Positions 1 through 42,591 of a stretch of DNA of 42,591 bases are shown here, in pieces; the first letter of the stretch is position 1, and each line of letters opens with the position of its first letter. The position numbers and the translations under genes were made by a program. Source of the DNA: Candidatus Woesearchaeota archaeon (GTDB lineage: Archaea; Nanobdellota; Nanobdellia; Woesearchaeales; UBA9642); the NCBI GenBank assembly GCA_013330595.1, contig DUIB01000020.1:1-42591 (forward strand). Reading direction: 5' to 3'. A model generated the notes under the pieces. It saw only the letters and a program-made list of their open reading frames with translations, was not told the DNA's origin and searched no databases.

Positions 1-233
1 TTTGACCGGTGGTTCTTGACATGAACTTTTACCGAAAATCGGATTTATGAAGCTGAAGAAACTTAGGTTTACAAAGGACAGATCTCCGTTCGTGATCGTA
101 CTGGCTATCACTATAAAAAAACCTAAAGAACTAAGCACTGGAAAAACTAAAAATGAATAAGATATATATCTTAAAAGATATACTATAAATATAAGAATTT
201 CAGGTTTTATGATTCTGAATAATTCATTTGTTT
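1..233. other. Left-edge region without a confident gene
   Basis: No ORF of useful length is open here. One reading frame runs off the left edge and stops at 22-24, so it could be the tail of a truncated gene. A 37-codon ORF (47-160, plus strand) begins MKLKKLRFTKDR, has a short hydrophobic stretch and a Lys-rich tail; it is too short to trust. The part from 160 on is very AT-rich and looks like non-coding spacer. Confidence 0.3.
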
Positions 234-698
234 TCACTTCAGCCTATATCCGCATTTATGGCAATAGTTTGCATTGATCGGATTATGGTTGTTGCATTTC
301 TTGCATAATATGATCGATAGATGATGAGAAGGCTGTTGTGCATTAGGTGGATGTATTCCATGATATGGGTGTGTCTGTGAATAATGGCTTGTATGTGTTG
401 GTTGATTGTGTGTTTGAGCAGTGGTATGGTGATCAACTGTTTTATGAATATGATGTTTCTCCAGGGTATGCTTATGTCTCTCTGCAATGATTGATTGCAT
501 GTTTTCATCAGATTCTCTATCTATTTTCCTTAAGAAGAGCTTGGCAAATCCGACAACTATAAATATTATTCCTACAAAGAAAAATATCGCCATGCTTGTA
601 TTTGGCTCATTGTTTTTTGGAATGTACTTATAGACGTATCCGGAAACAGCTGCAACAAATATTCCTATGATGATATATGCTAATCCATGAATCTTCAT
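234..698 (-). CDS. Small membrane protein with His-rich linker and C-terminal zinc ribbon
   Basis: A 154-residue protein with two hydrophobic segments at about residues 5-23 and 36-54, then a hydrophilic, strikingly His-rich linker (repeated HH, HTH, HH), and a C-terminal CxxC...CxxC knuckle (CKKC, CHKC) that should bind one zinc ion. The topology suggests a short membrane hairpin with a cytoplasmic metal-binding tail. I do not recognise a named family; zinc-ribbon membrane miniproteins are common in archaea. It lies 31 bases downstream of the MacB-like permease on the same strand, but a TATA-like element lies between them, so it may have its own promoter. The His-rich linker could bind metal, which is inference only. 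Confidence 0.7.
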   Translation of the reverse strand: MKIHGLAYIIIGIFVAAVSGYVYKYIPKNNEPNTSMAIFFFVGIIFIVVGFAKLFLRKIDRESDENMQSIIAERHKHTLEKHHIHKTVDHHTTAQTHNQPTHTSHYSQTHPYHGIHPPNAQQPSHHLSIILCKKCNNHNPINANYCHKCGYRLK

Positions 699-718
699 AG
701 TGTTAATTGAGGATTGCG

Positions 719-728
719 TTTTATAAAT
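719..728 (-). promoter_or_regulatory. TATA box of the zinc-ribbon membrane protein gene
   Basis: On the minus strand ATTTATAAAA lies about 20-30 bases before the ATG at 698, the spacing expected for a leaderless or short-leader archaeal transcript. It sits at the very end of the upstream permease gene. Confidence 0.45.
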
Positions 729-729
729 T

Positions 730-1947
730 TTATGAGCGCAAAGCGTCGACGGGGTTCATTCCGGTTGCCTGTCTGGCTGGAAATATTCCAGAGATTGTTC
801 CAATAACTAAGGCAAATAATGCTGCTCCTAATAGCAGCCACCATGGCAGAAAGACCTGGAAAAATCCTTCGCCAAGAAATGTCTCAATCAGTTTCTCTGC
901 CAACAGGCTTAAGCCGCTACCTATCAATACACCTATTGTTCCTCCAATAAAGCCTATTAGCGAGGATTCTATCAGGAATATTTGTATGATGTCAGAATTC
1001 TTTGCGCCAATACTTTTCATTATGCCTATCTCTCTTCTTCGTTCAAGAACAGCTGTATACATCGTATTTGCTATGCCTATTGCGCCGACAAGCAGAGATA
1101 TTGATGCAAGTCCTATCAATAATGTTGTTATGACATTGAAGATTACAAGAAATGATTCAACGAATTTTTTTGTTGATTCTACAGTGAAATCCTCCCTGCC
1201 TTCTTTGACATTTCTTTCTCTTCTAAGATCTTTTTTGATATTTTCCACGACTTGATCAAGCTCTTCGGCATTATATATCTTGACCATTATCATGGATACT
1301 TCTTCTTTCTCGTCAAATAAGTCTCTTGCATCATCAAGAGTCATCATTATTATGCTTGAGACTCCAGGATTGCCTCCTGTCTTTATTATGCCAACAACTG
1401 TGAATTCCTCGTCATTTATATGGATCTTATCATTTACATAAATCTGTCTGCCAAAGTTTGACTCTTTTGCAAGCTCTGGACCAATGATGATTTTATTATT
1501 GTCGCCTTCTTTGAGTGTTCTTCCATACTCAACATCATACATGCCTGTATCGTCATAAACAATCCTTGTATCATCAACAGGCATTCCTCTGATAAAGCTG
1601 AACTTGGTTTTTTTATTGAATTCAATCTTTGCAATCTTCTGCAATGGACCTATGGCTTCATGGACTCCTGATGATTTCCTTACAACATCCAAGTCATTAG
1701 TTGTTAATGTTATGCCAGAATCCTGGATTCCAGGCCCTCCTTGAGAAGCAGATTTAGCTGTCACAGTTATTTTATCAGCACCAATCTTGACAAATTGTTG
1801 GTCAACAGTGTATTGCAATCCTTTTCCCAGGCTGACTAATGCAACAACTGCAGCAATTCCTATCACTATTCCTATGACTGTCAGCCAACTCCTCAATTGT
1901 CTATGAGTCAAGTTCTCGACTGCTAATTTGAAAAAATCCTTAAACAT
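730..1947 (-). CDS. MacB/FtsX-type ABC transporter permease (second copy)
   Basis: A 405-residue permease. An N-terminal membrane segment follows a conserved start (FKLAVENLTHRQLRSWLT...IGIVIGIAAVVALVSLG), then an extracytoplasmic MacB_PCD-type domain to about residue 260, and three C-terminal membrane segments of the FtsX fold with the typical ERRREIGIMKSIGA coupling segment. It ends with the ARQATGMNPVDALRS signature. It is paralogous to the permease at 1992-3194, 44 bases upstream, and both follow the ABC ATPase and a COG1361-type protein. MacB-family systems are mechanotransmission ABC transporters rather than classical importers; the substrate here is unknown. Two non-identical permeases suggest a heterodimer. 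Confidence 0.88.
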   Translation of the reverse strand: MFKDFFKLAVENLTHRQLRSWLTVIGIVIGIAAVVALVSLGKGLQYTVDQQFVKIGADKITVTAKSASQGGPGIQDSGITLTTNDLDVVRKSSGVHEAIGPLQKIAKIEFNKKTKFSFIRGMPVDDTRIVYDDTGMYDVEYGRTLKEGDNNKIIIGPELAKESNFGRQIYVNDKIHINDEEFTVVGIIKTGGNPGVSSIIMMTLDDARDLFDEKEEVSMIMVKIYNAEELDQVVENIKKDLRRERNVKEGREDFTVESTKKFVESFLVIFNVITTLLIGLASISLLVGAIGIANTMYTAVLERRREIGIMKSIGAKNSDIIQIFLIESSLIGFIGGTIGVLIGSGLSLLAEKLIETFLGEGFFQVFLPWWLLLGAALFALVIGTISGIFPARQATGMNPVDALRS

Positions 1948-1991
1948 TGTTTCTCCATTTTTTATGTGTTAATTTATTATGTAACTTGTTA

Positions 1992-3194
1992 CTATTCATA
2001 ACGCAAAGACTCGACAGGACTTTGTTTTGATGCCTGTCTAGCAGGCAATAACCCTGATATCATGCCTATGATGAATGCAAATGCCAATGATCCTAAAATA
2101 AGATACCAGGGGAAATATGCCTTTAGTAGTATTGTATCAAGGACAACTCTTCCAATGTATTCAATAATCTTGCTCAATCCTATGCCTATCAGAATTCCTA
2201 TTATACCGCCTATTAATCCTATCATTCCTGACTCAATAAGAAATATCTTCAGTATCTGGTCATTTCTTGCTCCAATGGCTTTCATGACACCTATCTCATT
2301 GGTTCGTTGAAGAACAGCAGTATACATAGTATTCATTATTCCTACTCCTCCAACAAATAAAGAGATAGCCGCAATTCCTATGACAATTGCTGATAATGCA
2401 TCAAGTATAACACTAAAGGATTCCAGCAGTTGATCAGCTGTTTGCACAACAAAATCTTCCTCTCCCCCATCTACATCTCGAGAATCTCTTAATCCTCTTT
2501 TAATATCATCAGCTACAACTGTAGGATTTTCAGCCTTATCTACTCTAACCAATAAGTAATTATATTCTTCTGTATTATACAAATCCTTATAAGTGTCTAA
2601 TGGAATGACTATGCCGTTATCCATGTCAGGATCTCCCATTTTATCAATTACTCCAACAACATCGAATGCTTGTCCATTGACAATAAGCTTATCGCCTAAA
2701 CCTACTGGCTTGTCAAATGTTTTTCTTGTTAATTCATAACCAATAATAGCTTTATACTTATCGCCGTCTTTCAATGGCCTTCCAGCTATATATTTAAGAT
2801 TATAGCTTTCATCAGCTAATTTTTGGCCTTCACCAGTAGGATAGCCTATGACTATATTCACATATAATTGCCTATGGAACTCGACTCTTGCAGAAGCAAA
2901 ACCAACCCCTATGACTTCATCCACCCCATTTACGCGTTCAATCTCATCTATATCATCCTGTGTGATGGGATTTCCTCCAGATGAGCCTGTGAATCCTGCA
3001 GCAGGATACACAAATATTTTATCTGTGCCTAATTTTTGGAATTCATCTGTAACAACTTTCTTTACACCCTGTCCTAGACTGACAAGGGCAACAACAGCTG
3101 CAATGCCGATGACTATTCCGATGATTGTCAGCATACTGCGTAATTTTCTATGAGTAATATTTTCCCAAGCTAATTTGAAATAGTCCTTGATCAT
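1992..3194 (-). CDS. MacB/FtsX-type ABC transporter permease (first copy)
   Basis: A 400-residue permease with the same architecture as its downstream neighbour: N-terminal membrane segment (ITHRKLRSMLTIIGIVIGIA), a large outside domain at roughly residues 45-265, then three membrane helices with LQRTNEIGVMKAIGA as the segment that docks on the ATPase. It ends ARQASKQSPVESLRYE. The spacing of 23 bases to the upstream COG1361 gene supports one operon. The N-termini of the two permeases are nearly identical and the outside domains diverge, as expected for partners in a heterodimer. Function beyond the MacB-like class is not visible. Confidence 0.88.
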   Translation of the reverse strand: MIKDYFKLAWENITHRKLRSMLTIIGIVIGIAAVVALVSLGQGVKKVVTDEFQKLGTDKIFVYPAAGFTGSSGGNPITQDDIDEIERVNGVDEVIGVGFASARVEFHRQLYVNIVIGYPTGEGQKLADESYNLKYIAGRPLKDGDKYKAIIGYELTRKTFDKPVGLGDKLIVNGQAFDVVGVIDKMGDPDMDNGIVIPLDTYKDLYNTEEYNYLLVRVDKAENPTVVADDIKRGLRDSRDVDGGEEDFVVQTADQLLESFSVILDALSAIVIGIAAISLFVGGVGIMNTMYTAVLQRTNEIGVMKAIGARNDQILKIFLIESGMIGLIGGIIGILIGIGLSKIIEYIGRVVLDTILLKAYFPWYLILGSLAFAFIIGMISGLLPARQASKQSPVESLRYE

Positions 3195-3217
3195 AATACC
3201 TCAAAAAAAGAAAAAAA

Positions 3218-4468
3218 TTAATACATGCCTTTTTTGTTTTTCTTGGTTTTTCTATATATTACGATGCCTGCTATTATTACAACAATTATTATTACAAATA
3301 TTATTGTCCCGAGATTGCTTCCATTAGAACCGTTTGCTTTTGCTGCACTAAGGATATTCATTGGAACATCAATATTCATCTCATAGTACTTGTTATTTGC
3401 ATCACGATACTGTAATGTTACTGGAATGTTTATCTTTTCAAGGTCTGATTTCACCGCTATTTTATAATCAACGCTCTGATAATCATCTGATTCAAGATTT
3501 CCCACATAAGTGGTGTCTGTTGTTGATAAGATCTCGTAATTGTCAGATGCTTTGAGTATAACATTAAGGAACTTTATGTCTCCTAGACCTTTGTTGATTA
3601 CTTTTAATGTAATTGTTCCGGTGGTTTTCTTCTGATTTATGTCAGTCTTGTCTAATGTCAAAGTCACTTCTGGTCTGCTATTCACTGTAACTCCGATGAA
3701 GTCTGACTTGTTCTTTTTATTGCCTAGATTGTCATAGTACTCTAATGCAAACGGAATTTTGTAGATTTTTGCTATTGCATCAGGATATGCTCTCAAGTCG
3801 AATGAGAATTCTGCACTTTGTCCTGGATCTAGCCTGAAGATCCTTTTTTCTGCACTGGAATCAATTGGTGCAAATGGAAGATCAACTAATGTTGACCCGA
3901 CTATAGATTGAAGATAAAGTTTCAGAGTTAGATCTTTGAATGTTGTTGGGGCAAGATTCTTAACAGTTATTTTTATTTTTCCATCAGATCCTGGTGCTAT
4001 TTGTTCTGGCTCTGTTGATACAGATTCAATTGAAATGGTTGTGTCTCTTGATTGCACAAACACTGTCAATTCTTGTTCAATCTGTACGCTTGATCCAGAG
4101 TCCTTTACTCTTACTTTGAATATGTTATTTCCTTGCAATGCTTTTTCATCAACCTTTAATGTGAAGTCAATAAGATAATCTTTTTTAGCACCTAATTGGC
4201 CTATTATTTTTGTTGTAGAATCTCCATATAGTGAAAATGGATATTCTGGCAAGAGTTCTACAATGACATTCTTTGCAATGTCAGTAGCATCACTTGATGC
4301 TGTATTTTGAACTAATAGCCAGACTTTTACTGTATCTCCTGGGCTTGCAGGATAAGGTTCATACTTGCTTAGGCTTACTTGCAATGATGGTGCAGATAAG
4401 GCACTTGGCATAGTCACTAATGCCAGCAATACAAAAATTCCGTAATATATTTTCTTCATTTTTTCCAC
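3218..4468 (-). CDS. COG1361-type secreted/membrane-anchored protein of the ABC locus
   Basis: A 416-residue protein with an N-terminal signal peptide (hydrophobic stretch at about 7-25, ending SALSAPS), repeated beta-rich Ig-like/NEW3-like domains (PGDTVKVWLLVQNT; PGSDGKIKITVKNLAP), and a C-terminal membrane helix at about 388-407 followed by a Lys-rich stop-transfer (KTKKNKKG). This is the layout of COG1361 S-layer-like proteins, which in archaea often sit beside MacB-like ABC transporters. It is probably the outside partner of the two permeases. The gene is 11 bases downstream of the ATPase. The start is fixed by the signal peptide. Confidence 0.8.
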   Translation of the reverse strand: MEKMKKIYYGIFVLLALVTMPSALSAPSLQVSLSKYEPYPASPGDTVKVWLLVQNTASSDATDIAKNVIVELLPEYPFSLYGDSTTKIIGQLGAKKDYLIDFTLKVDEKALQGNNIFKVRVKDSGSSVQIEQELTVFVQSRDTTISIESVSTEPEQIAPGSDGKIKITVKNLAPTTFKDLTLKLYLQSIVGSTLVDLPFAPIDSSAEKRIFRLDPGQSAEFSFDLRAYPDAIAKIYKIPFALEYYDNLGNKKNKSDFIGVTVNSRPEVTLTLDKTDINQKKTTGTITLKVINKGLGDIKFLNVILKASDNYEILSTTDTTYVGNLESDDYQSVDYKIAVKSDLEKINIPVTLQYRDANNKYYEMNIDVPMNILSAAKANGSNGSNLGTIIFVIIIVVIIAGIVIYRKTKKNKKGMY

Positions 4469-4479
4469 CTTTTCATCAT

Positions 4480-5205
4480 TTATTTTTCTTCACAATAATT
4501 CTTGCCATCCTTATGATAACATTTTAAGCTCTTAACTATTTGGCCGTCCTTCAATACTTCAATTCTATCAGCAAACTTAGCGAGATTATCATCATGTGTT
4601 ACCATTACAATTGTTTTTCCCTTTCTATGAAGATCTTCCAGGAAATGCATTACTGTCTCTCCTGATTTTGAATCAAGATTTCCTGTAGGTTCATCTGCTA
4701 ATAATATCTCTGGGTCAACAGCTAATGCCCTTGCTATTGCAACCCGCTGCTGCTGGCCTCCTGATAGTTCATTAGGCTTGTGATCAGTCCTGTCTCCAAG
4801 ATTTACTGTTTCCATTAATTTGTATGAGATCTGCTTTCTTTTTTCTTCAGGGACATCTAAGAATGTTAAAGGAAGCATTACATTTTCCTGGGCTGATAAT
4901 GTATTGATCAGATTGAATTTCTGGAATATGAAACCTATCTTTTTTCCTCGTACTTGAGCGAGTTGTGATTCTGATAACCTTGCAATATCATGTCCATCTA
5001 ACAAGATATGTCCTTTGCTTGGAACATCCAGACATCCAACCATATTCATAGCAGTGCTTTTTCCAGAGCCTGAAGGTCCTTGAATTGCAACAAATTCTCC
5101 TTTATGGACATTAAGATTAATGCCTCTTAATGCCTCAACTCTTACTTCACCCATGTCATATATCTTCCAAACATCCCTAAGTTCAATAACAGGCTTGTCT
5201 TTCAT
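4480..5205 (-). CDS. ABC transporter ATP-binding protein, MacB/LolD class
   Basis: A 241-residue ATPase with Walker [10 protein letters not shown] at about 40, Q-loop in FQKFNLI, signature [15 protein letters not shown], Walker [13 protein letters not shown] and H-loop VTHD. The sequence is typical of the LolD/MacB/FtsE branch that pairs with FtsX-like permeases, two of which follow in the operon. Its ATG overlaps the stop of the upstream regulator by four bases (ATGA), so the two are translationally coupled. It has a short Cys-containing tail ([13 protein letters not shown]) beyond the usual end of the domain. Confidence 0.93.
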
Positions 5206-5678
5206 ATTTTCCTCGCTTTCTCCATCCTTTTTATCATGTCCCCAATAATTTGTTCTCCTATTAGAACATCATTATAGTATTTTTCTATAATATTAAGTTC
5301 CTGTCTTGAAGATTTTGTCTTCTTATATTCGCTTATTATATGCGGTAGATCACTTTTTGACCTTCTGATTATGTATTCCTGTTTTTTCTTAAGCATATTC
5401 AGCATGACCTCGATAATATCATTTTCCATCTTTAGATATATCTTCTTTGAATGAGGTCTCTTATATTTATGAATCAATCCAGTAGTTTCCATGAATTTTA
5501 TGCTTGTTGATGTTGATGAGAGGCTATATCCTGACTTCTTTGCCAGCTCTTCTAGACTGATCTCCTCTGCCTCTAAGAATAGCACTGCAGCGAGCTTTGA
5601 TGTTGTCTCATCTAAGCCATTAGCCTTAACATTCTCTGACATCAATTCAATGAATTTATCCCTTGGTGTTCTGATCAT
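5202..5678 (-). CDS. GbsR/MarR-like winged-helix transcriptional regulator
   Basis: A 158-residue protein with an N-terminal winged-helix domain (SKLAAVLFLEAEEISLEELAKKSGYSLSSTSTSIKFMETTGLI) followed by a wing (KRPHSKKIYLKM) and a long helical C-terminal part suited to dimerisation. This matches GbsR/MarR-type regulators often found as first gene of archaeal MacB-like operons. It overlaps the ATPase gene by four bases. An inverted repeat, ATTTCG-5-CGAAAT, lies 16 bases upstream of its start next to a TATA-like element, so autoregulation of the whole transporter operon is likely. The ligand is unknown. Confidence 0.78.
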   Translation of the reverse strand: MIRTPRDKFIELMSENVKANGLDETTSKLAAVLFLEAEEISLEELAKKSGYSLSSTSTSIKFMETTGLIHKYKRPHSKKIYLKMENDIIEVMLNMLKKKQEYIIRRSKSDLPHIISEYKKTKSSRQELNIIEKYYNDVLIGEQIIGDMIKRMEKARKI

Positions 5679-5693
5679 TTTCGTAATTACAAA

Positions 5694-5710
5694 ATTTCGT
5701 CATCCGAAAT
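5694..5710. promoter_or_regulatory. Inverted repeat, probable operator of the transporter operon
   Basis: ATTTCG TCATC CGAAAT is a perfect 6-bp inverted repeat with a 5-base spacer, placed between the start codon of the GbsR-like gene (5678) and a minus-strand AT-rich TATA candidate (TTTTTTAATTAAAG, about 5712-5725). Binding here would cover the expected transcription start. Confidence 0.5.
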
Positions 5711-5881
5711 CTTTAATTAAAAAATCACCTTAATGCGATTTTTGTAACTTTTGGTATTTACCGAAAGAAGTGAAAGTTGATTTATATATTTTATGGATTT
5801 TGCCTCAAAAAACAACATTTTTAAATGAAATCCAAATCTTATTCTCTATGCGCCCCCGTAGCATAGTAGCTATTGCGGCAG

Positions 5882-5919
5882 ACTATATAACCGTCTACAA
5901 AGACGATTTATAGGCCGAG
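5882..5919 (+). other. tRNA-Thr intron 1 (38 nt, position 30/31)
   Basis: Canonical BHB: central helix CGGC/GCCG, both bulges AGA cut as AG|A, inner helix CTATA/TATAG, and an inner hairpin CGTCT-ACAA-AGACG. Exons join as GGCAG|ACTTG. The core is identical to that of the RNase HII mRNA intron at 23200-23224. Confidence 0.85.
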
Positions 5920-5926
5920 ACTTGTA

Positions 5927-5951
5927 AAATTCCGCAAAAAGGATCCACGAG
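5927..5951 (+). other. tRNA-Thr intron 2 (25 nt, position 37/38)
   Basis: Starts after A37 (CTTGTA|AAATT) and ends CGAG|A38. The helix is imperfect: CTTGT can pair with ACGAG, but the strict 4-bp register has a mismatch. The position is fixed by the mature anticodon loop. Confidence 0.75.
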
Positions 5952-5999
5952 ATCTGCAGGTCGCGAGTGCAATTCTCGCCGGGGGCTGTCATGCTTTCT

Positions 6000-6012
6000 G
6001 AGTGCAACTCTC
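6000..6012 (+). repeat. T-arm-like copy downstream of tRNA-Thr
   Basis: GAGTGCAACTCTC differs by one base from GAGTGCAATTCTC in the T-arm of tRNA-Thr, 13 bases after the tRNA end. It may be a remnant of a duplicated tRNA 3' end. Confidence 0.4.
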
Positions 6013-6057
6013 ATTTAAAATAACTAACTATTTAAAAGATGCTTTCTACTTAACATC

Positions 6058-6819
6058 ATGAAAAGAAAAATAGCATATCTTACTGTCGATGATGTGCCAA
6101 CTAAAGATTTCTGAAAAAAAGTTGATTTTTTGTTAAAGAAGAATATTCCTGCAATATTTTTTTGTATTGGTAAGAATATGGCTAAATATGAGGATGACTT
6201 AATTTATGCTATAAATAATGGATTCATTATAGGAAATCATGCTTTTAATCATAAACATTTTTCTGATTTAAATCTAAAAGATGCGTATAAAGAAATAAGA
6301 GATACTGATAAAATTATAGAATTATTATATCTAAAGGCAAAGATTAAAAGACCAATAAAAGTATTTAGATTTCCGTATCTTGATAAGGGAGCACATTTAC
6401 ATTCAAAGGATTACCGAAACAATTGGATGAAATATTCAAATAATGAGAAGAAAAATAAGATCCAAAACTATCTAAAAAAATTGGGCTATACACGACCCTT
6501 GTTTGAAAATATAAATATAAACTGGTATAATAAGAGCGGATTGCTTAAAGATGTAGATGTGTATTGCACATTTGACCAAATGGAATATTTTTTAGGTAAT
6601 GAAGATGCTCCTTATGGACTATCAGGGGAATCAGCAATTTTAGCAAGAATCGAAGAAGATTATCCTGAAGAGGGCAGAAGCTTAAATTTTAGCAAAACTT
6701 CAGATATAATAATGATTCATGATCATGAAAAAACCACAAGATTATTCTTCAAACTAATTAATGCCTATTTGAAAAAAGGAATAATCTTTAAACTTCCAAG
6801 ATTCAAAACATTCAAATAG
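6058..6819 (+). pseudogene. Polysaccharide deacetylase-like gene with in-frame TGA at codon 19
   Basis: The reading frame from ATG 6058 encodes a NodB-type deacetylase: the N-terminal strand and metal Asp motif (LTVDDVP) precede the stop, and the frame continues without shift as KKVDFLLKKNIPAIFFCIG, then GNHAFNHKHFS (metal His motif) and a C-terminal HDHEKT motif. TGA at 6112-6114 interrupts it; the ORF track shows only the part from 6130, which would lack the catalytic DD. A TATA-like TATTTAAAA at about 6030 fits a leaderless mRNA at 6058. There is no BHB structure around the stop, and TGA terminates other genes here, so this is a recent pseudogene, a base-call error, or a recoded gene. It ends in TAG. 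Confidence 0.7.
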
Positions 6820-6875
6820 ATCTTTCCATTTCTCCTTCTAAATCATAAACTTTATATCTTCATTCATACATTATC

Positions 6876-7061
6876 ATGTTCAGGGTGAGGATGATGGATT
6901 CATGTAAGATATGTTCTGGAGCATTTCAGGATAGTCCTGATCAATTGATTCTTTGTGAGCATAAGGAAGGTTTTGTTCATCTTGGATGCTGTATAGATAG
7001 ATGCTCAATGGATGGAAAGCCATGCGAGCATAGCAAAGGCCAATATAAGAAAGATAAGTGA
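6876..7061 (+). CDS. Cys-rich zinc-finger-like miniprotein
   Basis: A 61-residue protein with eight metal-ligand-type residues: CKIC near the start, then CEHKEGFVHLGCC and CSMDGKPCEH. The spacing suggests one or two zinc sites of a RING/treble-clef type. No family recognised. A TATA-like TTTATATC lies about 20-25 bases before ATG 6876, favouring a leaderless start there; an alternative start is the ATG-ATG pair at 6891-6896 (MMDSCKIC). It ends 10 bases from the convergent malic enzyme gene. Confidence 0.55.
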   Translation: MFRVRMMDSCKICSGAFQDSPDQLILCEHKEGFVHLGCCIDRCSMDGKPCEHSKGQYKKDK

Positions 7062-7071
7062 TTTAAACAAA

Positions 7072-8256
7072 TCATATCCTATTAACCTTTGTCTTTCTCG
7101 CAGCCTTCTTCACTGCTTCAGCAACCCTAGAAGCGACTCCTTTGTCGAATGGAGAAGGAATAATCTCATCAATAGTTGGTTTCTTAATCATTCCAGCTAA
7201 TGCTTCTGCTGCAGCGATCTTCATCTCAGTGTTTACCTCGCGTGCTCGAACGTCTAATGCTCCTCTGAATACTCCTGGAAATGCGAGGACATTATTTATC
7301 TGATTCGGGAAATCTGATCTTCCTGTTGCAATAATGAATGCTCCTGCTTTTTTTGCAATATCTGGCATGATTTCTGGGATAGGATTTGCCATTGCAAATA
7401 TTATTGATTTCTTATTCATACTCTGCACATGTTCTGCTGTCAAAGTATTTGGTGCAGACACTCCTATGAATACATCTGCATTCTTAATAACATGCACTAA
7501 ATCACAACATTCCTTATTTGGATTAGTTATTTTTGCAATCTCTAGTTTCATCGGATTCATGTTTTCTGTTCTTCCATCATAGATAGCTCCAAGAGTATCT
7601 ACCATAATGATATTCTTAGCACCATAATTCAATAAAAGCTTGGCTATTGCTATTCCTGCAGCCCCGACGCCATTGATTATTATTTTTATTTCAGAAAGTT
7701 TTTTTCCAGCAAGTTTCAATGCATTGATCATTCCAGCCAGGACAACTATTGCTGTTCCATGCTGATCATCATGCATTACAGGAATATCTAATTCTTTTTT
7801 TAATCTTTCTTCTATTTCAAAGCATCTTGGCGCAGATATATCCTCTAAATTAATTCCACCAAGCATAGGGCTTATTAGCTTTACTGTTTTAACTATTTCA
7901 TCAATATTTTTAGACGCTATTGCAATAGGCATTGCATCAATGTCTGCAAATTCCTTAAACAATACTACTTTTCCTTCCATGACAGGCAATGACGCTTCTG
8001 GTCCTAAATCTCCTAAACCAAGAACTGCTGTTCCATCAGTAATGACAGCAACAATATTTCCTTTAGAAGTATACTTATAGACATCCTCTTTATTAGCGGC
8101 AATCCTTCTGCAAGGCTCTGCAACTCCGGGAGTATATGCAATAGATAAGTCTAATTTATTCTTTAAAGGAACCTTTGATTTAACAGAGATCTTTCCTTTA
8201 TGTTTCTCATGAAGCTTTAATGATAATGCATTATAATCTAGTTTTTTATTAATCAT
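7072..8256 (-). CDS. Malic enzyme (oxaloacetate-decarboxylating malate dehydrogenase)
   Basis: A 394-residue enzyme that converts malate to pyruvate and CO2 with reduction of NAD(P). Visible are the malic N-domain motif AYTPGVAEPC, the catalytic Lys region MEGKVVLFKEF, the metal-site motif DDQHGTAIV, and the Rossmann loop GVGAAGIAIAKLL of the NAD-binding domain. Length matches the short bacterial/archaeal MaeA-type enzymes without the phosphotransacetylase extension of MaeB. A minus-strand TATA-like AAATTTATAAT lies about 25 bases before the ATG, so the mRNA is probably leaderless. It stands alone between a miniprotein and the VWA operon. Confidence 0.93.
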   Translation of the reverse strand: MINKKLDYNALSLKLHEKHKGKISVKSKVPLKNKLDLSIAYTPGVAEPCRRIAANKEDVYKYTSKGNIVAVITDGTAVLGLGDLGPEASLPVMEGKVVLFKEFADIDAMPIAIASKNIDEIVKTVKLISPMLGGINLEDISAPRCFEIEERLKKELDIPVMHDDQHGTAIVVLAGMINALKLAGKKLSEIKIIINGVGAAGIAIAKLLLNYGAKNIIMVDTLGAIYDGRTENMNPMKLEIAKITNPNKECCDLVHVIKNADVFIGVSAPNTLTAEHVQSMNKKSIIFAMANPIPEIMPDIAKKAGAFIIATGRSDFPNQINNVLAFPGVFRGALDVRAREVNTEMKIAAAEALAGMIKKPTIDEIIPSPFDKGVASRVAEAVKKAARKTKVNRI

Positions 8257-8307
8257 ACTATGATAAAATTTAATTGAATTATAAATTTAATTATTAATAC
8301 TGATAAT

Positions 8308-9270
8308 CTAAGGTATTGCCCTGAATCTTGTTGATATCAAGCCCCATTCCAGAAAGATCATTCCGAGAGCAATTATCAATAATCCGATGCCTAGATCAAA
8401 TCCTATATATGCTTCACTGGCATTTGCTAGTATTGCATCAAAAGTGTTGTCTAGGTCTTTTGTTGTCTTTGCATCAAAATATCTTCCGCCAGTCTCATTG
8501 GCTATTTTCATTAATGTATTCGAATCATAAACAGAGCTAATATTATAGTATTCAGGAAGATATCCTATTGGGCCTGTCTCAGATCCAATGCCTATGGTAT
8601 ATATCATAACATTATTTTGTCTTGCATAATTTATTCCTTCAAGTATTGGATCCCTGATAAAGTATGATACAGTGTTGCTTCCATCTGTCATTAGGATTAT
8701 TGTTCTGCCCTTATCTGAAGCTAATAGCAGGTTTGTTGAGGTAACTATCGCATCCGGAATATTTGTCCCGCCAACTTTGGCAATTTCAAGGCCATTAATT
8801 GATTTTCTTAATTTTGAGAAATCATCTGTAGGAAGTGTTTCAATGAATGATGCCCCTGAAAAGCTCACCAAGCCGACTTTTGAATCAGTGCTTAATTCAT
8901 CGATGAATTTTATTGTATAGTCTTTTGCAGCTTCAAACCTGGAAGGCTCAAGATCTTTTGCTGTCATAGAGGAACTTGAATCTATAGCAATGACAAAATC
9001 ATTCTGATTAGTATATGCCAGATACCATACTTTAGTGCCAGAAACAGCCAATATCAAAGTGAACAGAATGACCATTCTTGCCAGAAGCACCATATGATTC
9101 TTAGTCATTATTTTTTGATTGCTGACTCTTTTCAATGCTTGGAAATTAGCAAACCTTATTGCCTTTCTTTTACTATATCTTAGAAAAGCAAAATGGCTCA
9201 CAATTAATAAAGGTATGCTTAATAAGAACCATAAGTATTCGGGATTTTCAAATGTTAAGTACATTTTCAC
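8308..9270 (-). CDS. BatA-like von Willebrand factor A membrane protein
   Basis: A 320-residue protein: two N-terminal membrane helices (about 13-30 and 60-82), a VWA domain with an intact MIDAS motif (DSSSSM, then SFSG and MTDGSN), and a C-terminal membrane helix near residue 295-310. This is the BatA/aerotolerance layout (BatA N-terminal domain plus VWA). It overlaps the DUF58 gene by four bases and lies behind MoxR; MoxR-DUF58-VWA is a recurrent operon thought to act as a chaperone-like module for membrane or surface proteins. It ends with TAG. Substrate unknown. Confidence 0.85.
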   Translation of the reverse strand: MKMYLTFENPEYLWFLLSIPLLIVSHFAFLRYSKRKAIRFANFQALKRVSNQKIMTKNHMVLLARMVILFTLILAVSGTKVWYLAYTNQNDFVIAIDSSSSMTAKDLEPSRFEAAKDYTIKFIDELSTDSKVGLVSFSGASFIETLPTDDFSKLRKSINGLEIAKVGGTNIPDAIVTSTNLLLASDKGRTIILMTDGSNTVSYFIRDPILEGINYARQNNVMIYTIGIGSETGPIGYLPEYYNISSVYDSNTLMKIANETGGRYFDAKTTKDLDNTFDAILANASEAYIGFDLGIGLLIIALGMIFLEWGLISTRFRAIP

Positions 9271-10163
9271 CTATGAGTCAATGCTCTCCTCCTAAAAAAT
9301 TTTATAACCTCTTTTGCGAAATCCATATTAGTGGTAAGTTTCAAGAGATCTGACCTTGTTGCCTTAAAATGCTTTTCGATTTCTTTCTCTTCCTTTTCCA
9401 CGAATTCCTTATAAGCTTTTGCATACTGCTTCACATCCACATATAATGTTTCACCTGTATAAGGATCTTCCAACAAGTATTGGCCTGATTCAGCAGGCAA
9501 TTCCCTGTCCCTTGGATCTCTAATCATTATTCCTATAACCTCATATTTTTGTGATGCGATCCTCAGATACTTAAACCACTTTTCATCAAGTCCAAGAAAA
9601 TCGCTGACAATAATCACAACAGACCTGCCTTTAATTACACTAAACAGGAGGTTTAAGGATTTGCCTAGATTAAAATTTCCTCCGTAATTATTTACATTGC
9701 TCAGGTCCTTAACGATCATATAATGCATTTTTTTGCCAACATTCAGAGGCAGCCTAGTTACCAATTTTTCATTAAACAAACTTAATCCAACAGAATCTCC
9801 GCTTCTGAGTATTGCGAATGCTAGGCTGCTTACTATTTCAGCCGCATATTCAGCCTTGAATTTTTTTGTTGATCCAAAAAGCATGCTATTGCTGACATCT
9901 AGCATAAAATATACATTGACTGTTTTTTCCTCTTCAAATTCTTTTATCAGAAGGCTCTTAGATCTTAGTGAGGCTTTCCAGTCTATTAGGCTGGCATCAT
10001 CGCCATACTGGTAGGACCTATATCCAGAAAATTCCATTCCATGTCCTTTGAATGTAGTAGTCCAGTTGCCTTCAATGACATCGCTTAATGCAGATTGCCT
10101 TGCATATACGTCTAATTTCCTTATCTTTGGTAGAAGATCAGCATCTAGTCTTTCTATGGCCAT
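9267..10163 (-). CDS. DUF58 protein of the MoxR-VWA operon
   Basis: A 298-residue soluble protein with the DUF58 hallmark GYRSYQYGDDASLIDWKAS and a VWA-like core starting YFMLDVSNSM. It carries no membrane helix, as usual for archaeal DUF58 proteins. It lies 13 bases after moxR and overlaps the VWA gene (ATGA), so the three proteins are produced together. The role is inferred from the operon: the MoxR ATPase is believed to remodel or load metal into VWA clients. Confidence 0.85.
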   Translation of the reverse strand: MAIERLDADLLPKIRKLDVYARQSALSDVIEGNWTTTFKGHGMEFSGYRSYQYGDDASLIDWKASLRSKSLLIKEFEEEKTVNVYFMLDVSNSMLFGSTKKFKAEYAAEIVSSLAFAILRSGDSVGLSLFNEKLVTRLPLNVGKKMHYMIVKDLSNVNNYGGNFNLGKSLNLLFSVIKGRSVVIIVSDFLGLDEKWFKYLRIASQKYEVIGIMIRDPRDRELPAESGQYLLEDPYTGETLYVDVKQYAKAYKEFVEKEEKEIEKHFKATRSDLLKLTTNMDFAKEVIKFFRRRALTHR

Positions 10164-10176
10164 TTTCAGAACTCTC

Positions 10177-11187
10177 TCAATCTATATGAACCTTCTTTAA
10201 TAGTTCATCAATAATAGTATCAGTACTTATCTCATCTGCTTGTCCTTCATAATTCAAAATTATCCTATGTCTAAGCACATTATGTGCAACCTCTTTAACA
10301 TCCATCGGAGTCACAAAGCTCTTGCCTTTGACAAGAGCATGCGCCTTGCTTGCAATAAATAACGCAATGCTTGACCTTGGAGAGGTTCCATATTCGATAT
10401 ATTTTCCTGTCTCTAGGTTATATTTTTGAGCATACCTTGTAGCCTCAACAAGTCTTACAATATATTTTTCAACTTTTTTGTCTAAATAAATCTTTTTTAC
10501 ATCTTGTTGCGCCCTAATTATTGTATCAGGAGTCATTGCTTGTGAAAGCTTGAATTCCTCAAATTTTCTTAAAGTGGAATTGGTATGCAATATTTTCAAT
10601 TCATCCTCAACATTTGGATAATCCATTTTTAGCTTAAACATGAATCTGTCAATCTGCGCTTCTGGAAGTTTATAGGTTCCAAGGCTTTCAATAGGATTCT
10701 GTGTTGCCATTACAAAAAAAGGGGACGGAAGAGCAAATGATTCCTTTCCTATTGTTACTTGTCTCTCTTGCATTGCCTCTAATAATGCAGATTGCACTTT
10801 TGGTGGAGCCCTATTTATCTCATCTGCCAATACAAAGTTTGCAAATATTGGCCCTTTGACAGAATAGAAACCTCTACCTTCTTCATATGTTGTTATACCA
10901 ATAATATCAGTTGGAAGCAGGTCTGGAGTAAACTGTATTCTTGAAAACACACCTCCTGTGATCTGGCTTAAAGTTCTTACCGTGAGAGTCTTTGCAATTC
11001 CTGGAACTCCCTCTACAAGAACATGGCCATTGCATAACAATGCTTCAATTAGACTATTAATAATCTCTTGCTGTCCAACAATGGCTTTGCTCATCTCAAA
11101 CTTGATTGCAGAGAATTGTTTCTGATAATGTTTAAGCAAGTCCTCAAATTCCTTGCTTACGGGCCTAGCATAAAAAAGTTTTTGCAT
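10177..11187 (-). CDS. MoxR-family AAA+ ATPase
   Basis: A 336-residue AAA+ ATPase. Walker A is GVPGIAKT at about 60, Walker B VLADEINRAPP, sensor 1 ATQNP, arginine finger region EAQIDRFMFKL, and the C-terminal lid GTSPRSSIALF. All are standard for MoxR. A good Shine-Dalgarno (GAGGTG) lies six bases before the ATG, so this gene has a leader, unlike many in the window. It heads the operon with DUF58 and VWA genes and is divergent from the helical protein gene at 11318. Confidence 0.93.
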   Translation of the reverse strand: MQKLFYARPVSKEFEDLLKHYQKQFSAIKFEMSKAIVGQQEIINSLIEALLCNGHVLVEGVPGIAKTLTVRTLSQITGGVFSRIQFTPDLLPTDIIGITTYEEGRGFYSVKGPIFANFVLADEINRAPPKVQSALLEAMQERQVTIGKESFALPSPFFVMATQNPIESLGTYKLPEAQIDRFMFKLKMDYPNVEDELKILHTNSTLRKFEEFKLSQAMTPDTIIRAQQDVKKIYLDKKVEKYIVRLVEATRYAQKYNLETGKYIEYGTSPRSSIALFIASKAHALVKGKSFVTPMDVKEVAHNVLRHRIILNYEGQADEISTDTIIDELLKKVHID

Positions 11188-11317
11188 TATACACCTCTTT
11201 TAATCATTATAGAGGCATTCTATTTATATATATTTTGTTTTTAATAAGCATCAATAAATGCATAATCCGTATATTAAAATAGCAAAATTTAAATATACCC
11301 TTATTTGATACTGGTTT
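11188..11317. promoter_or_regulatory. Divergent promoter region between moxR and the helical protein
   Basis: The 130-base spacer contains a plus-strand TATA-like ATTTAAATAT at about 11287-11296, suited to a leaderless start at 11318, and AT-rich TATATATTTTG near 11224-11234 that can serve moxR on the minus strand. Confidence 0.5.
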
Positions 11318-12322
11318 ATGGAAAAAGAGGTGTCTGAGTCAGAGAGAAGATTACTGTTAAAACAAAGCTATTCAGAAAAAATCCAGAACCTGGCTTCTGC
11401 TGATAATGTAAAGGATCGAGATTTCTATGAATTATTCAGAAGATTCTTTGCAGATTTCTTAAAATTAGATTATGAGTTTGCTTATGAGGAATTAAGCCTT
11501 GAATTAAACAAGATATACATTAAACCTGCTCTTAAGAAAGACATTGATCAGATGATACGCCTTTTGACAGATAAAGAATATCTTGAACAGAACCCATTGA
11601 CTTTGCCAGAAATAAAGATATTGTTAAATAATTTACTGGAGATAGTTAATTCATTGATAATAGACGTGACTGAAAAGAAGGAATCATTTTTAGATAAAAT
11701 TTTCAGGAAAAAAAGCATTCCAGAAGTAAGCAGTCCTTTAAATAAAGATGAACCGGTACCATTAGATATCACGTCATCTGATATTAATCTTGGTCTTCAG
11801 GATAAACCTGCTAAAACAGTTTTGCCTGTCACAGAGGTTATCACAACAAGAATTGTTTCAAAGAGTAAAATACCTCCAGAATTGACGGCTGATAAAGTCA
11901 TTGAGCCTCAAATTCAAAGCAATAAGGCAGATTCAAGTGAGCTAGATAGTTTGCTTGCTCAAATTAATTCTGGCGGTAATGTGTTGTTGGTGGATGAAAA
12001 AAAGAAAGAAGCTATGAGAGCAAAAACCCCTGCATCTAAAAAGCCTGAGCCTGATGTTGCACAAAATAGGGTAGTGAATATTCCTAATACTACAGCAATG
12101 AATATTCCTAATAATCTTATTAAGGAAAGCAGCGGCCCGCAAATCCAGGCAGTGCTTGTACAGGTAGAGCAGAGCTATAATAAAATAAATGAAAAGAATA
12201 TTGACAGTGCGATTGTACACTATAAGAATGCTATTAGTCTATATAATCCATTGGATTATGATCAAAAGACAAGCATTTATCTTGAATTGTATGACCTATA
12301 CCTGAGATTAATACAGTTATAA
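11318..12322 (+). CDS. Cytoplasmic helical protein with linker and TPR-like C-terminus
   Basis: A 334-residue soluble protein. Residues 1-115 are helical (FYELFRRFFADFLKLDYEFAYEEL), 120-275 form a low-complexity linker rich in Lys, Pro and Ser, and 280-334 form a helical-hairpin unit (YNKINEKNIDSAIVHYKNAI...YDLYLRL). Both helical parts resemble, in order and pattern, the cytoplasmic tail of the surface protein at 16060-17919, whose C-terminus reads LSNIYIALQFHELPEAKYLYKNLL. The two proteins may share a homologous cytoplasmic module and a common partner. No named family recognised. It is convergent with the 12375-16058 gene. Confidence 0.65.
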   Translation: MEKEVSESERRLLLKQSYSEKIQNLASADNVKDRDFYELFRRFFADFLKLDYEFAYEELSLELNKIYIKPALKKDIDQMIRLLTDKEYLEQNPLTLPEIKILLNNLLEIVNSLIIDVTEKKESFLDKIFRKKSIPEVSSPLNKDEPVPLDITSSDINLGLQDKPAKTVLPVTEVITTRIVSKSKIPPELTADKVIEPQIQSNKADSSELDSLLAQINSGGNVLLVDEKKKEAMRAKTPASKKPEPDVAQNRVVNIPNTTAMNIPNNLIKESSGPQIQAVLVQVEQSYNKINEKNIDSAIVHYKNAISLYNPLDYDQKTSIYLELYDLYLRLIQL

Positions 12323-12374
12323 TTTTTTTTTCTGATAAAGCCTCAGCTTGCTTTTCCTATAATTAGTCCTCTTT

Positions 12375-15300
12375 TTAGAAGTCAGAGCTTTTATCCTTCT
12401 TAAATATATAATATAATGATACAAAGAATATAACGCCGAATCCGATAAGAATCAGGTATTCAGTATAATTGGATTTCCAATTAAACCTGCTAATAAAATC
12501 AGTTGAGGGTTTTTCAATATTTCCCTTAGTGCTTACAAGATATTTGCATCCGTTAATGACATCGTCCACTAGCTTTGCTGTTGTATCAAAATTGTTGCTA
12601 TCTAATGCCTTTTTTGCCTCATTCAGCAATTCTGTAAGCTCTTGGCATTCAGGATTGCTGCTTAATAAATCTCTGGCAAAGCTTATCCTTGTCTCTAGCT
12701 CTGAACCTTCTGATGTCATGTCAGCAGAATTTACAAAGATTGTTGCTGTATCCTTATATTTTGGATTTACAACATCTGCAGTGAGTTGTATCTCATAATG
12801 TCCCTCACTTTTGTAATTGTTAATTGTTAATGTTATCTCCTCAGTTTTATTTCTGTATAGTCTTGGGAAGAATGTCCTGTCTAAATATAGCGTTACATTA
12901 CTTGCATTTGTGAAAGCATTTAAAGATACCCCTTCAAGAGTTGAATTCCATGTATTATTTAGGATTACTGGAACCTTAACAGAGCTATTCTTGTATACAG
13001 TAACTAGCCTTGGGGTAATTATTTGAAGCGGTTTAGGCTTTTCAACTTCTTCTGGCAAAGGAATTGTTATTGTTCTGGTGCTTGAACCTCCGCCTCCTGA
13101 TTGCGGAATTACTTCAGGAGTTGTATCATTAGATATTTCACTGATATTGATCATTATTTCTCGAGCATATGCACTCATTGAGCTATTTGCAGAATCTGAT
13201 GCTGTAAAATTCACAAGACAGGCTCCTACATCCACAGTTGTGACCTTAAAGCTTGTTCCGATAAAACTGAATGTTGCATATTCGCATGCTGTTGCATTAA
13301 ATATCATGGTTGACTCATTATCTGCATCAATATTATTCAGGTCAATGTCATCATCAGGATCGTAGAATTTTATTTGTGATGCATAATATGTCATGTATCC
13401 ATCATACGTAGTTGATCCATTTACTGCATTTGCTCCTGTTAAATTATGTAGTGCATTGATAAGCCTAGGGGGCCTATTTACATTTGTTACATTGATATTC
13501 CACATGAATTTGTCTGACCTGTTGAATTGGTCAGTTACTGTGATTGAAACATTATGATTGCCTGAGGAAAAGAAATCAAAGGACTTGCCATAATACGTAT
13601 TTGAACTTACCGATGATCCATCATAGTACCATGAATAATTAAGGAAATTATCATATGTCATGTCATATGTAGCTGTCAGGTTGAAGATATATGTTGAATT
13701 CTCATTTATTGTTATATTGGTTGTGTTTCCTAATGAGCTTCTGTTCATGAATGCATTGACCACACTATTAGAGATTATCGGAGTTCCATATGGCTTGACT
13801 TCAGTAATATTTGGCGGGCTCGTGATATTATATATGTATATGCTTATTGATCTAACTGAGCTTACATTGTTATAGTAATCTCTTACTGTCATATTCACTG
13901 TGTAATTCCCTGCATCACTTGTTGTTAAAGGATTAAAGCTTATTGTGGCCTGATCAACATCTGTTTTTGTTAGTTGGAATAATGCATTATTAGGGCCTGT
14001 TACATTTGCATTGAATGTCAGGTTTTCATATGTATTCAAGTTTAAATCATCATCTGATGCTGATATCATTATTTCATAATTGTTTTGAATAACAAGTCTT
14101 CCTGGAGGAAGGGTTATTGCACTGTCAATAAAAGGGGCATTGTTTGTATTATTAATATTCAATATTAACACTGTGCTGTTCATGCCACCTCTTGTATCAG
14201 TGATATTAACCAATATTCCATATTGTCCTAGGATTGTCTGGTTTGGAGTAAAGACAATCATTCCAGTAGTTGTATTAATATCGAACAATGTGGAATTTGT
14301 CCAAAAGTTGTTTACATAGTCTCCTGAATCAGTATCATTGGCATAATTTGAGATGTTGTAAGTGCAGTTATATGGATAATTGCTTGCATCAAATTCAAAG
14401 CATAACAATTCCAATGACTGATTGAAATATGGATTAGTATTGGGAAGCAATGTTACTAATCCTGGTCTTGTATCATTTAAGTTTCCTGAGTCTCTAAGTA
14501 TCACATCAAAATAATAGCTTTCTGATACATACTTCAGGAAACTTATCTTTCCTGTTGATGAATTAATTGTTATATTAGAACTATTTGTGGAGTAAGTTAA
14601 TGAATCACCTTGATAAGTCTGAAGATCAATATCTGTTGCATTGACATAGTATGTGAAAGGAACGCCTGTATAGGCAATTAGGTTGCTTAAATTTTGGTTA
14701 TTAAGAGAATTTCCATTATTATAGCTCATCTCAAAAATTTCTGGAGCATCATTAACATTAGTGATTGATAAGCTGATGCTTGTTGAAGCATTCTCTTTAG
14801 TATCATATATTGCCAATGTGAAAGAATTATATATCACATGATTATTTGTTAGATTTGATATATTAATCAATGCTGTTGCAGATGATATCCCATTAGGGTT
14901 TGACTTGTTTGTTGCTGTGTACTCAACGCTATATAATGTTGGGTTGCTTGTTGTAAAAGTGATAGTGTCATTATCGATGTCAGTTGCATTTATTGATATT
15001 ACTAATTGACCTCCCTGAATCAGAGAATCATTATTATAGACTACATAAGTGTAATTTGCTTTATGGTTCGTTGGCATCACTTGCAGTATAAATGAGTCAT
15101 TGAAAGATAAGCTTGGAGTTGCATTGTCATAGATGGTTACGGTTATGGTGTGGTTTCCCTTATCATTGTATTGTGATATATCCTGGCCAGAATTATTAAA
15201 CATTATTTTTGCTGCGCTTGAATTGGTGTTTTGGATTAGTATGTTGCTTAAATCAGAGCTTATGTTGAAAGTGAATGGTAAGTCATTCTCTGGATCAGTA

Positions 15301-16058
15301 CCATACACATAATAATTAAGAGCCTGGCCTTCAGTTATCGTCTTATCAGGCAGTACTGGATTGAAATACGGGGCATCATTGGTTGAAGTGACATTAATTG
15401 TAATATTTACGTCTCCATCTGTTGCTCCTCCAGAAGTTTGTACTGATCTATACAATAGAGTATGGATTCCTATCTGATTCTCATTTGTTGGATTGCATGT
15501 TATCTGTCCAGTATTTTCATTAACAGAGCAGCTTGCTGTATTTGGCTCTAGGATATATTTTATGGAATCCAGATCTGCGTCTGTAGAATTCAAATAATAG
15601 GTTGTTGAACTATCTTCGGCAAGATAAGGTATTGTCCCATTTGGTATTTGAGTATAGTTTGCATAATAGATAATCGGTTGTGTTGGAGCAGAGTTGATTA
15701 CGGTTATTGTATCATTCTTTGTTTCAATTTCTGACCCATTGAAATATGAAACAGAGCATATCCAAATGTCAAATTTGGTGGTTAGCGCTTCATCGATATC
15801 CTCTGTCCCATTTGTGGAGCATTCCACATCTGCTGTACAGATTTTTGAGATGGTCTTGTTAGGCAATGAATTTCTATACCACGTTATATTAACTTCTGTT
15901 GTTTCATCTATTGTGAATTTGCATCGAAGATCTTGATCAGTATATATAGTTCCCGTGTTTATTTTAGGATTGCTGGTAAATATTCCTGCTATTGGAAATG
16001 CCAATATTATTACTGCAATAGCCAAAATCGCCAATTTGAGGTATTTTTGGTTGAACAT
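12375..16058 (-). CDS. Giant cell-surface protein with cadherin-like repeats
   Basis: A 1,227-residue secreted protein: N-terminal signal-anchor (about 8-28), then a chain of Ig/cadherin-like domains of about 100 residues marked by linkers such as NDAPYFNP, NDAPEIFE, NNAPFID and NRPPRL and by DPENDLPFTFN or DADLDSIKY calcium-type motifs, a further beta domain (about 1000-1110), a helical segment and a C-terminal membrane helix with a short charged tail (KKDKSSDF). Asn-X-Ser/Thr sequons are extremely frequent, pointing to heavy N-glycosylation. It begins one base after the stop of the TSP1-like gene, so they form one operon. A role in adhesion or host contact is inference. Confidence 0.8.
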   Translation of the reverse strand: MFNQKYLKLAILAIAVIILAFPIAGIFTSNPKINTGTIYTDQDLRCKFTIDETTEVNITWYRNSLPNKTISKICTADVECSTNGTEDIDEALTTKFDIWICSVSYFNGSEIETKNDTITVINSAPTQPIIYYANYTQIPNGTIPYLAEDSSTTYYLNSTDADLDSIKYILEPNTASCSVNENTGQITCNPTNENQIGIHTLLYRSVQTSGGATDGDVNITINVTSTNDAPYFNPVLPDKTITEGQALNYYVYGTDPENDLPFTFNISSDLSNILIQNTNSSAAKIMFNNSGQDISQYNDKGNHTITVTIYDNATPSLSFNDSFILQVMPTNHKANYTYVVYNNDSLIQGGQLVISINATDIDNDTITFTTSNPTLYSVEYTATNKSNPNGISSATALINISNLTNNHVIYNSFTLAIYDTKENASTSISLSITNVNDAPEIFEMSYNNGNSLNNQNLSNLIAYTGVPFTYYVNATDIDLQTYQGDSLTYSTNSSNITINSSTGKISFLKYVSESYYFDVILRDSGNLNDTRPGLVTLLPNTNPYFNQSLELLCFEFDASNYPYNCTYNISNYANDTDSGDYVNNFWTNSTLFDINTTTGMIVFTPNQTILGQYGILVNITDTRGGMNSTVLILNINNTNNAPFIDSAITLPPGRLVIQNNYEIMISASDDDLNLNTYENLTFNANVTGPNNALFQLTKTDVDQATISFNPLTTSDAGNYTVNMTVRDYYNNVSSVRSISIYIYNITSPPNITEVKPYGTPIISNSVVNAFMNRSSLGNTTNITINENSTYIFNLTATYDMTYDNFLNYSWYYDGSSVSSNTYYGKSFDFFSSGNHNVSITVTDQFNRSDKFMWNINVTNVNRPPRLINALHNLTGANAVNGSTTYDGYMTYYASQIKFYDPDDDIDLNNIDADNESTMIFNATACEYATFSFIGTSFKVTTVDVGACLVNFTASDSANSSMSAYAREIMINISEISNDTTPEVIPQSGGGGSSTRTITIPLPEEVEKPKPLQIITPRLVTVYKNSSVKVPVILNNTWNSTLEGVSLNAFTNASNVTLYLDRTFFPRLYRNKTEEITLTINNYKSEGHYEIQLTADVVNPKYKDTATIFVNSADMTSEGSELETRISFARDLLSSNPECQELTELLNEAKKALDSNNFDTTAKLVDDVINGCKYLVSTKGNIEKPSTDFISRFNWKSNYTEYLILIGFGVIFFVSLYYIFKKDKSSDF

Positions 16059-16059
16059 T

Positions 16060-17919
16060 TTAGTAGTATTTCTCCAGGTATTTTATTACGTTGTAAACAT
16101 GTAAAATCTCGTTATAGCATTGCTTCTGATCCTCTTTTTCAAAGGTATTGTATTCCTTAAGCAGGTTTTTATATAAATATTTTGCCTCAGGAAGCTCATG
16201 AAATTGCAATGCTATGTAAATATTTGATAATTCGAGGAATATTTTATCAATGCTCTTTGCATCCGGATTTTCCCTTTCTTTAGGCAATATCAATGCATCT
16301 TTACCATTTAATTTAGCAACAAGGAATAAATGCGCTATGAACTTGTCTATGAATGCTTGCAAATAAGACTTAATGTTTGTTTTTATTGTTGATTGATGGA
16401 AATCAATTAGGATGCTTTCTAGCAATCTGTTGTTCAATTTTCTGATGCTTTTTGGCACTTCTTTATCTGTTCCAACCAGATTTTCAAAAAATATCTTAAT
16501 CACTTGTGGCATTTTAGCAATCGCATCCGAATGTTTATCATCATCATAAAGATCCTGAATATTCAGCATTAAGTTCAATATCATCTGCTTTTGTTCATTA
16601 TTCAAGTATAATGGCATTTCGTTTAGTCTCTTTTTGGCTAAATATGCTGCTATAATCTTTTTTATATGCGGAGTGATTACAATTATTATTATAATAACAG
16701 CTAATGTTGATATTATTGCTGCAATAATCAGGTTCCTGTTTATGCCAACTTGAGCAGGTTGTTCTGTTACTTTACAAGCACCGCATTTTCCACCACAATC
16801 TACTTCAGTTTCATCTCCATCTTTAATTCCATTGAAACAGCTTGGTATAGGGGTACATGACTCGGTTTCATTAGGTTTGGCAATCTTGGTTCCGCAGCTG
16901 TTCCTGTCAATACATGTTCTAAGATGAGTATTATTTATACAAGTGCTCCATTCAGAACACTCCCATTTTTCCTCACAAATTATAGTTTCAGGAACATAAG
17001 TGCAGTTTCTTGTGAAGTTTCTTATATAATCCCTATAGCTGCATGCTTTATAATCTCTGCATGTCAGCATTTGTGTTCCATTGGGCATGCATTCTCCCCA
17101 TGCGCTGCATCTCCAATCAGAAATGCAGCTCAAATCTATACCGCTGCTGCCTCCGCCTCCGCCTCCGCCTGATCCTCCTGAATCGCTTAAAGGACATCCG
17201 AATACAGAGTATCTCACTAAATTACTCACATTTATCAATCCATCTGGATCAGATGCTATAATATTGAAATATGCTAGCCCGCATTCAAGCCCTCTTATTG
17301 TTGTAAGGCTAGAATTGGATATTGTGATACTTATATAACTCTCGTTAAATATAAGTGCTTCATATGTCAGCTCGTCATTATCAGGATCTCCAAAATAGTT
17401 GTTAAGGAACAAGGTGTAAGCATTATTTTTCCTTAATGATTGATCAGGGATATTTCTAATTAGGTATGGGGCATGGTTATCGTCTATCACTTCAATATTT
17501 ATATCTTCATAATAGGCATTATTTTCACATGTGCTGTCATCAAAAGCAAACACTCTTAATGTATGATTCCCAATATTTGATTCATCCAATATGACATTAA
17601 TTATTCCTATGGATGAAACATTGAATAATGATGGATCTGTCAAGAACACCGCAGCATAAGACATTGAGTTATTGTCCGGATCAGTGGCATTTATTTGGCA
17701 TGTAATCCTGTTCCCCCATATCATTGTTAGATTGCATGATCCTTCATATATGTCTATAGGGGGATTATTTAGGCACAGCATTGTTGTTCCTGATGCCAGT
17801 GCTGTCACTTGCTCTTCTGAAGTAAATTTCTGAATGCTATATTGAAGGTAGACTATTGTTACTATGTTAAGGGCTAATAAACCGATTACTGCCATTCCTA
17901 ATACAATATTATCTTTCAT
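16060..17919 (-). CDS. Membrane surface protein with cadherin-like and TSP1-like domains and cytoplasmic helical tail
   Basis: A 619-residue protein: N-terminal membrane helix (about 5-25), two cadherin-like domains (about 45-235), a Gly-rich hinge (SGGSGGGGGGGSSG, encoded by a CCGCCT-type repeat), two Cys-rich thrombospondin-1-like units (DWRCSAWGEC and KWECSEWSTC), a CFNGIKDGDETEVDCGGKC knot, a membrane helix at about 405-428, and a 190-residue helical cytoplasmic tail. The ATG overlaps the stop of the RHH gene (ATGA) and the giant surface protein follows one base later. The tail resembles the separate soluble protein at 11318-12322. It may link surface adhesion to the cytoplasm; no exact family is claimed. 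Confidence 0.78.
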   Translation of the reverse strand: MKDNIVLGMAVIGLLALNIVTIVYLQYSIQKFTSEEQVTALASGTTMLCLNNPPIDIYEGSCNLTMIWGNRITCQINATDPDNNSMSYAAVFLTDPSLFNVSSIGIINVILDESNIGNHTLRVFAFDDSTCENNAYYEDINIEVIDDNHAPYLIRNIPDQSLRKNNAYTLFLNNYFGDPDNDELTYEALIFNESYISITISNSSLTTIRGLECGLAYFNIIASDPDGLINVSNLVRYSVFGCPLSDSGGSGGGGGGGSSGIDLSCISDWRCSAWGECMPNGTQMLTCRDYKACSYRDYIRNFTRNCTYVPETIICEEKWECSEWSTCINNTHLRTCIDRNSCGTKIAKPNETESCTPIPSCFNGIKDGDETEVDCGGKCGACKVTEQPAQVGINRNLIIAAIISTLAVIIIIIVITPHIKKIIAAYLAKKRLNEMPLYLNNEQKQMILNLMLNIQDLYDDDKHSDAIAKMPQVIKIFFENLVGTDKEVPKSIRKLNNRLLESILIDFHQSTIKTNIKSYLQAFIDKFIAHLFLVAKLNGKDALILPKERENPDAKSIDKIFLELSNIYIALQFHELPEAKYLYKNLLKEYNTFEKEDQKQCYNEILHVYNVIKYLEKYY

Positions 17920-18083
17920 TTCTTTAACCTTGATTTATGCTCATAGACTATTTCAGATAATTTGATCTTGATCCACTCAGACTTATTGACTTTAAGAATC
18001 CCTGATATTTCTTCAATATCCTTAAGAAGCTCTTTAGGCATTCTAATATTCAATTGCTCTGTTCTTGAGGATTTCTTAGCCAT
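17916..18083 (-). CDS. Ribbon-helix-helix regulator of the surface-protein operon
   Basis: A 55-residue protein, too short for the ORF track: MAKKSSRTEQLNIRMPKELL, then a helical part ending YEHKSRLKK. The strand EQLNIRMPKEL followed by two helices is the RHH/CopG pattern of a DNA-binding dimer. Its TGA overlaps the ATG of the TSP1-like gene, so it heads the operon. Palindromes with TAGC/GCTA half-sites lie 21-64 bases upstream and are the likely autoregulatory operators. Confidence 0.75.
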   Translation of the reverse strand: MAKKSSRTEQLNIRMPKELLKDIEEISGILKVNKSEWIKIKLSEIVYEHKSRLKK

Positions 18084-18103
18084 TTTATAATAGAGTATAG
18101 CGA

Positions 18104-18147
18104 ATGATAGCGACTGCTATCATATCAATATATAATAATAGCTATTA
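18104..18147. promoter_or_regulatory. Palindromic operators upstream of the RHH gene
   Basis: ATGATAGC GACT GCTATCAT (18104-18123) is a perfect 8-bp inverted repeat, and TAATAGCTATTA (18136-18147) is a perfect 12-base palindrome. They share the ATAGC/GCTAT half-site and flank an AT-rich stretch that may be the minus-strand TATA box. RHH dimers usually bind such paired half-sites. Confidence 0.6.
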
Positions 18148-18221
18148 ATATACTTATGTATTTATAAAGTTTATCAATGAACCGGCAATTATGTCTTGTC
18201 ATAAATAGAAACAGTTTTAAT

Positions 18222-18824
18222 ATGATGAGTATTTCGATCAGTATGGGAGTCATAGGCATAGCAGGGCCAAGTTGCAGCAGGAAATCAACAGTTGCAAGGA
18301 TGTTAGCAGAAGATTTAGATACAAATACTTTTATTCTAGATGAATTTTAGATTCCAGGAAAGAAGATCTATGTTAATTATAAGGATGAGAAAGTAAGATC
18401 TTATGATAACCCAGAATTATATGATGCTAAAAGAATGGCTGATTATATTATTGCATTGAGAGACAAGGGATTTGTAAAAGGAATAAAGATTAATCTTAAA
18501 GAGCATAAAAGTGAAGCATTTGAGATGCATAAAAAGCCATATTTATTGGTTGAAGGATTTTTAATATATGCTTATGAGAGCCTTGGAAGCCTTATTGATT
18601 ATAAGTTTTATATTGACATTCCGGATGAAGAGATCTTGAAAAGACGCAAGGTCAGGCCATTGCCTCCTCATGTTGATGAATCATTCATGAAAATCGGCAT
18701 GGACGAATACAGAAGATATGGATCAATGCAGAAATATCTTTCTGGTGTCATAGTTTTAGATGGGATGAAAGATCCTGAATATCTGACAAATCAAATTCTG
18801 CAGTATTTACAAAAACATTTATAA
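18222..18824 (+). pseudogene. Decayed P-loop nucleoside (uridine-type) kinase
   Basis: From ATG 18222 or 18243 the frame reads MGVIGIAGPSCSRKSTVARML..., a uridine-kinase-like N-terminus, but the second Gly of the Walker A motif (GxxxxGKS/T) is Arg, and TAG at 18348-18350 falls in LDEF*IPGKKIYVNY. The frame is then open to 18824 with LLVEGFLIYAYESL and a lid-like RRKVRPLPPHVDESFM segment. The ORF track lists only the part from 18435, which lacks the P-loop. Stop plus lost P-loop Gly make a pseudogene the best explanation; a base-call error is possible. Confidence 0.72.
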
Positions 18825-18879
18825 AAACCTTCTTTATTCATTGTCTTATGCCGAGGTGGCACAACCTGGTACTGCGCTG

Positions 18880-18910
18880 ACATAATTCCTTCGAAGAGAT
18901 TATGACGCAA
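18880..18910 (+). other. tRNA-Ser intron 1 (31 nt, position 29/30)
   Basis: Inner helix CATAAT/ATTATG; bulges TG|A and AA|G; central helix GCGC against ACGC with one C-A mismatch. The exon joint CTG|GA restores the anticodon stem. The same position and same bulges occur in initiator tRNA-Met intron 1. Confidence 0.82.
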
Positions 18911-18918
18911 GATTGCTA

Positions 18919-18957
18919 AGTACGAATGTGCTTATGATTACCGCGCAATACGCATTG
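18919..18957 (+). other. tRNA-Ser intron 2 (39 nt, position 37/38)
   Basis: Starts after A37 (GCTA|AGTACG) and ends CATTG|A38. The central helix is short (TGC of the loop against GCA). The boundaries are fixed by the mature loop TTGCTAA and stem CTGGA/TCCAG. Confidence 0.8.
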
Positions 18958-18986
18958 ATCCAGTGTCCGAAAGGATTTGTGGGTTC

Positions 18987-19087
18987 AAATCCCACCCTCG
19001 GCGTTTAGTGGGCTTGAGCTTTGCTCAACCCACACTTTTTATCAAATTTTTCGTAAAAATTTGGTGGAAATCCCACCCTCGGCGTTT
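18987..19087 (+). repeat. Direct repeat of the tRNA-Ser 3' end (18987-19006 and 19068-19087)
   Basis: AAATCCCACCCTCGGCGTTT occurs at the 3' end of tRNA-Ser and again exactly at 19068-19087. Duplicated tRNA 3' ends are typical att-like scars of integrated elements; only about 60 bases holding two hairpins lie between the copies, so any element is gone or very small. Confidence 0.75.
19008..19063 (+). repeat. Tandem double hairpin after tRNA-Ser
   Basis: Hairpin 1 pairs GTGGG(C)TTGAGC with GCTCAACCCAC around TTT, one C bulged, and is followed by a T-run. Hairpin 2 pairs CAAATTTTT with AAAAATTTG. It could be a processing or termination signal of tRNA-Ser. Confidence 0.6.
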
Positions 19088-19123
19088 TTATTATTCTAAT
19101 TCAGGCCATTTCCTGTTGATTAT

Positions 19124-19219
19124 GCACTCCTGTCTGCGTAAATAATTTTTTTTAAGAAAAGCTTTTTAAATGAACTAATTTTCTGCCCTACCATAGCGGG
19201 GTAGGGCAGACAGGAGTGC
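19124..19219. repeat. Split inverted copy of the initiator tRNA D-arm, upstream of the gene
   Basis: GCACTCCTGTCTGC (19124-19137) is the exact reverse complement of 19206-19219 in tRNA-iMet, and CTGCCCTACC (19183-19192) that of 19200-19209. The two pieces overlap by CTGC, as if one antisense copy of 19200-19219 had been opened by the 45-base stretch that now carries the promoter. Confidence 0.65.
19162..19170 (+). promoter_or_regulatory. TATA box of initiator tRNA-Met
   Basis: CTTTTTAAA lies about 25-33 bases upstream of the tRNA start, after an A-rich BRE-like stretch. Confidence 0.5.
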
Positions 19220-19225
19220 CCGATG

Positions 19226-19251
19226 ATCCTATTGACCTAGTAGGAGCGGAA
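19226..19251 (+). other. Initiator tRNA intron 1 (26 nt, position 29/30)
   Basis: Inner helix TCCTA/TAGGA; bulges TG|A and AA|G; central helix CCGA against GCGG (three pairs plus A-G). The exon joint ATG|GG restores stem ATGGG. Confidence 0.88.
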
Positions 19252-19259
19252 GGCTCATA

Positions 19260-19272
19260 AGCACTCTGAGAG
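19260..19272 (+). other. Initiator tRNA intron 2 (13 nt, position 37/38)
   Basis: AGCACTCTGAGAG. The central helix CTCA/TGAG is perfect, the bulges are TA|A and AG|A, and the inside is only a small loop. This is close to the smallest size a BHB intron can have. Confidence 0.88.
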
Positions 19273-19288
19273 ACCCATAGGTCGCTGG

Positions 19289-19314
19289 CCAGAGATGACA
19301 AATCTCTGGGCGAA
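19289..19314 (+). other. Initiator tRNA intron 3 (26 nt, position 53/54)
   Basis: Inner helix CAGAGAT/ATCTCTG; central helix CGCT/GGCG (one U-G); bulges GG|C and AA|T. Same site and same 3' bulge as the tRNA-Gly T-arm intron. Confidence 0.9.
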
Positions 19315-19320
19315 TTCAAA

Positions 19321-19354
19321 AAAGGCAATCGACTCGTTCGAGACCTCTTGAAAG
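19321..19354 (+). other. Initiator tRNA intron 4 (34 nt, position 59/60)
   Basis: Central helix TTCA/TGAA, bulges AA|A and AG|T, inner CTCG-TT-CGAG hairpin. It separates TTCAAA from T60 and the CCAGC stem strand. Confidence 0.88.
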
Positions 19355-19368
19355 TCCAGCCCCCGCTA

Positions 19369-19505
19369 TTTTTTCTTGAATCAAATATGATAAATCCAGA
19401 TATGCTTCTTCATGATGGTCATTAATACTGGATTCAAATCCCGAGTCCTTTACGTAGTCACTAGATAATAATAAAATTTATAAATAATGTGTTTGTCCTT
19501 AATAT
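19369..19505 (+). other. Spacer with a T-arm-like remnant
   Basis: Mostly AT-rich. ACTGGATTCAAATCCCGAG (from 19427) resembles a tRNA T-arm, but no matching acceptor or anticodon arm is present. TTTATAAAT about 19476-19484 is the likely TATA box of the gene at 19506. Confidence 0.35.
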
Positions 19506-20195
19506 ATGGTCGATAAGACAAATACGCCAAAACAATTAGGTTTAGATGAAGTCATAGCTAGAACTAGCTTTTTGACTTCCACTCAAAAGCAAAAATTTTA
19601 TACGGCTCTAATAGAAGTTCCGAGATACACTCCTGAGTATATAAGCAGATTCTTTGAAAAGCATGAAATATCGATGGCTAATCAGATAGAATGCATGAAT
19701 TTACTTGTGGCAAAGGGAACTAATTTTCAGACTATGGAGATGCTGATTCAGAACGGCTATAACCTGCAGCAAATAGACAGGGTATTAGACATTCATAGGA
19801 ATAATCTTCCCTCCTACATCAGAACTACGGTTAGAGAAATAGATAATGATCCTGAGCATGTTCCAGACCTTAGAGACTTTATATCATATGATCACATAAT
19901 TTTCTTAGATAGCATCACTGGCAGAAATGTCGATAATAAGATGATACAGCATTATATTGACAAAGTCACTGAATTTATCGATGATAATAATTTGCCTATC
20001 GGTGTCGGAGAAGCGCTATATGAAATAGAAGAGACATATGCAAGGCTTAAAAATAACATGACATTTGATGCCGCAATAATCCAAGCCTTAAATAAAATTC
20101 CTGAGGATAATCTTAATATTGAACAGCTAGAGGAGCTTGATGATTCTAGTTTATGTTTTGACAGGTTTTGCAATGGCGACCCCGGATATAAATAA
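19506..20195 (+). CDS. Unrecognised soluble protein, first of a two-gene pair
   Basis: A 229-residue, probably all-helical acidic protein (MVDKTNTPKQLGLDEVIART...), without membrane segments, cysteine motifs or a P-loop. It contains repeated short helical units such as TPEYISRFFEKHEIS and NLQQIDRVLDIHRNN, which could be helical repeats. A TATA-like element lies about 25 bases upstream, fitting a leaderless start. Its end overlaps the next gene by 23 bases in another frame, so the two are probably co-translated. It follows the tRNA pair and its duplicated tRNA end, a common site for accessory DNA. No function is claimed. Confidence 0.6.
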   Translation: MVDKTNTPKQLGLDEVIARTSFLTSTQKQKFYTALIEVPRYTPEYISRFFEKHEISMANQIECMNLLVAKGTNFQTMEMLIQNGYNLQQIDRVLDIHRNNLPSYIRTTVREIDNDPEHVPDLRDFISYDHIIFLDSITGRNVDNKMIQHYIDKVTEFIDDNNLPIGVGEALYEIEETYARLKNNMTFDAAIIQALNKIPEDNLNIEQLEELDDSSLCFDRFCNGDPGYK

Positions 20196-22191
20196 AATTC
20201 TGAAATCAATAGAGAAGTACGGTATCATGCCAGAGTTTGTCAGTAGCTTGAATTTGGTTCAGGCAGTTGAATATATGAAAAATCATTTTGATAGAGTTCT
20301 TCCAAAAATATATCGTGTCGATTTAGGGCTAGCAGATGATGATGAAGTGTTCAAAGACTTCAATAATACCCGGTCAATCATAAGAGATTCTTCTTTTGAG
20401 AAGATATATTGGGCGTCAAAAGAAAAGAGAAAAAAATCTAATAGAAAACTTGCACTTTCTCAAGAGAAAGAATTGGTCTATACAACAAGGATGGACAAAG
20501 GACTCGAAAGATTCGTATTAGGGGAATATCTCGACATTTTAAGAGCCTCTGTGGCAAATAGCGCGTTAGTCATAAACACCGTCAATCCCATCTATGGAAA
20601 TAATTTTTTCATAGATGCTCAGAGAATGTTTCAAAATGAATGGTTTAAGGATAAGGTTAATGAGCACAATGCCTTGATAGAGCAGACAAGAATAGATAGG
20701 GTTAATCAGACAACAAAGTCATTTGGCGGTAAATTAGGAAAAAATCAGGAAAGTATTGATACTCTAGAAAAAAGAATAAAATATGTTGATGAGTTCTTTA
20801 GAGACTATGAAACTTCAGAAATGCCATTCGATAATTTTGTCAGTTTAAGATATAAAGATTTTAAGTCTCGAGTATCAGAAAGCGGCTCAGGAGCATTATT
20901 TCTTCAATATGAAGACCTAAGGTTGGCACTCGCTGATTATAGAAAAGAACATAAAAAGAGTAGGAAGAATGATGAATATACTCAGACCACAAGAAAATTC
21001 ATGAAATTGATATCTGCCTTGAATTCCCAACTTCAAGAGTCTCTAGATGAAGATATGAACTTCTTCAGGGGGTTCTTTAGGTTTAATCTCCTTCAGATTG
21101 ATTCTAGAAGATATAAGCTATTCGCCGATAGCAGTCTGCTTAAAGAACATATAAAGAAATTCGGTGGAATATTCTACGGAGATTTTAATGAACAGCTTAT
21201 AAAATCAGATGAGAATTATAGAAAATTAAGTAATGATTACGAGATGCAGAAACAAAAGAGAGATTCCTCATATCCTGATCTTGTTAAGAGTAGGAGGAAA
21301 ATAAAGGATTATCTGAAAAAAGAACACAAACACTTGATAAGCGACAAGTTGAATGATAGTGATATTAGTAATATATTAGACCTGATCAAGAAGCAGGATA
21401 CTTTTTCTCCAGATGATGCAGTCAAAGAGATTCTAATAAATTACTATACCTGCACTAAGAAACATTCAGCTCTCCAAACAGAGTTTGAAAAAACCCGAAA
21501 ACAATTGACTGAATATTCTCTTAACAACAAGGTAGAGTTATTTAGAGCATATAAACATGACGAATTCATGAAGACATTAAAGAATTATCATATAAATAAA
21601 ATAAAGAAAATGATTAATACCTTAAATAAGTATCATAGCAGGATAAAAGAAAGGATATATGATTTAGAAGAGCAAGTATCTGAAAATGCTTCTGAAGATA
21701 TTGTAAGCCAAAAAATGAATTTTTCAGAGCTCGTAAAGTTCTACATTAGAGCCCTTCCAGACAAAAATCGTATTTTAGAACAATCCAGAGTGCTAAATAA
21801 AAATAGGCTCGAGACAATAACCTTATTGGCATTTGATGATTCTGGAAATATCTATTACCATAATTTAAGAGGGTTTGATTACTCTATAAGCAAAAATATG
21901 CTTCAGAAGACAAACAGAAAGATTGCGGCCATTGTGCCAAGTTTTATGCTGCTTAAATATGTGGATGTAAGTGCTCCTAGTAATGCCAAGCTATTGAAGT
22001 TAGGTGATGGTTCTGGGGATATTAGGATGTATCCTTCAATAATATTGGCTAATGATCTATATAATAGGTTGCTTTCAGACCCGATAAAAGGCAGTGTTAT
22101 AATCTCTTCTGAAAAATCTGGAGAAGGTTTCCAATATAGAGTTGAAGGGATTGTAGGTGCAGAAAAGCTTGATATCCAAAATATTTATTAA
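20173..22191 (+). CDS. Unrecognised 672-residue coiled-coil-rich protein
   Basis: The ORF track begins at 20137, but the ATG at 20173 (MATPDINKILKSI) is the more natural start because the upstream extension merely follows the preceding gene. The protein is Lys/Glu-rich with long helical stretches (roughly 180-330 and 380-560), including EEQVSENASEDIVSQK, and ends in a smaller mixed region with AAIVPSFMLLKYVDV and SEKSGEGFQYRVEG. No ATPase, nuclease or membrane motif is evident. It overlaps the 19506 gene and ends 22 bases before dus. It may be a filament, tether or scaffold; that is speculation. Confidence 0.6.
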   Translation: MATPDINKILKSIEKYGIMPEFVSSLNLVQAVEYMKNHFDRVLPKIYRVDLGLADDDEVFKDFNNTRSIIRDSSFEKIYWASKEKRKKSNRKLALSQEKELVYTTRMDKGLERFVLGEYLDILRASVANSALVINTVNPIYGNNFFIDAQRMFQNEWFKDKVNEHNALIEQTRIDRVNQTTKSFGGKLGKNQESIDTLEKRIKYVDEFFRDYETSEMPFDNFVSLRYKDFKSRVSESGSGALFLQYEDLRLALADYRKEHKKSRKNDEYTQTTRKFMKLISALNSQLQESLDEDMNFFRGFFRFNLLQIDSRRYKLFADSSLLKEHIKKFGGIFYGDFNEQLIKSDENYRKLSNDYEMQKQKRDSSYPDLVKSRRKIKDYLKKEHKHLISDKLNDSDISNILDLIKKQDTFSPDDAVKEILINYYTCTKKHSALQTEFEKTRKQLTEYSLNNKVELFRAYKHDEFMKTLKNYHINKIKKMINTLNKYHSRIKERIYDLEEQVSENASEDIVSQKMNFSELVKFYIRALPDKNRILEQSRVLNKNRLETITLLAFDDSGNIYYHNLRGFDYSISKNMLQKTNRKIAAIVPSFMLLKYVDVSAPSNAKLLKLGDGSGDIRMYPSIILANDLYNRLLSDPIKGSVIISSEKSGEGFQYRVEGIVGAEKLDIQNIY

Positions 22192-22213
22192 AATATGATA
22201 ATTCTATCAATTT

Positions 22214-23143
22214 ATGACCATATATAAATCAAAATCCTTTCTCGCTCCTTTGTCTGGGATAAATGATCCTGCATTCAGGTTATTATGCTCTGAATTAGGG
22301 GCAGGATTGACTTATACAGAATTAATCAGTATTCATGGTATATTACATCATAAGGATAATATTAGGAGTTTTATTGAATATTCTGACAATGAAAAGCCTA
22401 GAGCAATACAATTATTCGGTTCAGATATTGAAAAAACAGTTCAGGCAGCTGAAATTGTTGAGAAACATTTTGATATAATAGATTTCAATCTTGGATGTCC
22501 GAGCCCTAAAATAACTGAACAGAATGCAGGAGCAGCATTATTGAAAAAACCTGAACATGTCAAGAAGTTATTATCAAAATTAGTCAAGGCTGTTGATAAG
22601 CCTGTATCAATTAAAGTCAGGGCAGGCATTGACAATAAGTCTTGTTTTTTGTTTAAAAATATTGCAAAAATTGCAGAAGAGTCAGGAGTAAGCATGATTG
22701 CATTGCATGCAAGAACATTAAAACAAGGATATTCAGGGAAAGCAAATTGGGAATGGATAAAAGAATTAAAGGAAAGTGTTTCTATTCCTGTTATTGGAAA
22801 TGGTGATGTTAATACTCCTGAGGATGCAGAGAAGATGATTAAAGAGACTGGATGTGATTATGTTATGATAGGCAGAGCATCAATTGGCAATCCTTTTATT
22901 TTCAAACAATGCAATGATTATTTCAAGAATGGAAAATATGAAGTATTAAATGATAAGAAAAAAATTGATTATTTTTTCAAATATCTTGAATATGCAAAAG
23001 AGTTTGATGTATCTTTCTCAAAGATCAAAGTCCATGCAATGTGGCGCACAAAAGGCATGATAGGCGGAGCAGGATTGAGAAGAGAGATATCACAGGTTAA
23101 GAATTTAGATGAATTAAAAAAAATATTTCACAAACTTTATTAA
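22214..23143 (+). CDS. dus: tRNA-dihydrouridine synthase (Dus)
   Basis: A 309-residue FMN enzyme that reduces uridines in tRNA D-loops. Motifs in order: FLAPLSGINDPAFR at the start, FNLGCPSPKI with the catalytic Cys, SIKVRAGID, IALHARTLKQGYSGKANWEW, IPVIGNGDV and YVMIGRASIGNPFIF (FMN phosphate site). Length and barrel order match the family. It precedes rnhB on the same strand with 21 bases between. Confidence 0.93.
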   Translation: MTIYKSKSFLAPLSGINDPAFRLLCSELGAGLTYTELISIHGILHHKDNIRSFIEYSDNEKPRAIQLFGSDIEKTVQAAEIVEKHFDIIDFNLGCPSPKITEQNAGAALLKKPEHVKKLLSKLVKAVDKPVSIKVRAGIDNKSCFLFKNIAKIAEESGVSMIALHARTLKQGYSGKANWEWIKELKESVSIPVIGNGDVNTPEDAEKMIKETGCDYVMIGRASIGNPFIFKQCNDYFKNGKYEVLNDKKKIDYFFKYLEYAKEFDVSFSKIKVHAMWRTKGMIGGAGLRREISQVKNLDELKKIFHKLY

Positions 23144-23164
23144 ACATCTCATCAATTACACGTT

Positions 23165-23858
23165 ATGGCATTCATAGCAGGGATCGATGAGGCCGGCAGA
23201 TAAATCTTTTGGGATTTAGCCGAGAGGTCCATTAATCGGTCCTTTAGTTATAGTTTGTGCAGCGATAGCTCAAGATAGATTAAGCATTCTTAAGGAGCTT
23301 GGTGTCAAGGATTCTAAGTTATTGACTGAAAAGCAAAGAGAGGAAATATTCAAGAATATTGAGCATCAACTAAAATATGAACTGACTATCATTCAACCTA
23401 AGGATATTGATGAAGCTGTTAATGCAAAATCCTATAATCTTAATTGGCTTGAAGCAGACAAGGCAGCTGATCTATTGAATAAGATTGATACAAAACTTGA
23501 TAATGATGTTTCAGAGGTAATAGTTGATTGTCCTTCTAATAATACTAATGCCTATAAGAATTATCTTAAACAAAAGGTTGATAATGAAGAAATGAAATTA
23601 ACTGTTGAACATAAAGCAGATCTAAATCATTTAATTGTTGGAGCAGCATCAATAATAGCCAAAGTGACTAGAGAGAAAGAGATTGAGAAGATAAAGAAAA
23701 AGATCAAGATAGACTTTGGCTCCGGATATCCATCTGATCCTAAGACAAAGGAATTCCTGAAAAAATATTATTCACAATATCCATTGATATTCAGAAAGTC
23801 TTGGGAGCCATACAAGAGCATTGTTTCTTCAAAAAGCCAGACTAAATTATTCAGTTGA
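23165..23858 (+). CDS. rnhB: Ribonuclease HII, coding sequence split by a 25-nt BHB intron
   Basis: RNase HII removes RNA from RNA-DNA hybrids. Exon 1 is 23165-23199 (MAFIAGIDEAG plus AG of the Arg codon), the intron is 23200-23224, and exon 2 is 23225-23858 starting with A of the Arg codon and GPLIGPLVI. Spliced, the protein has 222 residues with catalytic DE in GIDEAGRGP, VDCPS, EHKAD and GAASIIAKVTRE, all as expected. Unspliced, TAA follows GIDEAGR directly, and 694 bases is not a multiple of three. The ORF track only shows an internal start at 23322, lacking the active-site Asp-Glu. The intron is required for activity, so splicing of mRNA by the tRNA-splicing endonuclease is predicted. 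Confidence 0.92.
23200..23224 (+). other. BHB intron in rnhB mRNA (25 nt)
   Basis: Perfect canonical BHB: central helix CGGC/GCCG, both bulges AGA (AG|A), inner helix TAAATC/GATTTA with loop TTTTGG. The exon joint GGCAG|AGGTCC restores codons GGC AGA GGT CCA (GRGP). It is the same core as tRNA-Thr intron 1. Confidence 0.92.
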
Positions 23859-23988
23859 TATTGTCTGGCTCACGTAGCTTATGAGACTGATTGTATACCG
23901 AGTTATTCATTATCGTTGATTAATCAAAAAGTTCGCTAGCGGGCAATGTTCAGTTAACTATTTAAATAACCTATTATTGGATGAAAGA
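23859..23988 (+). promoter_or_regulatory. rnhB-psiE spacer with TATA box
   Basis: Contains CTATTTAAATAAC (23958-23970), about 25 bases before ATG 23989, so the next mRNA is probably leaderless. The rest holds small palindromes (GATTAATC, GCTAGC) with no clear gene. Confidence 0.45.
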
Positions 23989-24477
23989 ATGGGAAAACCA
24001 CCTTTAATGAATGATCCTTCTAAGCAGCCATTGTACTTTAATCCTCATAATGAGCAATTCCATCATCCAGAAGATGATAATCCTGTATTTGTGAAGAAGA
24101 TTCTTCCGGTAATAAAATATGTTGCAAACATAATCATTGTTCTATTGATACTAGCATTAGTGATAACTATATTATACAAATTATATATTCTGTTCTTCAA
24201 AGATCTCATTTCAGGAGACTTTAATTCAATAATCAATGACTTGTTATTGACATTGATCCTTATTGAATTGTTCACAATATTATATTCATATCTTCAGAAG
24301 CATTACATCAAGGTTGAAAGGGTTGTTGAATTGGGAATGATCTCAATCATAAGAGAGATGCTGTTTAAAGTTGAGGTATTTGAAGCAAATAAGATCTATG
24401 CAATAGCAGTCCTTCTTGTAGCTTTTGGAGCATTGTTCTTTATTGAGAAATACTATTCAAGGACAAGGAATGTGTAG
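23989..24477 (+). CDS. PsiE-like membrane protein
   Basis: About 162 residues: a hydrophilic N-terminus (MGKPPLMNDPSKQ) and four membrane helices. The pattern LLLTLILIELFTILYSYLQKHYIKVERVVELGMISIIREMLF is that of the phosphate-starvation-inducible PsiE family (function unknown). The track start at 23977 is TTG; ATG 23989 fits the TATA spacing better. It ends TAG, and three bases later in the same frame begins the C39-like gene, so the two are co-transcribed. Confidence 0.75.
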   Translation: MGKPPLMNDPSKQPLYFNPHNEQFHHPEDDNPVFVKKILPVIKYVANIIIVLLILALVITILYKLYILFFKDLISGDFNSIINDLLLTLILIELFTILYSYLQKHYIKVERVVELGMISIIREMLFKVEVFEANKIYAIAVLLVAFGALFFIEKYYSRTRNV

Positions 24478-24480
24478 AAA

Positions 24481-25116
24481 ATGAAACTCGATGTGCCATT
24501 AATCAGGCAACCTAAAGGTTCTGTTGATTGTGGAATAGCTGGCTTAGCAATGATTATGAAGTATTATGGTTCTAATGTTTCATTTGAAAAGCTGAAAAAT
24601 GAGATATCTGTTGATAAAATAGGCACATATGCACCGTAGCTAGGGTTATATCTTATTAAAAAAGGATTTAAAGTATCGATAATAACTCATCATCCAGAAA
24701 TATTTGCTGCAAAAGATAAGAACCTATCAAAAAATGGAATCACTAAAAGAATCATTGCAAAGCTTACTAATAAGTCAAACAAGGTATTAAATTTTTTTAA
24801 GAAATTTTTAGATAATGGAGGAGAAATCAAAGTAAAGATTCCTGAAGAATCAGACATAATACAAGAAATCAGGAATAAAAGGCCATTAGGTGCTTTAATG
24901 ACAACGAATTTTATTTATGGCAAAGAACCAAAATTTAATTTCCATTTTAACATAATAACAGGTATTGATGACAAATATGTATATGTAAATGATCCACTTC
25001 CAGATTCAAGAGGTGGCAAAAAGAAATATACTAAAAAAGACTTCTTCTATGGACTATATGCCTCTGCGTATGGAGATTTGGATAATGTATCGTTGTTGTT
25101 GGTTAGAAAGCCATAA
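24481..25116 (+). pseudogene. C39-like cysteine peptidase gene with in-frame TAG at codon 53
   Basis: The frame from ATG 24481 reads MKLDVPLIRQPKGSVDCGIAGLAMIMKYYG, with the catalytic Cys in DCG, then IGTYAP*LGLYLIKKGF, and goes on to FHFNIITGID (catalytic His) and VNDPLPD (Asp). Everything except TAG 24637-24639 is intact; homologous C39 proteins have Gln at this kind of position, so CAG to TAG is plausible. The ORF track shows only the last 72 residues. No BHB surrounds the stop. Recent pseudogene, sequencing error or read-through gene cannot be separated here. Confidence 0.7.
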
Positions 25117-25192
25117 GATTTATATATTTCTGCTCAAACCATCAAATTTATATATAGTTAGTAGATAATTTCCACTGATTTATGGTGAGGTA
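25117..25192 (+). promoter_or_regulatory. smc promoter and ribosome binding site
   Basis: TATA-like TTTATATATAG lies at about 25147-25157, and a strong Shine-Dalgarno GGTGAGG lies just before ATG 25193, fixing the start of smc. Confidence 0.55.
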
Positions 25193-28100
25193 ATGTCTAG
25201 ACTTACACGTATTACAAGACTTGAAATAAAGGGTTTTAAATCATTTGCCAATAAGATTGAACTTGTATTTGGAGATCAATTCAATTGTGTTCTAGGTCCA
25301 AATGGATCGGGAAAATCTAATGTAATGGATGCATTATGCTTTGTTCTAGGAAAAGGTTCAAGCAAAGAGATGAGGGCAGAGAAAAGTTCTAATCTTATAT
25401 ATAATGGTGGAAAGCTTAAGAATCCTGCTAAAGAAGGAGAGGTAAGCATATTCTTTGATAATACATCAAAAGTGTTTCCTGAGATAAAGGATGAATCAAA
25501 AAGAAAAAAGCCGCAGGAAAAAAAATATAAAGATGAAATAAAAATCACTAGAATTATTAAGGAAAATGGTCAATCTAATTACAAGATAAATGACAAGACA
25601 AAAACAAGGCAAGAGATTCTTGATCTATTAGCATTTGCAAAGATCAATCCTGATGGCTATAATATTGTTCTTCAAGGTGAAATAGTCAATCTTATTGAGA
25701 TGTCAACACAACAGAGAAGAGAGATGCTTGAACAGATTGCAGGGCTTTCAGTTTATGAGGAAAAGAAGGAAAAAGCATTAAGAGAACTTCAGAGAGTTGA
25801 AGAAAAAATGAATGAAGTAGAGATTATTCTTGCAGAAAGAAAAACTCATCTTAATGAATTAAAAAGAGACAGGGATCAAGCACTAAAATTTAAAGACTTG
25901 AATGATAAGATAAAAAGAAACAAAGCAACAATATTAAACTCAAAAATAAATTCTCAATCAACAGAAAAAGGCAAATTAACAAAAGAAATTGATGAAGGCA
26001 ATAATAAGATAGCCAAATTAAATGAAGAATGCAATAAGCTTAAAGAACAGATAGAAAACAAAAAGCACGAGATAGATAAGATCAATAAGGAAATTGAGGA
26101 GAAAGGAGAAAAAGAACAAGTATCAATACATAAAGAGGTTGAGAGATTAAAAATTGATCTAGCATTAACTAGTCAGAGAAACAGTAATATTGATCAGGAG
26201 CTTTCAAAAATCGATGAGAGAAGATCTCAATTACAGAATAATTTTAGTGATCTTAATGAAAGGCTTGAAAGACTTGCGTTACAAAAAAAAGAGTTAGAGA
26301 ATCAGATTTCTTCTAAGGATAAAGACTTAAAGCAGGTCGAGGATAAGATCAAGGCATTTATGCAGAAGAATGATCTTGATAACATAAGAGTCATTGATAA
26401 AGAAATAGAAGAGATTGATAAGAATGCTGAATCATTGAATGAGGAAATACAGAAATTAAGAGAGCAGCAGCAAAATCTTTTAAGAGAAAAGGACAAGACA
26501 GAATTAATAATTGCTAATATTGATGAAAGCATAGATAATGTCTTAAAACTTGAAAAAGAAAACAAGGATCAAATTCAAAAATTAAAACATAAAAAAGATG
26601 AATTCAAAAAAACAACACTTGAATTAAACACTCAATTATCAGAGAATTCAAGTCTTGCAGCACAGATTGATAATGCTAGATCAAGAATATTAAGCAGAAA
26701 AGAGGATTTAGTTAAATTAAATGCGAGAGATTCATCTCTTAAAGAAAGTGTCGCTGCAGGAGTTGCAGTCCAGAAGATTCTAGAGCTGAAAAGTACAAAG
26801 CCTGGGATACATGGATTAGTAAGCAGTCTTGGAAATGTCAAATCAGAATTCAGTCTTGCATTAGAGGTTGCAGCAGGACAAAGAATCAAGAGTGTTGTTG
26901 TTGAAGATGATAAGGTTGCTGCTGAATGCATAAAGTATCTTAGGGAGAATAAATTAGGAGTTGTTACATTTCTTCCATTAAACAAGATAAGAAGTGTTGC
27001 TATAAAACCCGAATTAAAAAATCTTAAGGCTCCAGGAATCAGGGGATTGGCAATTGACTTAATAACTTATGATCCTAAATTTGAGAAAGTCTTTAGCTAT
27101 GTATTTGAAAATACAATAATTGTTGATGATATTGAGACAGCAAGAAAGATCGGTATAGGAAATTACAGAATGGCCACAATGACAGGAGATCTGGTTGAGA
27201 CTTCTGGAGCAATGCAGGGCGGTTTCAGACAGAAGACAGCTCTTGGATTCCAGGAAAAAGAATTAAGAGAGGATATTGAAAAACTGAACAAGGAGATTGA
27301 TGATAGCAATAGAGTCATTCAGAATCTTGAGCAGAAAAGAGCAGACAATGAGGAATTGATAGGAAGATTAAGAGAACTAAAAAGCAGTCTTGATGGAGAG
27401 ATTTCAGCAATGGAAAAAACATTGCATCTTGATTCAAATGATCTTGACATAAGCAAAAAACAGAAATCAGAATTAAACAAGCAATTAAAGAATCTTGAAA
27501 AAGACATTGATGATATCATGAGCAAGACTTCTGAGAAAAACAAAGAGCTTGCACAATTTAAGATGAAGAAACAGCAGTTAAGAGACAGGATCAATGAATT
27601 GAGAAATCCTGCATTATTAGCTGAATTAAATGCTTTTGAGCAGAAAAAAGAGCAGATCAAAGAAGATATCAACAATATGAGAATGGAAATTAGAAATAAT
27701 GATGCTCAAATAATCAATGTATTAAATCCTGAAAGAGAGAATATACAGAAAATCCTTAAACAGCAGGATAAAGAGAAGACATCTTTTGAGGATGAGAAAG
27801 ATGCACTGAATAAAAGGATTAGAGAACAAGAATCTTCACTTAAGGAAAAAGAGGAAGTTGAAAAGAAGTTCTTTGAACAATTCAAAGGCCTGTTCAATAA
27901 AAGAAATAAGTTTGCTGATGAAGTCTCAAAACATGAATCTGATGTTTCAAGAAAACAGGATGAATCAAGAAGCATAGAGCAGAAAGTTAATATTACTTCA
28001 TTGCAATCAGCTGAAATCAGGGCTCATTTATCAGGAATGATAGAGGAGTTCAAACAATATGAAGGAATTGAATTGTTTACTGATAAGCCAGAATCAGAAA

Positions 28101-28732
28101 TTCTTAAGGAGATAGCCCAATTCGAGAAATTACTAATAGACATTGGAGCTGTAAACATGAGAGCTCTTGAGATCTATGAAAAGATAGAAAAAGAATACAA
28201 GACATTTATTGAAAAGAAAGATAAAATAATCAAAGAGCGTGAATCAGTATTAGTTATGATCAATGAGATTGATTCAAGGAAAAAAGAATTGTTCATGAAA
28301 ACATACGAAATACTCGACCATAATTTCAAAGTGATATTCTCTGCATTATCAACAAAAGGAGAGGCAAGCCTTGAATTAGAGGATCCGAATGATCCATTTA
28401 ATGGAGGATTATTATTGAAAGTAAGAATTACAGGAACTAAATTCCTTGATATTAAATCACTTTCTGGGGGGGAAAAGACAATGGCAGCAATTGCATTCAT
28501 TTTTGCAGTCCAGGAATATGATCCTGCTCCATTCTATATTCTTGATGAGGTTGATGCTGCTCTTGACAAAAAGAATTCAGAGCAATTATCGCAATTGATA
28601 AAGAATTATGCAAACAAGGCCCAATACATTATAATTAGTCATAATGATTCTGTGATCTCAGAAGCAGACACTCTTTATGGCGTATCAATGAATGAGCATG
28701 GAATATCAAAAGTGACTAGTTTGAAGATATAA
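25193..28732 (+). CDS. smc: Chromosome segregation protein SMC
   Basis: A 1,179-residue SMC ATPase that compacts and organises the chromosome. Walker A GPNGSGKSN lies near residue 35, the Q-loop in VLQGEI near 160, two long coiled coils at about 180-510 and 680-1000, the hinge at about 525-670 (KPGIHGLVSSLGNV...GDLVETSGAMQGGFR), signature LSGGEKTMAAIAF near 1090 and Walker B YILDEVDAALD near 1120. Full length with no interruption. ScpA/ScpB-like partners are not in the window. Confidence 0.97.
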   Translation: MSRLTRITRLEIKGFKSFANKIELVFGDQFNCVLGPNGSGKSNVMDALCFVLGKGSSKEMRAEKSSNLIYNGGKLKNPAKEGEVSIFFDNTSKVFPEIKDESKRKKPQEKKYKDEIKITRIIKENGQSNYKINDKTKTRQEILDLLAFAKINPDGYNIVLQGEIVNLIEMSTQQRREMLEQIAGLSVYEEKKEKALRELQRVEEKMNEVEIILAERKTHLNELKRDRDQALKFKDLNDKIKRNKATILNSKINSQSTEKGKLTKEIDEGNNKIAKLNEECNKLKEQIENKKHEIDKINKEIEEKGEKEQVSIHKEVERLKIDLALTSQRNSNIDQELSKIDERRSQLQNNFSDLNERLERLALQKKELENQISSKDKDLKQVEDKIKAFMQKNDLDNIRVIDKEIEEIDKNAESLNEEIQKLREQQQNLLREKDKTELIIANIDESIDNVLKLEKENKDQIQKLKHKKDEFKKTTLELNTQLSENSSLAAQIDNARSRILSRKEDLVKLNARDSSLKESVAAGVAVQKILELKSTKPGIHGLVSSLGNVKSEFSLALEVAAGQRIKSVVVEDDKVAAECIKYLRENKLGVVTFLPLNKIRSVAIKPELKNLKAPGIRGLAIDLITYDPKFEKVFSYVFENTIIVDDIETARKIGIGNYRMATMTGDLVETSGAMQGGFRQKTALGFQEKELREDIEKLNKEIDDSNRVIQNLEQKRADNEELIGRLRELKSSLDGEISAMEKTLHLDSNDLDISKKQKSELNKQLKNLEKDIDDIMSKTSEKNKELAQFKMKKQQLRDRINELRNPALLAELNAFEQKKEQIKEDINNMRMEIRNNDAQIINVLNPERENIQKILKQQDKEKTSFEDEKDALNKRIREQESSLKEKEEVEKKFFEQFKGLFNKRNKFADEVSKHESDVSRKQDESRSIEQKVNITSLQSAEIRAHLSGMIEEFKQYEGIELFTDKPESEILKEIAQFEKLLIDIGAVNMRALEIYEKIEKEYKTFIEKKDKIIKERESVLVMINEIDSRKKELFMKTYEILDHNFKVIFSALSTKGEASLELEDPNDPFNGGLLLKVRITGTKFLDIKSLSGGEKTMAAIAFIFAVQEYDPAPFYILDEVDAALDKKNSEQLSQLIKNYANKAQYIIISHNDSVISEADTLYGVSMNEHGISKVTSLKI

Positions 28733-28744
28733 TTTTATATATTT

Positions 28745-29905
28745 CTATTTTTTCTCTGTCAATGATTCCAATGCGTCATTTATGCCTTTTGCTGTCTTGT
28801 CCCAGGAGAATCTTTCAATAACAGTTGCTCTAGCATTTTCTCCAAGTTTTTGTCTTAATACAGAATCGTTGATAAACCTCTCTATCTGCCTGACTAGATG
28901 ATATGGATTCTGTTTTTCAAAGAACAATCCATTAAAACCATTTTTAATGTATGATCTTATGAAACCTACTTCTGTACTTATACAAGCTAACTTGCAGGAC
29001 ATTGCCTCAAGCATGCTCAAACAAGTTGTCTCTGTCAATGATGTCAAGCAATATATATCCATTATTTGAAGATATGGTATAGGATTATTTTTTGATCCGA
29101 TCATAATAACATCTTTCCTATCATAAAACTGTTTCTTTACTGATTCAACACCATCCCCAACAATCATTAATTTAATATTCGTATAATGATTTTGCAGTCT
29201 AGTAAATGCTCTTAATAATGTGACTAGATCTTTTTCTCTGCCTATTCTTCCATGATAACCAATGACTATGTCAGAAGGTTCGATATTCAGTTTATCTCTT
29301 AATTCTTTTCTTGTTGCATCATTATCCAATGGCTTGAATTTTTCTGTATCAACACCAAGGTTAACAATAACTGATCTTGTCCTGATATTATTCCACATGA
29401 ATATCTCAGCAACATTATTTGATGGCATTATTATCAGATCACACCTATTATATAGATTCTTTGCAACTCTTTTTGCAAGTATTCTAGAATATTTTTTTAA
29501 TAATATATTATGCATAGCTTTTGGGACAAGTTCCCATTCAATGCTGTGAATGAAGCTCACTAATGGCTTTTTGTATTTCTTTGCTGCATTGATTGCAATT
29601 GATCCTACAGATCCTATACTTTGACAGAAGACAATATCTGATTGCTTGACAAATTTTCTGATAACATATGGCTTGAATTTTGCTGCAGGAAAATCTCCTA
29701 CTTTAATAATATTTGATAAAGGTATCGTAATTATTCTTATGTTTGGATCTTCATATACTCCATAATCAGGGGCAATTACTGTGATCTCGTAATTCTCTTC
29801 TAGTCTCGGAATTATTTCTGATAAGAATCTACTTATTCCATCCCATCTAGGAAGGAAATTATCTGTTGCTATCAACAGTCTTTTTTTATCTTTTGCTTCT
29901 GTCAT
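28745..29905 (-). CDS. GT4-family glycosyltransferase
   Basis: A 386-residue GT-B enzyme. The N-terminal domain begins LLIATDNFLPRWDGISRF (acceptor side), the second domain has GYHGRIGREKDLVTLLRAF and the GT4 signature region SLTETTCLSMLEAMSCKLACISTEVGF with the donor-binding Glu. It overlaps the PIG-L gene by four bases (ATGA). The pair of a sugar transferase and an N-acetylglucosamine-type deacetylase suggests synthesis of a deacetylated amino-sugar glycolipid or glycan; the substrate is not visible. Ends in TAG. Confidence 0.87.
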   Translation of the reverse strand: MTEAKDKKRLLIATDNFLPRWDGISRFLSEIIPRLEENYEITVIAPDYGVYEDPNIRIITIPLSNIIKVGDFPAAKFKPYVIRKFVKQSDIVFCQSIGSVGSIAINAAKKYKKPLVSFIHSIEWELVPKAMHNILLKKYSRILAKRVAKNLYNRCDLIIMPSNNVAEIFMWNNIRTRSVIVNLGVDTEKFKPLDNDATRKELRDKLNIEPSDIVIGYHGRIGREKDLVTLLRAFTRLQNHYTNIKLMIVGDGVESVKKQFYDRKDVIMIGSKNNPIPYLQIMDIYCLTSLTETTCLSMLEAMSCKLACISTEVGFIRSYIKNGFNGLFFEKQNPYHLVRQIERFINDSVLRQKLGENARATVIERFSWDKTAKGINDALESLTEKK

Positions 29906-30564
29906 CTTATCTTATAAAAAACCTCTGCAAATTTCATTTTATTTAATATTCCTGATAGCCATGCCTTTAGGTAAACACTCCATAAGAGTGTTGTTAATGC
30001 AACCTGTTGGCTCTCAAACATCTTCAACGCCTTGATTTTAATCTTGAATGTTGATGATATATCAATAACAATTTTTGGATGATGTTGTTTCTTTATATTA
30101 AATAAATTCCATATATCAAACATATACACCTCTGACTTGTATTTCATTTTATCAAGAGTATCTAGAAGAAGTTTGTTTAATACTCTATGATCAGGAAGAG
30201 GATCATCATGAGAATGAGTAAATATTCTTGTAGGTTTGTGTTCTAGTATTAATTTCTTAAGCTTGGCATACATTTTTTTACTTTTGAATTGCTCTGCAAA
30301 CTTATTCTCATCAAGTCCCAAAAATATGACTCCGCTGCCACCAATATATTTATCAACATCCTTTGCTTCTTTAACTCTTGCGGAGGCAATGATCTCTTTT
30401 TTTATTAATGGAGAGGAAAAATGTCCGTAAGAGAATATTATTGTGAAGATCTCTTTGCCTTCTTTTGCATATTTGGCTATTGTTCCGCCTGGACCAAATA
30501 TCTGATCGTCAGAATGCGCACAAATAATCATTATGTTGTTCGGGTCTGGCTTAATCATTATCAC
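29902..30564 (-). CDS. PIG-L/LmbE-family N-deacetylase
   Basis: A 220-residue zinc hydrolase: AHSDDQIFGPGGTI carries the metal-binding HxDD motif and THSHDDPLPDHRVL the second metal His/Asp group. Members deacetylate N-acetylglucosamine in GPI, mycothiol or bacillithiol precursors or in glycolipids. It is translationally coupled to the downstream GT4 gene. The start may be ATG 30564 or the second Met at 30558. Confidence 0.88.
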   Translation of the reverse strand: MIMIKPDPNNIMIICAHSDDQIFGPGGTIAKYAKEGKEIFTIIFSYGHFSSPLIKKEIIASARVKEAKDVDKYIGGSGVIFLGLDENKFAEQFKSKKMYAKLKKLILEHKPTRIFTHSHDDPLPDHRVLNKLLLDTLDKMKYKSEVYMFDIWNLFNIKKQHHPKIVIDISSTFKIKIKALKMFESQQVALTTLLWSVYLKAWLSGILNKMKFAEVFYKIR

Positions 30565-30633
30565 AGAATTGTATCAGAGGTTTTTAAATTTAACCAAATG
30601 ACCATGCCATCAAGCAAACCTCATGTTGCAATA

Positions 30634-31116
30634 TTAATTTATTACAAGTGTGCCTGTCATTTCACGATGCCCAGAGCCGCAATAAGTGTTGCAATAAAAG
30701 TCATAGGTTCCTGATTTGTCTGCAGTAAATTCCAATACTTTCTCTTGCCCAGGGCTGATTGGCGCAGTATCGACATTTAATCCAGGTATTGCCAGGCCAT
30801 GCGTCCCGCTTGTTACAGAGAATATTATCTTGACATTATCTCCTTTATTGATTTGAGGTCCTGTAACATCAAACCCGAAATTATATCCTACAATATTTAT
30901 AGTCTTAATGTTGTTTGTTTGAGTATTTGTTGTGGTGTTTGGCTGCGTTGTTTGCGTGTTTGTATTACCTACAGTATTTCCGTTATTTGAAGAGATATAA
31001 TCTTGTCCTCCTTGATTATTTGTTGATACTGTATTTCCAGTAGGCTTTACCTGTTGTGTACATCCAACTAATAATCCTAAAACCAAAATCATTGCAATTA
31101 TTCCATAAATCTTCAT
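30634..31116 (-). CDS. Cupredoxin lipoprotein with CuA-type site
   Basis: A 160-residue protein with a lipoprotein signal (hydrophobic stretch ending LLVGC), a Thr/Asn/Gln-rich low-complexity tether (about 25-70) and a cupredoxin domain. The copper ligands read THGLAIPG (His) and YCNTYCGSGHREM, that is CxxxCxxxHxxM as in the binuclear CuA centre of cytochrome oxidase subunit II and N2O reductase. No oxidase subunits accompany it here. A Shine-Dalgarno GAGGTG supports the ATG at 31116 over the GTG at 31125 used in the ORF track. A perfect palindrome overlaps its promoter. Confidence 0.85.
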   Translation of the reverse strand: MKIYGIIAMILVLGLLVGCTQQVKPTGNTVSTNNQGGQDYISSNNGNTVGNTNTQTTQPNTTTNTQTNNIKTINIVGYNFGFDVTGPQINKGDNVKIIFSVTSGTHGLAIPGLNVDTAPISPGQEKVLEFTADKSGTYDFYCNTYCGSGHREMTGTLVIN

Positions 31117-31127
31117 AATAAACACCT

Positions 31128-31150
31128 CATAGTATAAAAAGGATACTATG
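31128..31150. promoter_or_regulatory. Palindrome over the promoter of the CuA protein gene
   Basis: CATAGTAT AAAAAGG ATACTATG has 8-bp arms and lies just upstream of the Shine-Dalgarno. It includes a minus-strand TATA-like TTTTTATACT, so a repressor bound here would block transcription; a transcribed hairpin is the alternative. Confidence 0.5.
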
Positions 31151-31168
31151 ATGTCTTTTTAAAGTTTC

Positions 31169-31220
31169 TCAAAAATCAAAGATTTTTGATGACACAGAAA
31201 TCTAAAGATTTCTTTTGTGT
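31169..31220 (+). repeat. Tandem double hairpin, copy upstream of the endonuclease gene
   Basis: Hairpin 1 TCAAAAATC-AAA-GATTTTTGA (31169-31189); hairpin 2 ACAC-AGAAATCT-AA-AGATTTCT-TTT-GTGT (31192-31220). It closely resembles the element at 36966-37016. Confidence 0.7.
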
Positions 31221-31298
31221 TAAAGATAAAGAATGCGTCAGCCGAGATTCACTGGACATTCACGCGCAGGGTATTTAAACAGATAAACATTTCTCTGC

Positions 31299-31352
31299 TG
31301 AACCTTTCGAAATATCTTCATTCTGAGTGAGAAGATATTTCTCAGAGGTTCA
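31299..31352 (+). promoter_or_regulatory. Long hairpin directly before the endonuclease start codon
   Basis: TGAACCT pairs with AGGTTCA and, across an internal loop (TTC/TCAG), GAAATATCTTC pairs with GAAGATATTTC. It ends three bases from ATG 31355 and follows a TATA-like TATTTAAA (31271-31278), so it would lie in the mRNA leader and could limit translation. Confidence 0.55.
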
Positions 31353-31354
31353 TC

Positions 31355-32110
31355 ATGAAACCATATTTGAAAATAAATTATTTATGCAGGGATATTGTCC
31401 GACTTCACGCACATTTATGTGGAGATGGTTGTTTGTATGAAAAACTGGAAAAACCGAGCAGATCTAATATCCTCAGAGGCAGAGTAGGAAGATTCAAGAG
31501 ATATGTCGTAGATTATTCTAATGTAGATAAGAATTTACTTGATGAATTTCAGAGGATTATATACGAAATTGCTCCCTTATCATATATCTCAAGAGGAAAT
31601 AATTTTGTTAGAGTCAGAAATAAGACACTTTTTTATTATATGAAAAGTTTAGGATGCGGGAAAACCGAAGATTGGCATATATTTGAATATATATTAAAGA
31701 ATCATCAATATAGATTAATATGGCTGGCTGCTTTTATTGATGATGAAGGATGTATTAAAAATAACTCTATAGAGATATATACGACTAATGAAAAAGGAAA
31801 AAATCAAATAATAAGATTATTAAAATCAGAAAATATTAATTGTAAGATTTACATAAGAAGACCTTCAGATAAACATCCGAGATTTTTGTACACGATAAGT
31901 CTATCCGGATTAAATCTATGTCGGCTTAGGAGTTTGAATTTGGTTCACTCAAAAAAGAAAAATAAATTTAAGGAACTTATAAGAGATAAATGCGCTCGCC
32001 GGGATTTGAATTCCCGAATCGTTCAATCAAGAAACGATTTCCCGGGCACCCGGCTAGCCTCTTTTTCTGCAGATGCAGAAACAATGGAAGGCCGGAGTCA
32101 TAACCGCTAG
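31355..32110 (+). CDS. Stand-alone LAGLIDADG homing endonuclease overlapping tRNA-Gly antisense
   Basis: A 251-codon ORF with two LAGLIDADG-type helices, HAHLCGDGCLY at about 18-28 and LIWLAAFIDDEGCI at about 125-138, each with an acidic residue for metal binding, so it is a single-chain nuclease. The likely end of the fold is near FKELIRDK; the last about 40 codons are antisense to the tRNA-Gly gene because no stop occurs until the D-arm. The neighbouring tRNA has two introns, which are possible homing sites. It is not inside an intron or an intein. Whether it is active is unknown. Confidence 0.78.
   Translation: MKPYLKINYLCRDIVRLHAHLCGDGCLYEKLEKPSRSNILRGRVGRFKRYVVDYSNVDKNLLDEFQRIIYEIAPLSYISRGNNFVRVRNKTLFYYMKSLGCGKTEDWHIFEYILKNHQYRLIWLAAFIDDEGCIKNNSIEIYTTNEKGKNQIIRLLKSENINCKIYIRRPSDKHPRFLYTISLSGLNLCRLRSLNLVHSKKKNKFKELIRDKCARRDLNSRIVQSRNDFPGTRLASFSADAETMEGRSHNR
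32011..32040 (-). other. tRNA-Gly intron at 53/54 (30 nt)
   Basis: Central helix CCCG/CGGG and inner helix AATCGTT/AACGATT are both perfect; bulges GG|A and AA|T. Same site as initiator tRNA intron 3. Confidence 0.92.
32056..32084 (-). other. tRNA-Gly intron at 37/38 (29 nt)
   Basis: Central helix CTTC/GAGG (one U-G), bulges CA|T and CT|A, inner helix TTTCTGC/GCAGAAA. Confidence 0.88.
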
Positions 32111-32184
32111 ACCACAAGCGCATTGATGAAAGAAAAAATTATGGATTTATAAAATTAGTGGAAATATGATTAGCATGATATCAA

Positions 32185-32577
32185 TCAAAGATATATTGTT
32201 TTGCGGCAATTCTTATTTCCACAAGTGCATTTCATTTCAAAACCTGAATGCTTGTCTTCAGAATAATTGCCTGTTATCTCTTCGCCTTTTTTTATATTTC
32301 TCTTCGCCACATCACAGAAGTTCTTAATGTATGTATTTGCCTTGCAGGAATGATTGACATATTTGGCAGGTCTCTGGTTAAGGATATATTTCTTTTTATA
32401 ATATGCTATATATTTCTTATCTTTATTGGAGAGTTTATCAACATCTTTTTTATTTAATTGATGGGATATGTCCCATTTTATTACTATTTCACCTTTCTTA
32501 AAGTCTCTTGCTGCAAAGACGCCATATCCATTAATCTTCGATTTTTTTACAACAACATCTTGCATGAGCTTGTTCAT
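32185..32577 (-). CDS. SET-domain protein (putative lysine methyltransferase)
   Basis: A 130-residue compact SET domain: KSKINGYGVFAARDFKKGE at the N-terminus, YVNHSCKANT (the NHS core of the SAM/pseudoknot region), GEEITGNY and a post-SET-like Cys cluster CTCGNKNCRK. All elements for SAM-dependent lysine methylation are present. The target is unknown; small archaeal SET proteins can methylate chromatin proteins. A second start (MQDVVV, 32565) is possible. It lies just downstream of the KilA-N gene on the same strand, in an accessory-looking stretch. Confidence 0.8.
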   Translation of the reverse strand: MNKLMQDVVVKKSKINGYGVFAARDFKKGEIVIKWDISHQLNKKDVDKLSNKDKKYIAYYKKKYILNQRPAKYVNHSCKANTYIKNFCDVAKRNIKKGEEITGNYSEDKHSGFEMKCTCGNKNCRKTIYL

Positions 32578-32610
32578 TAGTTTTGATTTATCAATTTTAC
32601 CAAATAAGAA

Positions 32611-33417
32611 CTATTTCTTTGCTTTGATCTGTTTAGTCTCATCAATCAATAAAGTCATTTGATCAATTGCTATAGTATTTAATTTCTCAAGTCTTTTTGT
32701 TTTCTCAATTTTCTCCTTTATAAATAATGCGTTTAGATTCTCAAGATTTGATAAACATACTAATTGTGTGACATCTGCGTAATCTCTAATATTTCCTTCT
32801 AATTCAGGGTTTCTTTCTCTCCATTCCTTTGCAGTCTTTCCGAATAATGCAAGATTAAGTATATCTGCTTCCGTAGCATAAATTAGGTTTTCCTCACTTC
32901 TAGTAATTTTTTCTGGTATAAGATGTTTTTGTATTGCATCTGTATGTATTCGATAATTTATTTTTGTTAGTGTTCTCTTAATATCCCAGTCTAATGATTT
33001 TCTTTCATTTTCCTCATCTTTTAGCCTCTGGAATTCTCTAATCAGGTATAGCTTAAATTCAACAGATATCCATGAGGCAAATTCAAAAGCAATATCCTTA
33101 TGGGCGAATGTTCCCCCATATCTTCCTGGTCTGGAAATAATACCTTTGGCACTTGTCTTTTCCATCCATTGTGTAGCTGTAAGCACAAAACTGTTTAATC
33201 CTGCTCTTTTTCTAAACCCGTCGAATTCGACGGGATTAAAATCTTTGTTATTTATCTTCTCCCAAATACCTAAAAATTCTATTGTATTCCTATTCCTCAG
33301 CCAATTTTTTATGATATCATCTGTTCTCTCATCCTTATACCTGGCAATATCTGTCAAGGATATATATTCTTCGTCCTTTATTGAGATGTTACTTCCTAAT
33401 ACACTTATTTTGACCAT
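32611..33417 (-). CDS. KilA-N domain protein
   Basis: A 268-residue protein with an N-terminal KilA-N-type DNA-binding domain: YISLTDIARYKDERTDDIIKNW, then AGLNSFVLTATQWMEKT and GRYGGTFAHKDIAFEFASWIS, which is the hallmark end of the domain. The C-terminal half (about 140-268) is helical. KilA-N proteins are typical of phages, large viruses and mobile DNA. Ends with TAG. Next to SET, endonuclease and mini-ORFs it suggests a small integrated accessory region. Confidence 0.82.
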   Translation of the reverse strand: MVKISVLGSNISIKDEEYISLTDIARYKDERTDDIIKNWLRNRNTIEFLGIWEKINNKDFNPVEFDGFRKRAGLNSFVLTATQWMEKTSAKGIISRPGRYGGTFAHKDIAFEFASWISVEFKLYLIREFQRLKDEENERKSLDWDIKRTLTKINYRIHTDAIQKHLIPEKITRSEENLIYATEADILNLALFGKTAKEWRERNPELEGNIRDYADVTQLVCLSNLENLNALFIKEKIEKTKRLEKLNTIAIDQMTLLIDETKQIKAKK

Positions 33418-33566
33418 AAAATAGGTAAGTGATAATCCTTAATATGCCTTTATCATAGAATTTCGGAAAATATTTGGGAATAGTAGTATGCTTTATATAT
33501 AGTATTTTTTCATTTCCGGAAGGTTTACAGAGATTGATGGATAATTTTAAGTTTTCTAATCAAGAA

Positions 33567-33671
33567 TTATTTCCTTACTTTAATTTGTCCAGTCTCTATT
33601 TCATGCAATAATAATGCGAATTTTTTCATCAATTCTTCTCTTTCCTTTAATAATTTCTCTTCTCTAGACAT
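33567..33671 (-). CDS. 34-residue charged helical ORF
   Basis: MSREEKLLKEREELMKKFAL continuing to a TGQIKVRK end. Short, charged and helical, like small antitoxin-type proteins. It overlaps the 3' end of the next upstream mini-ORF by 25 bases. Too short for the track and only supported by its protein-like composition. Confidence 0.4.
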   Translation of the reverse strand: MSREEKLLKEREELMKKFALLLHEIETGQIKVRK

Positions 33672-33772
33672 TTTATATCCTTGACCCTTCCTGCCTTAAC
33701 ATCCTCTAGGCTCTCTATCATATCTCTAAGAAACTCATTCTGATCTTCTAATGTTTTTTCTTTTCTGTTCAT
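33647..33772 (-). CDS. 41-residue charged helical ORF
   Basis: MNRKEKTLEDQNEFLRDMIE, then SLEDVKAGRVKDIK. The ESLEDxxxGRV pattern recalls the tails of small archaeal antitoxin-like proteins that precede toxins, but no toxin gene is adjacent. An extra in-frame start (MTMNRK) is possible. Confidence 0.42.
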   Translation of the reverse strand: MNRKEKTLEDQNEFLRDMIESLEDVKAGRVKDIKCLEKRNY

Positions 33773-33828
33773 AGTCATCGTAAATTGTTGTTGTTTAAAT
33801 TTTTTTATGGGTTAATATGAGAATTATT

Positions 33829-34437
33829 TTATTTCCATTTTTTATCAGTAAAGAAAACCAATATTCCGGGAGCGATTAATAATATTGAAATTATAATACC
33901 TACTATGCCTAATGTAGTGCTCATTCTGAACACGTGTGCAACAAATATGGTTATTAAGAATAATAATCCAATAATAATTGATAATACTCCAGAAGTTCTG
34001 AATAATAAGGATTTCTTTATAGATATATATTTTCTTATTAGTAATGCAAAAAATATGAATACTATGCCCATAATTGTGAATACTATTAAACCGAGTCCGG
34101 CAATAAAAAGCATCATTATAAATAATATTATCGCAGTTAATGTAGATCCTGATATTCCTAAAATTCCTCCGACTTTAGAAACTACTGGTTCTGGACTAAG
34201 TATTCCTGTTATTGATGGCGGAAGTGTTATGGTAATAATTTGTGATAGCAAAATTCCTATAATTACCCATATAGGGTGATTGTGAAATGCATTGAATGCG
34301 CCTTCTGCACTGAATCCTGCTATTGCTAAAAGCAATAACGTTATTAAAAGACAGATGATTGATAGCCATACTGTAATATAGAAAAATGAACGAGCAATAA
34401 TTTCTTTTGCTAATCCAAGGAATTTCTTCCAGTTCAT
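33829..34437 (-). CDS. Polytopic membrane protein of unknown function
   Basis: About 202 residues starting MNWKKFLGLAKEI, with five or six hydrophobic helices (FFYITVWLSIICLLITLLLL; WVIIGILLSQIITITL; AIILFIMMLFIAGLGLI; VFIFFALLI; GVLSIIIGLLFLITIFVA; GIVGIIISILLIAPGILVFF). The track start at 34509 adds residues encoded by promoter-like DNA; a minus-strand TATA-like sequence (TTTAAATATA, about 34453-34464) favours the ATG at 34437. No family recognised. Confidence 0.6.
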   Translation of the reverse strand: MNWKKFLGLAKEIIARSFFYITVWLSIICLLITLLLLAIAGFSAEGAFNAFHNHPIWVIIGILLSQIITITLPPSITGILSPEPVVSKVGGILGISGSTLTAIILFIMMLFIAGLGLIVFTIMGIVFIFFALLIRKYISIKKSLLFRTSGVLSIIIGLLFLITIFVAHVFRMSTTLGIVGIIISILLIAPGILVFFTDKKWK

Positions 34438-34497
34438 AATTAATAGGTAGATAGTATATTTAAAAAGTTTTTTAAGATAATTAAAGTACAAACAAAC

Positions 34498-34701
34498 ATT
34501 TATAAACACTCCTTAACTTCTTTCATTATTAAAAGAACTTTTGAGAGCTGGCGCATGTCAAGAACAAGCGGTTCTTGATCATGATCAGAATTTTTCGATA
34601 AATGAAAAATTCTGACATTCTTATGTTGCTTGCTCACAATCAATGGGCAAGTTAATTGCATACTAAAATTTGATTGGTTATAAGATTCTTTTGGAGATAA
34701 A
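34498..34701 (+). promoter_or_regulatory. Promoter and structured leader of the DEAD-box helicase gene
   Basis: TATA-like CATTTATAAAC (about 34497-34507) lies 195 bases before the ATG, leaving a leader of about 170 nt. It contains hairpin TCAAGAAC-5-GTTCTTGA (34558-34578), hairpin TCAGAATTTTTC-7-GAAAAATTCTGA (34585-34615), and a weaker CTTGC...GCAAG pair. GGAGAT just before the start is a possible ribosome site. Most genes here lack such a leader. Confidence 0.5.
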
Positions 34702-36003
34702 ATGAAGTTTGAAGAATTAAACTTGAGACCAGAACTGCATAAGGCAGTTCATAAATTAGGCTTTACTGAAGCCACAGAGATACAGGCAAAATGTATTCCG
34801 GTAATATTATCTGGAAAGGACATGGTTGGACAGAGCCAGACAGGTTCGGGAAAGACAGCTGCATTCGGATTGCCTATACTTAATATGATTGAGGCAGGAA
34901 AAGGAGTTCAATCAATTATATTAACACCAACAAGAGAGTTATGCGTTCAAGTGCATGATATTATGCGCCAGATGGCGCAATTCATGAGGATAAGGATGGC
35001 ATCTGTTTATGGCGGTGTAAGCATCAGTCCACAGATTGATGAATTGAGAAGAGCAGAGATTGTTGTCGGAACACCAGGAAGAGTGCTTGATCATTTAGAC
35101 AGAAAAACATTAGATCTTTCTAAAGTTAAGATATTTGTTTTAGATGAAGCAGACAGGATGCTTGAGATGGGATTTATTGATGATATTAAAATAATATTGA
35201 AATATGTTTCAAAGGATAAGCAATCATTATTGTTTTCAGCAACAATGCCAACACCAATAAAAGGCATAGTACAACATAACTTTAAGAATCCTATATTTAT
35301 TACAGGACAGAAACATGTTGATAAATCATTATTGAAGCAGATTTATTATAATTTACAACCGCATGAGAAATTCTCTTTGCTAGTGCATTTATTGAATCAG
35401 AAAAAAGGCATTTCATTGATTTTTTGTGCAACAAGAAACGAGGTTGATGTTGTAAACAATAATCTAAGGAAGCAGGGTGTAAGGACAGTTGCAATACATG
35501 GAGGATTGACGCAAAGCAAGAGATTGCATACTGTTGAGATGATAAAGAAAGAGCATGTAAATGTTTTGGTTGCAACAGATGTTGCTGCACGCGGATTGGA
35601 TATAAGAAATATTGATCATGTCTATAATTATGATCTTCCTAAATCATCTGAAGACTATACTCATAGGATTGGAAGAACTGCAAGAGCAGGTGATGAAGGA
35701 GAAGCAATAACATTATTAACACATGCTGATTATGATAAATTCTCAAAGATATTGAGTGATAGGAATATAAAGATCGAGAAAGGGGTAATGCCTGCTTTTC
35801 CAATGATTAAGTTCGAGAGATTGAGCCGAGATTCTTCCCGTGGTGGATCATTTAGAGGTTCTAGCTATCATAGAGGTCCAAGCGCATATAGAGGTCCTAG
35901 TGAACATAGAAATGTAAGCAAAGGCTTCCATAAACCATTTGACAGATCCAGTACAACAAGCCAGGACAGGAACGAGCGCAGAAGAAGAAGAGAAAGAAGA
36001 TAA
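34702..36003 (+). CDS. DEAD-box RNA helicase
   Basis: A 433-residue ATP-dependent RNA helicase. Motifs: Q motif GFTEATEIQ, I SQTGSGKTAA, Ia PTRELC, Ib TPGR, II VLDEADRM, III SATMP, then VATDVAARGLD (V) and HRIGRTARAG (VI). The C-terminal 60 residues are low-complexity Arg/Gly/Ser-rich and end in an ERRRRRERR run, which probably binds RNA non-specifically. It has a structured leader. Such helicases help RNA folding and ribosome assembly, possibly useful where many pre-tRNAs need refolding for splicing (inference). Confidence 0.95.
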   Translation: MKFEELNLRPELHKAVHKLGFTEATEIQAKCIPVILSGKDMVGQSQTGSGKTAAFGLPILNMIEAGKGVQSIILTPTRELCVQVHDIMRQMAQFMRIRMASVYGGVSISPQIDELRRAEIVVGTPGRVLDHLDRKTLDLSKVKIFVLDEADRMLEMGFIDDIKIILKYVSKDKQSLLFSATMPTPIKGIVQHNFKNPIFITGQKHVDKSLLKQIYYNLQPHEKFSLLVHLLNQKKGISLIFCATRNEVDVVNNNLRKQGVRTVAIHGGLTQSKRLHTVEMIKKEHVNVLVATDVAARGLDIRNIDHVYNYDLPKSSEDYTHRIGRTARAGDEGEAITLLTHADYDKFSKILSDRNIKIEKGVMPAFPMIKFERLSRDSSRGGSFRGSSYHRGPSAYRGPSEHRNVSKGFHKPFDRSSTTSQDRNERRRRRERR

Positions 36004-36043
36004 ATATTTTTTTAATTTTTAAAAAATAAAAAATAAAAAAAAA

Positions 36044-36616
36044 TTATTTAACTGCTAGAGTCTTTGCGTTCACTGGCTTACCTGTTGTTGCTTTAGTCAC
36101 TTCTTGCTTCACCAAGTTGGCAACTCTCTGTTTAGATTCCAATACTGAGCTTACTGCTACTTTCTTGAATGGAACAAGATTTTTTCCTTGAATAGCTATT
36201 GATTTTGCATAACTGTCAAATGTAAATTGTCCCCATCCTGATGTGCTCATCCTGTATTCTTGTGGTCTCAGATAAATACTTAAATACAAATTAGAACTTA
36301 CATTTTTTGATGAGATGTTTAGCGGTGCGAGGTATGTTACTTGTGTTGGACAATTATCTAGAGACGTTCCCTACCAGATATTTTGTTGTGTGCCTGAATA
36401 CGCGTTATAGGATAAATAGCATATCCCTCCATTTGAGTTTTTTGCCTCAAAATATACATAATATTCATTTGTTACAGTATTCTTCAGTATTGATCCTGAA
36501 ATCAGAGTCGGATATGAGTTAGCGTTACTGTTAAATGTGTAAGTATCTTGTTTACAATCTTGTTGTGTATTGTTATTATATATAACACATCCCCAAGCTG
36601 AACACTGTGCTGACAT
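36044..36616 (-). pseudogene. Unrecognised gene with in-frame TAG (ORFs 36371-36616 and 36044-36289)
   Basis: Two track ORFs are in the same frame and join through a single TAG at 36371-36373: ...TQQNIW*GTSLDNCPTQVTYL... The combined 190-codon frame looks coherent: a Cys/Asn/Tyr-rich beta-type first part (MSAQCSAWGCVIYNNN) and a helical C-terminus (VANLVKQEVTKATTG). The first part resembles a secreted Cys-rich domain, but no signal peptide precedes it. A different frame just upstream has a hydrophobic start (MNDFIKFSIYVSTVF), hinting at a further frameshift. No family recognised. Confidence 0.5.
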
Positions 36617-36678
36617 AGATTGAAAACTTAATGAAATCGTTCATCTCAGCGAACAAAAATAATGATATTCATTAGAAT

Positions 36679-36921
36679 TCAACTAAAAATCTTCTTTATA
36701 TGATCTTCAACTTCTTTTTTTGTCTTCGGAGTTATTTTCTGAGATCCAGAAAGCTTCTCAAGTGCAAGGATTGATTGCTGTAGTTTATGTTTCTGTACTG
36801 CTTCCCTGACTGAATGTCTTATGAATTCCTGAAGATTTGAATATCCTTCTATAATAGATATGGACTCTGCATCTTTCAATATCGAGTCTGAAAAGCGTAT
36901 GCTTACTAGTTTATTGACCAT
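36679..36921 (-). CDS. Ribbon-helix-helix protein (probable antitoxin)
   Basis: An 80-residue protein starting MVNKLVSIRFSDSILKDAES, then a helix-turn-helix part (YSNLQEFIRHSVREAVQKH) as in RHH antitoxins, and a helical tail (TPKTKKEVEDHIKKIFS). The ORF track adds 37 residues through a double hairpin and promoter; a TATA-like TTTATAAAA about 22-30 bases upstream supports the start at 36921. It lies behind a PIN-domain gene, so they probably form a toxin-antitoxin pair, with the toxin gene first. Confidence 0.7.
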   Translation of the reverse strand: MVNKLVSIRFSDSILKDAESISIIEGYSNLQEFIRHSVREAVQKHKLQQSILALEKLSGSQKITPKTKKEVEDHIKKIFS

Positions 36922-36965
36922 AACAATAGATTTATTCCTGCTTTTATAAATGTTATCTTTTGATG

Positions 36966-37016
36966 TCAAAAAGCATCGCTTTTTGAAACAGAAAAATCTT
37001 TGATTTTTCTTTGTGT
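36966..37016. repeat. Tandem double hairpin between the PIN and RHH genes
   Basis: Hairpin 1 TCAAAAAGC-ATC-GCTTTTTGA (36966-36986); hairpin 2 AGAAAAATC-TTT-GATTTTTCT flanked by AC and GTGT (36988-37016). Almost the same design as 31169-31220. It touches the stop codon of the PIN gene. Confidence 0.7.
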
Positions 37017-37381
37017 CATATCTCATCAGCACTTTTTATAGGTATTTTAGCAATTATAAAATCTTTTTTGTTTCTAGTAACAATCACATCCACATTTGAA
37101 CGTTCTGCAATGCAGATATGAAGTGTATCATTGAAGTGTGTTGGAGGTCTTTTAGCAAGAGATTTGTCTGCCAGTGTTGCGAATATTGTTTCTATTTTAT
37201 GTGATATTAACCTCATAAGACTATCTGAATTAACTTTCTGGAATGATAATTCTTCAAGAACCACATCAGAAATTACTATCGTATGCATACAGGAAATCAC
37301 CCTAATGAAAAAATCATATGCAGCACTATTTCTGTCATTAAGGAAATCCATAAAAACATTTGTGTCAACATATACTCTCAT
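37016..37381 (-). CDS. PIN-domain ribonuclease (VapC-like)
   Basis: A 121-residue PIN domain: MRVYVDTNVFMDFLNDR supplies the first acidic residues, SDVVLEEL the conserved Glu, and NDTLHICIAERSNVDVIVTRNKKDF the Asp/Asn motif. Such proteins cleave RNA, often tRNA or rRNA, as toxins. The RHH gene lies downstream, separated by a double hairpin and its own TATA box, so the antitoxin can be made independently. Confidence 0.8.
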   Translation of the reverse strand: MRVYVDTNVFMDFLNDRNSAAYDFFIRVISCMHTIVISDVVLEELSFQKVNSDSLMRLISHKIETIFATLADKSLAKRPPTHFNDTLHICIAERSNVDVIVTRNKKDFIIAKIPIKSADEI

Positions 37382-37516
37382 AAATCGAGTAATGATTGAT
37401 TCTTCATAATATTTTTGGCTGTATTTTCGGAGGATTTCCGTTATTTGCAGTAAATCTTCCGCTTTTTCTTTGAGAAAGACTTATTAATTAGAATTAGGAA
37501 TGTAAATCTGCCATAA

Positions 37517-37560
37517 TGTTATGGTGATTTTATCATAACAAATGAGAGACAGTGTCTCTC
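37517..37560. repeat. Double hairpin upstream of srp54
   Basis: TGTTATGGTGA with TTATCATAACA (two G-U pairs, 37517-37540) followed by GAGAGACA-G-TGTCTCTC (37544-37560). The TATA-like CTTTATAAAT for srp54 follows at about 37579-37588. The rest of 37382-37609 holds no gene that I can see. Confidence 0.55.
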
Positions 37561-37609
37561 TAATCAAAGAAGAATAAACCTTTATAAATCCTATTTTATT
37601 TCTGGAATC

Positions 37610-38956
37610 ATGGTTTTAGATAAGTTAGGAGAATCATTGAAGAATACTCTTGATAAGATCACAAGGGCATTGTTTGTAGATGAGAAACTAGTCAATGAAT
37701 TAGTTAAGGATATTCAAAAATCATTACTCCAAGCCGATGTCAATGTTAAATTAGTATTTGAACTTACAAAAAACATCAAAGGGCGGGCATTAAAAGAAGA
37801 AGTTCCAAAAAACATCTCAAAGAAAGAGCATCTAGTGAAGATTGTTTATGAAGAGTTAGTCAAATTTTTAGGTGGAGAAGGGGCAAAGATAGAGATTAAG
37901 AAAAAGCCATTCTATGTAATGCTAGTAGGTTTATTTGGATCTGGAAAAACAACTACAACAGGAAAATTAGCAAAATATTATCAAAAAAGAGGATTTAAGG
38001 TTGCTGTCCTAACAACAGATACTTGGAGGCCTGCTGCATTTGATCAATTGAAGCAATTGGCAGAAAAGCTTAATGTTGATTTCTATGGCGACAAAACAGC
38101 AAAAGATCCTGTTGCAATATATAAGACGTTTGATTCCCAATTAAAAAAATATGATATCATATTAATAGATACTGCTGGAAGAGATGCATTAAATGATGAA
38201 TTGATAGAAGAATTAAATCAGATAAATAAAACCGTTAAAGCAGATGAAACATTATTAGTCATAAGTGCTGACATAGGACAGGCTGCTCAGAAACAGGCTG
38301 AAACATTCAATGCAACATGCAATGTAACAGGAGTAATTATAACAAAATTAGACGGAACAGCAAAAGGCGGAGGAGCATTAACAGCATGTTCCGTAACAAA
38401 AGCTCCTGTGAAATTCATTGGCTTAGGAGAAAAGGTTGATGCATTAGAAGAATTCAAGCCAGAAGGATTTGTAGGAAGATTGCTTGGAATGGGAGATCTA
38501 GAATCTCTATTAGAAAAAGTCCATGAAGCAATATCTGAAGAGGATGCAAAGGATTTAGGAAAAAAATTCTTAAAAGGAGAATTCAATCTAATTGACTTGT
38601 ATGAACAGATGCAGGCAATGAAGAAAATGGGACCGTTAACAAAAGTTATGGAATTGATCCCTGGAATGAATGCAGTGAAAATACCTAAAGAATTAATGGA
38701 GAATCAGGAGATTAAGCTTGATAAATGGAAGATTGCAATGCATTCAATGACAAAAGAAGAGCTAGAAGATCCTGAAATCATTGATTCATCAAGAGCAGAG
38801 AGAATATCAAAAGGTGCAGGAGTAACAACAGGAGATGTAAGAGAGCTAGTAAAGCAGTATAAGCAGGCAAGAAAATTAATGAGAATGATGAAAGGCAATG
38901 AGAAGGGCATGGAAAAAGTGATGAAGAACATGCAAGCAGGGCAGCTGAAATTCTAA
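37610..38956 (+). CDS. srp54: Signal recognition particle GTPase SRP54
   Basis: A 448-residue SRP core protein. N domain about 1-90, G domain with G1 GLFGSGKTTT near 110, DTAGR (G3) and TKLDGTAKGGGAL (G4/G5 region), and a Met-rich M domain from about 300 with helix-turn-helix RNA-binding part (SRAERISKGAGVTTGDVRELV) ending RKLMRMMKGN. It binds 7S RNA and signal peptides and docks with FtsY. Full length. The start lies about 22 bases after a TATA-like element, so the mRNA is likely leaderless. The MFS gene follows two bases after the stop. Confidence 0.97.
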   Translation: MVLDKLGESLKNTLDKITRALFVDEKLVNELVKDIQKSLLQADVNVKLVFELTKNIKGRALKEEVPKNISKKEHLVKIVYEELVKFLGGEGAKIEIKKKPFYVMLVGLFGSGKTTTTGKLAKYYQKRGFKVAVLTTDTWRPAAFDQLKQLAEKLNVDFYGDKTAKDPVAIYKTFDSQLKKYDIILIDTAGRDALNDELIEELNQINKTVKADETLLVISADIGQAAQKQAETFNATCNVTGVIITKLDGTAKGGGALTACSVTKAPVKFIGLGEKVDALEEFKPEGFVGRLLGMGDLESLLEKVHEAISEEDAKDLGKKFLKGEFNLIDLYEQMQAMKKMGPLTKVMELIPGMNAVKIPKELMENQEIKLDKWKIAMHSMTKEELEDPEIIDSSRAERISKGAGVTTGDVRELVKQYKQARKLMRMMKGNEKGMEKVMKNMQAGQLKF

Positions 38957-38958
38957 AA

Positions 38959-40200
38959 ATGTTCAACAAATATTTTAAAGGTTTGGATAAGAAAAAAGTT
39001 ATTTCTTGGTCTTTATATGATTTTGCAAATTCAGCTTATACTATATTAATACTGAGTTTTGTTTTTCCAATATACTTCAAGGAAGTCATCGCCAATAATG
39101 CTGCTGCAGACTTTTATTGGGGATTAATAGTAAGCGTATCGATTCTAATCGGAGGAATAATTGCTCCTGTTATAGGAGCAGTAGCAGATTATGACAATAG
39201 ACGTAAATCAAAATTCATAATTTTCGTGCTAATAGCAGTTATTGGCACTGCAGCATTATATTTTACTGGGCAAGGAACACTTCTTTTTGCATCTTTGATA
39301 TTTATTCTTGCAAATATTTTTGTCGAATTAGCACAGGCATTATATGACTCCTTTCTTCCAGAAATATCTAAAAACAAAAATGCTGGAAAAGTTTCTGGTC
39401 TAGGATGGGGCTTAGGATATTTAGGCGGCATAGTTGCGATGCTGGCTTTAAGGCCTTTGTATGTCAATGGATATTCCAATGATACATTATATAGATTAGT
39501 GTTTCCGTTAACAGCTTTATTTTTCCTTATTTTTTCAATCCCTATATTTATAAATCTCAAAGATAAGAAACTCAAAAAAACAAAAGTAAATATTTGGAAG
39601 AAAACAGTTCAAGGATTTAAGGATGTGCTAACAACATTGAAACAGATAAGAAGATATAAGAATGTTGGCTTATTTTTGGTTGCATTTTACTTTATGAATG
39701 ATGCGCTAGTTACAGTATTTACATTCCTTCCGATATACGCAAAATCTACGTTATTACTCAGTTTTACTCAGATAATGATTGGGGCGGTTTTAGGGCAAGT
39801 TATTGGTTTTATAGCAACAATAATTTTTGGGTCATTATCAGACAGAGTCGGTTCAAAAAAATTAGTATTAGCAGCGATTGGTGTGTGGATGTTATCTATT
39901 GCAATACTTTATTTTTCATTCTCTGCAACCCTATTTTATATTGTGGCCGTACTTTCAGGATTGGCAATAGGTTCCAGTCAAGCAATTGCCAGATCCTGGC
40001 TTTCAAGAATAATCCCCTATGCTAAAAGATCCCAATTCTTTGGTTTTAATGCATTTGCAAGCAAGATTGCCGCAACTACAGGGCCGCTTCTTTTTGGAGC
40101 AATATCTGTTATTACCGGAAATCAAAGATTAGCGCTTTTATCAATAATTGCGTTATTCTTAATTTCGTTTATATTATTCCTTTTTGTCAAGGAGAGATAA
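38959..40200 (+). CDS. UMF1/Atg22-type MFS transporter
   Basis: A 413-residue protein with 12 predicted membrane helices. The N-terminus ISWSLYDFANSAYTILILSFVFPIYF is the hallmark of the UMF1 (vacuole effluxer Atg22-like) MFS family, and the RRKSKFIIFVL and SDRVGSKKLV loops are standard MFS loop-2 and loop-8 sequences. The transported substrate is unknown; Atg22-like proteins export amino acids. Two-base spacing to srp54 implies co-transcription. Confidence 0.9.
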   Translation: MFNKYFKGLDKKKVISWSLYDFANSAYTILILSFVFPIYFKEVIANNAAADFYWGLIVSVSILIGGIIAPVIGAVADYDNRRKSKFIIFVLIAVIGTAALYFTGQGTLLFASLIFILANIFVELAQALYDSFLPEISKNKNAGKVSGLGWGLGYLGGIVAMLALRPLYVNGYSNDTLYRLVFPLTALFFLIFSIPIFINLKDKKLKKTKVNIWKKTVQGFKDVLTTLKQIRRYKNVGLFLVAFYFMNDALVTVFTFLPIYAKSTLLLSFTQIMIGAVLGQVIGFIATIIFGSLSDRVGSKKLVLAAIGVWMLSIAILYFSFSATLFYIVAVLSGLAIGSSQAIARSWLSRIIPYAKRSQFFGFNAFASKIAATTGPLLFGAISVITGNQRLALLSIIALFLISFILFLFVKER

Positions 40201-40238
40201 TTCAAATAATTTTTAAATAATAGCTTTCTCCGCGTATT

Positions 40239-40835
40239 ATGAAGATCCTGTTTTTTGTTGATACTCATGGAAGCGAGCAGTATCATAGAGAGATCGTTAA
40301 GAAGTCTAAGAATGTTGATCTTGTTGTGTGTGCAGGAGATTTCACAATATTTGAGAGCAATATGCATGTGCTATTAAGAATGTTTGATAGTATAGGAAAA
40401 CCATTTATTCTCATACACAGCAATCATGAGACTTCATCAGGATTAATGGCTGCATGCCAATCATTAAAGAATGTTAAATTCATCTACAATAGTTATTATG
40501 TCAAAGATAAAGTAATATTCTTTTGTTATGGCGGAGGAGGATTCAGCATTACTGATAAAAGTTTTGATGTTATTGCAGAGAATCTCATGAGAACAAAACA
40601 AAAAGATTTTCCTAATCATAAATTGATATTTGTCACTCATCAACCGCCTCATAATACAAATCTTGATAATATTGGAGAGCATGTTGGAAATATTAATTTC
40701 AGAAAATTCATAGAAAGACATCAGCCATTATATGCAATTTCTGGGCATATACATGAAACATTTGACATTGATGATAAGATAGGAAAAACAATATTATTCA
40801 ATCCAGGACCGATAGGAAGAATCATAGAGATATAA
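40239..40835 (+). CDS. Calcineurin-like metallophosphoesterase
   Basis: A 198-residue enzyme with all metal motifs: FVDTHG (DxH), CAGDF (GD), HSNHE (usually GNHE, here Ser replaces Gly), VTHQPP (H) and SGHIHE (GHxH). It belongs to the small archaeal phosphodiesterase group related to YfcE/MJ0936. Substrate unknown. It is convergent with the taw1 gene, seven bases apart. Confidence 0.88.
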   Translation: MKILFFVDTHGSEQYHREIVKKSKNVDLVVCAGDFTIFESNMHVLLRMFDSIGKPFILIHSNHETSSGLMAACQSLKNVKFIYNSYYVKDKVIFFCYGGGGFSITDKSFDVIAENLMRTKQKDFPNHKLIFVTHQPPHNTNLDNIGEHVGNINFRKFIERHQPLYAISGHIHETFDIDDKIGKTILFNPGPIGRIIEI

Positions 40836-40842
40836 ATAAGTA

Positions 40843-41796
40843 TTAAAACTTCATTATCCTTCCAGGAAAATCCTTTTTCATTAATAGAACTACTCTTGAT
40901 GCTTGTTGCTCATCAATCAATTTATATCCGCAATGCTTGCCTATCTCTAATGCAAACTCTTTGACTTCATTATGAAGAGGCATGTGTTTTATTGTCAATC
41001 TTTCCCTGCTCGAGCCGACATGCATATATGCCTTTACCTCAACAAACAATGCATCTGATTTTTTTATTAATTGGGCATATTGTTCTGGATTGATCATGTT
41101 CATGTCTTTGATTAAAGTTATTCTAATTGATGTTCTTGTCTTCTTTTTTAGCTTCCTAAGAATATCTAATGTCTGCATCAATCTCTCCCATCCATCTTTT
41201 ATTGAGGATCTGTCTATCTTGAAGAATAATTCTTTATTAGGAGCATCAATTGAAACATATAATTGTGTCGGCAATGCATTTTCTTTTTCCAATTCTAATA
41301 ATCTTTCTGGAACTAATCCATTTGTAACGAGAAATGTTGATTTTTTTCTCTTATGAAGTTCTTTGATCAATTCAGCAAGTTTCGGATAAAGTGTAGGCTC
41401 GCCTGCCAATGATATTGCAAAATGCTTTGGCTCCTGAGCATCTTTCCATTTTTTCATGTTTGTTTTTGAATTCCCAGGATAACCATTAAGAAGCTTTGCA
41501 TGGCTCTTTATTGAACCATCAATGATCAATAATGGATCATCAATATCTTTGTTATCCATTTTTCCTTCTGTTCCTTCAAGATTTCTCCAGCAGAAGATGC
41601 ATTTGTTCTGGCAGAAATTTGCATCAGGAGTCATCTGGCAGCATGCATAGCTTTTAATGCCATAGAATTTTTCCTTATAGCAGACACCTTGATCCCAGAT
41701 GCTCTTCTTTGTCCATGTACAGAGCTTTACAGCTCCAGAATTTCCAATTACTCTGTATTGCTGTTTTGTCAATAGTTTCTTAAGAATTTCATCCAT
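40843..41796 (-). CDS. taw1: 4-demethylwyosine synthase (Taw1/TYW1 archaeal type)
   Basis: A 317-residue radical-SAM enzyme that condenses N1-methylguanosine-37 of tRNA-Phe with pyruvate to form the wyosine core. The SAM cluster cysteines are C62, C66 and C69 (CQNKCIFCW), and C26, C39 and C52 supply the second cluster that binds pyruvate; this six-Cys spacing is that of archaeal Taw1. FAISLAGEPTLYP is the GEP motif. It places the organism in archaea and points to tRNA-Phe modification. Confidence 0.95.
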   Translation of the reverse strand: MDEILKKLLTKQQYRVIGNSGAVKLCTWTKKSIWDQGVCYKEKFYGIKSYACCQMTPDANFCQNKCIFCWRNLEGTEGKMDNKDIDDPLLIIDGSIKSHAKLLNGYPGNSKTNMKKWKDAQEPKHFAISLAGEPTLYPKLAELIKELHKRKKSTFLVTNGLVPERLLELEKENALPTQLYVSIDAPNKELFFKIDRSSIKDGWERLMQTLDILRKLKKKTRTSIRITLIKDMNMINPEQYAQLIKKSDALFVEVKAYMHVGSSRERLTIKHMPLHNEVKEFALEIGKHCGYKLIDEQQASRVVLLMKKDFPGRIMKF

Positions 41797-41867
41797 GAGA
41801 ATTGGATATATAGATTATTTTAAAATGTTATGGTAAAATATATAAATCCCCTTCCTTTTTTTTATTC

Positions 41868-42359
41868 GTGGACATAAACAATATTGTAAAAGCAGTGGAA
41901 TCTTCTGAAGCTTTCAAGAATATTGATCCTGACCATTATCTTGTGCATATTTTCCGGATGATGGATTCAACAGACTCGGATGATTGTCAGGTAGGCTATT
42001 ATCTTAAGAAGTCAGATAAGGTAACAGTATTTGAGTATGATAAAGGTGATGTGAAATCAACAGAGCCTCAGGAAGCATTTAAGGAGAAAAAGATAATTCT
42101 TCCATTAAGGCTTGAGAATGTGAAGATGAGCGTGGATGATGCATTAACAAAGACAGATGAAATTGTCAAGAACAATTATCCATCACAGATGCTGCTGAAA
42201 GCAATTGTATTACTGCAGAACATTCCTGATTTCGGATTGATCTGGAACATGACAGTCATAACGCACACATTCAATGTAATAAACATAAAGATCAATGCAG
42301 AAACCTCTCAAGTGATCAGGCACAGCATGGAATCATTATTGCAGTGGAAGAAAGAATGA
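41868..42359 (+). CDS. Hypothetical soluble protein
   Basis: A 163-residue protein beginning at GTG 41868 (MDINNIVKAVESSEAF), preceded by TATA-like TATATAAAT about 22-28 bases upstream, consistent with a leaderless GTG start. It has an alpha/beta composition with VGYYLKKSDKVTVFEYDKGD, and ends SLLQWKKE. I know no family for it. Its TGA overlaps the ATG of the S51 peptidase gene by four bases. Confidence 0.7.
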   Translation: MDINNIVKAVESSEAFKNIDPDHYLVHIFRMMDSTDSDDCQVGYYLKKSDKVTVFEYDKGDVKSTEPQEAFKEKKIILPLRLENVKMSVDDALTKTDEIVKNNYPSQMLLKAIVLLQNIPDFGLIWNMTVITHTFNVINIKINAETSQVIRHSMESLLQWKKE

Positions 42360-42591
42360 AACTATTCTTAGCATCACAGGCAGGAAGAACAATTGATCTT
42401 TTTAACAACGAATTCTTTTCATTAAAAAATAAGAAGGTTGCTTTTATAGCAAATGCCGCAGATTTTTATGAAAGTAAAGCTTTTGTGTATTTTGATAAGG
42501 TGCGCTTGAAAGATTATGGTGCACAGATATTTGATGTAGATTTAAGAGAAATAAAAGGAAAAAATCTTTATACGTCAGAAATACCACTCAT
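42356..42591 (+). CDS. Peptidase S51-like protein, truncated by the window end
   Basis: The first 78 codons of a gene starting MKLFLASQAGRTID, then KKVAFIANAADFYE and DYGAQIFDVDLREI. This is the N-terminal Rossmann-like strand order of the S51 family (dipeptidase E-like, class I glutamine-amidotransferase fold). The catalytic Ser lies beyond the edge, so activity cannot be judged. Coupled to the preceding gene. Confidence 0.65.
   Translation, partial: MKLFLASQAGRTIDLFNNEFFSLKNKKVAFIANAADFYESKAFVYFDKVRLKDYGAQIFDVDLREIKGKNLYTSEIPL

Follow-up and report, generated by a model that had tools for sequence, protein, structure and literature searches.

A candidate tRNA-type BHB intron in the RNase HII gene of a woesearchaeote and inserts at the same site in other archaea

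rnhB, coding for RNase HII, occupies positions 23165-23858 (+ strand) of the window, as we call the whole 42,591 nt stretch of Candidatus Woesearchaeota DNA analysed here. With a probability of about 0.95, this gene is interrupted by a 25-nt archaeal pre-mRNA intron of the bulge-helix-bulge (BHB) type, which would be spliced by the tRNA-splicing endonuclease EndA and the ligase RtcB.

The gene upstream of rnhB (22214-23143, +) codes for a dihydrouridine synthase (Dus; Pfam Dus 4e-84) and ends 21 bases before the rnhB start. Translation from the ATG at 23165 gives MAFIAGIDEAGR, followed by TAA, and GPLIGPLVI onward lies in a different frame. The initial annotation had described this break, located right after GIDEAGR with GPLIGPLVI resuming out of frame past 25 bases, and translation confirms it. 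Exon 1 (23165-23199, +; ATG...GGCAG) encodes the peptide given above, its last bases being the AG of an Arg codon. Exon 2 (23225-23858, +) begins with the A of this codon, continues with GPLIGPLVI and ends with TGA. The predicted intron between them (23200-23224, +) reads ATAAATCTTTTGGGATTTAGCCGAG, and its first complete codon in the exon-1 frame is TAA. The insert is therefore positioned within the Arg codon (AG/A) of the catalytic GIDEAGR/GP motif of RNase HII.

Without 23200-23224, rnhB is a run of 222 codons free of stops. This joined ORF bears out the expectation that AG/A cuts on both sides would restore GGC AGA GGT CCA and a product of 222 residues: the latter contains all RNase HII family motifs, including DEAGRG, and matches Pfam RNase_HII (PF01351) with 171.4 bits over profile positions 1-197. 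Exon 2 alone gives 148.5 bits, starting at profile position 9. An alignment with solved archaeal RNases HII, one of the checks named in the initial annotation, was run and extends along the full length of the spliced product (PDB 1uax, E 3e-45). Exon 2 could also be imagined to be translated alone from an internal TTG at 23322, yielding a shorter protein, and the ORF 23322-23858 is indeed open. However, its product would lack the catalytic Asp-Glu and scores 96.6 bits against 171.4, while GPLIGPLVI, which lies upstream of this TTG, is conserved in frame; we consider such an internal start extremely improbable.

Purifying selection acts on rnhB exon 2 (dN 0.25-0.30 vs dS 2.0-3.7, pairwise with two congeners), and the genome contains no second rnhB copy. 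Both observations speak against a decayed gene, i.e., an rnhB pseudogene with a chance 25-bp insertion. The latter, as well as an assembly error, might be suspected since the locus is known from DNA only and the assembly is a MAG of 71 contigs, but dozens of unrelated assemblies have inserts at the same base together with BHB pairing. We give practically no credence to either explanation.

The borders of the insert have the core of a BHB: two 3-nt bulges flank a 4-bp central helix. The helix is formed by CGGC in the Ala/Gly codons of exon 1 (23194-23197, +) and GCCG inside the intron (23219-23222, +). Both bulges are AGA (23198-23200 and 23223-23225, +), with predicted cuts between 23199 and 23200 and between 23224 and 23225. 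The inner stem, TAAATC (23201-23206, +) paired with GATTTA (23213-23218, +), has 6 bp, or 7 counting a T-G pair. Thus, the centre, bulges and inner stem of what had been called a perfect BHB stand, but the outer helix is weak: in the strict register a G/G mismatch comes right after a single C-G pair. An alternative fold with a 3-bp centre and a 4-nt bulge has an outer helix of 3-4 bp and is 0.6 kcal/mol better (-10.8 vs -10.2 kcal/mol). All members of the same-site set have a weak outer helix, because the coding sequence forces the G/G mismatch. Some EndA types tolerate relaxed BHB forms lacking an outer helix (PMC12397907), so the weak helix does not exclude membership among BHB introns. The single-sequence fold of the insert region is not unusual (z -0.93), and such folding was dropped as proof of a BHB. 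As the lone fold is unremarkable and the outer helix is weak, the case rests on comparison.

A scan by sequence pattern through about 85,000 species of bacteria and archaea gave 34 matches, and 33 of these are RNase HII genes carrying their insert at exactly this position. The remaining one (L067, Dehalococcoidia) is spurious and not an RNase HII, and the scan found no genuine bacterial same-site insert. The titles of the matches were Woesearchaeota, Nanoarchaeota, Aenigmatarchaeota, Lokiarchaeota, Thermoplasmatales/Thermoplasmata, Thermoproteota and Bathyarchaeota, with one called just "archaeon". One contig is titled "bacterium" (L083); its RNase HII groups with that of a nanoarchaeote (L062) with support 99, so it is probably a misnamed bin. 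Extra cases were gathered by GAC-codon patterns; control patterns gave zero matches in 599 genomes.

Altogether, counting the window's own, 62 distinct inserts with lengths of 16-43 nt share the site and phase in archaeal rnhB. They come from Woesearchaeota and other DPANN, Aenigmatarchaeota, Lokiarchaeota, Thermoplasmatota, Thermoproteota and Bathyarchaeota; judging by these sequences, the split at one rnhB site extends over six or more archaeal groups at the phylum level. The search of relatives that had been proposed earlier was fruitful: among 145 of them, the break in rnhB recurs at the identical base in at least seven further genomes of the window's order, spread over seven families, and rnhB is intact in three congeners. 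The insert is present in 24 of 53 rnhB-bearing genomes of one Lokiarchaeota order and in 3/42 of one Thermoplasmata order. Removal restored the reading frame at all same-site inserts examined. The shortest ones, 16 nt in a thermoproteote (L076) and 18 nt in a member of the window genome's class (L189), come close to the smallest form of a BHB, with only a tiny stem inside. One Thermoplasmata genome (G151) has, besides its split rnhB (L058), a second rnhB at G151:C49:10028-10564, which matches the profile from position 1 and has no internal stops.

Pairing was evaluated between four exon bases (the third base of the Ala codon plus the Gly codon) and four intron bases in these 62 inserts, nearly all of them from archaea other than the window's genome. 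All four central pairs are present in 49 inserts vs 14.7+-3.0 after permutation, and none of 5000 permutations reaches 49. The total of central pairs is 235/248 vs 180.7+-4.8 (0/5000 as high). In a set thinned below 70% identity, 34/40 have all four pairs, with 8.3 expected. At the Ala wobble position A-T, T-A, C-G and G-C pairs are all seen. The inner stem sum is 210 vs 25+-6 in shuffled introns, and partition-function support was obtained for 31/63 vs 6/315 shuffled. The complete central helix is found in 30 of 35 inserts outside Lokiarchaeota and in 19 of 27 in Lokiarchaeota, where this helix is often weak, with low pairing probability. The exon-intron central helix thus covaries among archaeal inserts, which argues for a BHB beyond chance.

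This covariation is not needed for translational bypassing, in which the ribosome would halt at AGA, hop over the 25-nt hairpin and resume at the second AGA. The window taken alone could suggest it, as both bulges are AGA and a stop follows the first. However, take-off and landing triplets are identical in only 3/52 cases, in 12/62 the landing triplet is itself a stop (TAA or TGA), and the species scan contains no bacterial case. Landing triplets that are stops rule out ribosomal bypassing, whose probability we rate as negligible. Frameshifting was rejected as an explanation of the split rnhB as well, since insert lengths occupy all three classes modulo 3.

A stop codon in the exon-1 frame is present in 57/62 introns, a count which does not represent independent events as the Lokiarchaeota members share ancestry; the other two frames have 29 and 18. 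Outside Lokiarchaeota, introns with stops number 30 (exon-1 frame), 17 and 13 of 35. All 29 introns of length 3n carry an exon-1-frame stop. Such over-representation suggests an early end for the unspliced message. The Arg codon is AGA in 51/52 intron-bearing genes vs 46/96 intronless ones.

The strong excess of exon-1-frame stops would also suit an RNA-processing switch rather than a constitutive intron, with a BHB cut by EndA but poorly ligated, lowering RNase HII. There are precedents: EndA cleaves the BHB in the 5' UTR of Haloferax HVO_1309 (PMC7714728), and the cbf5 intron has been suggested to act as a negative regulator (PMC2738675). We nevertheless consider this unlikely, since the exact restoration of frame and codon at every examined same-site insert implies that selection sees the ligated product. 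With pseudogene, assembly error, frameshifting and bypassing failing as alternatives, the initial annotation of a BHB (tRNA-type) intron is supported, having withstood all in-silico tests applied.

The window genome encodes both enzymes that a spliced rnhB intron would require: EndA with N- and C-domains (L086) and RtcB (L087, E 1.5e-166). An EndA was identified in 29 of the 33 other genomes with an rnhB intron. According to the proposed mechanism, the wobble-containing exon 1 codons (CGGC) would pair in the transcript with the intron 3' end (GCCG), EndA would cut between nucleotides 2 and 3 of each 3-nt bulge (AG/A and AG/A), and RtcB would ligate the exons into GGC-AGA-GGT-CCA, giving the 222-aa RNase HII. 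An unspliced message would terminate at the stop immediately after GIDEAGR. We infer from the sequences that this cleavage and ligation occur in the cell, and production of RNase HII would then depend on the endonuclease and on RNA ligase.

DPANN genomes as a rule have one EndA gene, and the lone EndA gene of the window genome resembles a one-subunit enzyme, while several Lokiarchaeota genomes have two EndA genes. Splicing of cbf5 mRNA was linked to hetero-oligomeric EndA, so that the single gene of the window genome counts against rnhB splicing; relaxed specificity was reported for heteromeric enzymes (PMC2738675). In our interpretation, the weaker helices of Lokiarchaeota combined with two EndA genes would fit such relaxed specificity.

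Several tRNAs of the window genome contain introns. In this 94% complete genome, no more than 18 tRNAs pass the Rfam cut-off, and ARAGORN has found introns of 15-45 nt in six of these 18; further tRNAs may be hidden by multiple introns. A tRNA gene with an Rfam match at 31991-32121 (-) of the window is 131 bp long, about 57 bp too long, and was missed by ARAGORN. By eye, it has an intron in the anticodon loop, and the T arm may contain another. A LAGLIDADG-type ORF (31355-32110, +) overlaps it in antisense and possibly codes for a homing endonuclease associated with this tRNA's intron. A KilA-N domain protein is encoded nearby (32611-33417, -); this family is common in viruses and mobile elements.

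Changes of intron state were counted on an RNase HII protein tree. The tree follows lineages rather than intron state, and the window's protein falls among its congeners (99). Lateral transfer of split rnhB between phyla is therefore not supported. At least 22 intron state changes are needed (10 of them forced by strongly supported branches) vs 42.8 for shuffled labels. In one sister pair, L034 (with the intron) and L042 (without it) agree in how exon 1 ends and in the Arg-Gly-Pro junction. Most Lokiarchaeota introns are 30 nt long and they resemble each other, which points to one origin there, followed by losses. Between phyla, homology is not provable for introns this short; an ancient intron that was often lost and an intron gained repeatedly at a single site are both possible. 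We tentatively speculate, without holding it to be the likelier outcome, that this one rnhB site in DEAGR/G already housed an intron before the main lineages of archaea diverged, or has been site-specifically regained repeatedly, the intron being kept as a stop-bearing switch coupling RNase HII to the tRNA-splicing machinery.

Overall, archaeal mRNA splicing looks broader than cbf5 alone: a second intron-bearing gene in Asgard, DPANN, Thermoplasmatota and TACK would make EndA-dependent mRNA splicing a broad archaeal trait. RNase HII is a DNA-repair enzyme, and functional rnhB genes are likely to be annotated as broken by gene callers. Dozens of natural variants are now available for studying EndA specificity and the question of an ancient versus a regained intron.

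Short hairpin inserts with a stop right after the upstream codon are also characteristic of the bypassing elements of T4 gene 60 and mitochondrial byp. The rnhB inserts share this appearance, but differ by having no matching landing codon, no bacterial occurrence, and exon-intron covariation. Archaeal tRNA and rRNA BHB introns have the same structural core and predicted enzymes, and tRNA introns are present in the window genome itself. In rnhB, however, the exons code for protein and exon codons make up half of the central helix. The HVO_1309 5' UTR in Haloferax (PMC7714728) is likewise an mRNA BHB processed by EndA, but it is located in a leader, whereas the rnhB BHB is inside the ORF and needs exon joining.

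The closest known system is the intron of cbf5, the archaeal pseudouridine synthase gene, in Sulfolobales and Desulfurococcales (Yokobori et al. 2009, PMC2738675). It was named as the only mRNA intron of such kind in archaea in a 2020 paper (PMC7714728); the initial annotation cited cbf5 in Crenarchaeota as the main described case. No mention of an rnhB intron was found in open-licence literature. The suggestion that an intron in a DPANN nuclease gene is new holds in this respect, but the split site extends over the phylum-level groups listed above. Both cbf5 and rnhB introns are of the BHB type and of similar size (16-44 nt in cbf5), occur once per gene in a catalytic motif, are cut by EndA between bulge nucleotides 2 and 3 (as predicted for rnhB) and have a patchy distribution with lineage losses. 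They differ in the gene (RNase HII), the phase (2) and the lineages, which for rnhB are DPANN, Lokiarchaeota, Thermoplasmatota, Bathyarchaeota and others. cbf5 splicing was linked to a hetero-oligomeric EndA pair, while the window genome shows one EndA gene, with rnhB splicing predicted. Compared to the searched literature, the split gene and the lineages are new, and the mechanism would be that of the cbf5 intron.
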